Shown here: positions 1 to 64,000 of the stretch, piece by piece
Layout: each line of letters opens with the position of its first letter
How positions within the stretch are numbered: position 1 is the first letter of the stretch
Source of the DNA: an uncultured Bacteroidota bacterium
GTDB taxonomy: Bacteria; Bacteroidota; Bacteroidia; Chitinophagales; Chitinophagaceae
NCBI GenBank assembly: GCA_903853805.1
Contig: CAINUN010000050.1
Coordinates: 36,501 to 100,500 of the forward strand
Reading direction: 5' to 3'
Length of the DNA stretch: 64,000 bases
Program-made: the position numbers and the translations under genes
Notes under the pieces: generated by a model
The model's database searches: none
What the model saw: only the letters and a program-made list of their open reading frames with translations
What the model was told of the DNA's origin: nothing

Positions 1-79
1 GCGGGACTTGAACCCGCACTCGCATTGCTGCAAACAGGATTTTAAGTCCTGCGCGTCTACCAATTTCGCCACCAGGGCA
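1..79 (-). tRNA. tRNA-Leu (anticodon UAA), 3' end cut by the window edge
   Basis: Reverse complement reads ctgccctggtggcgaaattggtagacgcgcaggacttaaaatcctg...gggttcaagtcccgc; anticodon loop cttaaaa, long variable arm, T-loop ggttcaagtcc. Confidence 0.9.
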
Positions 80-131
80 GCTTCTTAATGTTGAATGATG
101 GCTATTGAATTTTGAATTCAAAAACCTCAAA

Positions 132-161
132 CAAAAAATTCCATCTTGGTAGGATGGAATC
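132..161 (-). terminator. Rho-independent terminator between tRNA-Gly and tRNA-Leu
   Basis: Minus strand ATTCCATC-ctaccaa-GATGGAAT followed by TTTTTTG. Confidence 0.6.
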
Positions 162-169
162 TCTTTTGA

Positions 170-242
170 GCGGAAGACGAGACTCGAACCCGCGACCCTC
201 ACCTTGGCAAGGTGATGCTCTACCAACTGAGCTACTTCCGCA
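170..242 (-). tRNA. tRNA-Gly (anticodon GCC)
   Basis: Reverse complement gcggaagtagctcagttggtagagcatcaccttgccaaggtgagggtcgcgggttcgagtctcgtcttccgc; 7-bp acceptor stem GCGGAAG/CTTCCGC. Confidence 0.92.
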
Positions 243-367
243 TGTTTTAAAAGAACTTTTTCCCTTTTGGGATTGCAAAGATAGAAGCTCGATGCAATTT
301 TGCAAATATTGCTTGAAATTTTTTTTCTCTTACCCAATTCATCATATCCATTAACTTAGTTGCCGCA

Positions 368-1024
368 ATGAATTTCGCTCATCTTACTGCACTTATCCGC
401 AAAGACCTGACTATTGAATGGCGTCAAAAACACACGTTGTTTGGCGTGTTGCTTTATGTGGGTTGCACCGTGTTTGCCATTTACCTTATGAGTGGGCAGC
501 CCGAAACCAAGGTTTGGAATGCTTTGTTTTGGATTACACAGCTTTTTGTAGCGGTTAATTCGGTGGCAAAGAGTTTTTTGCAAGAACATCACCATCGGTT
601 TAGGTATTATTTTACGATGGTTCACCCTGTAAGTTTTTTCTTGGCAAAGATGATTTATAGTTGTGTGTTGTTGGTGATAATGAGTTTGGTCTGTCTGTTT
701 CTTTTTGCAGGGATGCTGGGAATGCCGGTGCAACAAGTGGGTTTATTTATTGCCGTTTCGTCAGTGGGAAGCCTAAGCCTTGCAGCTGTGTTTACTTTTC
801 TATCGGCAATTGCCTCACGCGCCAATCAAAATGCAGCGCTGATGGCTATTCTTGGTTTTCCATTGGCAACGCCAGTGTTGATGATGCTGAGCAATCTTGC
901 ACTAAAAGCTATTGCCCCTGTTTACCAACCCGGATGGTGGCAGTTGGCAGGGGTATTGGTCTTATTAGATGTGTTGATTATTTTTTTGGGAGTGATTTTG
1001 TTTCCTTTTTTGTGGCAAGAATAA
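368..1024 (+). CDS. ccmB: Heme exporter protein CcmB
   Basis: 218 aa, multi-TM, N-terminal LIRKDLTIEWRQKHTLFGVLLY and NSVAKSFLQE typical of CcmB; followed by ccmC. Confidence 0.85.
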   Translation: MNFAHLTALIRKDLTIEWRQKHTLFGVLLYVGCTVFAIYLMSGQPETKVWNALFWITQLFVAVNSVAKSFLQEHHHRFRYYFTMVHPVSFFLAKMIYSCVLLVIMSLVCLFLFAGMLGMPVQQVGLFIAVSSVGSLSLAAVFTFLSAIASRANQNAALMAILGFPLATPVLMMLSNLALKAIAPVYQPGWWQLAGVLVLLDVLIIFLGVILFPFLWQE

Positions 1025-1100
1025 GTTTCTAAACACAAAGCTGTTGGGAGAAAAATCATAATCTAACTACTTACACACTTTTTTAGACAGTACCAATCTC

Positions 1101-1268
1101 CGCATATACCAAATCGAGGAAAACAAGTGTTTTGATGCAATTGGCATATACCAACCCTATGGAAACAAGTGTTTTGATGTATTTGGCATATACCAACCCA
1201 AGGAAAACAAGTGTTTTGGTGTATTTGGCATATACCAACCACAAGAAAACAAATCATATAACTTAAAA
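1101..1268. repeat. Array 1: 42-bp (2x21) tandem repeat, 4 copies, intergenic ccmB-ccmC
   Basis: (g)gcatatacc recurs at 1101, 1143, 1185 and 1227, exactly 42 bp apart. Each unit has two palindromes (TTGGCATATACCAA; AAACAAGTGTTT) with centres 21 bp apart. Confidence 0.9.
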
Positions 1269-1378
1269 CACACATAACGCCTTTGCAAGCCAATCATTAT
1301 TTAAGGCAATTGGAATTTATGATTTGGAATTTCATTGCCACTTTATCTTTTACCTTTGAAAAAATTTACTTGATTCCT

Positions 1379-2044
1379 ATGCGCAATTGGTGGTGGAAAA
1401 TACTTTGTATTCTCTTATTGGGATATTCTATTATAGCTGGTTTCCTTGCGCCCGTGCCCGCCCTCAACATCATCAACGAAACGATACGTAACCTATATTT
1501 CCATGTGCCTATGTGGTTTACGATGATGATTTTATTTCTCATTTCATTCATCAATTCCATCAAATATTTGCGCAGCGGCAACCTCAAAGACGATATTTAT
1601 GCTTCTGATTTTACTAAAGTGGGCATTTTGTTTAGTGTGTTGGGCATGCTTACGGGCATGGAATGGGCAAAATTTACTTGGGGCGAAGCTTGGAGCAACG
1701 ACCCTAAGCAACTGGGAACTGCGCTGTGTATGCTCATTTATTTTGCTTATTTAATACTAAGAGGCGGCATGAAAGACGAGGACAAACGAGCCAAACTGAG
1801 TGCTGTGTACAACATTTTTGCCTTTGCGCTCATGTTTCCACTACTGTGGGTGCTACCAAGAATGGTCGATTCGCTTCATCCCGGCAATGGTGGCAATCCT
1901 GGTTTTAATACTTATGATCTCGATAGCGATATGCGCCGTGTTTTTTATCCTGCGGTAATTGGTTGGATATTGATGGGGGTATGGCTGTCGAACTTAAAAG
2001 TGAGGATTTCGCAACTAAAGATGGAGCAAGAAAATAATTTGTAG
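1379..2044 (+). CDS. ccmC: Heme exporter/cytochrome c assembly protein CcmC
   Basis: MRNWWWKILC...FHVPMWFTMM... and GMEWAKFTWGEAWSNDPKQ (WWD-like). Start taken at the internal ATG 1379 rather than 1283. Confidence 0.85.
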   Translation: MRNWWWKILCILLLGYSIIAGFLAPVPALNIINETIRNLYFHVPMWFTMMILFLISFINSIKYLRSGNLKDDIYASDFTKVGILFSVLGMLTGMEWAKFTWGEAWSNDPKQLGTALCMLIYFAYLILRGGMKDEDKRAKLSAVYNIFAFALMFPLLWVLPRMVDSLHPGNGGNPGFNTYDLDSDMRRVFYPAVIGWILMGVWLSNLKVRISQLKMEQENNL

Positions 2045-2070
2045 AAAAAAACGAAAAGCAATAACCGTTT

Positions 2071-2283
2071 ATGCAGAAACGAACAATAATGAGCGTCCTT
2101 TTTTTGCTGATAAATAGCATTCAATTGTTGGCGCAAAATACAAGTCCAGAAATGTCTGAAGGACTTAGAAAAGATGGCAAAATTTACGTTGTGGTTTTGG
2201 TATTAGCCACTATCTTTGCGGGAATTTTCGCGTTTCTAGTATATCTCGAACGGAAAATTTCAAAATTGGAAAACAATAAATAA
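2071..2283 (+). CDS. CcmD-like small membrane protein
   Basis: 70 aa, single TM (IYVVVLVLATIFAGIFAFLVYLERKISKLE), directly after ccmC. Confidence 0.65.
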   Translation: MQKRTIMSVLFLLINSIQLLAQNTSPEMSEGLRKDGKIYVVVLVLATIFAGIFAFLVYLERKISKLENNK

Positions 2284-2306
2284 TCTCTTTTTCAACAAAA
2301 AAATTT

Positions 2307-3734
2307 ATGTCTGAAACAGTTAAGCCCCAAGAACACTACAGCTTCTTTAAAGGCGTAGAACGCAACTTCGACAAGGCTTCGAAGTACACAAAATTTGAAT
2401 CTGGAATTTTGGAACAAATCAAAGCCTGTAACTCCATTTACAGCATGAAGTTTCCGGTGCGCATTGGCGACAAGGTTGAAGTAATTGAAGCATATCGCAT
2501 CCAACACTCTCATCACAAACTTCCTTGTAAAGGTGGTATTCGCTACAGCATGGATGTGAACCAAGATGAAGTGATGGCATTGGCGTCATTAATGACTTAT
2601 AAATGTGCTATCGTAAACGTTCCTTTTGGCGGCGGTAAAGGTGGCATCAAAATAAACCCTAAGAAATATACTACATACGAGTTGGAGAAAATCACACGTC
2701 GTTATACCTCTGAATTAGTGAAGAAAAACTTCATTGGTGCTGGTATTGACGTTCCTGCTCCAGATTACGGAACAGGTGCTCGCGAAATGAGCTGGATTGC
2801 AGATACTTATGCTTCTTTAAATCCTGGCGATGTAAACGCAATGGGTTGTGTAACTGGTAAACCAATCAGTCAAGGCGGTGTTCGTGGACGTACTGAAGCT
2901 ACAGGCTTAGGTGTTTATTATGGCATTCGCGAAGTAGTAAAAATAAAAGAAGATATGGACAGACTTGGTTTGTCTGTAGGAATTGTAGGTAAAAAAGTAA
3001 TTGTTCAAGGTCTTGGAAATGTTGGTTATCATGCTGCTAAATTCTTCTTTGAAAATGGCGCTATCATCGTAGGTCTTGCAGAATACGAAGGTGGTATCTA
3101 TAACGCAAATGGACTTGATTTGAATGCTGTGGTTGCTCATCGCAAATCAACAGGTTCAATTCTTGGTTTCCCTGGTGCAACTGAGTTTAAAGTAAGTGGT
3201 GAAACCATGGAGCAAGAATGTGATATTCTTATTCCTGCTGCTTTAGAAAATGTAATTAATGCTTCTAACGCTGACCGTATCAAAGCAAAAATCATTGGTG
3301 AAGGAGCTAACGGTCCGTTGACACCTGAAGCTGATGAAGTATTGAATGCAAAAGGAGTAATTGTTGTTCCTGATATGTATTTGAATGCAGGTGGTGTTAC
3401 GGTATCTTACTTCGAGTGGTTGAAGAATTTAAGTCACGTTCGTTTTGGACGTATGGAGCGTCGCTTCAGCGAAAACCAAAGTCAACACGTTTTGAAAACA
3501 GTTGAAGGACTTACTGGAAAAGCAGTGAGTGATGTTGAACGCCAACAAATTCTTCATGGACCTGATGAAGTAGATTTGGTTTACTCTGGTTTGGAAGACA
3601 CGATGATTGGTTCTTACCATGAAATTCGCGACACGATGCTTGAATTGAACATTCCTGATATGCGCACAGCTGCTTTCGTAGTTGCCATCAATAAAGTTGG
3701 TGTGGCTTACGAAGAACTTGGAATATTCCCATAG
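2307..3734 (+). CDS. Glu/Leu/Phe/Val-family glutamate dehydrogenase
   Basis: 475 aa; KLPCKGGIRYSMDVNQDEVMALASLMTYKCAIVNVPFGGGKGGI and VQGLGNVGYHAAKFF Rossmann motif. Confidence 0.92.
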   Translation: MSETVKPQEHYSFFKGVERNFDKASKYTKFESGILEQIKACNSIYSMKFPVRIGDKVEVIEAYRIQHSHHKLPCKGGIRYSMDVNQDEVMALASLMTYKCAIVNVPFGGGKGGIKINPKKYTTYELEKITRRYTSELVKKNFIGAGIDVPAPDYGTGAREMSWIADTYASLNPGDVNAMGCVTGKPISQGGVRGRTEATGLGVYYGIREVVKIKEDMDRLGLSVGIVGKKVIVQGLGNVGYHAAKFFFENGAIIVGLAEYEGGIYNANGLDLNAVVAHRKSTGSILGFPGATEFKVSGETMEQECDILIPAALENVINASNADRIKAKIIGEGANGPLTPEADEVLNAKGVIVVPDMYLNAGGVTVSYFEWLKNLSHVRFGRMERRFSENQSQHVLKTVEGLTGKAVSDVERQQILHGPDEVDLVYSGLEDTMIGSYHEIRDTMLELNIPDMRTAAFVVAINKVGVAYEELGIFP

Positions 3735-3756
3735 TAGAAAGTCAAAAAAAAAGTCA

Positions 3757-3787
3757 AAAAAGGCTCGTCGAATGACGAGCCTTTTTT
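3757..3787. terminator. Hairpin terminator after gdh
   Basis: AAAAAAGGCTCGTC-gaat-GACGAGCCTTTTTT. Confidence 0.85.
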
Positions 3788-3796
3788 GAGTAGGCA

Positions 3797-3841
3797 TTAA
3801 CTAAAAGAGCTGCCCTATTCAGGCAGCTCTTTTAGTTAACA
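3797..3841. terminator. Bidirectional hairpin terminator between gdh and ftsH
   Basis: TTAACTAAAAGAGCTGCC-ctattca-GGCAGCTCTTTTAGTTAA, 18-bp perfect stem between convergent genes. Confidence 0.8.
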
Positions 3842-3853
3842 ATTTACAACATA

Positions 3854-5848
3854 TTAAGCTGTTGCCTCATTGCTTTCAGCTAAAGTTTCTACATCATGAA
3901 CACTTGGTTCTTCATAAGGTCTCGGCCCAATTAATCTTTCCAAATCATCTTTGAATAAAACTTCTTTTTTCAGTAATTCTTCTGCAATGATTTTTACAGC
4001 ATCTATTTTTTCTTCCAATAATGCTTTTACACGCTTGTAAGAGGTTTCAACAAGTTTACGTACTTCATGATCAATAATACGACCTGTTTCTTCGGAATAA
4101 GGTTTTTGGAAACCATTATCTGTCTGAGGATCGTAGAAAGAAATGTTGCCAATAATTTCGTTCATGCCATAGATAGAAACCATAGCATAAGCCAGCTTAG
4201 TAACACTCTGCAAATCACTCAGGGCGCCTGTGCTCACTTTTGCAAATATGATTTCTTCGACCGCACGACCACCAAGTGCCATACACATTCTGTCTTCCAA
4301 TTCTTCACGAATTGTCAAGTACTTTTCTTTAGGTAAATATTGAGCATAACCAAGGGCTGCATCGCCTCGTGGAACAATCGTAACTTTTACTAACGGATAA
4401 GCATGTTCTAAAAACCAACCCGAAACTGCATGCCCTGCTTCGTGATAAGCAATGACTTTCTTCTCTTCGGGAGAAATGATTTTGTTTTTCTTTTCTAAAC
4501 CGCCAATAACACGGTCAATAGCATCGTTGAAGTCGATCATGTCCACTTGTTCCTTGCCTTTACGAGCAGCAATTAATGCAGCTTCGTTACAAATATTAGC
4601 AATATCGGCACCTGCAAATCCAGGTGTTTGAAGTGCTATCTTTTTGATATTTAAGTCAACAGAGGTTTTGATAGGTTTAAGGTGAACTTCAAATATCTTC
4701 TCACGTCCTTTTAAATCAGGAATGTCAATAGAAATTTGGCGATCGAAACGACCTGGACGAAGCAAGGCTGTGTCCAAAACATCAGGGCGGTTAGTAGCTG
4801 CCAAAACAATAATGCCGCTATCACCACTAAATCCATCCATTTCAACCAATAATTGGTTCAATGTATTCTCGCGTTCATCATTGCTCATCATTACATTTTT
4901 CCCACGAGCACGGCCGATTGCATCAATTTCATCAATGAAAACAATGCATGGCGCTTTTTCTCTAGCTTGTTTAAAGACGTCTCTCACACGACTCGCACCA
5001 ACACCCACAAACAACTCCACAAAATCGGAACCCGACATAGAGAAGAACGGCACTTGTGCTTCGCCTGCGACTGCTTTTGCCAATAATGTTTTACCTGTTC
5101 CGGGAGGTCCTACTAATAAAGCCCCTTTAGGAATTTTACCACCAAGGGCTGTATATTTTTTAGGATTTTTAAGGAAATCAACGATTTCCATTACTTCAAC
5201 TTTGGCTTCATCCAATCCAGCTACGTCATTAAATGTAATGGTGACTTTCGTGCCTTTTTCAAAAAGCTGTGCTTTGGATTTTCCGATATTGAAAATGCCG
5301 CCGCCGCCGCCGCCGCCAGGTCCGCCGCCCATTTTGCGCATGAGCAGAAACCACATTGCTACCAGGAAAATAATAGGCAACAAAAAAGAACTAAGTAATT
5401 CTCTAATCCAATTACCCCTGTCTTCATAAGTCACATTGGGCTCAACTATTCCTGCTGGTATTTTATTTACTGCGGCGGAATAATCGTCTCTAAATTGAAC
5501 ATCCGAACCGACATGAAATGTGTAGGAGGGCGTTTTTTCAGTGCTACTAAGCCCTATAGGCGTTTTGCTTTCTGGCTTTTTTACAGCATCAGACTTGAGG
5601 AATACTTCTACCTCACTTTTATTGACAACATTTACATGTGCTACATTTCCTTTGTATAGATCTTCATCGCGAAATTCTTGAAAACTTTTCGTTTTTGTAG
5701 TAGATGTGAAATTGCCATTGTAAAACTGAAGAAATACAAGTGCCGCGAAAATTAGTCCATATACCCAATAGATATTGAAACGAGGTCCTTTTCGCACAGG
5801 TTTGTTGTTCTCTCCGTTTGGCAATATGGGTTTGTTATTATCTTCCAT
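3854..5848 (-). CDS. ftsH: ATP-dependent zinc metalloprotease FtsH
   Basis: GPPGTGKT Walker [19 protein letters not shown] zinc site; N-terminal TM segments. Confidence 0.97.
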
Positions 5849-5891
5849 TTATAGTTTGAATGGTTCTTTTTATGAAAATTAAACGGCAATA

Positions 5892-6290
5892 TTAATCATT
5901 ATGCTCCATTTGAATGGCATCTCCCCATAGTCCTTCAAGGTTGTAGAAATGGCGTTGCTCAGGTTGAAAAACATGCACTACCACATTTGCAAAATCTACT
6001 ATAGTCCAATGATCACCAGCTTCAAAATGAAACGGCTTCTCGTCAATTTGTTTCGAAATTTCATCAACAATATTGTTGGCAATTGCTTTCACTTGTATAT
6101 GATTATTTCCTTCGCAAAGAATGAAATAATCAGCAACTGCTTCGTCAATCTTTCTTAGGTCGAGCGAAAGAATATTGTTCCCCTTTTTATCCTCAATAGC
6201 TTTAATGATAGTCTTAAAAAGTTTTGAATTTTTCGATAGACGGGTATCCGTTTTTTTCGGTGTGGGTAATGCGTTTAGAGTTTTTTCCAA
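5892..6290 (-). CDS. rsfS: Ribosomal silencing factor RsfS
   Basis: NILSLDLRKIDEAVADYFILCEGNNHIQVKAIANNI...HWTIVDFANVVVHVFQPEQRHFYNLEGLWGDA. Confidence 0.92.
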   Translation of the reverse strand: MEKTLNALPTPKKTDTRLSKNSKLFKTIIKAIEDKKGNNILSLDLRKIDEAVADYFILCEGNNHIQVKAIANNIVDEISKQIDEKPFHFEAGDHWTIVDFANVVVHVFQPEQRHFYNLEGLWGDAIQMEHND

Positions 6291-6343
6291 ATGAATTGGT
6301 TGGTTTTAATTTGCTAATATCTTTACATCAAAAATAAGGAATC

Positions 6344-7087
6344 TTGGCTCACAATTTTCAAACTTGGCTCGATGCACCTGTTATAGAATTGCAAAGTATT
6401 GACAGCACCAACAACTATGCCATGCAACTTATTGATGCCGATAAGGCACAACTTGGTATGACAATTATTGCAAAAGAACAAACCTCTGGCAAAGGACAAA
6501 GAGGAAATCAGTGGATTAGTATTCCTGGTGAAAATCTTTTGATGAGTATGATTGTTGTTCCTGAAATGCCAATAGAAAAGCAATTTTTGTTCAGTGCCGC
6601 AATAGCAGTTGCAGTTAGTAATTGTGTTACAAATTTAGGAATTGATTGCTACATTAAATGGCCGAACGATCTTATTATCAACGACAGAAAGACAGGTGGC
6701 ATTTTGATAGAAAACATCATTCGTGGCAGTCTTTGGACTTATGCAGTTGTAGGAATTGGTATCAATATTTTACAAAATAGTTTTCCAGAATCATTGCCAT
6801 TTGCCACTTCTTTAAAAAGAGAAACAAAAATTGATTTTGACATAAAACAAATAGCCAATGCTATTCGTCAATCAATTATTAAAACAATTTATCTTCCTAA
6901 TGGTGAATGTTTTGACCTTTATAGAAAAAGATTGTATAAACACCAGCAGAAACAACAATTTTCATTAAAAGGAAATCAGTTTAATGCGACAATAATTGAC
7001 GTATTAACAACTGGACAAATTGTGGTAGAAAGAGAAGTGGGAAACCATATCAACTATAGACATGGAGAAATTGAATGGATATGGTAA
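6344..7087 (+). CDS. birA: Biotin--[acetyl-CoA-carboxylase] ligase (TTG start)
   Basis: IDSTNNYAMQL...AKEQTSGKGQRGNQWISIPGENLLMS...KWPNDLIINDRKTGGILIE. Confidence 0.9.
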   Translation: MAHNFQTWLDAPVIELQSIDSTNNYAMQLIDADKAQLGMTIIAKEQTSGKGQRGNQWISIPGENLLMSMIVVPEMPIEKQFLFSAAIAVAVSNCVTNLGIDCYIKWPNDLIINDRKTGGILIENIIRGSLWTYAVVGIGINILQNSFPESLPFATSLKRETKIDFDIKQIANAIRQSIIKTIYLPNGECFDLYRKRLYKHQQKQQFSLKGNQFNATIIDVLTTGQIVVEREVGNHINYRHGEIEWIW

Positions 7088-7130
7088 TTCCATTTTATCG
7101 CGTATTATAGACATGTCTAGAGAAGATTTG

Positions 7131-7478
7131 TCAGAATGTTCCCTTCACATCCTTGTACCCCATTCCTTTTAGCCAAACAATGAGCCTCTCTTTATAGTCA
7201 CCTTGAATAATGATGAGTCCATCTTTGGCGCTGCCACCTGTTCCACATTTGGTTTTTAGTTGTTTGCCCAGTGCTTCAAGGTCGGAAATTGTTCCAATAA
7301 ATCCTTCAACTAGAGTCACCACTTTCCCTGCGCGATGTTTAGTGTCTAGCTTTACACGCAGTCTTTGCTTCTCGACAGGTAGGGTGTCTGCTTCTGCATT
7401 TTCTTCTTTGTAATTATTGAAAAAGTCGGAGTTAGTACTATAGGCTAAGCCATCGGGGCGTGCTTTATGTTTGCTCAT
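7131..7478 (-). CDS. SUI1/eIF1-like translation initiation factor (YciH family)
   Basis: 115 aa; LKTKCGTGGSAKDGLIIIQGDYKERLIVWLKGMGYKDVK. Confidence 0.88.
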   Translation of the reverse strand: MSKHKARPDGLAYSTNSDFFNNYKEENAEADTLPVEKQRLRVKLDTKHRAGKVVTLVEGFIGTISDLEALGKQLKTKCGTGGSAKDGLIIIQGDYKERLIVWLKGMGYKDVKGTF

Positions 7479-7501
7479 GGTTTTTCTTTTTTACTAAAAA
7501 T

Positions 7502-7972
7502 TTATTCTTCCATCCACTCTCTTCTTGCTTCTGCAAAACTTGTTGGGGTTTCAAATAAACGAACAAATTCTACTCGGGCTTTATTGGCATGCCCATGCAA
7601 TGCCTTTTCTATTTGTTGATACAACCACACCACAATATTTTCTGCGGTGGTGTTCATTTTAGGTAATGATTCGTTGAGGTATTGATGGTCTAGGCACGGC
7701 TCAATTTGCTGTTTCCAAATGCTTTTTATTTCATTGAAATCGATGGTCAATCCGAGGTGATTGGTAAAGCCACTAATGCCGAAAATGACTTTATAGGTGT
7801 GTCCATGCAGGTTGCAGCATTTGCCTTCGTAGGCATGTAAATGATGGGCGGCATCGAAGGTAAAATCCTTGCTCACCAACACGCGCTTATTGTGGTATTT
7901 CAAATCGCGTTCTAAAATGTCTTTGCCAAATTCCTGAACTTTCTTGGGAAGATGATAACCTTTGTCGCTCAT
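7502..7972 (-). CDS. queD: 6-carboxy/6-pyruvoyl-tetrahydropterin synthase (QueD family)
   Basis: FTFDAAHHLHAYEGKCCNLHGHTYKV and LDHQYLNE...TAENIVVWL. Confidence 0.87.
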   Translation of the reverse strand: MSDKGYHLPKKVQEFGKDILERDLKYHNKRVLVSKDFTFDAAHHLHAYEGKCCNLHGHTYKVIFGISGFTNHLGLTIDFNEIKSIWKQQIEPCLDHQYLNESLPKMNTTAENIVVWLYQQIEKALHGHANKARVEFVRLFETPTSFAEARREWMEE

Positions 7973-8874
7973 GCAATCGCTTTATTTCTTTTTAATCCGA
8001 AGTTCACCAAAAAAACACCTGTGAAGATGAGTACAGAGGCTATAACCTTTACCATTGTCATGTGTTCGCCAGTGAACAGTACGGAAATAATGGCTGCAAA
8101 AATAGGTTGTAAATAGATGTAAGCGCCAGCTGTGGAAGGACTAATGTGGCGTAAAGCAAAAATATTCCACAAATAAGTGAAGAAGGTGACGCATATAACA
8201 ATGAATGCAACAGCCGAAAAATCTCTGGGATGAAACAAACTCCAATTGATGTGTAAGAACTGTGGCAAACCAAAAGGAATGACAAAACAAAAGCCAAACA
8301 AAAACACCCATCGAATGACAATTATTGGTCGGTAGCGATGCATCAATGGTTTGATCATGACCAAATAAATGGCGTAGGATGCAGCATTGAGAAAAACCAA
8401 TAAATCGCCTAAGGAAGAATTACCTGTAACAGTGATTTCTTTTCCGGCGCTCATCAACAAAAAAGCACCACTGATACCAAGCATTAAGCCAAGACTTTTT
8501 TCCCAACTTAGTTTTTCTTTCAGCACAAAATGGGCAATGATGGTAATGAGTAGCGGGGTGCTCATCATCACGAGAGAAGCATGAATAGGAAATGTGAGAT
8601 TGAGCCCGGCGAAGAACAACATTTGATTGAGTGCCACACCAAACAAGCCTCCTAAAACCAATATCTTCCAGTCTTTTTTGTCAATTTTTGTTTTGAAATT
8701 TTGTCCTCCAAAATAGCTTAGCCAAAACAATAGCGTAACCACACTCACCCGAATGAAGATGAAACCAAGTGGCTCTATCAATCTTGGCATCACAGTTTTG
8801 GCAACGGTAAAACCGGCACCATAAAAAAGATTGGCACCCAATAGTGCCAAATGGGCTTTTAATCGATTGTTCAT
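7969..8874 (-). CDS. EamA/DMT-family transporter
   Basis: About 10 TM, MNNRLKAHLALLGANLFYGAGFTVAKTVMPRL, two EamA-like halves. Confidence 0.85.
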   Translation of the reverse strand: MNNRLKAHLALLGANLFYGAGFTVAKTVMPRLIEPLGFIFIRVSVVTLLFWLSYFGGQNFKTKIDKKDWKILVLGGLFGVALNQMLFFAGLNLTFPIHASLVMMSTPLLITIIAHFVLKEKLSWEKSLGLMLGISGAFLLMSAGKEITVTGNSSLGDLLVFLNAASYAIYLVMIKPLMHRYRPIIVIRWVFLFGFCFVIPFGLPQFLHINWSLFHPRDFSAVAFIVICVTFFTYLWNIFALRHISPSTAGAYIYLQPIFAAIISVLFTGEHMTMVKVIASVLIFTGVFLVNFGLKRNKAIA

Positions 8875-8893
8875 GAGCGGCAAAAGTAAGGAG

Positions 8894-9982
8894 CTACAAA
8901 GTAGAAAGCCATTTTTCAAGAACGGGAATGAATTGTTGGCATCGTAAATGGGCATCTATTTTTTTAAAAGGAAAATCTGCAACTGCATGCAACTCTTCTT
9001 TCAATTTAAAATTCTTTTGCGAAGCAGCATAAAAAATGCCCGATTGGTGTAAGTATTTTGCAAGATAAAGTTGCTCAGTTTGTGAGGGCGTAGGAATGAG
9101 TATTGCTTTTTTTTGAAGCGCTACAAAATCCATAATGCTAGTATAGCCACTTCTACAAATTACATAAGACGCTTCCTCTATTAGTGGTAAAAGATCTGTC
9201 GCTGAAAGTCGTTGGTAGTAATCTATATGCAGTGGAATATTTTCTCTTTTCACCGCATTGCTGCCTTCAACAAAAACCACTTTTCCTTCCAAGCCTTGAA
9301 CCTCTTGCCACAATAAATCAGATAGCTGAGCCCGTTGTGTTTCTTCGCCCGATAATAAAACCAACAAATGCTTTGTTGTTTCTTTTTCTCTTACCGAAAA
9401 ATGTGTGAGCCAACCAATGTATGCTGTGTTATTAGGCAATATTTTTGGATGCGCCAATTTGCCAGCAAGATTACTTTCTTCCTCAGCAACATCGGGCACC
9501 CAAACCGATGAAAAGCGTTGTAGCAATTGGTAATGAAGCGTTTGTAAAAAACGATTTATTGTTGCGCCAAAACCCGAGTCTATTTGCAACTGATGACAAA
9601 GAATGACGGAAGGAATGGTAGCATGATGCAAACCATATCGATTGTCGGAAATGATGCCATCAATTTTTTGGGTAACCACAAATTGTTTCAACCAGTTTTT
9701 TTCTTCTTTTATTGCCTTAAAAATCTTGGGCGTTTGCAACATAAGATGCGGTAAAAACATGTTTGCCTGTTTGCTATAATTCACTTCATATCCTTTCAAT
9801 TGAAAATAAGAAAGCTCAGGAAAACTTTGTAACACAAAGCTTCTTTGCCACTCATTGCCGGCAAATAAAACAGTGTGTCCTAACTGCAACAAATGACGAA
9901 TGAAGGGCAGGCAGCGCGTGGTATGACCCAAACCCCAATCGAGCGGAGCAACAAGAATTCGTTTGGGTGAAGGTGTATTCAA
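8894..9982 (-). CDS. MurG/MGT-like glycosyltransferase
   Basis: RILVAPLDWGLGHTTRCLPFIRHLLQLGHTVLFAGN; C-terminal VICRSGYTSIMDFVALQKKAILIPTPSQTEQ. Confidence 0.8.
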   Translation of the reverse strand: MNTPSPKRILVAPLDWGLGHTTRCLPFIRHLLQLGHTVLFAGNEWQRSFVLQSFPELSYFQLKGYEVNYSKQANMFLPHLMLQTPKIFKAIKEEKNWLKQFVVTQKIDGIISDNRYGLHHATIPSVILCHQLQIDSGFGATINRFLQTLHYQLLQRFSSVWVPDVAEEESNLAGKLAHPKILPNNTAYIGWLTHFSVREKETTKHLLVLLSGEETQRAQLSDLLWQEVQGLEGKVVFVEGSNAVKRENIPLHIDYYQRLSATDLLPLIEEASYVICRSGYTSIMDFVALQKKAILIPTPSQTEQLYLAKYLHQSGIFYAASQKNFKLKEELHAVADFPFKKIDAHLRCQQFIPVLEKWLSTL

Positions 9983-10003
9983 GAAAGGTTATTTTTGGCG
10001 CCA

Positions 10004-10165
10004 ATGAAACAGATGAACAACAAATGTAGCAGATTCAAATTGACCCAAAAGTATTGGCTGTGGAGCCTCTTATTGGTGTTGCTGTTTCAGTCTTGTGCTC
10101 GCACGAAACCCTGCGGATGTGGCAGCGATTTAAACAAGGTATTTTATCATAAAAGAAGACACTAA
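10004..10165 (+). CDS. Small lipoprotein (53 aa), absent from the supplied ORF track
   Basis: ATG 10004 to TAA 10165: MKQMNNKCSRFKLTQKYWLWSLLLVLLFQSCARTKPCGCGSDLNKVFYHKRRH; lipobox-like LLFQSC then CGCG. Confidence 0.5.
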   Translation: MKQMNNKCSRFKLTQKYWLWSLLLVLLFQSCARTKPCGCGSDLNKVFYHKRRH

Positions 10166-10214
10166 ACTTCATTCATCGTTTTTCTTTGAAATCATTCCTA
10201 ATTGATTTTTATCA

Positions 10215-10244
10215 TTGAGCTAATAGCAAATGCAATTATTTTTG
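10215..10244 (+). promoter_or_regulatory. Bacteroidota-type promoter for pdxJ
   Basis: TTG (10215-10217), 19-bp spacer, TATTTTTG (10237-10244) matching TAnnTTTG; ATG at 10261. Confidence 0.55.
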
Positions 10245-10260
10245 TCACAAACGAACCATA

Positions 10261-10986
10261 ATGGCAACCAAACTCTCTGTCAATATAAATAAGATTGCAA
10301 CTATTCGAAATAGTCGCGGAGGGAATAATCCGAATGTGTTGCAAGTTGCTATTGATTGCCAACGATTTGGAGCGGAGGGAATAACTGTTCATCCACGACC
10401 AGACGAGCGTCATATTCGTTATGCTGATGTGCGTGAAATCAAATCTATTATTACAACAGAATTCAACATTGAGGGGAATCCAATGGAAGACAAGTTCGTA
10501 GATTTAGTTCTTGAGGTGAAGCCGCATCAAGTTACGCTTGTTCCAGACTACCCTACACAACTTACTTCCAATCATGGTTGGGATACGATTGTGCAAGCAA
10601 AATATTTACAAGACATTATTTCAGTTTTTAAGAAAGACAGAATTAGGGTTTCTCTTTTTGTTGACCCCATAGAAAAAATGGTTTCCGCTGCTGCCGCTAC
10701 AGGAACTGACAGAGTGGAGCTTTATACAGAAGATTATGCTAGGCTTTTTCATCAAAACAAGTCTATGGCGATAAGAAACTATTTGTTGGCAGCACAAATT
10801 GCTAAAGAAAAGAACCTTGGCTTAAATGCGGGTCATGATTTGGACTTAAATAATTTGAAGTTTTTTGCCAATAACATTCCAAGTTTGTTGGAAGTTTCAA
10901 TTGGGCATGCCTTGATTAGTGATGCACTCTATTTTGGGTTAGAAAACACCATTCAGTTGTATAGACGTCAATTAATTGCTAGATAA
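10261..10986 (+). CDS. pdxJ: Pyridoxine 5'-phosphate synthase
   Basis: LSVNINKIATIRNSRGGNNPNVLQVAIDCQRFGAEGITVHPRPDERHI; GLNAGHDL near C-terminus. Confidence 0.96.
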   Translation: MATKLSVNINKIATIRNSRGGNNPNVLQVAIDCQRFGAEGITVHPRPDERHIRYADVREIKSIITTEFNIEGNPMEDKFVDLVLEVKPHQVTLVPDYPTQLTSNHGWDTIVQAKYLQDIISVFKKDRIRVSLFVDPIEKMVSAAAATGTDRVELYTEDYARLFHQNKSMAIRNYLLAAQIAKEKNLGLNAGHDLDLNNLKFFANNIPSLLEVSIGHALISDALYFGLENTIQLYRRQLIAR

Positions 10987-11134
10987 TATCCGAGCCAAAC
11001 AAGGCAATTCCTTGTTCAGGCAAGATTATTAGGCGATTTTTATAAAAAGAGTTATTTTCGGAAAAACCAGCCACCTTGTTTTTTCGAGGTTAATTGCTTT
11101 TGATATTTGTATTGATTGATTCGATTTCGGAAAT

Positions 11135-12964
11135 TTGCAGCCCATGAAGAAAAGTTTACTCACAACCCTTTTATTTGTTTTGGGATTTATCCTCCCTGAA
11201 CAAGTATTTGCGCAGCTGACTGCAAACTTTTCAGCAATACCAATTAGCGGATGTTCGCCTATTTTGGTTCAATTCACAGACTCATCGACAGGCAATCCAA
11301 CAAATTGGAATTGGAATCTTGGTAATGGTACTCTTTCCAACATTCAAAACCCTTCTACCGTTTACATCACACCGGGCATTTATACAGTTACATTAACTGT
11401 TTCAAATGGGACAAGCTCTGATACAAAAACCATCACTAATTATATCAATGTAATTCCTTCGCCTGAGGTTTATTTTACAGCAAGCGATTCATCAGTTACT
11501 TGTCCGCCAAAGACTGTACAATTTACCAACCAGACCATTTTAGGAACTGGTGGAGCAGCTTCCTATTTTTGGGATTTTGGAGATGGGGCAACATCAACTG
11601 TTCAAAACCCAACACACACTTATACCAATGGTGGAAACTATACGGTTACTCTTGCCGTGACTAATAGTGCTGGTTGTATGAAGCTGAAAACTAAAACTAA
11701 TTACATTCAAGTCTCTACTCCCCCTGATGCCAATTTCACTTCTGCCAACAATATTTCCTGTGTGGTGCCAAGTAGCGTCAGTTTTACAAATACTACGTTA
11801 GGCGGCACAACATATGATTGGGATTTTGGCTCTCTACCTAACTCTACCGCAATAAATCCAACTCACCTATATAATGCTGCAGGCAATTATACGGTTACGC
11901 TTATTGCCACTAATGCTTATGGGTGTAAAGATACCGTGGTCAAACCCAATTTCGTGAGCTTAGGCCCTATCTCTGTGAATTTCAACAAGAGTGCATCCTC
12001 CGTTTGCAAGGGTGTTCCAATTATTTTTACAAATACTACTACACCTGGGGTTGGAAGTTGTACTTGGAATTTTGGAGACGGAACTACGCCTATTGCTACA
12101 TTAAATGCTACCCATGCTTATTCTACAGCAGGAACATTCACAGTAAAACTAGTAGTAATTAACAGCGGATGCAAAGACTCATCAATGCAAACAGTTACTG
12201 TTTTCCCTTCCCCTTCAGCAGCGTTTTCAGCAACCCCAACAGCAGGTTGTACGGTTCCACAAACGGTTTCGTTTTCCAATAGTTCTACTGGAGCTGTTTC
12301 TTATATGTGGAGTTTTGGAACTGGTGCAACATCAGCATTAGTTAACCCAAGTTATACTTACACAATCCTTGGTTCTTATAATGTAGCATTAATTGCAACG
12401 TCAAACAATAACTGTAAGGATACGCTAACTCAAAATGCCTACATTAATTTTATCATACCAACCGTAACTGTTTCTGCTAACAATGTAAATGGGTGTCTTC
12501 CCGACACCGTAACCTTCACAGCTATATCGAACCCATCTATTTCCAGTTATAATTGGAACATGGGAAATAGTACAGTAATTCCAGGCGGTTCTACTATTAC
12601 ATACATCTATACTACTCCTGGAACGTATAATGTTACGGCCGGTTATTCCACTACTCCAAGTTGCAACTTTACAACTACTGCATTGCCAATAAACGTGGGT
12701 ACACCACCTTCACCGTCATTTACAGCAACACCTAATCCTGCATGTCCGGGAACAACAATTACGTTTATCAACACTAGTAATGCCCCTTCTGGTACAACCT
12801 ATCTATGGAATTTTGGAGATGGCGGAACAGATTCTACAATAAACACTTCTTATATTTATTGGAATCAAGGAACCTACCCGGTTACCTTAACAGCAACCTA
12901 TCAAGGTTGTAGTGCAACTTATTCGTTAAATATAACCATCACCCCCCCCTATCAAGTTTTTTAA
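11135..12964 (+). CDS. N-terminal part of multi-PKD-domain T9SS surface protein (frame broken at C8 tract)
   Basis: Signal peptide; repeated NPTHTYTNGGNYTVTLAVTNSAGC / WDFGDG PKD motifs; ORF ends right after C8 at 12942-12949. Confidence 0.85.
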   Translation: MQPMKKSLLTTLLFVLGFILPEQVFAQLTANFSAIPISGCSPILVQFTDSSTGNPTNWNWNLGNGTLSNIQNPSTVYITPGIYTVTLTVSNGTSSDTKTITNYINVIPSPEVYFTASDSSVTCPPKTVQFTNQTILGTGGAASYFWDFGDGATSTVQNPTHTYTNGGNYTVTLAVTNSAGCMKLKTKTNYIQVSTPPDANFTSANNISCVVPSSVSFTNTTLGGTTYDWDFGSLPNSTAINPTHLYNAAGNYTVTLIATNAYGCKDTVVKPNFVSLGPISVNFNKSASSVCKGVPIIFTNTTTPGVGSCTWNFGDGTTPIATLNATHAYSTAGTFTVKLVVINSGCKDSSMQTVTVFPSPSAAFSATPTAGCTVPQTVSFSNSSTGAVSYMWSFGTGATSALVNPSYTYTILGSYNVALIATSNNNCKDTLTQNAYINFIIPTVTVSANNVNGCLPDTVTFTAISNPSISSYNWNMGNSTVIPGGSTITYIYTTPGTYNVTAGYSTTPSCNFTTTALPINVGTPPSPSFTATPNPACPGTTITFINTSNAPSGTTYLWNFGDGGTDSTINTSYIYWNQGTYPVTLTATYQGCSATYSLNITITPPYQVF

Positions 12965-15900
12965 TTATCCCAGGAAATTGTGCCAATAAAAAAAACATAT
13001 CAACAATAAATAATTCAACCCCTGGCTGCACTTATTTATGGGATTTTGGGGACGGTTCTACTTCAACATTAATTAACCCAACTCACACATATACTAACTT
13101 TGGAAATTACACTGTAGTACTGTATGTAACAAATCCAGTTACAGGATGCGTGGCGCATGCACATCAAGATTTACACTTGTATCAATTAATAGGGGACTTT
13201 ATTGCCTCCGACACTTCAATGTGCAATAGTAACATTGACACTTTTGCAGCATTATTAAACATCAACATCATTGGCGCTATTCAAAGTTATACTTGGCATT
13301 TTGGCGATGGCACTTCAGTTACAGAAACAGATTCTTTAACTACCCACCATTACCTTTCAAACGGAATTTTTACAGTGACTTTGGTGTTGACCGACACTTT
13401 GGGGTGTAAGGATACAATTACGAAGGTCAATTACATTCATATTGGGGGTCCAATTGTAAACTTTGTTGGGGTTCCTACTCCTGGTTGTTCTCCTTTAACC
13501 GTTTTGTTTACCGATCAAACTATTTCACCTGATGGTTTTGCAGCAAGAAACTGGAAATTTGGTGATGGTGTTTTTTCCAACTCTAACACTGTAAATGTTT
13601 CACATACATACAATACTGGACAATATTCTGTAAGACTTATAGTAACCGATACTAAAGGTTGCAAAGACACGCTAATAAAATCAAATTACATTATAGCAAC
13701 AAAACCGAACGCAAGTTTTAATTCTCCTGACACCATTATTTGTAAAGGTCAAATAGCCCATTTTTACAGTAATAATTCTGGAAATTATACTTATCTGTGG
13801 CTGTTTGGAGATGGCGGCAATGCAACAACATTAAACCCTACACACGTTTATAACGCTGCAGGCAATTATACAGTCAGTTTTATTCTAACTAATTCAAGTG
13901 GTTGTAAAGACACTATGACCAAAACAGCTTATGTTCATGTGTCTTCTGTCAACCCAGGATTTACTTTGAGTGACACCTTCTCTACCTGCCCTCCTTTAAC
14001 TGTGTTTTTCTTAGATACAACTTCTGGCTCAACGACTCATAATTGGGTATTTGGAAATGGAAATGCTTCTTCTATCATTAATCCTGGTGCTATTTATACT
14101 TTACCAGGAAACTACAATGTGAAACTTGTTACCTCAAACGGCATATGCACAGATTCTGCCTTCAGAAATATTCACATTTTAGGTCCAATAGGCACCTTTT
14201 CATATGCTCCTCTGACTGGCTGTTATCCATTGACTGTAACATTCACAGCTAATACATTAAACACGGTGAAGATAATTTGGGACATGAGCAATGGGTTTAC
14301 CGATACATCAACTACAAATCAAAGCCCTTATAACTTTAACTATAATTATACTTATAACCAAGTTGGCAATTTTGTTCCAGTGTTTGTCTTATCGAATGGA
14401 CAAAATTGTACGGTTCCTTATTTTGGGCAAGACACCATAAAAGTTGGACATCTTGATGCTGATTTTTATTTCACGCCTATTCCTCAGTGCGAAAAAACAA
14501 TAGTACAATTTACTGATTCAATAACTAATTCTACTCTTACTATTGCCTCTCACTACTGGACATTTGGTGATGGAAACTCAAGCACAATTCACAATCCAAC
14601 TCATCTTTATTCTGCCGCCGGAACATTTACGGTCAAACTAGTGCTCGTAGCATCGAATGGATGTGCAGATACTATAACAAAACAAATAACAGTTCTACCC
14701 TCTCCCAACTTGACCATAAGTAACAACCTCATTTTTTGTCAAGGTCAATTTACCTCCGCTCCATTACAAGTAAGTGGTGCATTAACTTATTCATGGTCTC
14801 CTGCTGCTACCCTTTCCTGTAGCACTTGTACAAATCCTTATGCATTCCCTACTTCAACAACAACATACACAGTGGTTGGTACTGCAGCAAATGGTTGTAC
14901 AGATACTGCGCAGGTAACAATAGGTATTGACACAATACCTCAAATTATTGTATCAAATTCTCAAACAATTTGCTCCAATGATACCATTCAACTAAGCGCT
15001 GTTGGTGCAGCAAATTTTTCTTGGTCACCCTCTGTTGGGCTTTCCTGTTCTCTTTGCCCTAATCCTATTGCAAACCCTCAAACAACAGTTACTTATACTG
15101 TAATTGGCACTAATCTTTCAGGATGTGCTGACACTGATCATGTAACATTGACTGTAATTCCAGCCCCTAATATCAATGCTGGTCCTGATATTACTATTTG
15201 CAAATACGGTCAGGCACAACTTCATGCCACTGGATTACCCAACTTAACGTGGAATCCTTCATCAACATTATCTTGTCCTAACTGCTCTAACCCAATTGCA
15301 ACTCCACTTTTTACAACACCTTATGTGGTTAGCGGAGTTGATAATGCAGGTTGTAACGATTCAGATACAGTAGTTGTGTTTGTTAACCCACTACCGATTA
15401 TAAGTATAGGAAACGACACGGTATTATGTGCTGGGAAATCTTTACAATTGAACGCTAGCGGTGCTGTAACATACATATGGTCTCCACCGTTTTTCATTTC
15501 ATGTGTGAATTGTCCTAATCCAATTATTCAGCCAAATGACACAACAACCTATACCGTTATTGGAGTAGATTCAAATGGTTGTAAAGACACTGCTTCCATC
15601 GCCATCAATATTATTCCAAAATATCCAATGTCTTTTGGTGTTGATGACAGTATCTGTATTGGTGATTCTGTAACTCTTTTTGCAATTGGAGGCACTTCTT
15701 ATTTGTGGTCGCCAGCTGCTACATTAAACAACGATACAAGTAGTAGCCCAATAGCAACACCTTTAGAAACTTCAACTTATCAAGTGATTATTACCCAAGG
15801 AACTTGTTTTACTGATACTGGCAATGTTACGATTTCTGTTTTCCCATGGCCAACTGTAAATGCAGGGCCTGACCAAACAATTATCGCAGGTAACTCCATT

Positions 15901-16377
15901 AACTTATTCGCTACTAGTACTAATACTATTAGTTACGTCTGGGAACCATCAACAACATTAAGTTGTGCAACCTGTCAAAGCCCTGTAGCCAATCCAACTG
16001 AAACGACAACCTACATTGTAACAGCATATAACGAGTTAGGTTGTGAAGCAACAGACGAGGTTACCATTTTTTTGATTTGCGATAATGGACAGTTATTCCT
16101 TGCAAATACTTTTACGCCAAATGGTGACGGGCATAATGACCGATTTTATCCTCAAGGAAAAGGAATGCTCAACATTCTTCAGTTCTCTATTTATAATCGT
16201 TGGGGTGAAAAAGTGTTTGAAGCAAATAATATTCAACCAAATAACGACTTAATTGGATGGGATGGTACTTATAAAGGAGAAACTCTTACTCCAGATGTCT
16301 ATGTTTATGTTGTAAAAGCTGTCTGTTATACAGGCGATATCATAGAAGTAAAAGGAGATATTTCGTTGATTAGATAG
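12962..16377 (+). CDS. C-terminal part of the same PKD/Ig-like protein with T9SS type-B sorting domain
   Basis: Frame is open from just after the C8 tract and encodes CTYLWDFGDGSTSTLINPTHTYTNFGNYTVVLYVTN before the ORF-track start at 13150. Ends with FTPNGDGHNDRFYPQGKG...IYNRWGEKVFEANN...WDGTYKGETLTPDVYVYVVKA. Confidence 0.85.
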
Positions 16378-16386
16378 AAGGAAAGC

Positions 16387-17451
16387 ATGAAATTGTATAA
16401 AGGATTCATCATACTAATTATTGTCTACACACAATGTCTAAATGTTGATGGGCAAGATTTGCATTTCTCACAATTTTATGAAAATGCCATGATGCGCAAT
16501 CCTGGTTTAACAGGAATATTTAGTGGTGATTATAGGATGGGGGTAAACTATCGTAACCAGTGGAGTACGATCTCTGCACCCTATCAAACTTATCTTGCTT
16601 CAGTGGAAACAAGAATAGGAATTAGTGACGAAACCTTTGACTGTATCAGTATGGGTATTAATATCACACAAGACAAAGCAGGCTCAATTGATTTTGTAAG
16701 TACACAAGTTTACCCAACATTTTGTTACAACAAATCTATGCAAGACCCTCACCACTCCTATTTGTCTTCAGGTATTGCAGCTGGAATGATCCAAAGAGCA
16801 ATTGACCCATCAAAGATGACATTCTCTTCACAGTATTTTGGAGGGACATATAACCCAGGGTTCCCATCGGGTGAATTGATGAACCAAACCAAGCTAACCT
16901 ATTTCGACATAGGTGCTGGCATAAGTTTTAATAGTTCTCTAGGTGATCAGGGTAAATATAATTATTACATTGGAGCTGCTGCCTTTCATCTAAACAAACC
17001 AAAGGCGGCGTTTGGTAATGAAGCTTTTGTAAGAATGGACGTGAGGTATAATGGAAATCTGGGGTTGAGTTGTCAATTAAACAATGAATTCGGACTTATT
17101 TCACACTTCAATTTTTCAATACAAGGAAAATATAGAGAAACCATTGGCGGCGCCTTACTCTGTTATAGAAATTATGACGAGGCAAAGCAACTCATGTTTG
17201 TTTTGTTTGGTGGTGTTTATTATAGATTGAATGATGCCATCATCCCTACTTTCAAACTCGATTACCTAAACTATACTTTTACCGTTTCATATGACATCAA
17301 TTCTTCCAGCTTAAAAAATGTAAGCAAGGCACAGGGTGGTGTAGAAATTTCAGTATATAAACGAGGCTTTCTTTATAGAAAACCATGGACTGAAGATAAA
17401 ACACATTGCCCCCGTTTTGAACAAATGATTCTCCCAAACTACGAGCAATAA
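16387..17451 (+). CDS. Type IX secretion system membrane protein, PorP/SprF family
   Basis: DLHFSQFYENAMMRNPGLTGIFSGDYRMGVNYRNQWSTISAPYQTYLAS. Confidence 0.92.
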   Translation: MKLYKGFIILIIVYTQCLNVDGQDLHFSQFYENAMMRNPGLTGIFSGDYRMGVNYRNQWSTISAPYQTYLASVETRIGISDETFDCISMGINITQDKAGSIDFVSTQVYPTFCYNKSMQDPHHSYLSSGIAAGMIQRAIDPSKMTFSSQYFGGTYNPGFPSGELMNQTKLTYFDIGAGISFNSSLGDQGKYNYYIGAAAFHLNKPKAAFGNEAFVRMDVRYNGNLGLSCQLNNEFGLISHFNFSIQGKYRETIGGALLCYRNYDEAKQLMFVLFGGVYYRLNDAIIPTFKLDYLNYTFTVSYDINSSSLKNVSKAQGGVEISVYKRGFLYRKPWTEDKTHCPRFEQMILPNYEQ

Positions 17452-17452
17452 A

Positions 17453-17476
17453 AAAGGCGCCCTAAAGCGCCTTCTT
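17453..17476. terminator. Hairpin between convergent porP/sprF and response regulator genes
   Basis: AAAAAGGCGC-cctaaa-GCGCCTTCTT. Confidence 0.75.
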
Positions 17477-17494
17477 CGTTATGTTATATGGATT

Positions 17495-18199
17495 TTACAA
17501 TGCAATTGGATTGCAATTAAATTTAAATCCAATTCCATGAATGGTTTGTAACTGAACGGTTGGGTCACTTTTAATGTACTTACGGATTTTGGTAACAAAC
17601 ACATCCATGCTGCGACCCAAAAAATAATCTTCTTTGCCCCAAACGCTTAGTAAAATATCGTCGCGCTTTAAAACCTTATTGGCATTCATACATAAATACC
17701 TAAACAAATCTGCTTCACGTTGAGTCAATTGAAATTCTTCTTTTTCGCCTTGCAATAAAAGATTGTCATAATTGAATGTGAGATTCCCAATCTTATAACC
17801 AGATGGATTTCCATCTTCCTTTTTCATTGTACGCTTCAAAAACACTTCAATGCGAAGAATCAATTCCTGCATGTTGAATGGCTTCGTGATATAGTCATCC
17901 GCTCCACTTTGGAATCCAGCAATCTTATCATCATCCATTGACTTGGAAGTGAGCATGAGAATCGGAATAGTTTCGTTCTTTTTACGAATTTGAGCAGCTA
18001 TAGACATGCCATCTTTCTTTGGCAACATAACATCCATCAACACCATGTCGAAATTGTGCTTCATGAATTGTTGAAATCCAGTTTCACCATCAGGGCAATT
18101 AATAACTTCGTAACCCTTATCCTGTAAGCTATCTTTAACAACAAAGCTTAATGTAGGGTCGTCTTCAATCAAAAGAATTTTAGCTTTCGGTTCAGCCAT
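17495..18199 (-). CDS. OmpR/RprY-like two-component response regulator
   Basis: LLIEDDPTLSFVVKDSL...MDVMLPKKDG...LTSK...ADDYITKPF plus winged-helix TQREADLFRYLCMNANKVLKRDDILLSVWG. No histidine kinase adjacent. Confidence 0.92.
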   Translation of the reverse strand: MAEPKAKILLIEDDPTLSFVVKDSLQDKGYEVINCPDGETGFQQFMKHNFDMVLMDVMLPKKDGMSIAAQIRKKNETIPILMLTSKSMDDDKIAGFQSGADDYITKPFNMQELILRIEVFLKRTMKKEDGNPSGYKIGNLTFNYDNLLLQGEKEEFQLTQREADLFRYLCMNANKVLKRDDILLSVWGKEDYFLGRSMDVFVTKIRKYIKSDPTVQLQTIHGIGFKFNCNPIAL

Positions 18200-18400
18200 A
18201 AAATAGAATTATGTCGTTTACAAACTATCGATGATGATGTAAAAATAAAGGCTTTTTATTAAACTCAAACCATTCTGATTAACATCAACTTTCATGTTGT
18301 TTTCGAAGTGTAAAGGTAGTTGGTATTGAAATCTGTATCCAAATTACTCATAACTATTGAACCAGCAAATTCTTTCCATTAAAAATAATGCATAAGGCTA

Positions 18401-18988
18401 TTATTTTTTAACTCTGTTTGGGTTTTCATTCATGAAATTTTCCCAACTGCTCCGCTTGCTTTTCCCAGAAATTCTCGTTGGTCCTTTTATTTTTGGAATC
18501 GGTGATTTCATTTCATAATGATGACAAAGTGCTACGGCTACAGCGTCTGTTGCATCCATAAATCGTGGGTCTTCTTCAAATTTCAGAATGTGTTGCAGCA
18601 TTTGCCACACTTGCTCTTTAGTAGCATTTCCTTTTCCAGTGATGCTTTGTTTCACTTTTCTTGGTGCATATTCGATTGCTGCAAGTCCGTTCATCATAGA
18701 AGCGGCAATAGCTACACCTTGTGCCCTTCCCAACTTCAACATGCTTTGTACATTCTTACCGAAAAAAGGAGCTTCGATGGCAACAGCTGTTGGCCTGTGC
18801 GTTTTAATCAGCGTTTCCATTTTTCTGAAAATCATTTCCAATCTTTCGGCATGGTCTTGTTTCTTTGCTAATTGCAACACGCCCATTTCCACCAATGAAA
18901 TAGTAGCTTTGTCAATGCTGATTAATCCATAGCCCATCACTAATGTGCCGGGGTCAATGCCAAGAATAATTTGGGGGGAAGTTTGCAA
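18401..18988 (-). CDS. ruvC: Holliday junction endodeoxyribonuclease RuvC (TTG start)
   Basis: ILGIDPGTLVMGYGLI...AIEAPFFGKNVQSMLKLGRAQGVAIAA...DATDAVAVALCHH. Confidence 0.95.
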   Translation of the reverse strand: MQTSPQIILGIDPGTLVMGYGLISIDKATISLVEMGVLQLAKKQDHAERLEMIFRKMETLIKTHRPTAVAIEAPFFGKNVQSMLKLGRAQGVAIAASMMNGLAAIEYAPRKVKQSITGKGNATKEQVWQMLQHILKFEEDPRFMDATDAVAVALCHHYEMKSPIPKIKGPTRISGKSKRSSWENFMNENPNRVKK

Positions 18989-18991
18989 AAA

Positions 18992-19945
18992 ATGATTTTG
19001 AACAAAAGTAATAAAATAGCGTTCAACTACTTAATAAGCATTGCACTTTCAGCACTGTTGTTTTGGGGTATTTGGGTTCAAATCAAACAACAACTTTCCG
19101 TTACTTCTTTTTCTTTTGATTCTCTGCGCCAACATACTCAATACTTATTCTTTGCTTTTTTGTTGATGCCGCTCAATATTTTTATTGAAAGCAAGAGGTG
19201 GCAATCAATTTCCGATAATGCACAAACAATTTCGTTCAAGGACGCAATGCAAAGTGTGTTTTGCGGCATTGCTTTTTCTGTCATCACGCCTAACAGAATC
19301 GGAGAATATCCAGGTCGAATTTATTTCTTAAAAAGAAAAAATGTCATTCGACTCATTGCCGTTTCAGTTATGGCAGTACTTGCGCAAATACTCGTATTCG
19401 TTGTTTTAGGAAGCATGGGAATATTGCGTTTTCACTGCTTGTTTTCAACTGTTCTTATCAAAGGGTTTAGTGTACTATTGATTGGCGTTTTTATTATGCT
19501 TCTTCTTTCCTTTTTCTTCTTTGAACAATGGATGAATCGATTGGCTCGTTTTCACATTTTTAAAAGATTGAAAACCTATACTTATCTCGTTCAAAAAATT
19601 TCTACAAAAGAACAAATGAAAGTGTTGCTGCTTTCATTTTTACGAGTACTCGTATTCTCCACACAGTTGGTTTTGTTGCTTTGGTGGAATGAAATCAACG
19701 TTACTTTTTTCGATGGATTACTGATGGCATTTGTCTTCTTTTTGTCCATCGCCGTTATACCTTCTTTTGCTTTTGCAGAATTAGGTATTAGGGGTAAAAT
19801 GAGTTTGTTTCTGTTTGCTCCTTTCTCTTCGAATGCTATTGGAATTGTAATGGCAATCTTTATGCTTTGGTGCATCAATCTTTTATTGCCAGCACTATTC
19901 GGTTATTTTATTTTGCTTAAAAACAAATTGTTGTTGAAGAAATGA
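18992..19945 (+). CDS. Flippase-like/UPF0104 multi-TM protein (lysylphosphatidylglycerol synthase TM-like)
   Basis: About 8 TM; LMPLNIFIESKRWQSI...GIAFSVITPNRIGEYPGRI. Confidence 0.75.
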   Translation: MILNKSNKIAFNYLISIALSALLFWGIWVQIKQQLSVTSFSFDSLRQHTQYLFFAFLLMPLNIFIESKRWQSISDNAQTISFKDAMQSVFCGIAFSVITPNRIGEYPGRIYFLKRKNVIRLIAVSVMAVLAQILVFVVLGSMGILRFHCLFSTVLIKGFSVLLIGVFIMLLLSFFFFEQWMNRLARFHIFKRLKTYTYLVQKISTKEQMKVLLLSFLRVLVFSTQLVLLLWWNEINVTFFDGLLMAFVFFLSIAVIPSFAFAELGIRGKMSLFLFAPFSSNAIGIVMAIFMLWCINLLLPALFGYFILLKNKLLLKK

Positions 19946-20748
19946 AATCGTTGCTATCAAAATTTTCAACTGCTTTAATTGTATTGATTGTATTTGTAAC
20001 CACTACAAGTGCTCAAGAAGATTTTTGCAACACAAAGAACACATCCTTTCTCATTGGCGAAAAACTTTCTTACCGTGTTTACTACAATATGGCTATGATT
20101 TGGGTGTCTGCCGGTGAAGCACATTTTTATGTAAAAAACGAAAAACAAAATGGAAAATCTTTTTATCATTTTATTGGCGATGGCAATACTTTGAAAGCCT
20201 ATGAATGGTTCTACAAAGTGCAGGATGTGTATGAAAGTTATGTCGATGCAGAAACTATGTTGCCGCTTCGTGCAGTCAGAAATGTAAATGAAGGAAGCCA
20301 TAAAGTTAATAACGATGCCTTCTTTAATTATTCTGCATTAACAGCGACATCTAATGATGGTGTTTGTAAAATTCCTGTTTGCGTACAAGATGTTTTATCA
20401 GCCATTTTCTTTGCTCGTAATTTGGACTTTACCAAGTTTACGGTAGGTGCGAAAATCCCTTTCAACATGTACCTTGACAACAAGGTTTATCATTTGTTCA
20501 TCCGTTATTTGGGTAAAGAAAAAATCACCACACGTTTTGGCACTTTCAACGCTATAAAATTTAGTCCGTTACTCATCAATGGCACTTTGTTTACTGGTGG
20601 TGAAAAAATGACTGTTTGGGTAAGCGATGATGCTAACCATGTTCCAGTGCGTGTGGAAAGTCCCATTACTATTGGCAGCATTAAAGTGGATTTAGTGGCT
20701 TACGAAAATCTTCGTTATCCATTTCGTGCATTGCTCCGTCTTAATTGA
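19942..20748 (+). CDS. DUF3108 domain-containing protein
   Basis: Signal peptide; LIGEKLSYRVYYNMAMIWVSAGEAHFYV; C-terminal GGEKMTVWVSDDANHVPVRVESPITIGSIKVDLVAYENLR. Confidence 0.85.
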   Translation: MKSLLSKFSTALIVLIVFVTTTSAQEDFCNTKNTSFLIGEKLSYRVYYNMAMIWVSAGEAHFYVKNEKQNGKSFYHFIGDGNTLKAYEWFYKVQDVYESYVDAETMLPLRAVRNVNEGSHKVNNDAFFNYSALTATSNDGVCKIPVCVQDVLSAIFFARNLDFTKFTVGAKIPFNMYLDNKVYHLFIRYLGKEKITTRFGTFNAIKFSPLLINGTLFTGGEKMTVWVSDDANHVPVRVESPITIGSIKVDLVAYENLRYPFRALLRLN

Positions 20749-20779
20749 ATAACTATTTTCGTCTTTCACAAATTTCTCA

Positions 20780-22060
20780 ATGCACTTACTCAAAGCCTTT
20801 TTCTTTTTCTTGATTTTACACCCATTCTTTCTTCATGCTCAAGATGAAAAACAATGGATGAAAAAACAGTTAGACATCATGGCCGGTTCTTCCATGAAAG
20901 GTCGCGGCTATGTGGGCAAAGGCGGTGAAAAAGCCGCTCATTATATCAATAATCTGTTCAAGAATTTTGGCTTGCAATCTTTTTATGAAGCAGGCGACTA
21001 TTTGCAAGAATATTCTTTTTCTGTAAACACTTTTCCCAACAAGGTTTTTCTAAGATTGCAACAAAAGAAACTGAAGCCGGGCGTTGATTTTATTGTACAT
21101 GCAGCAAGCCAAGGTTATAGTTGCAGCAACAAGAAAATCGAAACCCTAAATCTTAGAAACGTAAAAGACAGTATCGAATGGCATAGGCTCAAAAAAAACA
21201 TTAAACAAGACAAAGCTTATTTCCTTCAAGATGCCGACACGGTGGTGAAGTATGTGTATAATTCTTCACGAAAATTTGCTAAAGATTTACCCCAAGGTTT
21301 GTTTCTCATTCCGCAACATGGCAAGCTGACTTGGACGGTGGCAACCGAAACAATTCCTGCTACTATTTTTTATGTTGAAGACACGGTTTTGCCTCAACAC
21401 ATCAAAAAGGTTTCTGTAAAACTCGATGAGCAATTCATTCCTAATTTCAAGAACAACAATGTCATTGGGTATGTAAAGGGAACAGTATTTCCTGATAGTT
21501 TCCTAGTGTTTTCTGCCCACTTCGACCATCTTGGAAAAATGGGAAAGCACACCATTTTCCCGGGGGCAAACGACAATGCTAGCGGCACTTCTTTGATGCT
21601 GTATATGGCCAACTATTTTGCAGAGCACCCACAGAAATATTCCATTGCTTTTATGGCTTTTAGTGGTGAAGAAGCAGGTCTTTTAGGTTCTAAATTTTAT
21701 ACCAACAACCCCTTATTTCCACTCAAGAAAATTCGTTTCCTAATCAATCTCGACATGGCAGGCGAAGCCATCAATGGCATTACGGTGGTGAATGCTACTG
21801 AACAAAAAAAGGCTTTTCAAACCCTCAAGAATATCAACGAAGACTTCCACTTTCTTTCTAAAATAAATGAACGTGGACAAACCCAAAACAGCGACCATTT
21901 TCATTTTAGCGAAAAGGGGGTGCCTGCCATTTTTATTTATGCCAATGGCACCAAACCTTATTACCACGATGTGTTTGACCAAGCCAAGGAAGTGACTTTT
22001 GATGGGGTGGATGGGATGATTGATTTGCTGAAAGAATTTGTGGAACGATTGCAGCGGTGA
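20780..22060 (+). CDS. M28-family zinc peptidase
   Basis: SAHFDHLGKMGKHTIFPGANDNASGTSLMLYMA...AFSGEEAGLLGSKFY...NSDHFHFSEKGVPAIFIY. Confidence 0.9.
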   Translation: MHLLKAFFFFLILHPFFLHAQDEKQWMKKQLDIMAGSSMKGRGYVGKGGEKAAHYINNLFKNFGLQSFYEAGDYLQEYSFSVNTFPNKVFLRLQQKKLKPGVDFIVHAASQGYSCSNKKIETLNLRNVKDSIEWHRLKKNIKQDKAYFLQDADTVVKYVYNSSRKFAKDLPQGLFLIPQHGKLTWTVATETIPATIFYVEDTVLPQHIKKVSVKLDEQFIPNFKNNNVIGYVKGTVFPDSFLVFSAHFDHLGKMGKHTIFPGANDNASGTSLMLYMANYFAEHPQKYSIAFMAFSGEEAGLLGSKFYTNNPLFPLKKIRFLINLDMAGEAINGITVVNATEQKKAFQTLKNINEDFHFLSKINERGQTQNSDHFHFSEKGVPAIFIYANGTKPYYHDVFDQAKEVTFDGVDGMIDLLKEFVERLQR

Positions 22061-22072
22061 GGGTTTCGTTTT

Positions 22073-22133
22073 TGATGATGAAGCAGATGCTTCGCCAAAC
22101 TGTTTTGACAAGCTACGAGGAATTGAGACCATC
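22073..22133. repeat. Direct repeat copy A (hairpin GAAGCAGATGCTTC + GCCAAACTG tail)
   Basis: TGATGATGAAGCAGATGCTTCGCCAAACTGTTTTGACAAGCTACGAGGAATTGAGACCATC; closely matches 22703-22766. Confidence 0.85.
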
Positions 22134-22134
22134 A

Positions 22135-22458
22135 TTATTTAATCACAACAGCACCTAATGGAAGTTTTTCCTGTGCTAAAAAGTCTTTTACCAACGGCGA
22201 CAATTTTGTGAGTTCATCATAGCTGTTAATAACCGCAGACAGGACAAAGACTGTTATAGAATATTTCTGAAAGTTTTGTTGGTGCTGAAGATTTTTGTCA
22301 AAGGTTAATAGTGCATCAAAGCTGTTCTCGATAAGCAACGACATAAGCTCTCCATTCTTTTTTCCTTCCCAGTTTTTATCCCGAACAGTATAAATTTGGT
22401 GCTCCGAAAAATCAAGTTTTAACCTTTTGGGTAAATTCTCATCAAGCAACAGCTTCAT
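22135..22458 (-). CDS. DUF5615-family PIN-like protein (putative toxin)
   Basis: MKLLLDENLPKRLKLDF...TVRDKNW...DALLTFDKNLQHQQNF. Confidence 0.82.
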   Translation of the reverse strand: MKLLLDENLPKRLKLDFSEHQIYTVRDKNWEGKKNGELMSLLIENSFDALLTFDKNLQHQQNFQKYSITVFVLSAVINSYDELTKLSPLVKDFLAQEKLPLGAVVIK

Positions 22459-22681
22459 AAAGTTGAGCTATGTTTTTGCTATTAAAAAGCTTGCTTGCAC
22501 AATCGAGCAAAGCAATTGCTTGTTCTGTTGTTACAGAAGGGAAATCTTCTAAAAACACATCGAGTGAAAGACCTGTTTCTAAATGATCGAATAAAGTTTC
22601 TACCGGAACGCGTGTACCCTTAAACACCACCTGACCACCAAGTGTTCCTTCATCCATTGAAATAATGTTGTCGAGTTTCAT
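22442..22681 (-). CDS. DUF433-family protein (putative antitoxin)
   Basis: GGQVVFKGTRVPVETLFDHLETGLSLDVFLEDFPSVTTEQAIALL; overlaps the downstream gene. Confidence 0.87.
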   Translation of the reverse strand: MKLDNIISMDEGTLGGQVVFKGTRVPVETLFDHLETGLSLDVFLEDFPSVTTEQAIALLDCASKLFNSKNIAQLYEAVA

Positions 22682-22702
22682 AGCTCAAAGTTATTGTTTT
22701 AT

Positions 22703-22766
22703 TGATGATGACGAAGCACATGCTTCGCCAAACTGTTAAAACAAGCTAAGAGGAACTGAGAAACAT
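22703..22766. repeat. Direct repeat copy B
   Basis: TGATGATGACGAAGCACATGCTTCGCCAAACTGTTAAAACAAGCTAAGAGGAACTGAGAAACATC; same orientation as copy A. Confidence 0.85.
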
Positions 22767-22785
22767 CTGGAACAGCTAGCTTTCA

Positions 22786-23616
22786 TCATTTCGCTTTTTC
22801 AAATTCGTAAGCTATGTCGTCCGCTTCACCACCAGCGAAATCACCTTCACTTGAATTAGACACAACTTTATCTCCGTCTTTGTACACATTATGGACATTC
22901 CTAAGAATAAGTTTGCCCCCTATAAATGACCAGTTATATTGTTTGATAAAATGTCCGCTTTTGTCAAACAGATTAATTAAATCCATTTGTGGAACCATTT
23001 CCCAAAAATCAATTACTACTTCATATGTTGCTGCACTATCAATTCCGTATATTCCATAATAATCTGAAAAGTCGTCCTTTGAAATAAGGCTGTCGCTAAA
23101 GAGCACTGAATGACCAGAGGCAATATATTTATCTTTAAGAATATTATCAATGAAATATTTACTCAAACTTTTAATGTTTTTGTCTGCCCTTTTATAAATG
23201 TAGGTTGCTGGGTCAGCTTTTTGTTTCCAATATTTATTATTGTGATACTCTTTGATTTTTAGCTGAGAGAAATTATTTTCAAATGTCAACACATAGTATT
23301 GAACAGTGTCACCCGCCTGATATACATAGTTGCTAACTTTCTTTAAAGGAAGCTTGAAGTCCTCGTGATATCCTTTGAAATAACAACTGTCAGGTTGCTT
23401 GGTGTCAAAGGCTACTTCGTAAGCAAAACTCGCAAAAGTCCAAGCATATTTGAAAATACTTTTATAGAAAATTGTGGAGTCTATATATGCCGTGTAATGC
23501 CATATGCCTGTTGGAAAATCCGGGATAGAAGCATTGGTATTTACGGGTTGGTAAGTGGGTTTGACCGTCGCTTTTTGTCCGTCACCACCAAGGCAACTAG
23601 AGAAAAACATTATCAA
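22786..23616 (-). CDS. Hypothetical lipoprotein; 5' end may be eroded
   Basis: 276 aa; CLGGDG after a short hydrophobic segment. Upstream in-frame codons encode QILTIIILIM without an ATG before a TAG stop. Confidence 0.6.
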   Translation of the reverse strand: MIMFFSSCLGGDGQKATVKPTYQPVNTNASIPDFPTGIWHYTAYIDSTIFYKSIFKYAWTFASFAYEVAFDTKQPDSCYFKGYHEDFKLPLKKVSNYVYQAGDTVQYYVLTFENNFSQLKIKEYHNNKYWKQKADPATYIYKRADKNIKSLSKYFIDNILKDKYIASGHSVLFSDSLISKDDFSDYYGIYGIDSAATYEVVIDFWEMVPQMDLINLFDKSGHFIKQYNWSFIGGKLILRNVHNVYKDGDKVVSNSSEGDFAGGEADDIAYEFEKAK

Positions 23617-23712
23617 AATTATTATTGTCAGTATTTGTCTCTAGGTTGTTTTATTGTTCGTTTCTTATCGGAATATTAAAAGTTGGTAGGTCGCTCAATA
23701 ATTACTACCAAC

Positions 23713-23740
23713 CCAGTTTGGCGAAGATTGCATCTTCGTC
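23713..23740. repeat. Inverted copy C of the GCCAAACTG-tailed hairpin
   Basis: Reverse complement GACGAAGATGCAATCTTCGCCAAACTG resembles GACGAAGCACATGCTTCGCCAAACTG of copy B. Confidence 0.7.
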
Positions 23741-23789
23741 TTTCCTTCAATCTTCCAAAAATACCAATTTCCCTCTACTTCACATCCAC

Positions 23790-24020
23790 TTCACTCCAAG
23801 TGATTCTAGTTTCACTTTTTCAATAACTAGTTTATCAATTTCAAGAACTCACTTCACTCCAAGTGATTCTAGTTTCACTTTTTCAAGAACTAGTTTATCA
23901 ATTTCAAGAACTCACTTCACTCCAAGTGATTCCAGTTTCACTTTGAGTGAAACCATAACTACAATTTCAAGAACTTACCTCACTTAAAGTGAGGTGAGTT
24001 TCACTTTGAGTGAAACTGAA
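23790..24020. repeat. Array 2: 63-bp (3x21) tandem repeat with 21-bp sub-periodicity and palindromes
   Basis: ttcactcc recurs at 23790, 23853 and 23916 (63-bp steps). Sequence tiles into 21-mers such as ttcactccaagtgattctagt / ttcactttttcaagaactagt / ttatcaatttcaagaactcac / ctcacttaaagtgaggtgagt / ttcactttgagtgaaactgaa. Confidence 0.9.
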
Positions 24021-24153
24021 GACAAAATGATAAAACGTTGTGGTCTTTTTTTAATAAAAACTCAGTGTTCTTTGTGCTTCCTTCGACTGCTTTGTGGTTA
24101 TCAATCAACATCTCTCCCATAGAATTCTTACTTTCGTTGCAATCATTTTTTCA

Positions 24154-25947
24154 ATGAAAGCAAGCAAACTTTTTTCAGGAATTATTTTTCTTTCCTTTTT
24201 CTTTTCGTTTTCAGCAAAAGCACAAACTGTTCAGCAATTTCTTGATCAATATACTCAGGAATATGTGAAGCTATATACCAATTCATCGTTGGCACAATGG
24301 CGCGCCAATATTGAAATAAAGGAAGGCGACACCACCAATAGTTTCATGGCGCAAAAAACGGATGAGGCAATGGCGGAGTTCACGGGCAGCAAGACTAATA
24401 TTGAGCAGGCAAGAAAGTTTTTGAAAGAAAAAACACTCACCGAAAAACAAAGAAAGCAACTCGAAATCATTCTTTACAACGCTGCCAACAATCCGCAAAC
24501 AGTTGCCAATATTGTAAAAATGCGCATCAAAGCAGAGAACGAACAAACCCAAAAGCTCTATGGCTTTCAATATATGTATGATGGCAAAAAAGTGAGCACC
24601 AACGATTTGGATGATGTTTTGAAAAAAGAAACCGACCTCCATAAACGCCAAGCTGCTTGGGAAGCGAGCAAAGAAGTGGGGAAGAGTTTAAAACCTGGTT
24701 TGCTTATGCTGCGCGATTTAAGAAACAATACGGTGATGGCTTTGGGTTACCACGATTTCTTCACCTATCAGGTGTCGGACTACAACATGAAGACCGATGA
24801 GATGATGAAAACTATGGATAAACTCATACAACAGCTTTATCCGCTTTACCGTGAATTGCATACATGGATGCGCTATGAAATGGCGAAGAAATACGGTGTG
24901 AAAGAAGTACCAGATTATTTACCGGCTCATTGGTTGCCCAATCGTTGGGGGCAAGATTGGAGTTCAGCGGTGAATGTCACAGGGCTTAATTTGGATAGCG
25001 TTTTAGGAACAAAATCTGCTTCTTGGGTTGTTCATGAAGGCGAGCGTTTATACACAAGCATCGGTTATCCTTCCCTTCCCGAAAACTTTTGGCAAAACTC
25101 AAGCCTTTATCCTTATCCGGCAGATAGCAATGTGAAGAAAAACAACCATGCTTCTGCTTGGCACATTGACCTAAATAAAAATGTCCGTAGCCTCATGAGC
25201 GTGGAACCCAACGCAGAGTGGTATGAAACTGCCAATCATGAACTAGGGCATATTTACTATTACCTTACTTATTCAAACGATAATGTTCCGCCTTTGTTAC
25301 GTGCTGGTGCTAATCGTGCTTACCATGAAGCCCTTGGTTCTATGATGGGTTTGGCTGCCATGCAAAAACCCTATTTAGTAGGAAGAGGATTAATCAATGC
25401 CAACACCAAAACAGATGAAATGCAATCTTTACTGAAAGAAGCATTGAATACGGTAGTCTTCATGTATTTCTCTTGCGGAACCATGAGCAATTTTGAAAAA
25501 GCACTTTATGTAGATAATCTTCCTGAAAATGAATTTAATAGAAAATGGTGGGACTTAGCTAGGAAATATCAAGGAATTGTTCCGCCAACCAACCGTGGAG
25601 AAGAATATGCGGATGCAGCTACCAAAACGCATATTAACGACGACCCTGCGCAATATTATGATTATGCACTTTCTTATGTGATTCTTTACCAATTACACAA
25701 TCACATTGCTAAGAAAATCCTTCATCAAGACCCAAGAGCCACCAATTATTATGGAAACAAAGAAATAGGGAAATTCATTAAAACAATCATGCAGCCAGGC
25801 GCTTCTGTTGATTGGCGAAAAGTGTTGAAACAAAGCACCGGTGAAGAATTGAACGCTAATGCTATGCTTGAGTATTTTCAACCTTTAATGAATTGGTTGA
25901 AAAAAGAAAATCAAGGAAGGAAGTATTCATTGCCTATGAAAATGTAA
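24154..25947 (+). CDS. M2-family metallopeptidase (angiotensin-converting-enzyme-like peptidyl-dipeptidase)
   Basis: Signal peptide; HELGHIYYYLTYSNDNVPPLLRAGANRAYHEALGSMMGLAA (HExxH with downstream glutamate, M2 pattern). Confidence 0.87.
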   Translation: MKASKLFSGIIFLSFFFSFSAKAQTVQQFLDQYTQEYVKLYTNSSLAQWRANIEIKEGDTTNSFMAQKTDEAMAEFTGSKTNIEQARKFLKEKTLTEKQRKQLEIILYNAANNPQTVANIVKMRIKAENEQTQKLYGFQYMYDGKKVSTNDLDDVLKKETDLHKRQAAWEASKEVGKSLKPGLLMLRDLRNNTVMALGYHDFFTYQVSDYNMKTDEMMKTMDKLIQQLYPLYRELHTWMRYEMAKKYGVKEVPDYLPAHWLPNRWGQDWSSAVNVTGLNLDSVLGTKSASWVVHEGERLYTSIGYPSLPENFWQNSSLYPYPADSNVKKNNHASAWHIDLNKNVRSLMSVEPNAEWYETANHELGHIYYYLTYSNDNVPPLLRAGANRAYHEALGSMMGLAAMQKPYLVGRGLINANTKTDEMQSLLKEALNTVVFMYFSCGTMSNFEKALYVDNLPENEFNRKWWDLARKYQGIVPPTNRGEEYADAATKTHINDDPAQYYDYALSYVILYQLHNHIAKKILHQDPRATNYYGNKEIGKFIKTIMQPGASVDWRKVLKQSTGEELNANAMLEYFQPLMNWLKKENQGRKYSLPMKM

Positions 25948-25960
25948 GAACTGTTAAGCC

Positions 25961-27037
25961 ATGATGATATTTTATTGGTTGCAGTATCTTTTTGTGTTTT
26001 TTCTATCATCGTTATCAACTTTCAAGCGGAAAGCGATGTGTTTTTCATTTGCATCCCTTTGGATTTTTCTGGTATTTTTTGCTGCTTCAAGGTCTTCAAA
26101 AGTAGATTTAGATTACCAAGCATATGTCAATTATTTTGTCAAGTTCATGTCGGGGTTTAATTACTTTACTTCAAACAGAGTAATTTTTTATGAGCCTTGT
26201 TTCTATTTTATTCCCATAATTGGCAAAACGCTTTTCAATCCGCCTTACGATCTTTATGCATGTTTTACAATTTTTGCCTGCCTTGGCGTTTATTTCAAAC
26301 TTAAATCATTTCAACTTTCCAACTCTTTCTTTCTTACAATGCTCTTATATGGCAGCTCTTATTTCATCCTTCATGAAATGACTCAAATAAGAGTTGGCAT
26401 CGCAACCGGAATCTTATTACTTAGCATAAAACCATGTTATAACCGTAATTTAAAATCATTTATTCTACACATTCTTTCCGCGTGTTTTTTTCATTATTCA
26501 AGCATTGTATTTTTCCCCCTTTATTTTCTAAAAACAAAATCACTCAACAAGACTTTTTGGTTGTTTATGATTGGTCTTGGGTATTTTTTGGCAATTATAA
26601 ACATTGATATTCTTAAGCTTACACACCTTTCATCTTATTTTGTAAAAGTAGAATTGTACACTAAAGCTGCTGAAGCTCATGAAACACACTATACCATCAA
26701 CATTTATAACTTTGGAATTTTCATCAGTATTATTATGTCAATTGTAATGATATTGAAACATGAAATGCTCTCCAAGTTCAACCCTTATATCAATTTGATT
26801 TTGAAAATAAATGTGCTCTCTATTTTTGCATTTACAGCGCTTTCCTTTTTACCTGTTTTTGCCGGAAGATTATCAGAGTTATTTGCCATAGTACAAATGT
26901 TGATGTACCCAACATTGATTTATGTTTTCAGAGAAAAGTTTGTGGGGTATGCCATTGTGATAGTTATATCTTTTCTCAATTTCTGGAACTTTTTCTATCA
27001 TAGTAAACTTGTGTTTCCATATAGTGTTTGGTGGTAA
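25961..27037 (+). CDS. EpsG-like polysaccharide polymerase, multi-TM
   Basis: DLDYQAYVNYF...EPCFYFI...EMTQIRVGIATGILLLSI typical of EpsG family; EPS context. Confidence 0.75.
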   Translation: MMIFYWLQYLFVFFLSSLSTFKRKAMCFSFASLWIFLVFFAASRSSKVDLDYQAYVNYFVKFMSGFNYFTSNRVIFYEPCFYFIPIIGKTLFNPPYDLYACFTIFACLGVYFKLKSFQLSNSFFLTMLLYGSSYFILHEMTQIRVGIATGILLLSIKPCYNRNLKSFILHILSACFFHYSSIVFFPLYFLKTKSLNKTFWLFMIGLGYFLAIINIDILKLTHLSSYFVKVELYTKAAEAHETHYTINIYNFGIFISIIMSIVMILKHEMLSKFNPYINLILKINVLSIFAFTALSFLPVFAGRLSELFAIVQMLMYPTLIYVFREKFVGYAIVIVISFLNFWNFFYHSKLVFPYSVWW

Positions 27038-27047
27038 AAAAGGATAA

Positions 27048-28010
27048 ATGAATAAGGTTTCAATTGTAATACTAAATTATAACGGCGCTAACGACACAAT
27101 TCAATGTGTAGAGCATCTTTTGCTATTGAACTATAAACATTTTGAACTCGTAATCGTTGATAATGCTTCAACTGATAATTCTCAAACTGAAATAAATAAT
27201 TGGCTGGGGCAAAACAGTATCTCATCAGAAATAATTACCAACGGTACAAAATATAAGCTTAGATCAAAAAACGCTATATGTGCATGTTTAATTAGTTCTA
27301 CTGAAAACAAAGGATTTGCAGGAGGAAATAATATAGGAATCAAATATTCACTCGAGCAAGAGGGTCTAGATTACGTGTGGTTATTAAACAATGATACAAT
27401 TGCAGACACAGATGCTCTTTTAGAATTGGTTTTACTAATTAAGAAAAAAGAAAATTGCGGTATCTGTGGCTCTATAATGCTTGAATTCGATAATGATGAA
27501 ATAATTCAGGGTTATGCAGGTAGATATTTCCGGTTCTCAGGAAAAACAATCTTGATTCAAACAGGAAAGAAATATTGTTTATCTAATAAGCCAGCAACAA
27601 AAATTGATTTTCCAATTGGAGCATCAATGCTTGTTTCAAAAGAATTTATCACTGACGTTGGGCTTCTATGTGAAGATTATTTTTTATTTTTTGAAGAGTT
27701 AGATTGGGTGACTAGAGGAAAGAAAAAGGGCTGGAATTTTGATGTTGCCTGGAAAAGTAAGGTCTGGCATAAAGGAAGCGTAAGTATAGGTAAAAGCTCT
27801 AAGAAAAGTGATTTTTTTACTATTAGAAGTAGGATCCTTTTTACAAAAAAATTCTTCCCACATACTTTGCCCTTTATTTATATGTTTATGTTTTTTTTCT
27901 TATGTAATAGAATGAAACGTGCTCAATTTGATAGACTATTCGTTCCATTAAGAATTTGTTTCCAGCCATCAATGTCTATTCAAAAATTACTTTCGTTAAT
28001 TGATAATTAG
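27048..28010 (+). CDS. Glycosyltransferase family 2
   Basis: VSIVILNYNGANDTIQCVEHLL...ELVIVDNASTDNS...NKGFAGGNNIGI...WLLNNDT. Confidence 0.92.
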   Translation: MNKVSIVILNYNGANDTIQCVEHLLLLNYKHFELVIVDNASTDNSQTEINNWLGQNSISSEIITNGTKYKLRSKNAICACLISSTENKGFAGGNNIGIKYSLEQEGLDYVWLLNNDTIADTDALLELVLLIKKKENCGICGSIMLEFDNDEIIQGYAGRYFRFSGKTILIQTGKKYCLSNKPATKIDFPIGASMLVSKEFITDVGLLCEDYFLFFEELDWVTRGKKKGWNFDVAWKSKVWHKGSVSIGKSSKKSDFFTIRSRILFTKKFFPHTLPFIYMFMFFFLCNRMKRAQFDRLFVPLRICFQPSMSIQKLLSLIDN

Positions 28011-29146
28011 TGGAGAAGACTCGTGTATTGGTTTTTGTAGATTATTATGAGCCAGGTTTCAAAGCTGGGGGTCCGATACGTACTTTAAAGAATATTTTTG
28101 ATGTATTGAAAACTGAGTTTGATTTTTATATTATTACCCGTAATCATGACATAGCAGATAACAAACCTTATGAATTTGAAACAGGGAAATGGATTCCTTT
28201 TAATAATGCCTATATTCTGTATTTACACGAGAATAAACTAACTAATAAAAAACTTAAAGATATTGTTGAAGAAGTAAAACCAGTCACAATATATTTCAAT
28301 AGCTTTTGTAGTCTTCATTTTTCAATTAAGGTTTTGTTTTGGTTGCGCAAATGCTCTGTAAAAAAAGTATTGGCACCAAGGGGAGAGTTTTCTTCTGCAG
28401 CGTTAAAGATAAAATGGTTCAGAAAGTGGGTTTTCATAAATGTTGCTAATTGGTTTAATCTGTATACCGATATATTCTTTCATGCTTCTAGTGAATTCGA
28501 AAAAGAAGATATTACTGCACAAATAAACTGTAAAGAAGTAATTGTAATTTCTGATTTGGTATCCAATTTACAACTACAGCCTAAAGAAAATTATCGTAAA
28601 GAAAATAACACCCTCAAGCTTTGTTATTTAGGAAGAATCTCTTCAGTAAAAAATATCGAATTCTGCATTGAGTCAATGGCTACTGCTAAAGATTCAAAAA
28701 TTATCTTGGATATTTATGGACCAATAGAAGATGAAAAATATTTTCAAAAATGCAGAGACCTTATTAAACGTAAACAATTAATAAATCAAGTTCAATACAA
28801 AGGAATAGTTGAGGCTTTTAATGTTCAACAAGTAATAAAAAAATACGACTTCTTATTTCTTCCTTCCAAAGGAGAGAATTTTGGTCATGTTATTTTTGAA
28901 TCAATTGCTGCCGGTACTCCTGTAATAATTAGCAAACACACATTTTGGAATAGATTCAAAAACCGTGAACCTTGGGGTTATTATATTCCAATTGATGACT
29001 CCAACTTTGTAGCTGATTTATTACATCAATGTTGTAAAATGAATAATGAAAATTACTTGAAATTGTCAATGTGTGCATTTGAACTTGCAAGAGAAGTAGC
29101 CAATAGTTCAAATGAAAAAGTAGCCATGAAAAAGTTATTGAATTAA
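28010..29146 (+). CDS. Glycosyltransferase family 4 (GTG start)
   Basis: FKAGGPIRTLKNI...LAPRGEF...LCYLGRISSVKNIEF...FLFLPSKGENFGHVIFESIAAGTPVI. Confidence 0.88.
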   Translation: MEKTRVLVFVDYYEPGFKAGGPIRTLKNIFDVLKTEFDFYIITRNHDIADNKPYEFETGKWIPFNNAYILYLHENKLTNKKLKDIVEEVKPVTIYFNSFCSLHFSIKVLFWLRKCSVKKVLAPRGEFSSAALKIKWFRKWVFINVANWFNLYTDIFFHASSEFEKEDITAQINCKEVIVISDLVSNLQLQPKENYRKENNTLKLCYLGRISSVKNIEFCIESMATAKDSKIILDIYGPIEDEKYFQKCRDLIKRKQLINQVQYKGIVEAFNVQQVIKKYDFLFLPSKGENFGHVIFESIAAGTPVIISKHTFWNRFKNREPWGYYIPIDDSNFVADLLHQCCKMNNENYLKLSMCAFELAREVANSSNEKVAMKKLLN

Positions 29147-30213
29147 GACATTAATCTTTTGTATGCATAATTGATCGAAAGTAAAAACAGAGAAAATAAA
29201 CCGCCGATTAAAAACCCAGAGCCGATTCCCATCAATTTTGAAAATCTTGTTTTTTCTAAAGGCAAAATAGGTTTATCAATGACTTGAACTAATGGCATTT
29301 CTTTTCTTAAACTAATTCTTGCTATCTCAAGGTTCTTTACAAGTTCTTCAAGAATTGCCTTGTTCATTTCAACATCAACTAATCTTTTTTGAGAAGGAAC
29401 TCTAAGACGTTGAAGGGCAGGATTAATGTTAGGATTAGCATCGGAAGAAACAGCCATTCCAACTAAGGCTCCATTAAGTAACCCTCTAACAGAATCTACT
29501 TGATGTTGCAATATCATCACATTCTCCGTAGAATGTTTTGTTTGCATGTCTATATAAAAACGAATGGCGTTATCGAGGAGAATTTCATTAAAGGACTTAG
29601 AAAAAGCTTCATCTATCGTTGTCATTGTCATCTCTATGACAGCCTCTTCTTTGTCAGGTTTGTAAACACTAAGGTGTTTTTCAGCTATTTTTTTACAAAA
29701 ATAGATTATAACACTATCCTCTATAAGCGATCTTTCAGATTGGTTCTCATGAAAGACAAGTGAAGTAAGTCTTGAATCACTCGACCATTCTTTATTAAAC
29801 GCATAAACATCGAAATATCGTTTTGCGAGTAATTCCTCTTTGTTATCAAACAACGCTTTGCTGTAGAGTGTTTTCATCATCATTGTTTGTGACTGTAGAA
29901 AAGTCATCATATTATAGTCATCCTGAAACAATCCATTTCCATTACTACTTGAAAAACCAAACCTTGAAGCAAAACTTGCATATTCGCCTAGTCCACTTTT
30001 TTTATTCCCCTCAAGAACAAATGAAGTTCGCGCTGTGAATTTTGGATGAAAAAAAAATGAAACTGTTAATCCAATTATTGAAAACAATAATGAAAAATAA
30101 AGAACAAAACTTTTCTTCAAGAATAAGTATTTCCACCACTCATGAATAGTTTGAACTACTTCCTTTAATGAAATCTGATGTTGCTCAATAGTTACCTTTT
30201 CTTCTGACATCAA
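29143..30213 (-). CDS. Wzz-like chain-length determinant protein
   Basis: N-terminal TM with PKFTARTSFVLEGNKKSGLG; C-terminal PLVQVIDKPILPLEKTRFSKLMGIGSGFLIGGL. Confidence 0.82.
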   Translation of the reverse strand: MMSEEKVTIEQHQISLKEVVQTIHEWWKYLFLKKSFVLYFSLLFSIIGLTVSFFFHPKFTARTSFVLEGNKKSGLGEYASFASRFGFSSSNGNGLFQDDYNMMTFLQSQTMMMKTLYSKALFDNKEELLAKRYFDVYAFNKEWSSDSRLTSLVFHENQSERSLIEDSVIIYFCKKIAEKHLSVYKPDKEEAVIEMTMTTIDEAFSKSFNEILLDNAIRFYIDMQTKHSTENVMILQHQVDSVRGLLNGALVGMAVSSDANPNINPALQRLRVPSQKRLVDVEMNKAILEELVKNLEIARISLRKEMPLVQVIDKPILPLEKTRFSKLMGIGSGFLIGGLFSLFLLSINYAYKRLMS

Positions 30214-30215
30214 TG

Positions 30216-32675
30216 CTATTTTAAAACAGTAAAAATTAAAGTTGCAATGGTAGCCAATCCTGTACTAATAGCAACGATTTCTGATGTTGTAATTTTTCTG
30301 CTTTTATCTTCTTTTTTAGGAATAAATATTTCACTCCCAGGTTTTATAATTGGATAATTATTAATAATCAGCACTTTTCTGGTTCCTGCAATAGTCCCAT
30401 TTGCATAAACAACATACGACCGTTTTCTTAATGCCTTAGAAGAAAATCCACCACTTTCCTGCACGTAATCTTTTAATGTTTTTCGCCTTGCATAAACCAC
30501 AGAAGTAGGGGATAATACTTCACCACTAATTTTTATAGTTTGTAATTGCTTAGGAATATTGATGACATCTCCATCTTCAAGTAATAAATCAAACAGGGCG
30601 TGAGGATTTCGCAATATTTTTGGTAAGTCTATCCCAACAAAATCATTCCTTATAGATTGGTCTTTAATATCATCAGACGTGTCTTTATTTTTTTGCTGCA
30701 AAGATTGAATTTTGTTGATTTTTAATGACTCTAATTCTTGATCTGATTGGGTTCTTATACTTAATGATCTTTTTAACGAAGCGCCACTTTTATAAGCAAA
30801 GGCAGTAAGTCCACCTGCTCGTTTAATAATATCAGAAATCCTTTCGTTTTTACCTGAAATTGTATATGTCCCTGGGTATAGTACTTCTCCTTCTATCTTC
30901 ACAGCTTTTTGAACCTGATAACCTGGTGCAGGACGAACTGACACGATATCAAAAGGTTGTAAGACAAAATCTCCGACAACCTTTTTAAGGTCTTTATCAA
31001 CATCAAGCAAAAACACTTGAGCAATTTGCGTTGTATCCGATAAAAGATTGGCGCTTCTTACTCTTCTTGCAACTTCTATTCGCTTAGCTGTAGCGCCTTC
31101 TTTCAATCCACCTGCACGAATAATTAAAGCTTCCAATGTTGTGTTTTCTGCATAATCAAATGTTCCTGAGTTTCGTACTTCACCATTGATGGTAATACGG
31201 TATTCTTCTTTTAAATCGAAAATAGAAGGTATTGTAATTTTGTCTTCTCTTTGTAAAGAAATATCTGCTCTTTTTCCTGATAAAATATCGCTGGTACTAA
31301 AGGTTATCATTTCTGTGCTTAGGTCGTCTTTCAGTCGAATAATATAACCACGATTAGGGAACGCATCTTCTTTCAACCCTTCTGCTTTTTTCACCAATCC
31401 TTTCAATGTGAGCGCCGGTTCCAATTCGTATTCTCCAGGACGAAACAATGCCCCAGAAATCGAAACGCGGTTTTTATATCTGTCGAGTATTTCGTTTACA
31501 AAAATTTCATCTCCTGTGGTTAGTTCATAACTCGCAAACTGAGCAGACAAAACATCTTCTATCTCTCTTTCAGTTTCAGTTACCTTCAACACTTTGATTC
31601 TTGATTTATATGCTTTTTCTTTAAACCCGCCAGAAAACCGAAGTAAATCACCCATCGTTTCTCCTTTCAACATTTCAAAAACAGCAGGATGCTTTATTTC
31701 TCCGCTAATGGACACGTGAGTTTGATAGGATGGCACACGTATAACATCCTGATCATGCAAGCGAAGATTTTTTTTCATGCTTCCTTGGAGCAAAAAATCA
31801 TAAACATCAAGGGTACTAATTACATTTCCAGATCGAATAATTTGTATTGTACGGAAAGAGCCATTTTCATTGGGTCCGCCACAAGCATATAATGCGTTGA
31901 AAACAGTAGCAACAGAAGGCAAAGAATAAGTGCCAGGGCGAATTACTTCGCCTGTAAGAATCACCTTAATACTTCGAATGTTTCCAAGCGAAATATTCAC
32001 TGAAGTCGTTTTGTTTTTGATGCCTGAATAGATATTAGAGAGCTTTGAACGGATTCGACTAGCAACTTGTTCAATTGTTGCGCCGCTAACAGGGACAACA
32101 CCCACTAATGGAATATTAATCGTTCCATCTGGAGTCACTTTTAGTTGATAATTGGCTTCAGAATAGCCAAAAATATCAATAAGAATTTCATCGTCAGGAC
32201 CAATTTCATAATCTTGTGGTGTGGCCAAGCGAAGATTGGGTTCAAATGTTGGGTTTGAATTGGAAAAAAGAGAGGAACCAAAAATTTTGGATCGTAGTTT
32301 TTCTTGTTCTTCTGAAATGTCTGCCCTGTATTGTATTATTTTGCTATCATCTCCATTCATTACCCTTCCTGAAGAATATTTAACTGATTTAGCGTTGCTT
32401 TGAGTATTTAATTGTTCAATTCTCTTCTTCAATTTTACAACTTCAATTTCATTCATTCCTTTTGCAATTGCAATCTGTTCCAATTTATCTTCTCCAAGAC
32501 CTGTTGCATTTGCTTGTAGCACTAATTGCCTTACCTGCGCATCCGTTAATTCATCTACTTGAATATTGCCGAAATCTTGTGTTGAACTTAAGTTTTGCTG
32601 TGCTAATAATTGTTGTTGAAAAGAAACAACTATTGTTAGAAAAACAAGAATTAAAATCTTGAGCGTCTTATTCAT
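30216..32675 (-). CDS. Multi-SLBB polysaccharide export protein (Wza-like)
   Basis: YEIGPDDEILIDIFGYSEANYQLKVTPDGTINIPLVGVVPVSGAT followed by repeated SLBB motifs (SGEIKHPAVFEMLKGETMGDLLRFSGGF and others). Confidence 0.92.
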   Translation of the reverse strand: MNKTLKILILVFLTIVVSFQQQLLAQQNLSSTQDFGNIQVDELTDAQVRQLVLQANATGLGEDKLEQIAIAKGMNEIEVVKLKKRIEQLNTQSNAKSVKYSSGRVMNGDDSKIIQYRADISEEQEKLRSKIFGSSLFSNSNPTFEPNLRLATPQDYEIGPDDEILIDIFGYSEANYQLKVTPDGTINIPLVGVVPVSGATIEQVASRIRSKLSNIYSGIKNKTTSVNISLGNIRSIKVILTGEVIRPGTYSLPSVATVFNALYACGGPNENGSFRTIQIIRSGNVISTLDVYDFLLQGSMKKNLRLHDQDVIRVPSYQTHVSISGEIKHPAVFEMLKGETMGDLLRFSGGFKEKAYKSRIKVLKVTETEREIEDVLSAQFASYELTTGDEIFVNEILDRYKNRVSISGALFRPGEYELEPALTLKGLVKKAEGLKEDAFPNRGYIIRLKDDLSTEMITFSTSDILSGKRADISLQREDKITIPSIFDLKEEYRITINGEVRNSGTFDYAENTTLEALIIRAGGLKEGATAKRIEVARRVRSANLLSDTTQIAQVFLLDVDKDLKKVVGDFVLQPFDIVSVRPAPGYQVQKAVKIEGEVLYPGTYTISGKNERISDIIKRAGGLTAFAYKSGASLKRSLSIRTQSDQELESLKINKIQSLQQKNKDTSDDIKDQSIRNDFVGIDLPKILRNPHALFDLLLEDGDVINIPKQLQTIKISGEVLSPTSVVYARRKTLKDYVQESGGFSSKALRKRSYVVYANGTIAGTRKVLIINNYPIIKPGSEIFIPKKEDKSRKITTSEIVAISTGLATIATLIFTVLK

Positions 32676-32737
32676 ATTATGATTGAAAGAAAAACTATCC
32701 AAAGTATAGGTGTAAAAATACAGCTTAGGAATTGAAA

Positions 32738-34327
32738 TCAGTTATCAGCAATAATTCGTGTTTTGAGATTCTTCTTAAAAACCACTTCGATTGTTTGTGA
32801 GGAAATGATATTATTGAACCCATTGGGAACATGACCCGATAATAATTGGACTGAAATACAACCATAAAATTCAATCCTTAAATTGTCTGATAATTTGATG
32901 TTACAATTTGTTTTTTGAGTAGAAATAATATGCGTCTTTAGATAAAAATGAGCAATAGCTTCTGTAGAACTATCCCCAACAATTTCGTCAATTATTTCAA
33001 AATAATTTTCTGACAAGATAAAATCGCGAACTATAATTACACCCTTTTTTTTGAAATAACCATCATGACTTGCTTTACAATGATTTACTTCATCTGTTTT
33101 AATGGAAAGTTTTGCGCGCTTGGCCACACGAAAACTTGCCCAAACTTCTGACTGATTTTCTTTGTTGATGGAAACTGTATTATGAAAAGGTGTTCCACGT
33201 TCTTTCAATCTTTGTTCATTTACCTCATAGGTACTTACACCTGGGTCAATGAAAATTTCTTCTCCTTGAAAATTCAAACAAAAGCTAAGCATATCGCTAT
33301 GTGCATGTCCCGGTTGAAATTTTGGTTGAATATTGCCAACATCAATAATTACTTCAAAATTCTTGTTAGAAAATTTTCGATAGCCCGATTCAATTAAATT
33401 AGTTGGCGTTACCGCCAAACTTGTTTTATGAAAAATGCTTTTAATTGTTTTTGTTGGAATTGCAATGTTATTTGTAGCATCGTTGAACAAAGCATAATTG
33501 CCATTATTAAAACAAAAAGCTTGAAGCCAACCTTGCATTTTAGAAATTGCCTTGGCTAATGGCTTCTGAATTTCAATTTCCAAAAAATTATTGCATTGTA
33601 AAAGCCGATAAATTAGTAATAATCTAGACAATAAAATTGCATGATACATGGGAGAACATTCATAGTGCCCACCGTCGTCTAATATTTGTTCGTTTAGTTG
33701 TTTATTTAATTTTTTTGAGTGCTTTCTGAGAAGTATTTCATCATTGAAATATAAAGCAACAACCATGAGTGAAACTAAATTTTCAAAGTAATGATTGCCT
33801 AACAAGTGCACTTCCAAATTTTTCTCCAAATAAGCTGTTTGCACTTTTAGAGCCTTCTTAAAATTTGATGACGAATAACCAGTTTTTGAAAAAAACAAAA
33901 ACCAATTTACCAGCCTCAATGAAACAGGGTATGGTTCCAATGGAAGTCTGTGATTTAAGATGGAAGTCGCACAGTTTTCGATAAGGGGAATTAAGTCTTC
34001 ATCAGAAAACTGTTCATCGAAAATGAAATCAAAGTATTGAAGATTGTAGTTCCAAAGTTTTCCATGTCTTTGAATGTTCCAATCAATTTCTGAAGAAAAT
34101 TGATGCTGAACATTTAGAAAACAAAAGCTATTATTACCTTTGAACTTTCCTTCACTAGGAATCAACTCAAAAGCGTCATATTGAAGGCGCTTCAAGTTTG
34201 CATTATTATACTTTGAGTAGTTTTCTTTTAAAGGAATTTGTTTTTTGAATTTATACCATAGTAAATAAACGAACTGCTGGCATTTCAGGTATCTAATCGT
34301 GTGGAAGTACAACCAAAACTTTTTCAA
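32738..34327 (-). CDS. Heparinase II/III-family protein
   Basis: GNHYFENLVSL...DGGHYECSPMYHAILLSRLL...HAHSDMLSFCLNFQGEEIFIDPGVSTYE...HNTVSINKENQSE. Confidence 0.87.
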   Translation of the reverse strand: MKKFWLYFHTIRYLKCQQFVYLLWYKFKKQIPLKENYSKYNNANLKRLQYDAFELIPSEGKFKGNNSFCFLNVQHQFSSEIDWNIQRHGKLWNYNLQYFDFIFDEQFSDEDLIPLIENCATSILNHRLPLEPYPVSLRLVNWFLFFSKTGYSSSNFKKALKVQTAYLEKNLEVHLLGNHYFENLVSLMVVALYFNDEILLRKHSKKLNKQLNEQILDDGGHYECSPMYHAILLSRLLLIYRLLQCNNFLEIEIQKPLAKAISKMQGWLQAFCFNNGNYALFNDATNNIAIPTKTIKSIFHKTSLAVTPTNLIESGYRKFSNKNFEVIIDVGNIQPKFQPGHAHSDMLSFCLNFQGEEIFIDPGVSTYEVNEQRLKERGTPFHNTVSINKENQSEVWASFRVAKRAKLSIKTDEVNHCKASHDGYFKKKGVIIVRDFILSENYFEIIDEIVGDSSTEAIAHFYLKTHIISTQKTNCNIKLSDNLRIEFYGCISVQLLSGHVPNGFNNIISSQTIEVVFKKNLKTRIIADN

Positions 34328-34336
34328 CAGAGAAAA

Positions 34337-35452
34337 TTAATTGTAGCGTTTATCAATAATGGCAACAATTCTTTCTGCGGTTTTTCCATCCCACATTTCA
34401 GGAATTGTTCCTTTCTTCCATTTTCCGTGAAACAATTTTTTCAAGGCCGGCTTAAGTTTTTCAGGATTGGTTCCAATCAATTCATTAGTTCCAAGATTAA
34501 CCGTTTCAGGTCTTTCAGTGTATGCTCTTAATGTCATGCAAGGAATACCTAGCACTGTAGTTTCTTCCGTTACACCACCGCTGTCTGTTATAACTGCTTT
34601 TGAATTACTTACCAGAAAATTAAACTCAAGATAATTCATTGGAGTAACGAAATGAAAATTTGAAGTTTTTAATGGTATCTTCTGTAAAACTTTTGCTGTT
34701 CTTGGATGCACAGGAAAAACAATAGGACAATTATGTACACTTTCTTCAATGACGTGTAGAATATGAGCAAGATTATGCTCATCATCAACATTGCTAGGAC
34801 GGTGAAGAGTCAATACAAAATAGTTTCCTTGCTCCAATTTAAATTCATGGTAAAACTGCGGTTTTTGAAAACGGTTTTGGTGCTTCAATAAAGAATCAAT
34901 CATGGTGTTGCCCACAAAAAAAACCTTTGATTCTGGCACACCTTTTTCAATCAAATTTTGATTTGCCAAGCGTGACGTTGTGAAAAAATAATCACTTATA
35001 GCATCTGTCACAATTCGATTAATTTCTTCCGGCATAGTCATATCTCCAGAGCGAATACCACCTTCAACATGAGCCACATCAACACACAATTTTTTCGCCA
35101 CAATCGTACAAGCCATTGTTGATGTAACATCACCAACAACAACAACTAAATCGCAAGGATTTTTCTTCAATTCCTTCTCAAATGCAATCATTATAGCTCC
35201 AGTCAATTCACTTTGGGTTTTGCCACTACACTCAAGGTTAATGTCTGGTTCTGGTATTGCTAACTGTTGAAAAAACTCAGCACTCATGTTAGCATCAAAA
35301 TGCTGTCCTGTATGTACTAAGCGATAAGAAATTTTTATGCCATCAAGTTGTGCTTTTTTAATAGCATCAATGATGGGAGCAATTTTCATGAAGTTGGGTC
35401 GGGCGCCTGCTACTAAGGTTAATTTCATGGTATTATAGTTCGTTAATAGCAA
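34337..35452 (-). CDS. wecB: UDP-N-acetylglucosamine 2-epimerase (non-hydrolyzing); start likely 35425 (MKLTLVAGARPN)
   Basis: VAGARPNFMKIAPIIDAI...HTGQHFD...VVGDVTST...HVEGGIRSGDMTMPEEINRI...TDSGGVTEE. Confidence 0.92.
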   Translation of the reverse strand: MLLTNYNTMKLTLVAGARPNFMKIAPIIDAIKKAQLDGIKISYRLVHTGQHFDANMSAEFFQQLAIPEPDINLECSGKTQSELTGAIMIAFEKELKKNPCDLVVVVGDVTSTMACTIVAKKLCVDVAHVEGGIRSGDMTMPEEINRIVTDAISDYFFTTSRLANQNLIEKGVPESKVFFVGNTMIDSLLKHQNRFQKPQFYHEFKLEQGNYFVLTLHRPSNVDDEHNLAHILHVIEESVHNCPIVFPVHPRTAKVLQKIPLKTSNFHFVTPMNYLEFNFLVSNSKAVITDSGGVTEETTVLGIPCMTLRAYTERPETVNLGTNELIGTNPEKLKPALKKLFHGKWKKGTIPEMWDGKTAERIVAIIDKRYN

Positions 35453-37562
35453 TCCATTTTCTTTGTTTCAAACTTTCAATCGCTGCAAAACTAGCCTTAG
35501 TGCCGTTCACAATTTCATCGAATGGAATTATAGGTTTTGTGCCCTTTTTTATTGAGTGTAAAAGCGACTGAAACTGGGTTTTGTGTCCTTTATCCAATCT
35601 TTTTTTCATTGACGAAAACCCGCTGAATCCAAACCCTTCTAATTTTCTGAAATTATCAAGGATTAAAATTCTTCCCTGACTGTATACTTCGATTCTTTCT
35701 TTTGAATAGGACTTATTACCATTAGCAAAATAATGAATCACTCCCTGTGAACCATTTTCAAATGATAGCGTAATTATGGCATTATCTGTGTTATCTGAAG
35801 GATTATTACCAAGTGCATTCATCAACACTTCTTTCACTTTACTACCAGAAAGAAAAATCATAAGGTCTATAAAATGACAAGCTTCGCCGATAATTCTACC
35901 ACCTCCTGTTTTCAAGTCATGCACCCAAACATCAGCAGGAATAAAACCTGCATTGACTGTTGCTATCATATTGATAGGAGCATTACTACTATCTAAAAGT
36001 TCTTTTGCTTTTTGAATAAATGGTGAAAACCGGCGATTGTAACCTACTGAAAGTGTTTGTTTTGATAATGAATATGCCCTCTCAATTTCATTAAGATCAT
36101 CTATCGTAATCGCCAATGGTTTTTCAACAAAGACATGCTTGCCAGCATTCAATGCTTCTACTACCTGTATTGCATGTTGATTATGACGTGTTGTAATCAT
36201 TACTAAGTCAACATCATTGTCCTGTAATATTGCTTTATAATCGGTAGTGCTGAGTGCAAAGCCATATTTATTAGCTAAAGTTTTTGCAGTTAAGCCTCCG
36301 GCGCTTGCAATTATTTTTAAAGCAGCTCCACAATCTTTCAACGCTGGCATCAACGTCATTTTGGTGAAATTGCCCGCACCTATAATTCCTACAACCCCTT
36401 TTGTTTGATGATTTGAGTATTCTTTTATTGAAAGTTTGTAGGATAGTTTTTCTTGAATGTTTCTTTCGGGATATTCTAAAATAGATGCTATCTTATTACT
36501 GCCTAAATTGCTATAAATTTCTTGGTAGTTTCCAAGTAAAATCCGTTCTGTGATTAAGTCTGCAACGTTGAGTTTTTTCTGAGCTAACGCAAAGAGAATC
36601 GTTTCAAAATTTCGTTTCTCTGTCCAACGAACATAGGGCAATGGATAGTCAATACCTTTAAGTTCATAATCGTCATCATAACGCCCAGCGCCATAAGAAC
36701 AAGAAACTTGAAACGACAGTTCCTTTTTATAAAAATCTGAGCGTTGAATTTCTAAACCAACTACGCCCACTAACACAATTCTACCTCGCTTGCGGCTCAT
36801 TTGAGCAGACTGACTAATAATGTCATTACTTTTTGAAGAGGCTGTAATGATTACTGCATCACAACCAACATTGTTGGTGAGTTCTTCAATGGTTTTCACA
36901 ACATCAATTTTGCCGGCATTGTAAGCAAAAGCACCATAATGTTGCGCCAACATTACTTTCTTTTCATCCAAATCAAAACCAATTACTCGACAACCATTCG
37001 CTTGCAATAATTGAACTGTTATTAATCCAATTAATCCCAATCCAAACACTACAACAGTCTCTCCAAAGGTTGGATTCACCAATCGAATTCCCTGTAAAGC
37101 GATTGAGCCAATCACAGTGAATGCCGCATCTTCATCGCTCACTTCATCAGGAATTTTGGCACAAAGATTTTGTGGAATACAAACAACCTCTGCATGATGT
37201 CCATTACTTGCTACACGATCGCCAAGTTTGAACTCCGTTACACCTTCACCAACTGCAATAACTACGCCTGCATTGCAATAACCCAACGGTAGTGGTTCAT
37301 CCAATTTGTTGAAAACAGCCTCAAGCGTCGGCAACAATCCTTCGGTTTTTATTTTGTCTAAAACCTGCTTTACTTTTTCAGGCTGTTGTTTTGCCTTGCT
37401 AATGAAATTGCCTTTTCCAAACTCAACTAACATCTTTTCTGTTCCTAAACTCACAAGGCTTCTGCAAGTTTGAATCAATATGCATCCTTTACGCACTATT
37501 GGCGCTGGCACCTCTTCAAGAAGGGTATTTCCATTTCTAAGATTTTGGATGATTTGTTTCAA
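35433..37562 (-). CDS. Bi-domain oxidoreductase: zinc-type alcohol dehydrogenase fused to Gfo/Idh/MocA
   Basis: N-terminal VFGLGLIGLITVQLLQANGCRVIGFD; C-terminal VGIIGAGNFTKMTLMPALKD...VDLVMITTRHNQHAIQVVEALNAGKHVFVEKPLAI. Confidence 0.9.
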   Translation of the reverse strand: MKQIIQNLRNGNTLLEEVPAPIVRKGCILIQTCRSLVSLGTEKMLVEFGKGNFISKAKQQPEKVKQVLDKIKTEGLLPTLEAVFNKLDEPLPLGYCNAGVVIAVGEGVTEFKLGDRVASNGHHAEVVCIPQNLCAKIPDEVSDEDAAFTVIGSIALQGIRLVNPTFGETVVVFGLGLIGLITVQLLQANGCRVIGFDLDEKKVMLAQHYGAFAYNAGKIDVVKTIEELTNNVGCDAVIITASSKSNDIISQSAQMSRKRGRIVLVGVVGLEIQRSDFYKKELSFQVSCSYGAGRYDDDYELKGIDYPLPYVRWTEKRNFETILFALAQKKLNVADLITERILLGNYQEIYSNLGSNKIASILEYPERNIQEKLSYKLSIKEYSNHQTKGVVGIIGAGNFTKMTLMPALKDCGAALKIIASAGGLTAKTLANKYGFALSTTDYKAILQDNDVDLVMITTRHNQHAIQVVEALNAGKHVFVEKPLAITIDDLNEIERAYSLSKQTLSVGYNRRFSPFIQKAKELLDSSNAPINMIATVNAGFIPADVWVHDLKTGGGRIIGEACHFIDLMIFLSGSKVKEVLMNALGNNPSDNTDNAIITLSFENGSQGVIHYFANGNKSYSKERIEVYSQGRILILDNFRKLEGFGFSGFSSMKKRLDKGHKTQFQSLLHSIKKGTKPIIPFDEIVNGTKASFAAIESLKQRKWIAINEL

Positions 37563-37563
37563 A

Positions 37564-38748
37564 CTATTTTGTGTTTACACGTTCTTGTGGAAATGATTTT
37601 TCAAAACTTTCAACAATTACTTTTTCATTTTTTTCAAGGGCTTCTTTTATTTTCAAAACCAAATAACCAGTATTCCAAACATAAGAAACATCAGCTGCAT
37701 TGTCATCAAGCATATGCATTTCATAGCTTTTCTTAACGGCTATTTCATGCCCATGATCTCGATGTAATAGATTATGCTTTCTGACTTTTTCAACGGTGTC
37801 GATTCGTAAATACTGAAAGTCTTTGAGTTCAATTAAAGTATTTCCCTTGTGTGCATTTAGTGTTTCGCGAACACCTTCAAAGGTGTGTCCTTTTGCTGAA
37901 AAATTAATCGTGGCAATAGTGCCATCTCCAAAAATCATACTAACGCTAATGTCGCAATCCGATTTTTCAGCTCTTGAGGGAATGATCTTAATAGGATATT
38001 TTTCTTCGGGAGTCATTCTATAAATAAGGTCAGTCCAGTGACACAAATTTCCCAATATTCTTCCTCCTTCATCGGAAGCAAAATACCAATGTTCTTTTTC
38101 GATTTCATGGCCAGCTACAAACCAGTTCAACATAGCAGCCCCTGTTTCATTATTCAATGCGCCAATAATAATTTTTCCAAGTTTGCTTTCTGGACGATTG
38201 AAGCCTAATCGCACTTTCCCCTTTGAGCTTTGCATAGCGTTACAAAGATTTACCAGCTGTTCAATATTGACTGCGTTTGGCTTTTCAATATGGACACTTT
38301 TGCCTTCTTCTAATGCACGAATGGCATATGGGGCATGTGATGCATGATTTGATGCGACATAAATTAGATCAATAGTTTTATCCGTAAATACTTCTTCAGC
38401 ATTTGTAGTGAAATATGCTGCGTTGTATTTTTCAAATAATGATGCAGCACGATGAACATTTACGTCCATTGCTGCTTTGATTACATTGCCATAATTTTTT
38501 TTGAGATAAAATGCAATGTTGGAAAAGCTGAAATTACCACAACCAATGATGCCAACATGTTGTTTGGGTATGGTTGTTACATGATTAGCAGGAAGCACTG
38601 CATATTCCTTCTTCATATGATACTGCCCCATTATTTTCACAATTGTTCTACCAACGCCATAGAGCTTTAAGTAGCGAATTGTTTTCTTTAGTTTGAAAGA
38701 AAAGTTTTGAACAGTATAATCCATTTCGTTTTTAGGAAAGAATGGCAA
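37564..38748 (-). CDS. Gfo/Idh/MocA-family oxidoreductase
   Basis: VGIIGCGNFSFSNIAFYLKK...IDLIYVASNHASHAPYAIRALEEGKSVHIEKP. Confidence 0.9.
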   Translation of the reverse strand: MPFFPKNEMDYTVQNFSFKLKKTIRYLKLYGVGRTIVKIMGQYHMKKEYAVLPANHVTTIPKQHVGIIGCGNFSFSNIAFYLKKNYGNVIKAAMDVNVHRAASLFEKYNAAYFTTNAEEVFTDKTIDLIYVASNHASHAPYAIRALEEGKSVHIEKPNAVNIEQLVNLCNAMQSSKGKVRLGFNRPESKLGKIIIGALNNETGAAMLNWFVAGHEIEKEHWYFASDEGGRILGNLCHWTDLIYRMTPEEKYPIKIIPSRAEKSDCDISVSMIFGDGTIATINFSAKGHTFEGVRETLNAHKGNTLIELKDFQYLRIDTVEKVRKHNLLHRDHGHEIAVKKSYEMHMLDDNAADVSYVWNTGYLVLKIKEALEKNEKVIVESFEKSFPQERVNTK

Positions 38749-38844
38749 TTCTAAAAAGAAATGCCCAACAGATTCTAATTTGTAATTTTAGAAGCAAAAA
38801 TAGTCGAGTTTAACTTTATTAGCTTGCTTGTATAAATAGATTTA

Positions 38845-40569
38845 ATGAAAAACATTGCCGCGTTCCTCTTTCTTTTGTGTTTGACAATTCACATCAAAGG
38901 ATTTTCTCAAAACACTTACCTGTCTTTACATTCCGAAGCTTATGACTTGTTGGATAGATTGGAAGCCAAAACTGGTGTTATTAGCGCTCAAGTCTTTTCT
39001 GGGTTGAAGCCAATTTCAAGAAAAGATGCAGTGAATTTTTGGGAGGCAATAATAACCCAAATTGATTCTACTCATCTTACAGAAGCAGACCAATACAACA
39101 TTGAACAAGAAATTTCCTACAGTGGCGAATGGACAAAAAATGAAGCTGGTGCATTAATATCTATTAAACCTTTTTGGAAAATATTTTACAAGAAACAAGC
39201 TGATATGTTTCATCTAAAAACCGATGACTTTTTTTTGGTAGTTAACCCTGTTTTTTCTGCACAAGGTCTTTACGAAAAGGCAACTGGATTTCAAGGCAAA
39301 AGGTTGATGAGTGGTAGGGGGTTAGAAGCAAGAGGCTGGATTTCAAAACGTATTGGTTTCTACACCTTGTTCTCCGACAACCAAGAGCAACCAACAAGTT
39401 TTGCAAAACGCTGGATTGACAAAAACCAAGCAGTACCAGGTGCAGATTATTACAAAGACGACAACCCCAGTTTTTATGACTACATGACAGCACGTGGATA
39501 TATAGATGTTTCAGCTTTGAAAGACAAAATGCACTTTAGTTTTGGTTACGATAAACATTTTATAGGTGATGGTGACCGTAGTTTATTAATAAGTGATTTT
39601 TCGGCTCCCGCAACTTTTTTCCGTATCAACACAAAGGTTTGGAAATTCGATTATCAAAACCTTTTTCTTGAATTGGTTGCAGATTTTAAACGTGGTACGG
39701 CTGCTAATGGTGGCGATATTTTATACCCTCATAAATATGCTGCAATTCATAGCTTGAGTATGAATGTAAATCGCTGGCTGAACGTAGGGCTTTTCGAATC
39801 CGTGATTTTCGGCAACCGAAATCGTTTTGAATACAGCTATCTGAATCCAATTATTTTTTATCGGGCTATTCAGCGTCAACTAGGGGACCCCGATAATGCC
39901 AACATTGGTTTGAGTTTTAAAGCCCTTCCAAGAAAAAATGTTCAGCTTTACGGACAGTTTTTGTTAGATGATTTTCATGCAAAAGAGATGATTGCTGGCA
40001 ATGGTTATTGGGCCAATAAATGGGGTTTGCAATTGGGCGTCAAATACTTTGATGCGTTTCGTATTCCTAACCTAGATCTTCAAGGAGAACTGAACATTGT
40101 GCGCCCATATACTTACTCGCATTACGATAGTGCTTCTAATTACACTCATTACAACCAACCTTTGGCACATCCTCTTGGAAGTAATTTTGTAGAAGCCGTT
40201 GCCAAGATTCGTTATTGCATTGATAAGGATATTTATATCAACGTAAAAACCATTTGGTATGCAAAAGGAGTGGATACAGGGAGCGTCAATTATGGTGGTG
40301 ATGTATTTAAGAATTATTACACGGCAACTTCCACAACGGGCAATCCGGCAGACTGGCTTTATCATCATAGCCTTCTGAGTGGCGTGAAAGTGAATGGACT
40401 TTACACAGACCTTTGCATCAGTTACATGTATAAGCCAAATGTGTTTCTTGATTTTGGTGGCACTTATCGTGCTTTTCAATACAAAGAGCTTGGACTTGCG
40501 TCCGAAACTTCTACTTATTTTTATGGAGGGCTTCGTGTGAATATTGGAAGAAGGCAGTATGATTTATAG
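38845..40569 (+). CDS. Outer-membrane capsule-assembly (Wzi)/RemB-like protein
   Basis: Signal peptide; LHSEAYDLLDRLEAKTG...GRGLEARGWISKRIGFYTLFSDNQEQ; beta-rich, C-terminal aromatic pattern; next to EPS genes. Confidence 0.65.
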   Translation: MKNIAAFLFLLCLTIHIKGFSQNTYLSLHSEAYDLLDRLEAKTGVISAQVFSGLKPISRKDAVNFWEAIITQIDSTHLTEADQYNIEQEISYSGEWTKNEAGALISIKPFWKIFYKKQADMFHLKTDDFFLVVNPVFSAQGLYEKATGFQGKRLMSGRGLEARGWISKRIGFYTLFSDNQEQPTSFAKRWIDKNQAVPGADYYKDDNPSFYDYMTARGYIDVSALKDKMHFSFGYDKHFIGDGDRSLLISDFSAPATFFRINTKVWKFDYQNLFLELVADFKRGTAANGGDILYPHKYAAIHSLSMNVNRWLNVGLFESVIFGNRNRFEYSYLNPIIFYRAIQRQLGDPDNANIGLSFKALPRKNVQLYGQFLLDDFHAKEMIAGNGYWANKWGLQLGVKYFDAFRIPNLDLQGELNIVRPYTYSHYDSASNYTHYNQPLAHPLGSNFVEAVAKIRYCIDKDIYINVKTIWYAKGVDTGSVNYGGDVFKNYYTATSTTGNPADWLYHHSLLSGVKVNGLYTDLCISYMYKPNVFLDFGGTYRAFQYKELGLASETSTYFYGGLRVNIGRRQYDL

Positions 40570-40596
40570 CACAGAGAACGTATTAATTTATCACCA

Positions 40597-40631
40597 TAAA
40601 AAAAGAGGCTGCCATTGCAACCTCTTTTTCG
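40597..40631. terminator. Bidirectional hairpin terminator
   Basis: AAAAAGAGGcTGC-catt-GCAaCCTCTTTTT between convergent genes. Confidence 0.8.
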
Positions 40632-40652
40632 TTTTATTTAATCATTCGTCCT

Positions 40653-43600
40653 TTAAAGGTCTTTGCCGTGGCATTGTTTAAATTTCTTACCGCTTCCACA
40701 AGGGCAAGGATCGTTACGGCCAATTTTTGGACCTGCTTGCACGGGTGTTTTTCTTATTGGCTGTTGTTCTTCTTCTTTATAATATTCTTCCTGTTCTTCA
40801 CGGTTGCTATGAAGCTGGCTCATGTCGGTATGTTGCGGCACTTCTCTAGCAGCTTGTGGTGGTGCTTCTTGCACCGGAATGCCTGCACGCAAAAGGAAGG
40901 ACACAATATTGCGGTTGGTTTCTAAAAGCATTTGCTTGAAGAGGTTAAATGCTTCGAACTTGTAAATCAACAATGGGTCTTTTTGTTCGTAAGAAGCCAT
41001 TTGCACCGAGTTGCGCAAATCGTCCATTGCACGCAGATGGTCTTTCCATGCCTCGTCAATCAAAGAAAGCGTAATGCCTTTTTCCAAACCCTGAAGCACT
41101 GGCTGCGCACCGTTTTCAACCGATTCTTTCAAAGGCGCATAAATTTGAACACCGCGAATGCCATCAGTAAAAGGAATGACTACGTTTTCAATGCGGTCGC
41201 CGTTTTGCTCTAAAATACCTGAAAGGGTAGGCAACATTTGTTCGCGTGCAACAGTCCATTTACGGTTATAAAATTCTTTGGCTTGATGGTATAAAGTATC
41301 GCCAACATTTGCCAATTCGCTGGAGTCAAAAGTTTCTTTAGAAATTTCAGGTTCAATGGCAAGATGCTTCATCACTTCAATGCGGAAAGCATCATAATCA
41401 CGATTACTTTCCCACTGATTAGCAAGGTCGCCACACACATCATACAACGCATTGTCGAGGTCGATTGCTAAACGTTCGCCAAACAAAGCGTGATTCCTAC
41501 GCTTGTAAATAACATCGCGCTGTGAGTTCATCACATCATCATACTCCAACAAACGTTTACGAATTCCGAAGTTGTTTTCTTCTACTTTTTTCTGAGCACG
41601 TTCAATGGAATTGGTAATCATGCTGTGTTGCAACACTTCACCTTCTTTGTGTCCCATTTTATCCATGAGTCCGGCAATTCTTTCAGAGCCGAATAGACGC
41701 ATTAAATCATCTTCCAACGAAACAAAAAACTGAGAAGAACCTGGATCTCCTTGACGACCCGCACGACCACGCAACTGACGGTCAACACGACGACTTTCAT
41801 GGCGTTCTGTACCAATAATAGCCAAACCACCTGCGTCTTTCACACTAGGTCCGAGCTTGATATCTGTACCACGACCTGCCATATTGGTGGCAATAGTTAC
41901 TGCACCTGCAAAACCTGCTTCTTGCACCACTTGTGCTTCACGTGCATGTTGTTTCGCATTAAGTACGTTGTGTTGAATTTTCTTTTGTTGCAACATACGA
42001 CTGAGCAACTCTGAAACCTCAACGGAAGTAGTACCCACCAAAACAGGACGACCTGCTTGACTCAACTTTTCAATCTCATCAATAACGGCTTTATATTTCT
42101 CTCTCTTGGTTTTAAATACAAGGTCTTGTTGGTCTTTTCTAATCACATTTACGTTCGTAGGAATGGTTACCACATCGAGTTTATAAATTGACCAGAATTC
42201 ACCCGCTTCTGTTTCAGCAGTACCCGTCATGCCCGCAAGCTTGTGGTACATTCTGAAGAAGTTTTGCAAAGTAATTGTTGCAAAAGTTTGAGTAGCTGCC
42301 TCTACGGTTACATCTTCTTTAGCTTCAATTGCTTGATGCAAACCATCGCTATAACGGCGACCTTCCATGATACGACCAGTCTGCTCATCTACGATTTTCA
42401 CCTTGCCTTCAATCACTACATACTCAATGTCTTTTTCAAAAAGTGTGTAGGCTTTCAATAATTGATTTACAGAATGAATACGGTCAGCTTTGATGGCATA
42501 TTCCTGCAACAAGGCATCTTTTTTCTGTGTTTTTTCTTCAGGACTAACCGCCAAGTTTTCAATAGCAGTAAGTTCTGTAGCAATGTCTGGAAGAATGAAG
42601 AAATTAGGGTCTTCGCCAGCTCCGGTAATTAAGGCAATGCCTTTATCTGCAAGGTCAACGCTGTTGTGTCTTTCATCAATAGTGAAATACAATTCACTGT
42701 TGACTTTAGGCATATTGCGTTGTTGCTCGCTGAGGAAGTGGTTTTCTGCTTTCTGAAGAATTTGCTTATTGCCTTCTTCACTCAAATATTTGATTAAAGC
42801 AGTGGATTTTGGATAAGCTCTATAAGAACGATATAAATAAAGTCCGCCAGTGTCTTTATCCGTTTTCCCTTCAGCAATTAATCTCTTCGCTTCGGTCAAA
42901 CTGGCATTAGCGACTTTTTTCTGAACATCAAGAAGCTTTTCAATCCTTGGTTTTAAAACATGGAATTGTTGCTCATCGCCACGTGGCACTGGTCCTGAAA
43001 TAATCAAAGGCGTTCTCGCATCATCAATCAATACACTATCCACCTCATCCACCATGGCATAATGATGTTTGCGTTGTACCATTTCTTCAGGATGTTGCAC
43101 CATATTATCCCGCAGATAATCAAAGCCAAATTCATTGTTGGTTCCATAGGTAATGTCGGCTAAATAAGCCTTACGACGCATGGGGGAATTGGGTTGGTGT
43201 TTGTCAATACAATCAACAGTCAATCCAAGGAATTCAAATAAAGGTCCGTTCCATTCTTGGTCACGACGAGCGAGGTAATCATTTACCGTAACTATATGAA
43301 CACCTTGACCAGCAAGTGCATTGAGGTAAGATGGCAAAGTTGAAACCAAGGTTTTACCCTCACCTGTTGCCATCTCAGAAATCTTACCTTCATGAAGCAC
43401 AATACCACCAATCAACTGAACATCATAATGTAGCATGTTCCAAGTGACTGTATTGCCGGCGGCTATCCAACTATTTCTGTGATAAGCTTTATCCCCTTCA
43501 ATACGAACATTATCTCTTTCCAAAGAAAGGTCACGATCGTGTTGTGTGGCAGCAACTTCCAACTCTTCATTTTCTTTAAAACGACGAGCTGTTTCTTTAA

Positions 43601-43946
43601 CCACTGCAAAAGCTTCCGGTAAAATAATTTTTAGAACCTCTTCAATCTGCTCATCTTTTTTCTTAATGAGTTTATCCACTTCATCGTAAATAGCTTCTCT
43701 TGAATGAAGGTCTTCGCCCGCAAAATCATCTGCTTCTTTCTTTTTCGCTTCGATTTCGGCATCAACAGCACTTAAGTGATTTTTGATTCGCTCCTTGAAT
43801 TCTTGCGTTTTGTTTCTCAACTCATCATGTGAAAGCGTTTTGTAGTTGTTGAAATGGGTATTGATTTCGGCAACGAGGGGTTGAATGCGTTTAACATCTT
43901 TATCGGACTTACTGCCGCCGAACAATTTGGAAATAAAGCCTATCAT
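40653..43946 (-). CDS. secA: Preprotein translocase ATPase SecA
   Basis: [61 protein letters not shown]-terminal [14 protein letters not shown]. Confidence 0.97.
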
Positions 43947-44198
43947 TTTCTTTGTGTTGGTAAAAAAATTCACCACAAATGAGTGGTGCGTAAAAACTTT
44001 TTTTGTATCAAAACTTATGCTGCATTATTATTGCTGTCAGCATGGCATTTAAAGGGTGCCAAAGCTACGTTAAATGGGCTATTCATCAAAGAAATAAACA
44101 TTGAGAAAACAGCTCGCTGAAAAAAAAATTATGGTACCACTTGCAAGCCAAAGAAATTTTTATGTACTTTGGATGCGATTTTGAAAACAAGATTAATT

Positions 44199-44738
44199 AT
44201 GAAAAGAACCTTCGTCCTCATTTCAACTGTGTTGGCAATGGTATTGTTAGCAAACAAAACGTTTGCTCAAAATGAAGAACTTGTAAGAGTATATCGTTGG
44301 TATAACCCCGACGATAAAAATTACATTACCCTTGCCGAGGGTGAATATCAAGAAGGACAAATCCTCAATTGGGGCTGGAAAGACAAGACTTTGTTGTTCT
44401 TTGCTTATCGCACTCCTGGTCCTGATCGTATTGCTGTAAATAACTGGTTTAATCCTACTACTAAGGATTATGTAACAGTTGCTGAAGACGAGTTTAGCGA
44501 TGACCAATTAATTAAAATGGGCTATCGCGATAAAAGAACTCAGTTCTATGCGCTCACACATCGTGGACCTAACACCATCGCTATCTATCGTTGGAAAATT
44601 GAAAGAAACGAAGATTGGTTGAACATGCCTGAAGAAGGAAATACCGACTTATTCTTCAAGAAAGGATATCGTCATAAAACATTCCAGTTCTATGGCATTC
44701 CTCGTAATGTAGATGCACCTATCTACAATCAACTGTAG
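44199..44738 (+). CDS. Secreted protein with three about 45-aa repeats (DUF5648-like pattern)
   Basis: VYRWYNPDDKNYITLAEGEY..WGWKDKTLLFFAY / VNNWFNPTTKDYVTVAEDEF..MGYRDKRTQFYAL / IYRWKIERNEDWLNMPEEG..KGYRHKTFQFYGI. Confidence 0.6.
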   Translation: MKRTFVLISTVLAMVLLANKTFAQNEELVRVYRWYNPDDKNYITLAEGEYQEGQILNWGWKDKTLLFFAYRTPGPDRIAVNNWFNPTTKDYVTVAEDEFSDDQLIKMGYRDKRTQFYALTHRGPNTIAIYRWKIERNEDWLNMPEEGNTDLFFKKGYRHKTFQFYGIPRNVDAPIYNQL

Positions 44739-44756
44739 AACTATAATATTCTCCTA

Positions 44757-44788
44757 ATTAAAAAGCTGTCGAATGGCAGCTTTTTTTA
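44757..44788 (+). terminator. Rho-independent terminator
   Basis: AAAAAGCTGtC-gaat-GgCAGCTTTTTTT. Confidence 0.85.
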
Positions 44789-44813
44789 TGACAACATACT
44801 TTAAAATAAAGAA

Positions 44814-45194
44814 ATGAAATACTCTTATCTATTGGTCGCGTTACTATGTGCACTTCTGTTTTCTAATTGTAAAAAAGACAGTTCATCGGGCTACAATCTT
44901 GCTTTTTATACAGCCGATTCTGCATCTGCTTACCAACTTGTGTTTGATAGTACCAATAAAGGAAAGCTTCCTTACATCAAAGACGGTGCAAACGATTGCG
45001 GCGATTCGCGTGCTTTGCGCATTACGTCTTTACAGGCAGGTAGCCATGTCATTCTTGCAGTAGATAGTCTTGGAATTACGCATGCTTCGGGAACGGTGAC
45101 TTTGGCAAATAATGAAATATCTACTAGCGGCACCAAAGGAATGATAGGTTCTATAAGCATAGGCACTTGTGGCGTTATTGATTTAGAAAAATAA
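44814..45194 (+). CDS. Hypothetical lipoprotein
   Basis: MKYSYLLVALLCALLFSNCKKDSSSG lipobox. Confidence 0.7.
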   Translation: MKYSYLLVALLCALLFSNCKKDSSSGYNLAFYTADSASAYQLVFDSTNKGKLPYIKDGANDCGDSRALRITSLQAGSHVILAVDSLGITHASGTVTLANNEISTSGTKGMIGSISIGTCGVIDLEK

Positions 45195-45214
45195 TCGCCT
45201 TTACCATTTTAAAT

Positions 45215-45246
45215 AAAAAGCCCCGCACGCGCGAGGCTTTTATTTT
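45215..45246 (+). terminator. Rho-independent terminator
   Basis: AAAAAGCCcCGC-acg-CGCGaGGCTTTTATTTTTT. Confidence 0.75.
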
Positions 45247-45273
45247 TTAAAGATTGTTAAGAAACAACATGCC

Positions 45274-45581
45274 TGTATGAGCGTACGCATATATCGGTAC
45301 GTTCGTGCTCATATGCCGGTACGTTCATACTCATATATCGGTACGTTCGTGCTCATATGCCGGTACGTTCATACTCATATATCGGTACGTTCGTACTCAT
45401 ATTCCGGTACGTTCATACTCATATGCCGGTACGTTCGTACTCATAGTCTGGTACGTTCGTACTCATATGCCAGTACGTTCGTACGCATAGTCCGGTACGT
45501 TCATACTCATATGCCAGTACGTTCGTTCCCATATACCGGTATGTTCGTACTCATATGCCGGTATGTTCGTACGCACGCTTG
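45274..45581. repeat. Array 3: 22-bp tandem repeat, 14 copies without indels
   Basis: Consensus GGTACGTTCRTRCTCATATGCC; unit starts at 45274, 45296, 45318 ... 45560, every 22 bp. Confidence 0.97.
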
Positions 45582-45869
45582 CGCGCAACCATCCCAGCAT
45601 TATAAACGACTCATTATCAATGGTTTTTATGAAAATAATACTTGCAATGGATGCTTGTGCTTGGTATGAATATCACTCTTGAGATATTTTTGTCATTTCA
45701 ATAATTTTTTTGAGAAAAACCAAATTTTCAAAAATCTTTTTTTGCAAAAAAGGTGGGTGGGGGGTGTATATTTGGGGGGAAGGAAGATTTAATCTTTGCA
45801 CGAATGAGAAATGAAGCAACTTGGTTCAAGCAATGTATTTTTACTAATAAAAACAAATAGTTCAATTAT

Positions 45870-46163
45870 ATGGAACCAGTAGTTTTTTATATGGAACTTA
45901 TAGGCGTTCTTTCAATTCCTTGTCTTTTTTCTGTTTTTCTATATAAGAAGAGAAAACTAAAAACCATTAGTTCTACCTATTATTCTTCGCTAATAATATT
46001 TGCCTTATTGCTTTTGATAGAACATCTAATCTTTTATAAAGAACCAACCGATGGATATTGTGGTTTACCACCAAAAATTGCTTTGCCTGTAATAATAATA
46101 TTTACTACACCTCTAACTTTATTTTTACAATTTATTTTCAATTGGGTGTTCAAAATATTATAG
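45870..46163 (+). CDS. Hypothetical small membrane protein
   Basis: 97 aa with about 3 predicted TM segments. Confidence 0.5.
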   Translation: MEPVVFYMELIGVLSIPCLFSVFLYKKRKLKTISSTYYSSLIIFALLLLIEHLIFYKEPTDGYCGLPPKIALPVIIIFTTPLTLFLQFIFNWVFKIL

Positions 46164-46199
46164 TGCATTTCTAGTTAAACGAAGTTTTCAACTTCACTC

Positions 46200-47618
46200 C
46201 TAATTCCCCACAACCAACCCCAACTTCCTCGCTTCTTCCATCATCAAAGCAAAAGCGGCATCATAATCATTGGGAATAATGCTATCGAGTATGGCTTCGC
46301 GCACTGCGGTTTTAATAGTGCCCACATCGCGCCCAGGTGTGATGTTGAAGGTTTTCATGATGATTTCGCCATCAATAGGCGGCTGCCAGTTGCGAATCTT
46401 GTCTTTCTCTTCCACTTCCTGAAGGCGCAGTTTCACATGCTCAAAGTTCTCAAGAAAACGAATCACTTTCTGTTTGTTCTTGGAGGTAATATCGCTTTCG
46501 CAAAGCAACATGAGGTCTTCAAGGTCTTCGCCAGTATCAAACAACAAACGACGCATAGCGCTGTCTGTCACCTCTTCTTTAGTAAGGCTAATGGGGCGAA
46601 GATGCAGCGACACGAGTTTTGCCACGTACTTCATTTGCTCGTGCAGCGGCAGTTTCAATTGTTTAAAAATCTTAGGCACCATGCGTTCTCCCACCACTTC
46701 ATGCCCATGAAATGTCCAGCCTTGTCCTTCTTCAAAACGCTTAGTGGCAGGCTTGCCAATGTCGTGTAAAATAGCAGCCCATCGAAGCCAAAGATTGTTG
46801 CTTTTCGGCACCATATTATCCAGCACCTGCAGGGTGTGGTAGAAGTTGTCTTTGTGTCCTTTGCCATCAATATACTCAGCACCAGCAAGGTCCACCATTT
46901 GCGGAAAAAACTGTTTCAGCAAACCAGATTTATACAACAAATCGAAACCTACCGAAGGCTTTAGCGCAAGAATGATTTTGTTGAGTTCGTCAGTAATTCG
47001 TTCCTGACTAATGATTTTAATCCGTGCCTGATTTCTTTTAATCGCCTGAAAGGTTTCAGGCAAAATTTGAAAACTTAATTGGGTAGCAAAACGAATGGCA
47101 CGCATCATGCGCAAAGGGTCGTCGGAGAAAGTAATATCAGGGTCGAGCGGTGTGCGAATGATTTTGTTTTGTAAATCTTCTATTCCGTTAAATGGGTCAA
47201 TGAGCTTCCCAAAATTTTCTTTGGTAAGGTCAATAGCAAGTGCATTGATGGTGAAATCTCTTCTTAGTTGGTCGTCTTCCAAACTTCCAGGTTCCACTTC
47301 GGGCTTTCTACTATGCGATTGGTAAGATTCTTTCCGAGCGCCCACAAATTCCACATCAAAACCTTGAAAATTAAAATGAGCCGTTCCAAAATTCTTGAAG
47401 AAAGAAACCTTTGGCGAAGGCTTTAGCGAGGAAGCAACTGCATGAGCGAGATCAATGCCACTACCCAAACAAACCACATCTATATCTTTACAATTCCGTC
47501 CTAAAATTTTATCTCTTACAAAACCACCTATGAGGAAACAAGGCAGTTTTAGCTTGTTTGCCACTTCGGCAATTTGTTCCAGTAAAAAAGATTCTTCAAC
47601 AGTGCATTGGATATCCAT
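46200..47618 (-). CDS. cca: CCA-adding/poly(A) polymerase-family nucleotidyltransferase with HD domain
   Basis: FLIGGFVRDKILGRNCKDIDVVCLGSG...RRDFTINALAIDL...DDPLRMMRAIRFATQL...AAILHDIGKP. Confidence 0.93.
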   Translation of the reverse strand: MDIQCTVEESFLLEQIAEVANKLKLPCFLIGGFVRDKILGRNCKDIDVVCLGSGIDLAHAVASSLKPSPKVSFFKNFGTAHFNFQGFDVEFVGARKESYQSHSRKPEVEPGSLEDDQLRRDFTINALAIDLTKENFGKLIDPFNGIEDLQNKIIRTPLDPDITFSDDPLRMMRAIRFATQLSFQILPETFQAIKRNQARIKIISQERITDELNKIILALKPSVGFDLLYKSGLLKQFFPQMVDLAGAEYIDGKGHKDNFYHTLQVLDNMVPKSNNLWLRWAAILHDIGKPATKRFEEGQGWTFHGHEVVGERMVPKIFKQLKLPLHEQMKYVAKLVSLHLRPISLTKEEVTDSAMRRLLFDTGEDLEDLMLLCESDITSKNKQKVIRFLENFEHVKLRLQEVEEKDKIRNWQPPIDGEIIMKTFNITPGRDVGTIKTAVREAILDSIIPNDYDAAFALMMEEARKLGLVVGN

Positions 47619-47649
47619 CGGGGCAAAGCTAATTCAGATAGATAAAAGG

Positions 47650-48222
47650 TTAAGGGCGAATGACGGTTATTTCTCCTTCGTCATTGATTTTGATAATTCT
47701 CGAAGGCTTTTTGGCTTCCTCATCATTTCTTCTAAAATTTACAGCATAATCAACACCGGCAACAATATCAGGGCTAATTTGTTTGAAGAAAGAAGGAGTT
47801 GGCTCGCCACTAATGTTGGCAGAAGTAGAAACAATTGGTTTCTGAAAACGTTTGATCAATGCTTTACAAAAAGGTTCATTTACCACACGAATTGCTACGC
47901 TTCCATCTTCATGCAACACATTTTCAGCAAGCTCTAAAGCTCCATCAAAAATGATAGTAGTAGGCGTTTCAAAGTTTTCTACAATATCAATAATATCGGG
48001 TGGGGGAGCAGCTATGTATTGCAGAATATCTTTTGCCTCAGCCAAAAGAATAATCATGCTTTTGTTTTGGGGTCTCTGTTTCAAAGCAAAAACCTTTTCC
48101 ACAGCAGCTTCGTTCGTAGCATCACAACCAATTCCCCAAACAGTGTCAGTAGGATAAAGAATAGAGTCGCCTTTATTTAAAACATCAGCACAACGCTTAA
48201 TTTCTATTTCAAAGTCCACCAT
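47650..48222 (-). CDS. L-threonylcarbamoyladenylate synthase (Sua5/YrdC/TsaC family)
   Basis: LNKGDSILYPTDTVWGIGCDATNEAAVEKVFALKQRPQNKSMIIL...IVSTSANISGEPTP. Confidence 0.94.
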   Translation of the reverse strand: MVDFEIEIKRCADVLNKGDSILYPTDTVWGIGCDATNEAAVEKVFALKQRPQNKSMIILLAEAKDILQYIAAPPPDIIDIVENFETPTTIIFDGALELAENVLHEDGSVAIRVVNEPFCKALIKRFQKPIVSTSANISGEPTPSFFKQISPDIVAGVDYAVNFRRNDEEAKKPSRIIKINDEGEITVIRP

Positions 48223-49232
48223 AAAAGTTGTTTCATTTTTATGTTGTTCGCACAATTAAAATGCCCTTCCGGACACTCTTTTTTTCCATGCAAGCCGCAT
48301 GGGCGGCAAGAAAGCTTTTCTGATAATTCCACAACCTTTCCGTTTTCATTGGTTGGTCCAAAACCAAATGCAGGTACCGTACTACAAAAAACAGCCGTTA
48401 CAGGAGCATTTACAGCCGATGCAAAATGTAAAGGTCCCGAATCATTGACATAATTCATTACGGCATCTTTCATTAATGCTGCGGATTGTAAAAAGTTCAT
48501 TTGTCCGCAAAGATTTTCACCACGATTAGCTTGTTGAATAATGGTTTCAGCCATTTCTTTATCACCATATCCACCAAGCAAATACACATTTAAATCCTTA
48601 GGCAAAGCTTTTATCAACTCCACCCATTTATGAATCGGAAATTGCTTTGTATACCATACCGAAGACGGTGCGATGCAAACGTAATTCCCAGTTTTGAATT
48701 GGGTTGTTTTCTCAAAATCTTCTTTTGAAGGATATAATTTTGGTTGAGCAGCATATGCATCCGTCAAATCTTTTATCAACAATTGGTTGCGTTGAATTTC
48801 ATGAGTAGGATTTAAGGAATAAGGTTCAGCAATCTCATGCTTAGTTTTATGTGTGTAGAAAAACGAAAAAGGATTTTTGTCAAAACCAATTTTGTTTGGC
48901 GCTCCTGAGAAGAGCGTTATGATTCCAGATGTAGCAAATCGATGAAGATTGATAACATGCGTAAATTTTTCTTGCCGCACAATACTTATCATTTTCCAAA
49001 GGTTTTGCTGTTTGTTCTTTGACTTATCCCATACAAGAACTTGCTTGATATACGGATGGTTTTTTAACAAACTTTCATTGCCTTTTCTCAATAGAAAATG
49101 GATCTCCGAATTGGGGTAAAATATATGTAGCTTTTCAGCGACAGCAGTCCCCAACACCACATCGCCGATAAAGGCTGTTTGGATGATGAGAAATTTAGGT
49201 GTCTTAATAAGATTAGTTTCCTTAACTTGCAT
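48204..49232 (-). CDS. Glycosyltransferase family 9 (ADP-heptose:LPS heptosyltransferase-like)
   Basis: LIIQTAFIGDVVLGTAVAEKL...APSSVWYTKQFPIHKWVELIKAL...NDSGPLHFASAVNAPVTAVF. Confidence 0.88.
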   Translation of the reverse strand: MQVKETNLIKTPKFLIIQTAFIGDVVLGTAVAEKLHIFYPNSEIHFLLRKGNESLLKNHPYIKQVLVWDKSKNKQQNLWKMISIVRQEKFTHVINLHRFATSGIITLFSGAPNKIGFDKNPFSFFYTHKTKHEIAEPYSLNPTHEIQRNQLLIKDLTDAYAAQPKLYPSKEDFEKTTQFKTGNYVCIAPSSVWYTKQFPIHKWVELIKALPKDLNVYLLGGYGDKEMAETIIQQANRGENLCGQMNFLQSAALMKDAVMNYVNDSGPLHFASAVNAPVTAVFCSTVPAFGFGPTNENGKVVELSEKLSCRPCGLHGKKECPEGHFNCANNIKMKQLLWWTLK

Positions 49233-49309
49233 TTAACAAACTTTGGTTCAACTTTGGTTTGTCTAAGATTGATATTAAATTAGCACCTCTAAAAAAACAA
49301 ATTTCAGGT

Positions 49310-49762
49310 ATGAAAAAAGTACTTCTTTCTCTAAGCCTTTTGGCTTTAACCGCTTCAGTAAGTTTTGCGCAAGATAAAAAAGATCCTGCTCAAGAAGCTA
49401 CTGTTCAAAACCCAGACGCATTGAAATTTACCGATGAAATGCACGATTTCGGTACAATTCCTCAAAATGTTCCAGCTGAAACTGAATTTACTTTCAAAAA
49501 CACAGGTAAAGAACCAATTATATTGCAACGTGTTCAACCTTCTTGCGGATGTACTTCTCCAACTTGGTCTAAAGACCCAATTCTTCCTGGAAAAACTGGT
49601 ACTATCAAAGCAACTTACAATGCTGCTGCGCCTGGTAATTTCCAAAAATCAATCACGGTTTTTGCTAATGTAGGAACTAAAGTATTGACGATTAAAGGAA
49701 ATGTTGAAAAAGCTCCAGAAGGTTCAGTTCCTGAAAACAATTCTGTAATAAAAACCCACTAA
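49310..49762 (+). CDS. DUF1573 domain-containing protein (copy 1)
   Basis: Signal peptide; MHDFGTIPQNVPAETEFTFKNTGKEPIILQRVQPSCGCTSPTW. Confidence 0.9.
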   Translation: MKKVLLSLSLLALTASVSFAQDKKDPAQEATVQNPDALKFTDEMHDFGTIPQNVPAETEFTFKNTGKEPIILQRVQPSCGCTSPTWSKDPILPGKTGTIKATYNAAAPGNFQKSITVFANVGTKVLTIKGNVEKAPEGSVPENNSVIKTH

Positions 49763-49781
49763 ATAATTCTACGTTTATATT

Positions 49782-50285
49782 ATGAAAAAAATATTGATCG
49801 CACTGTTGTGCCTCGTATGTGTTGGAACTGTTCAGGCACAAAAAGGTAAAAAACACGGTAAAAAAGAAGACAAAAAAGTTGAAATGCCTACAGCAGCAAC
49901 ATCAAACCCAGCTGAAAAAGGCGCTAAGTTTAAATTCAACAGCGATGAAACTTTTGATTTCGGTGAATTGCAAGAGGGTCCACAGGCTGAACACATTTTT
50001 GAATTCAAAAACACAGGCAATGAGCCTCTAATTATTCAAAATGTTAGTGCCTCTTGTGGATGCACAACACCTGAATGGCAAAAAGAACCTGTTCTGCCTG
50101 GAAAAACCGGAAAGATAACAGTACATTACAACACACAAGGTCGTCCCGGTCCTTTTACTAAAAGTATCTTTATTACTTCTAACGCTACTAAAGAAACAGA
50201 ACGTAAAGAATTGTACATCAAAGGAAGCGTAAAGCCAAAAGATGGTGGAACAACAACTCCACCACCTCCTCCTTCTGGACATTAA
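49782..50285 (+). CDS. DUF1573 domain-containing protein (copy 2)
   Basis: FDFGELQEGPQAEHIFEFKNTGNEPLIIQNVSASCGCTTPEW; tandem paralogue. Confidence 0.9.
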   Translation: MKKILIALLCLVCVGTVQAQKGKKHGKKEDKKVEMPTAATSNPAEKGAKFKFNSDETFDFGELQEGPQAEHIFEFKNTGNEPLIIQNVSASCGCTTPEWQKEPVLPGKTGKITVHYNTQGRPGPFTKSIFITSNATKETERKELYIKGSVKPKDGGTTTPPPPPSGH

Positions 50286-50306
50286 TTGAATCAAATTCTA
50301 TAAAGA

Positions 50307-50340
50307 AGTGGTCAGCCTGTAAATGCTGACCATTTTTATT
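50307..50340 (+). terminator. Rho-independent terminator
   Basis: GGTCAGC-ctgtaaat-GCTGACCATTTTTATTTT. Confidence 0.8.
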
Positions 50341-50356
50341 TTCTATTAATACCCTC

Positions 50357-50364
50357 TAATTTTG
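50357..50364 (+). promoter_or_regulatory. Candidate -7 element (TAATTTTG) for the aminotransferase gene
   Basis: Exact TAnnTTTG match ending 5 nt before the ATG at 50369. Confidence 0.4.
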
Positions 50365-50368
50365 CCTT

Positions 50369-51559
50369 ATGCCATCTATAGCTAACCGCGGCGAACAAAT
50401 GCCGCCTTCCCCCATTCGTAAATTAGTTCCTTATGCAGAAGCAGCAAAGAAAAAAGGAGTCAAGGTTTTTCATCTCAACATTGGACAACCTGATATTGAA
50501 ACGCCTAAAGCCATTCTTGATGCAGTGAAAAATACCGACATGAAAGTGTTGGAATATTCTCATAGCGCTGGCTTTGAAAGCTATCGTAGAAAACTTGTTA
50601 CTTATTATGATCGCAACGGAATTCATATTGACCACAACCAAATCATTGTAACTACCGGTGGGTCCGAAGCGATTCTTTTTGCAATGATGTCCTGTATGGA
50701 TCCGGGCGATGAAATTATTATTCCAGAACCTTTCTATGCTAACTATAATGGTTTTGCCATCAGTGCTGGAATAAAAGTGGTGCCCATACCATCAAGCATT
50801 GAAACTGGCTTTGCATTACCTCCTATCGAAGCTTTTGAAAAAGCAGTTACTCCACGAACAAAAGCCATTATGATTTGTAACCCCAACAATCCTACAGGTT
50901 ATTTATACAGCCTGGAAGAGTTGGAAGTGTTGAAGCAAATTTGTTTGAAACACGATTTGTTTTTGTTTAGCGATGAGGCTTATCGTGAGTTTTGCTATGA
51001 TGGGCGCAAACATATTTCAGCTTTATCACTTGAAGGTATGGAAAAGCACGCTATTTTGATGGATACAATTTCCAAGCGCTATAGTGCCTGTGGTGGTAGA
51101 ATTGGTGCGTTTGTAACAAAAAACAAAATAGTGTTGGATACCGCTATGAAATTTGCACAAGCAAGGTTAAGTCCGCCAAGTTTTGCTCAAATTTTAGGTG
51201 AGGCTGCCGTTGATTTGCCTGCCAATTATTTTGATGCTGTTCATGCTGAATATAATGCTCGAAGGGATTTACTAATTGCTCGCCTCAATAAAATAGAAGG
51301 TGTTACTTGTCCTTGTCCGGGTGGTGCTTTTTATGCAATTGCTAAGCTTCCCGTAGAGGACAGTGAAAAGTTTTGTCAGTGGTTACTCGAAGATTTTTCT
51401 TTCAACAATGCCACAGTAATGATGGCACCAGCTGCCGGATTTTATGCCACCAAAGGAATGGGCAAAAACGAAGTTCGTTTGGCTTATGTATTGAATCTTG
51501 ATGATATCAATGCCGCAATGGATTGTCTTGACGCTGCATTGAAAATTTATAAAAACTAA
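50369..51559 (+). CDS. Pyridoxal-phosphate-dependent aminotransferase (aspartate aminotransferase-like)
   Basis: FHLNIGQPDIETPKAI...NPNNPTGYLYS...FSDEAYREF...SKRYSACGGRIGAFV. Confidence 0.93.
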   Translation: MPSIANRGEQMPPSPIRKLVPYAEAAKKKGVKVFHLNIGQPDIETPKAILDAVKNTDMKVLEYSHSAGFESYRRKLVTYYDRNGIHIDHNQIIVTTGGSEAILFAMMSCMDPGDEIIIPEPFYANYNGFAISAGIKVVPIPSSIETGFALPPIEAFEKAVTPRTKAIMICNPNNPTGYLYSLEELEVLKQICLKHDLFLFSDEAYREFCYDGRKHISALSLEGMEKHAILMDTISKRYSACGGRIGAFVTKNKIVLDTAMKFAQARLSPPSFAQILGEAAVDLPANYFDAVHAEYNARRDLLIARLNKIEGVTCPCPGGAFYAIAKLPVEDSEKFCQWLLEDFSFNNATVMMAPAAGFYATKGMGKNEVRLAYVLNLDDINAAMDCLDAALKIYKN

Positions 51560-51566
51560 CTCCAAA

Positions 51567-51574
51567 TACTTTTG
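51567..51574 (+). promoter_or_regulatory. Candidate -7 element (TACTTTTG) upstream of the terminator and 51615 CDS
   Basis: Exact TAnnTTTG match. Confidence 0.35.
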
Positions 51575-51587
51575 TCTGAATTACTTT

Positions 51588-51614
51588 AGCACTCTTAATC
51601 AGAGTGCTTTTTTT
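51588..51614 (+). terminator. Terminator-like hairpin abutting the next start codon
   Basis: AGCACTC-ttaatca-GAGTGCTTTTTTT immediately followed by ATG at 51615. Confidence 0.8.
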
Positions 51615-52115
51615 ATGAAAATATTACTGGGTTTTTGTTCATTATTGTTATTCATGAACGGATGTAAACACCCTCCTGTTTTTTCGCAGCAAGAATTTAT
51701 TGAAGTTGCCCTACAGCATCAATTGCTTGACGAAAAAGAGTTAGGTTTTGTGGAATTGAATCTTGAAACGCTAACTAAACCAAACCTTCGTGCGGTGGCG
51801 CTTTTTGCAAAGAAAGCAAATTACAAAACCATCACTACCCAATACCAATTTGACACTGTGAATATTGATTCCTCATTTAGTATGGTTAAGTTTTTTCGAG
51901 AACAACTTTCGACAAGAAGTAAGGATTCTAGCAAGCCTATCATTATTTTAAAAAGCAATCAAGTTGTAAAAGAAAATGCAAACCTTTTTCTAAGAGAAAT
52001 TTTCGAGAAAGACATGCTCACAGCTTCTCAATACGCCAAACTTCAAGAACAGCTCAAACAAGAACCTGTGGTGTTTCCTTTTGTAGTATATGAATGGTTA
52101 GAGACCATGCCCTAA
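51615..52115 (+). CDS. Hypothetical lipoprotein (DUF4296-like pattern possible)
   Basis: MKILLGFCSLLLFMNGCKHPPVFSQQEF lipobox; 166 aa. Confidence 0.65.
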   Translation: MKILLGFCSLLLFMNGCKHPPVFSQQEFIEVALQHQLLDEKELGFVELNLETLTKPNLRAVALFAKKANYKTITTQYQFDTVNIDSSFSMVKFFREQLSTRSKDSSKPIIILKSNQVVKENANLFLREIFEKDMLTASQYAKLQEQLKQEPVVFPFVVYEWLETMP

Positions 52116-52178
52116 GAAATTAAGAATTCAAATAGAAAACAATACTTCACTTATTTTCGTGTCAAATTTTTAATCAGT

Positions 52179-52880
52179 ATGAACAAAGTTGTTGCTAATG
52201 CAGAAGAGGCAATCAAGGATATTGAATCGGGTGCAACGTTAATGCTTGGAGGATTTGGTTTGTGCGGCATTCCTGAAAACTGCATCACTGCCATTGTCAA
52301 AAAAGGAATTAATAATCTTACCTGTATTTCTAACAATGCTGGCGTGGATGATTTTGGCATCGGATTGATGTTGCAAACAAAGCAAGTAAAGAAAATGATT
52401 TCGTCCTATGTAGGAGAGAACGCTGAATTTGAAAGACAATTACTCAGTGGCGAATTGGAAGTAGAATTAATCCCTCAAGGAACACTTGCAACAAGATGTA
52501 TGGCTTCTGGTTATGGTATGCCTGCAGTTTATTTGTTGGCAGGTGTGGGTACAGAAGTTGCAAATGGCAAAGAGACGCGCAACTTCAATGGTAAAGACTA
52601 TTTGATGGAATATGCTTTCGATGCTGATTTTGCTATTGTAAAAGCATGGAAAGGCGACACTATGGGCAATCTTATTTTTAAAGACACTGCACGCAATTTC
52701 AATCCATTAATGGCTATGGCGGGTAAAATAACCATTGCTGAAGTAGAAGAACTTGTACAGCCTGGCGACTTGGATCCTAATTTCATTCATACGCCTGGTG
52801 TTTATGTTCATAGAATTTTTCAGGGCGTGAATTATGAAAAACGTATTGAACAACGCACTACTCGTAAACCCCAAGCATAA
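52179..52880 (+). CDS. scoA: 3-oxoacid CoA-transferase subunit A
   Basis: IESGATLMLGGFGLCGIPENCI...VGENAEFERQLLSGELEVELIPQGTLA. Confidence 0.94.
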   Translation: MNKVVANAEEAIKDIESGATLMLGGFGLCGIPENCITAIVKKGINNLTCISNNAGVDDFGIGLMLQTKQVKKMISSYVGENAEFERQLLSGELEVELIPQGTLATRCMASGYGMPAVYLLAGVGTEVANGKETRNFNGKDYLMEYAFDADFAIVKAWKGDTMGNLIFKDTARNFNPLMAMAGKITIAEVEELVQPGDLDPNFIHTPGVYVHRIFQGVNYEKRIEQRTTRKPQA

Positions 52881-52911
52881 CTGAAACAAGAAATTATTAA
52901 AATCGTAAACA

Positions 52912-53568
52912 ATGCCTTTAAATAAAGAACAAATTGCTAAACGCATCGCTCAAGAACTAGAAGATGGTTTTTATGTAAATCTTGGTATCGGTATTCCAAC
53001 TCTTGTTGCCAACTATATCCCCAAAGGAGTAAACGTAGTTTTGCAAAGCGAAAATGGATTGTTAGGAATGGGTCCTTTTCCTTTTGAAGGAGAAGAAGAT
53101 GCGGATATGATTAACGCAGGAAAACAAACCATTACAACGCTCCCAGGTTCTGCCCTTTTTGATAGTGCCATGAGCTTCGGAATGATTCGTGCAGGAAAAG
53201 TTGACCTTACTGTTTTGGGTGCCATGGAAGTTGCCGACAATGGCGATATTGCCAACTGGAAAATCCCTGGTAAAATGGTGAAAGGAATGGGTGGCGCTAT
53301 GGATTTGGTGGCTGCTGCTAAAAACATCATCGTGGCCATGCAGCACACAGACAAAGCAGGTAATTCAAAACTATTGCCTCAATGTTCGTTGCCTATTACT
53401 GGTTTGAAATGCGTGAAGAAAGTGGTTTCTGACCTTGGAGTTTTTGATGTTACACCCAATGGTTTTGTTTGTATTGAATATGCACCTGGTGTAACAATTG
53501 AAGAAATAAAAGCCAAGACAGCAGGAATGTTAACCATTGCTGATGATGTGAAAGAAATGGTGTTCTAA
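52912..53568 (+). CDS. scoB: 3-oxoacid CoA-transferase subunit B
   Basis: NLGIGIPTLVANYIP...LQSENGLLGMGPFPFEGEEDADMINAGKQTI. Confidence 0.94.
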   Translation: MPLNKEQIAKRIAQELEDGFYVNLGIGIPTLVANYIPKGVNVVLQSENGLLGMGPFPFEGEEDADMINAGKQTITTLPGSALFDSAMSFGMIRAGKVDLTVLGAMEVADNGDIANWKIPGKMVKGMGGAMDLVAAAKNIIVAMQHTDKAGNSKLLPQCSLPITGLKCVKKVVSDLGVFDVTPNGFVCIEYAPGVTIEEIKAKTAGMLTIADDVKEMVF

Positions 53569-53569
53569 A

Positions 53570-53917
53570 ATGGAGCCCATCCTTATTTACCACAACGGTG
53601 TTTGCAGTAAATGCCATGGTGCTTTAGAAATTCTTCAAGAAAAGAATATTCCTCATAAGGTTCGGTTTTATGTTTCCGAACCTTTTTCTAAAGATGAACT
53701 AAAGGGGGTTTTGACGTTGCTTCAAATAAATGCCTTCGATTTGGTGCGAACTAGAGAATTGCTCTTCATTGAAAAGTTTGAAGGAAAACAATTTACTGAA
53801 GAAGAATGGATGGACTTCTTAATTGAAAACCCATCTCTTATCGAAAGACCTATCGTGATAAACGGCAACAAAGCCATTATTGCTCGTCCACCCGAAAAAT
53901 TGTTTCAGATTCTATAA
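53570..53917 (+). CDS. ArsC/Spx-family thioredoxin-fold protein (arsenate reductase-like)
   Basis: ILIYHNGVCSKCHGALEILQEKNI...NPSLIERPIVINGNKAIIARPPEKL. Confidence 0.85.
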   Translation: MEPILIYHNGVCSKCHGALEILQEKNIPHKVRFYVSEPFSKDELKGVLTLLQINAFDLVRTRELLFIEKFEGKQFTEEEWMDFLIENPSLIERPIVINGNKAIIARPPEKLFQIL

Positions 53918-53945
53918 TCCTTGCTTTTCTTAAATTGCAGGCTCC

Positions 53946-55013
53946 ATGCTTACTCGAAAAATCATTTGTCTTTTTGTTTCCCTGTTTCTTTTTTCAGGTT
54001 GCTTAAACGCGCAAGTGCCCAACGAAGCTGCATTGATTGAAAATTTGGTGTACGCTCTTCAAAACAAAGACAGTCACACCTACGCCGATCTTTTTCCTAG
54101 CATTGATTCCATGTCATCTTGGGTGTTGCAACGAGCTGATAAAAACTCGGAAGCCTACCAAAAAATGATACTCCTCAAGGAGAACTACTTTGCGCGGCTT
54201 GATTTCGATTCATCGGTATATGCAGAAGCTGACAAAGGCTTTAAAGACTTCTTGAAAAAAACAAAACCCTTCGACATTCGTTGGAGTGAAACAGTGTTGA
54301 TGAAGTATGAATTGGAAACAATTAGACGAGGTAGAGGATTGGTTTCCGAGAAAATTGTACCCAACCGTTTTCTAGGGTATGTCATGATAAAAGACATGCA
54401 TAGTCGGCGGGTTTTTACCTTTACAATTTACGACATCATGCAAGTAAATGGTTTTTGGTATGGCGGCGAATTGGTGAATATTTTTGAGGCGTCTTCTAAA
54501 GATGAATTTGAAACCAAACTTGCAAAAGCTAAGAAGAAAGAAATGTTGGCGCTTGCAGGAATTGTAGATTCTTCTTCAACCGATTCTACCAAAAAACTGG
54601 GCGTACTTTATGACCCCGACACTAAAAATTCTACGTTAAAAGAAGTGGTGGATAGAAAATATTACAAGGGGAAATTTGATGGGGAAATTCCGGTGATACT
54701 TTATGTGCGCTACATCAAAGGTGGATGCCCAGAAAGTGTTTGCAGTTGGGAAGCGCTGTTTAAGTTTGGCGACGAAGACGAATACATTAAGATGGAAGTG
54801 ACACGTAGCGAAGATGGCAAATGGCAGTTTTCGGAAGATGAGGGCGGCATGGAATTGGTATTGAAAGACAAAGTATTTACCGGCACTTATGCCTCCAATG
54901 GTGACCAAACTGAGTATGATGTGAAGCTAACAGAAGCACCTATTTCCGATAAAAAAGTGCTGATGTTCGACGAGATTTTTGAAATGGGCGGGCTTAAGAA
55001 AGAAGAGGACTGA
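53946..55013 (+). CDS. Hypothetical secreted protein
   Basis: Signal peptide MLTRKIICLFVSLFLFSGCLNAQ; 355 aa, no family recognised. Confidence 0.75.
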   Translation: MLTRKIICLFVSLFLFSGCLNAQVPNEAALIENLVYALQNKDSHTYADLFPSIDSMSSWVLQRADKNSEAYQKMILLKENYFARLDFDSSVYAEADKGFKDFLKKTKPFDIRWSETVLMKYELETIRRGRGLVSEKIVPNRFLGYVMIKDMHSRRVFTFTIYDIMQVNGFWYGGELVNIFEASSKDEFETKLAKAKKKEMLALAGIVDSSSTDSTKKLGVLYDPDTKNSTLKEVVDRKYYKGKFDGEIPVILYVRYIKGGCPESVCSWEALFKFGDEDEYIKMEVTRSEDGKWQFSEDEGGMELVLKDKVFTGTYASNGDQTEYDVKLTEAPISDKKVLMFDEIFEMGGLKKEED

Positions 55014-55411
55014 TGAAGAATTTTACGAAGGAGGTTTTTTATAAAACAGCTCGCAGTGGTGGCAAGGGCGGTCAAAACGTGAACAAAGTGGAGACCATGG
55101 TTGAGGTTTGGTGGCATATACATTCTTCACCCCTTTTTTCACCAGAAGAAAAAGAGCTGTTAACGGAGAAACTGAAAAACAAAATCAACAAAGAAGGCTA
55201 CCTGATGGTGCGCAGCAGCGAAAGCCGTTCGCAGTTAGAGAACAAAGAAATTGCTTTTGAAAAACTAAAAGCATTGGTTGCCAAAAGTCTTATTGTTCCT
55301 AAGAAACGCAAACCCACGAAGGTGCCAAAATCGGTGGTGGAAAAAAGGCTAGATTCTAAAAAGATAGAGGGGCTTAAGAAACAATTGAGGAAGAAGGATT
55401 GGGAGGAGTGA
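55013..55411 (+). CDS. arfB: Peptidyl-tRNA hydrolase ArfB-type (GGQ)
   Basis: TARSGGKGGQNVNKVETMVEVWW; basic C-terminus KKRKPTKVPKSVVEKRLDSKK. Confidence 0.92.
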   Translation: MKNFTKEVFYKTARSGGKGGQNVNKVETMVEVWWHIHSSPLFSPEEKELLTEKLKNKINKEGYLMVRSSESRSQLENKEIAFEKLKALVAKSLIVPKKRKPTKVPKSVVEKRLDSKKIEGLKKQLRKKDWEE

Positions 55412-55572
55412 TGTTTTAAGAATACTTAAATTATATTTTAGGACGAATCTATGCTTCCGTTTTTATACTCAACAAAAACCCTTTCCCATCCCAAAAACAC
55501 CCTTGATTTAATCGGCTAGCATTGACACTCTCCATCCGAAAAAGCATTTGTTTACCTCTAAGTTCACGTAAA

Positions 55573-55682
55573 ACATCTATGCTTTCTAAGCCAAATAATC
55601 TGTCTGTATAAGCGGGATAACTTGGCTGTCCAAGCCAAATAACTTGGATCTTCAAGTCAAATAACTTGGACGACCAAGTGTT
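55573..55682. repeat. Array 4: 22-bp repeat, about 5 copies, perfect palindromes in the last copies
   Basis: ATAACTTGGCTGTCCAAGCCAA / ATAACTTGGATCTTCAAGTCAA / ATAACTTGGACGACCAAGTGTT start at 55617, 55639 and 55661; degenerate copies at 55573 and 55595. Confidence 0.88.
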
Positions 55683-55759
55683 TTTAAGTAAATTGTTGGT
55701 AATAAACTCAGTTTAGCCCTTCTTCTTCAACCCCAATGCCACTCACTCAATAAGCCAAA

Positions 55760-56665
55760 TTATTTCTTCTTCCCTGCCTTTCTAAACTCTGCAAATCCCT
55801 TCGTTTTCTTTTCCTTCTTTTCAATAGATTTTACATAATCGGCTGATGAAAACTCTTTTTCCACTGGTACAATGGGTTTTTCAGGTTTCTTGCGCTTGGG
55901 TGTATAAGAAACTTCTTGGGTTTTGCTACTTTCGGCAACCATTTTGTTGATGAGGTCTATTTCTTCAGGAGTCAACAATCGCCAATGCCCAAGCGGCAGT
56001 TTGCCGAGATAGACATTCATAATGCGGATGCGCAAAAGCTTTTTCACCTTATAATCCAAGGCATCACACATACGGCGAATTTGTCGGTTCATGCCCTGTG
56101 TGAGGGTAATGCGAAACATGTATTTGCTTTCCTGAACTACTTTGCAAGGCTTGGTGGTGTCGCCAAGAATTTTGACACCCGCACCCATTTGTTTGATGAA
56201 ATCGGTGGACAGTGGTTTGTCAACCGTTACCAAATATTCCTTTTCGTGGTTGTTGCCTGCACGCAGTATTTTGTTGACAATATTGCCATCATTGGTGAGA
56301 AAAATAAGCCCTTCAGATTCTTTGTCGAGCCTGCCTATCGGAAAAATTCTTTGTTTGAAATTGATGCAGTCAACGATGTTGGTTTTGTCTTTGGTATCGG
56401 TAGTTGAAGTAATGCCTTTAGGTTTATGAAAAGCGATATAAACGGTTTTTACTTTCTTTTTGATGGGCTCTCCATCAATTTCCACCACATCTCCATCATG
56501 CACTCTATTGCCTGTAATAGCTACATCATCGTTGATGGTCACCCGTGCTTGAAGAATATAATCGTCTGCTTCGCGTCTGCTGCAAAATCCAGTATCGCTA
56601 ATGTATTTATTAATGCTTATGGAATCGTCGGTGTGTGTTGGTTTTGTACTTTTTTTACGGATGGG
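55760..56665 (-). CDS. 23S rRNA pseudouridine synthase, RluF/RluB-like
   Basis: S4 domain SINKYISDTGFCSRREADDYI; FPIGRLDKESEGLIFLTNDG; TQGMNRQIRRMCDALDYKVKKLLRIRIMNV. Confidence 0.9.
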   Translation of the reverse strand, partial: PIRKKSTKPTHTDDSISINKYISDTGFCSRREADDYILQARVTINDDVAITGNRVHDGDVVEIDGEPIKKKVKTVYIAFHKPKGITSTTDTKDKTNIVDCINFKQRIFPIGRLDKESEGLIFLTNDGNIVNKILRAGNNHEKEYLVTVDKPLSTDFIKQMGAGVKILGDTTKPCKVVQESKYMFRITLTQGMNRQIRRMCDALDYKVKKLLRIRIMNVYLGKLPLGHWRLLTPEEIDLINKMVAESSKTQEVSYTPKRKKPEKPIVPVEKEFSSADYVKSIEKKEKKTKGFAEFRKAGKKK

Positions 56666-56889
56666 CATTACGGAGTTCAGGCTTTGTTGCTGAGGCTCAA
56701 AAATAGACAAAGAAAAAGGGATAATCTTTCGGTAAAAAGATATGCCTTACATTTGTCTTGCCTCAGCAATAGTTTCTTCCTCTCTTTTCTCTATAAAAAG
56801 AAACAACTTGCTACCCAGTTTTACCGAAACTTTTTTCAATAACGCCCCTTTCGGCAATCTGTAACTATTATCAATTTCAAAACCATTTT

Positions 56890-57579
56890 ATGGAATATAA
56901 TACCGCGCGCAGCAGAATGCTGATGCCCGAATACGGACGCAATGTTCAAAGCATGGTAGAACACATGATGAGCATTGAAGAGCCTCAAAGAAAATTGAGA
57001 AACGCTTATGCCATTGTTGAATTTATGGCTACGCTTAATCCTCATTTGAAATTGATGGAAGACTATGAACACAAGCTTTGGGATCATCTCTATCAAATGA
57101 CCGATTTCAAATTGGATATTGTAGGTCCATATCCACCCCCATCAAGAGAAGTTGTTTTTCAAAAACCAGCTACGTTGCCATATCCTAATGAAAACAAAAG
57201 GAATAAGCACTTTGGTAGAAACTTCAATGCAGTGATGGATAAAGCACTGGCAGAAACCGATCCACAAAAACGACAAGGGTTCACACAAATGCTTGGCTAT
57301 TACATGAAACTTTCTTACACCAATTGGCACCGAGAGCCTGTTCATGACGACATGATTCGTAATGAGTTGTTGGCTATGTCAGGTGGTTTGTTAAACTATG
57401 AACAAAGCAGCTTTAAGGTTCATTTCGATTTGCGGACAAACGTGGGTGGCAAACAAAACCAAAACCGAGGTAGCGGGGGAAATAATCGCAACTTTAAAGG
57501 TGGCGGCAGCAGTGGCAATAGCAATAATAACAACCGTAATTTTGGCAATAAGAACAAAAAAAACAAGTACAAAAAATAA
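56890..57579 (+). CDS. DUF4290 domain-containing protein
   Basis: MEYNTARSRMLMPEYGRNVQSMVEHMMSIEEPQRKLRNAYAIVEFMATLNPHLK; Gly/Asn/Lys-rich tail. Confidence 0.9.
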   Translation: MEYNTARSRMLMPEYGRNVQSMVEHMMSIEEPQRKLRNAYAIVEFMATLNPHLKLMEDYEHKLWDHLYQMTDFKLDIVGPYPPPSREVVFQKPATLPYPNENKRNKHFGRNFNAVMDKALAETDPQKRQGFTQMLGYYMKLSYTNWHREPVHDDMIRNELLAMSGGLLNYEQSSFKVHFDLRTNVGGKQNQNRGSGGNNRNFKGGGSSGNSNNNNRNFGNKNKKNKYKK

Positions 57580-57587
57580 TTCGCGTT

Positions 57588-58892
57588 ATGGGTGCTTTTG
57601 AAATTCGCGGTGGACGATCATTAAGTGGCCGCATCACCCCTCAGGGTGCAAAGAACGAAGCGTTGCAAGTGCTTTGTGCTGCATTACTCACCGACCAATC
57701 AGTGACTTATACGAACGTTCCTGACATTGTTGATGTGAATACACTCATAGAACTCATGGCAGACATGGGTGTGAAAGTAAGGCGTCCTGCAAAAAACACC
57801 GTAGTACTTTGTGCTGATGAAGTGAATCCTGATTTTTTTATTGATAAATCTTTCAAGAAAAAGTCGGGACAATTGCGTGGTGCAGTAATGATTGCCGGTC
57901 CTATGCTTGCTCGGTTTGGAAGAGCACATATTCCTCAACCCGGTGGCGATAAGATTGGAAGAAGACGATTGGACACCCACATTCGCGGCTTTGAGAAATT
58001 AGGCGTTCATTTCGATTACAATCAAGAGGAAAGTTTGTTTGAATTGGATGGCGCCAAGATGCAAGGTGCCCATATTCTTTTAGAAGAACCTTCGGTGACA
58101 GGCACTGCGAATATTGTGATGGCAGCTTGTTTAACACAAGGAATTACTACCATTTACAACGCCGCTTGCGAACCTTATGTACAACAACTCTGCCGCATGA
58201 TCAATGAAATGGGCGGAAATGTGAGTGGTATTGGTTCGAATTTGATTACTGTGGAAGGTGTGAAAAAGCTTACAGGTTGTAATCATCGTTTGTTGGCCGA
58301 TATGATTGAGGTAGGCTCCTTTATTGGACTTGCTGCCGCTACCAACAGTGATATCACTATCCTGAATGCAGATGTGGAACATATGGGTATCATTCCCGAA
58401 ACCTTTGAAAAGCTGGGTATCAAACTTTCCATAGACGGTGATACAATTCATGTTCCAAAACAAGATAGTTTCCGCATTCATAAATTCATTGATGGTTCTA
58501 TTCTTACGGTTTATGACCATCCTTGGCCTGGGTTTACGCCGGACTTATTGAGTATTATTTTGGTGACGGCAACACAAGCAAAAGGAACGATACTCGTTCA
58601 TCAAAAAATGTTTGAAAGCCGTTTATTCTTTGTTGATAAACTCATTGAAATGGGCGCTCAAATTGTTTTGTGCGATCCACATCGCGCTGTAGTTATAGGT
58701 TCAGATAGGCAAATCCCAATGCGTGGCATTACAATGGTGAGCCCTGATATTCGTGCGGGAGTTGCTTTGCTGATTGCAGCATTGTGCGCTCAAGGAAAAA
58801 GCACGGTTCAAAACATTGAACAAATTGACCGCGGTTACGAGAAAATTGATGAGCGTCTCAACGCTTTGGGTGCAGATATTCGCAGGCTTTAA
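57588..58892 (+). CDS. murA: UDP-N-acetylglucosamine 1-carboxyvinyltransferase
   Basis: FEIRGGRSLSGRITPQGAKNEALQVLCAALLTD...GADIRRL. Confidence 0.96.
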   Translation: MGAFEIRGGRSLSGRITPQGAKNEALQVLCAALLTDQSVTYTNVPDIVDVNTLIELMADMGVKVRRPAKNTVVLCADEVNPDFFIDKSFKKKSGQLRGAVMIAGPMLARFGRAHIPQPGGDKIGRRRLDTHIRGFEKLGVHFDYNQEESLFELDGAKMQGAHILLEEPSVTGTANIVMAACLTQGITTIYNAACEPYVQQLCRMINEMGGNVSGIGSNLITVEGVKKLTGCNHRLLADMIEVGSFIGLAAATNSDITILNADVEHMGIIPETFEKLGIKLSIDGDTIHVPKQDSFRIHKFIDGSILTVYDHPWPGFTPDLLSIILVTATQAKGTILVHQKMFESRLFFVDKLIEMGAQIVLCDPHRAVVIGSDRQIPMRGITMVSPDIRAGVALLIAALCAQGKSTVQNIEQIDRGYEKIDERLNALGADIRRL

Positions 58893-58904
58893 TGAGAAGA
58901 TTTC

Positions 58905-59447
58905 ATGAAGTTTTATACTTCCATAGTGTATGTAGACGTTTCGCAAGAAATGAAAGCGCGTGCTTGGAAGTTTGCCAAAGAAGTAACACCTACCACCAAT
59001 TATTCAGATGCCAACCAACAAATCATTGCAAAAATTAGAAACGATCACTTCGTTAGCAAGATTGGCGAAGAAGCGGTAAGGGACGTGTTGCAACAATTTG
59101 CAATAGTTGAAGGTCCCGATTATACCATTTATCATGGCAAAGAAAAATCTTGGCAGGAAGATTTGTTTGTAAATGGAATAGGTTTAGCCGTGAAAACCCA
59201 AACCCAATCTTCATCCAATAAATATGGCTTGAGTTGGACGTTTCAATACGGTTCTATTCGTAGAGATACTATTCTTGATCGCCCTGATGCGTGGGTAGTA
59301 TTTGTATTGATCGATGATATTTCTGAAAGGAAAATCTGCAAGGTTTATCCACCTTATCAAATCAAAGAATTGGAATTTGGTGAGCCTGTTTTGCCACATT
59401 TGAAAGGGCATAAAAAGGTAGTGTATGCAAATAATTTGAAGCCTTAG
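58905..59447 (+). CDS. Hypothetical protein, possible PD-(D/E)XK-like nuclease fold
   Basis: 180 aa; VSKIGEEAVRDVLQQF...WQEDLFVNGIGLAVKTQTQSSSNKYGLSW resembles the E...D...xVK layout. Confidence 0.6.
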   Translation: MKFYTSIVYVDVSQEMKARAWKFAKEVTPTTNYSDANQQIIAKIRNDHFVSKIGEEAVRDVLQQFAIVEGPDYTIYHGKEKSWQEDLFVNGIGLAVKTQTQSSSNKYGLSWTFQYGSIRRDTILDRPDAWVVFVLIDDISERKICKVYPPYQIKELEFGEPVLPHLKGHKKVVYANNLKP

Positions 59448-62400
59448 TTGTCAATTTGTGAGCCGGATTGTAACATCCTCTCCATAAAACCATGAACGGC
59501 TTTCATATTCTTCATGTCATCTGCAACGAGTAAAAAGTTTTTACCCGTTTGTTTAAGGCGTGCATTGCGCACCATTGTTTGTATAAAGCTCATGATACCT
59601 TGAAAAACAGAAGACTCGAAATAAGGTGATTCGGGGTTATTGATGAAATACAGACGGAGTTGTGTATTCTTTAAAATGAGCTTTTCAAAGCCAAGGTCTT
59701 TGGCAATCCAACGGCATCGAAGAGTGGTAAATAATTCTTCAACTTGTTGCGGAATTGGTCCAAAACGGTCTTGCATTTCAGATGCAAAAACCTGTAGGCT
59801 TTCTTCGTTTTCCAAATCATCTAATTGAGTATAAATAGACAAGCGTTCGCCAATGTTTTCTACATAAGTATCTGGAATAAGAATTTCAAGGTCAGTATCG
59901 ATAGTGCAATCGCTCACGAAATCTTTTTTGCGTTCGAGTTCTTCTTTAAATACCTCTTTAAAATCAGTGTTTTTCAATTCACGAATGGCTTCGTTGAGAA
60001 TCTTCTGATACATTTCAAAACCAATATCAGTTATGAAGCCACTTTGTTCGCCGCCCAATAAATTTCCCGCGCCGCGAATGTCGAGGTCTCGCATGGCAAT
60101 TTGAAAGCCACTACCCAATTCATTGAATTGCTCAAGGGTTTGTAACCGCTTTCGACTGTCATTAGGCAAGGTACTCATAGGAGGAGCCATCAAGTAACAA
60201 AATGCTTTCTTATTACTACGCCCAACACGCCCACGCAACTGATGCAAATCGCTCAACCCAAATTGATGCGCATTGTTGATGATGATGGTGTTGGCGTTAG
60301 GAATATCCACTCCGCTTTCAACAATATTGGTGCAACAAAGCACATCAAATTTCTGTTCAATAAAATTGAAAAGCGCTTCCTCTAGTTTATGCCCTTCCAA
60401 TTGTCCGTGTGCCATACCTATTTCAAGGTCAGGACAAAGCGTGCGCAATAAATTTACCATTTCAGGCAAACTTTGAACGCGATTATGAATAAAATAAACT
60501 TGACCGCCTCGTTCTGTTTCATAATAAAGTGCATCACGAATAGCATATTCATTGAACACCATCACTTCTGTTTGAACCGGCTGACGATTGGGTGGCGGCG
60601 TATTCATGATGCTTAAATCGCGCGCATTCATCAATGAGAATTGAAGGGTGCGTGGAATAGGCGTTGCTGTGAGGGTGAGGGTATCTACACTTGCTCTTAA
60701 CTCGCGCAATTTTTCTTTAGCGGCTACCCCAAACTTTTGTTCTTCATCAATGACCAACAAACCCATGTCTTTGAACTTTGCATCTTTTCCAAGTATGCCG
60801 TGCGTGCCAATGAGGATGTCTATCTTCCCTTCTTCTAATTTTTTAAACGTTTCTTTTTTCTCCTTTGCCGATTTAAAGCGATTGATATAATCGACAGTGC
60901 AAGGAAAATCCTTCAGTCGCTCTTTAAAGGTTTGATAGTGTTGAAAAGCAAGGATGGTGGTGGGCACTAAAATTGCCACTTGTTTACTATCTGCAACAGC
61001 TTTAAATGCAGCACGAATTGCCACTTCTGTTTTACCGAAACCAACATCACCACACACCAATCTATCCATGGGCGAGGGTAGTTCCATGTCGCGTTTTACA
61101 TCGGCAGTTGATTTGCTTTGGTCGGGGGTGTCTTCATAAAAGAAGGAGGCTTCCAACTCTGTCTGCAAATAACTATCGGGTGAGAAGGCAAAACCTTGGG
61201 AGGCTTTGCGTTTTGCGTATAGTTTGATGAGATCGGTGGCAATGTCTTTTACCTGCTTCTTGGTTTTGTTTTTGAGTTTTTCCCAAGAATCACTTCCCAA
61301 TTTATTTACTCTAGGTGCTGAACCTTCCTTGCCCGTGAACTTGGTAATTTTATGCAGCGAATTGATGTTGACATACAACACATCATTGTCTTTATAAATG
61401 ATGCGAACAGCTTCTTGCATGTTGCCATTTACTTCTATTTTTTGCAAGCCACTATACACACCCACGCCATGGTCAATGTGCGTTACATAATCTCCGGGTT
61501 GTAGTTCTTTTAAGGCACGAAGGGTCAATGCCTTGCCTCTTGAATAGGCTTGCTTGACCTTGTATTTATGATAGCGTTGAAATATTTGATGGTCGGTGTA
61601 GCAAACAAGTTTTTTCTCGTGGTCAATAAAGCCCTTGCTGATGGAAGTAGGAATTGGTGTGAATAAAATCTCTGCTTTCAGGTCTTCAAAAATGCTGCGA
61701 AGCCTTTCTAATTGTTTAGGGTTCTCAGCAAAAATGAATGCATTGTAATGTTGCGCTGCCTTTTTCTTAAGGTCATCAATCAGCATATTGAATTGCCTAT
61801 TGAACACAGGTTGTTCTTCAGTTGCAAACTGAATATTTGCTGTCAACTCATCACCTGTTATCTCTTGTAAAGAATTGTTGTACCATTCTATCAAATGCCT
61901 TTTACAGAGTTGTTGTTTCCAAGTTGCTGCCTCTTCAAAATCTTCTTTGGTGAGTGTCTTTACCCAATTTTCTTCGTGGTCAATGGCAACGGTTCCCAAC
62001 TCCATTTTTTCAGGAAGGTCTTTTTCCATCTTCTCCAATTTGCCAATGGTAAAGTCAAAATCCTTTGCCCAGAAAATGGTGTTTTCGGGAAGATAATCGA
62101 GTAATGAAATCTTTTCTTCGGTGTCGAAATTAGTTTCGATGTTGGGCAAAATAGAAACCTGCAAAAGCTTCCTTTCCGATAGTTGGGTTTCGGGGTTGAA
62201 AATGCGAATGCTATCCACTTCATTGCCAAAAAGTTCTATGCGGTAAGGATGTTCGTTGCCAAAAGAATAGATATCAAGAATGCCGCCACGCATGGCAAAC
62301 TGACCGGGTTCATACACAAAATCTTCTCTCTTAAAACTAAGGCTCACCAATTGATCCATCAGCTTTTCTACCTCTAAACTTTCGCCCACTCTTATCCCAA

Positions 62401-62836
62401 TCATATTGCGCGAAAGAGTTTTAGGATTTACCACTCTTTCAAACAAAGCTTCGGGATAGGTGACCAACACTTTCTTGTGCACTTTGCCACTGCTAAATTT
62501 TGTCAGTGCCTCGGTTCGCAGCATCACATGACTGCTATTCAATTCATGGAACGCCCCTGTTTTCTTAAAAGAATCGGGGTAGTAACAAATATCGAGCGCA
62601 TTGGTCAAGTGCTCGAGGTCGTTATGAAAATAGGCTGCTTCTTCGCGGTCGTTGACAATAAAAACATGATTGGCATCGGACAATTGCCACACGGCAGTAG
62701 CGATAAAATTGATGGATGCTCCTCGAAGATTCTCTAACTGAATTCTTATTTTTTTTTCAGGCAAAGAAATAGCTGCCGCCAATTGTTTCAGGCGGGGGTC
62801 ATCTTGATAAATACCTAGTAATAGTGGTAAATTCAC
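59444..62836 (-). CDS. mfd: Transcription-repair coupling factor
   Basis: [78 protein letters not shown]. Confidence 0.97.
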   Translation of the reverse strand: [1130 protein letters not shown]

Positions 62837-62899
62837 TTGCGGGCAAAAATATGGTTATGAAAGAAGAAACAAGACTATTTTTAAAACCAATTTCGTTTT

Positions 62900-63160
62900 A
62901 TGAAACACCGCGCGATTTTCTTCCTACTGATAGCTTTCTGTTTTGCTTCTTGCAAAAACACTTGGGATAGCGATGCCCGCGACTTGTTTTATCAAGGATG
63001 TATAGAAAGCGCCAAAGACAGTCATATGGATTCATTGGCGGCTGTTTCTATGTGCAATTGCCGGCTTGAAAAAGCCATGAAAAAATATCCCAACTTCAAT
63101 GATGCGATGGAACATGCCGATGACCTCATGAAGGACAAGGAGTTGAAGGAGTGTAAGTGA
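62900..63160 (+). CDS. Small hypothetical lipoprotein
   Basis: MKHRAIFFLLIAFCFASCKNTW lipobox; 86 aa. Confidence 0.65.
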   Translation: MKHRAIFFLLIAFCFASCKNTWDSDARDLFYQGCIESAKDSHMDSLAAVSMCNCRLEKAMKKYPNFNDAMEHADDLMKDKELKECK

Positions 63161-63338
63161 GGGTTTTTGTGGTTGTGTTGCTTTGTGTTTTTGAATTTTT
63201 TTATTTTCAAAAGAAAATAAATCCGGAAAAAACCGCCCGATTTCCTGTCATAAGTCATGTCACATAATGATTCTCATCAATTGTTGGGATTTGAATTATA
63301 GTTGGCATTTAATTTTGTGTTCATTAAAATTAAAGCAT

Positions 63339-63839
63339 ATGCCAATCAATCAAATGAACAGCACGTTCACCGCACCACAAGCAACAGCAATTAGTGGCGC
63401 ATTTACCACCATCACTACCAATTTTCCTTTTGCTGTCAATGTAAACAAAGAGGAAGGAAACAAACTAAAATCTATTGACAACAAACGCTATCCTTATGTG
63501 CAACGCGTGATGGATATTCATATTGTCAATTTTCCAACGCTTGTTAGCGGTTTTGCAGGCACAGCGGCTGAAGGTCAAAACGACTGGACGCTCATTAAGC
63601 AGCTCGATCCTATGATTGCAAGCGTAGAAGTGTTGCGCGAAAAATTGGTGGATACCCGCCGCGTGGCAGCACACGAATTGTATAATTTTTTGTTGGGTGC
63701 TTATGAAATGGCAAAAATGGCTGCCAAAAACAATATTCCAGGTATGGATGTAGTGGTGAACGATTTGGCAGAGTTGTTTGCGGGTCAAGGAAACTTTGGT
63801 CCCACCGACCCCACCGACCCCACCGATCCAACTAATTAA
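63339..63839 (+). CDS. Hypothetical protein with C-terminal (TDP)n tail
   Basis: Start at ATG 63339 (MPINQMNSTFTAPQ...); tail FGPTDPTDPTDPTN from a 9-bp repeat. Confidence 0.65.
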   Translation: MPINQMNSTFTAPQATAISGAFTTITTNFPFAVNVNKEEGNKLKSIDNKRYPYVQRVMDIHIVNFPTLVSGFAGTAAEGQNDWTLIKQLDPMIASVEVLREKLVDTRRVAAHELYNFLLGAYEMAKMAAKNNIPGMDVVVNDLAELFAGQGNFGPTDPTDPTDPTN

Positions 63840-63861
63840 TATCAATTTATTAATCTTTCAA

Positions 63862-63891
63862 AACTTCCGCCTCCTTAGCGGAAGTTTTTTT
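63862..63891 (+). terminator. Rho-independent terminator
   Basis: AACTTCCGC-ctcctta-GCGGAAGTTTTTTT. Confidence 0.88.
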
Positions 63892-63914
63892 ATGCCTTCA
63901 CAAAAACCAATGAA

Positions 63915-64000
63915 TATGATTTTAGAATAAAGGAGTTTACTTTTAGTGTAAATGAATGCTAGTTTAAAACGAAAGAATTAACTTTAAGTGCAAAAGAATA
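63915..64000. repeat. Array 5: degenerate 21-bp repeat running off the window end
   Basis: tatgattttagaataaaggag / tttacttttagtgtaaatgaa / tgctagtttaaaacgaaagaa / ttaactttaagtgcaaaagaa tile at 21 bp from 63915. Confidence 0.7.

Follow-up and report, generated by a model that had tools for sequence, protein, structure and literature searches.

A giant T9SS type-B PKD gene split, most likely at a C8 run, in an uncultured Chitinophagaceae bacterium: a possible case of incidental slippage

Introduction

T9SS type-B adhesins with PKD repeats (CHU_C / TIGR04131) and their PorP/SprF partners (SprB/SprF type) combine a signal peptide, tandem PKD domains and a C-terminal type-B domain with an adjoining PorP/SprF gene. 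All of these parts are present at one locus of the window (the whole stretch of 64,000 nucleotides analysed here), but at this locus the frame is broken after the seventh PKD domain, and the function of the surface protein, probably adhesive, is read from its domains only.

The break coincides with a C8 run, which recalls the poly-C and poly-G tracts of phase-variable surface genes in Campylobacter, Neisseria and Helicobacter. Here too a run of the requisite length (7–8 or more G/C) lies within the reading frame of a surface-protein gene, exactly at the frame break, and the frame as read is OFF. Work on Campylobacter sets the threshold for phase-variable tracts at C/G runs of at least 7 (PMC6321876), so that C8 is long enough for slippage. 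Unlike those tracts, however, the present run is unconserved, lies in mid-gene, is accompanied by no excess of tracts in the genome and is known from one assembled length. A third likeness is to the spurious or recent frameshift pseudogenes of draft genomes (PMC11017572), with which the locus shares a lone lesion of one base in a conserved gene that is intact elsewhere; it differs from them in being an isolated case in its assembly, where other homopolymers are in frame. In literature searches no account of T9SS cargo that phase-varies through a homopolymer came up; the closest case was the 'putative phase variation mechanism' described for FSD adhesins of Ornithobacterium hominis (PMC13183296).

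Results

Layout of the split locus

The locus consists of the following features, all on the + strand:

10261..10986, +, pdxJ (pyridoxal phosphate biosynthesis; PF03740, E=1.1e-89), the upstream neighbour, conserved in six relatives
11144..12964, +, 5' part of the PKD adhesin gene, with signal peptide and 7 PKD domains, 606 aa as read (PKD_4, E=7.3e-93)
12942..12949, +, C8 run CCCCCCCC, in which ACC CCC CCC encodes Thr-Pro-Pro of an inter-domain linker; the most likely frame-change site by residue preferences on both sides
12957..12962, +, T6 run, the sole other homopolymer in the frame overlap; a less likely site, since the fit to frame 0 begins upstream of it
12913..16377, +, 3' part of the PKD gene in the -1 frame, with 5 PKD domains (PKD_4, E=1.1e-63), Ig-like repeats (by eye) and a C-terminal T9SS type-B sorting domain
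16387..17451, +, PorP/SprF-family T9SS outer-membrane partner (PF11751, E=6.1e-35; TIGR03519, E=5.6e-46), the downstream neighbour, conserved in six relatives

The upstream frame closes at a TAA (12962-12964), and the downstream frame, which is -1 relative to it, stays open over 12913-16377, a span that includes WDFGDGSTSTLINPTHTYTNFGNYTVVLYVTN. The upstream ORF begins with a signal peptide (MKKSLLTTLLFVLGFILPEQVFAQ, judged by eye), and its likely start is ATG 11144 in preference to TTG 11135. Matches to the type-B sorting domain fall in the downstream part only, both for TIGR04131 (E=1.2e-12, 47.8 bits, cut-off 35) and for CHU_C (E=1e-14, 54.8 bits, cut-off 27). As read, no single polypeptide bears both the signal peptide and the sorting domain; the frameshift parts them. 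Joined, the two parts give a protein of ~1,743 aa with 12 PKD domains in total. The partner gene at 16387-17451 reaches 157.3 bits against TIGR03519 (cut-off 90.55), and to judge from the sequence the two ORFs are one gene paired with this predicted PorP/SprF partner.

Parts of this layout had been anticipated in an earlier note on the same DNA. It placed the C8 run at 12942-12949, an exact match to the sequence, and took the two ORFs for one PKD gene broken there, a view borne out by the intact syntenic form in related species; its claim that the upstream product lacks the type-B sorting domain likewise agrees with the confinement of both domain matches to the downstream part. The note was right that the upstream ORF ends soon after C8 and that one long protein is concerned, but its start at 11135 (TTG) gives way to ATG 11144 and its size of ~1,750 aa to ~1,743 aa.

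Position of the frame change

The two open frames overlap at 12913-12961, and because this overlap contains both C8 and T6 the sequence by itself leaves room for a lesion outside C8. The residues that relatives prefer at the same PKD domain border therefore served for comparison. Ahead of Pro-Pro, the six residues score +2.6 bits in frame 1 (LNITIT) and -16.4 in frame 0 (VKYNHH), whereas the three residues after it score -3.4 bits in frame 0 (LSS) and -7.7 in frame 1 (YQV). Since the 5' side fits frame 1 and the 3' side frame 0, the change most likely sits within C8 itself, as far as these residue scores can place it. The T6 run is disfavoured as the lesion site, frame 0 being preferred already upstream of it.

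Linkers of the Thr-Pro-Pro type recur elsewhere in the same protein with mixed codons (ACTCCCCCT, ACACCACCT); the choice of ACC-CCC-CCC at this one yields C8, so the run needs no special explanation. No second lesion was seen in the ~3.4 kb downstream of C8, which implies that the break is recent, reversible or artefactual.

The gene in relatives

The gene was compared within the window's genus, represented by 7 genomes from as many species, and within its family. In six relatives (G001, G002, G003, G006, G018 and G024) the order pdxJ, single PKD ORF, PorP/SprF is kept, and in each of them the PKD ORF is uninterrupted, at 1,516-2,876 aa. The junction region is also read in one frame in G004 and G037, so that in eight relatives the junction aligns in domain order within one open frame; G005 was left out at the junction because its contig begins downstream of it. 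The two-ORF form is kept by no relative, and no C or G run of at least 7 was found at the PKD locus in the nine relatives' loci. Protein identity to the relatives is ~43-51% in the upstream part and 40-47% over the aligned start of the downstream part, values that mark the relatives as separate species, not strains. A scan of genome contigs gave no same-species copy.

Homopolymers in the assembly

The genome is a 106-contig draft, and spurious frameshifts are known to occur in low-coverage assemblies (PMC11017572). Reliability at homopolymers was surveyed in a 483-kb sample of the genome, its contigs chosen partly for containing C/G runs, with frame changes located by a three-periodic Markov model. 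In control trials the model picked up 180 of 205 spiked one-base deletions as new frame changes; an initial flag rule (no start codon at all) recovered 31% of the deletions (64/205), and for that reason the count of homopolymers at frame changes was used instead. The sample contained 65 overlapping same-strand frame changes. Four of them had a homopolymer within the overlap, and only one, that of the PKD gene, combined a homopolymer with the lack of a start codon near the upstream stop. The PKD locus was thus the sole homopolymer-linked split of a conserved gene in the 483 kb, the intact ORFs of which contain 62 A/T runs of at least 8 and six C/G runs of at least 8. With one lesion found and the other runs in intact ORFs, the survey rejects the idea that the assembly is generally error-prone at homopolymers.

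C/G tracts across the genome

The 3.52 Mb genome holds 10 C/G runs of at least 8, where a composition model, scaled, predicts from ~5 (second-order Markov) to 14 (first-order). A C8 run by itself is not unusual, the count being about what chance gives, and enrichment of the genome in C/G tracts was not seen. Six of the 10 runs are genic and five of these six are in frame, at lengths of 8-10: in a propeller protein (G10), an enoyl-CoA hydratase (G9), a TonB-dependent receptor (G8), an S51 peptidase (G8) and an SBBP protein with a T9SS tail (G10). Several in-gene runs coincide with Gly-Gly motifs that are presumably conserved, e.g. RGG of the plug domain. The G10 of the SBBP/T9SS protein (L055:6006-6015, C103 of this genome, G000) lies in frame ~30 codons upstream of Por_Secre_tail, and slippage there would likewise remove that protein's sorting domain.

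A/T runs of at least 10 are strongly depleted in the 483-kb sample (3 seen, ~27-33 expected); C/G runs are not depleted. The genome encodes a complete MutS (877-aa frame, E=1e-79), given which the slippage rate should be lower.

G tracts in signal peptides of sister species

A genus-wide tract check brought out a set of at least 20 genes in G001, G002, G003, G005 and G006 in which a G8-G12 run lies inside the signal peptide, at the same position in each, after the charged n-region and before the hydrophobic part (for example MRKTLIKIAM-W-G-G-...-IMTTSANAQ|VF):

L125:4008, L126:4043, L127:2945, L136:3132, L141:12248, L142:4045, L175-L191 and L200, signal-peptide G-run genes of sister species G001, G002, G003, G005 and G006

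The two members tested, L142 and L127, are T9SS cargo with Por_Secre_tail. Run lengths vary among paralogs (8, 9, 10, 11, 12), and most of the genes are out of frame; the few in which the frame joins signal peptide to protein are L141:12248 and L188 (by script) and L183 and L178 (by hand). The window's genome yielded no member of this family beyond weak sorting-domain matches, and none with a second representative query. Their sequences suggest that these genes form a family of many copies whose secreted products are phase-variable, and they would be far better candidates for phase variation than C8.

The same design recurs in genes with a lipoprotein-type signal peptide in two species (L132:4013 in G003 and L180:526 in G006; lipobox ISMIGC / ISMMGC), where a G9 between n-region and h-region is out of frame in both. 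G runs are also found outside genes in G006 (G10 at L135:3334 and G18 at L135:4988), in near-identical intergenic repeats of the form AAAAGTAAT-Gn-TATTTCCAAATTAATTATGTTAAAATT, and a G15 in G003 (L174:15) stands in similar sequence; all three probably belong to a dispersed repeat whose G tract varies.

Discussion

The explanation favoured here, held with about even confidence, is a recent, incidental and in principle reversible slippage at C8 that split a giant T9SS type-B adhesin gene. The run may have arisen by chance, through the use of CCC codons in a Thr-Pro-Pro linker, and a one-base slip may have followed in this lineage or clone. In the sequence as it stands, Sec would export a 5' product devoid of the sorting domain, and the 3' part is without a signal peptide, a combination that would leave the adhesin off; were slippage the cause, this OFF state would in principle be reversible. 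The reading is drawn from assembled sequence, with one genome per species. Next in order comes an error of sequencing, assembly or consensus, then a selected switch, and then programmed recoding.

That the gene is whole and the length of C8 miscalled is the chief rival account, though a less probable one; the earlier note had rated a homopolymer sequencing error as likely as a switch. Errors typically strike homopolymers, the assembly is a draft in 106 contigs, the gene is uninterrupted in all relatives, and one consensus mistake in 3.5 Mb would look identical. However, the same assembly has C9 and C10 runs that leave the frame of other genes intact, and no further homopolymer-linked gene break appeared in 483 kb, so the assembly seems to have no general homopolymer problem, which lowers this account; frameshift artefacts are moreover fewest in Illumina assemblies (PMC11017572), although the platform of the present one may differ. 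It might instead be supposed, as the earlier note suggested, that poly-C slippage at an evolved contingency locus toggles surface display of the adhesin. A surface adhesin with C8 exactly at the frame break has the classical anatomy, and other T9SS cargo genes of the same genus contain G-tract loci for which phase variation seems genuine. Yet the run is missing from every ortholog, lies in mid-gene and not near the 5' end, and belongs to a genome with neither an excess of C/G runs nor signal-peptide G-tract genes, whose other in-gene tracts fall in Gly-rich motifs of unremarkable proteins, an enoyl-CoA hydratase among them. With no run of C7 or more in relatives, no tract excess and a run explained by Thr-Pro-Pro codons, the suggestion of an evolved switch finds no support and is unlikely; the frameshift is probably incidental and recent, and not the mark of a selected contingency locus. 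A broader version, in which the C8 adhesin is an outlier among genus-wide G/C-tract contingency loci that switch T9SS cargo mostly through signal-peptide slippage, and here through loss of the sorting domain, appears quite unlikely.

Recoding would require the ribosome or RNA polymerase to slip by -1 on the heptamer C CCC CCC (12943-12949), which would yield small amounts of full-length protein. Both the phase of this heptamer and the direction of the shift, -1, suit such an event, but relatives have a single frame without a slippery run, none retains the two-ORF form, and no downstream RNA structure was found (z=+1.07; 174 of 200 shuffles fold equally well or better). Programmed frameshifting is accordingly rejected for want of a conserved slippery site and a stimulatory structure, and recoding in either form, programmed or leaky, is highly improbable. 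Two separate adjacent genes, as the two ORFs would have it when read literally, are scarcely credible: all relatives have one ORF across the region, which is the ground for rejection, the first start codon of the downstream ORF comes 188 nt past the stop, and that ORF has no signal peptide and would start inside a PKD domain.

Should the length of C8 truly vary, the run would amount to an ON/OFF switch for T9SS surface display; should it not, the locus is a reminder that one base can split a giant repeat-rich adhesin in a draft genome. Phase variation of T9SS cargo could be tested directly on the signal-peptide G-tract genes of the sister species.
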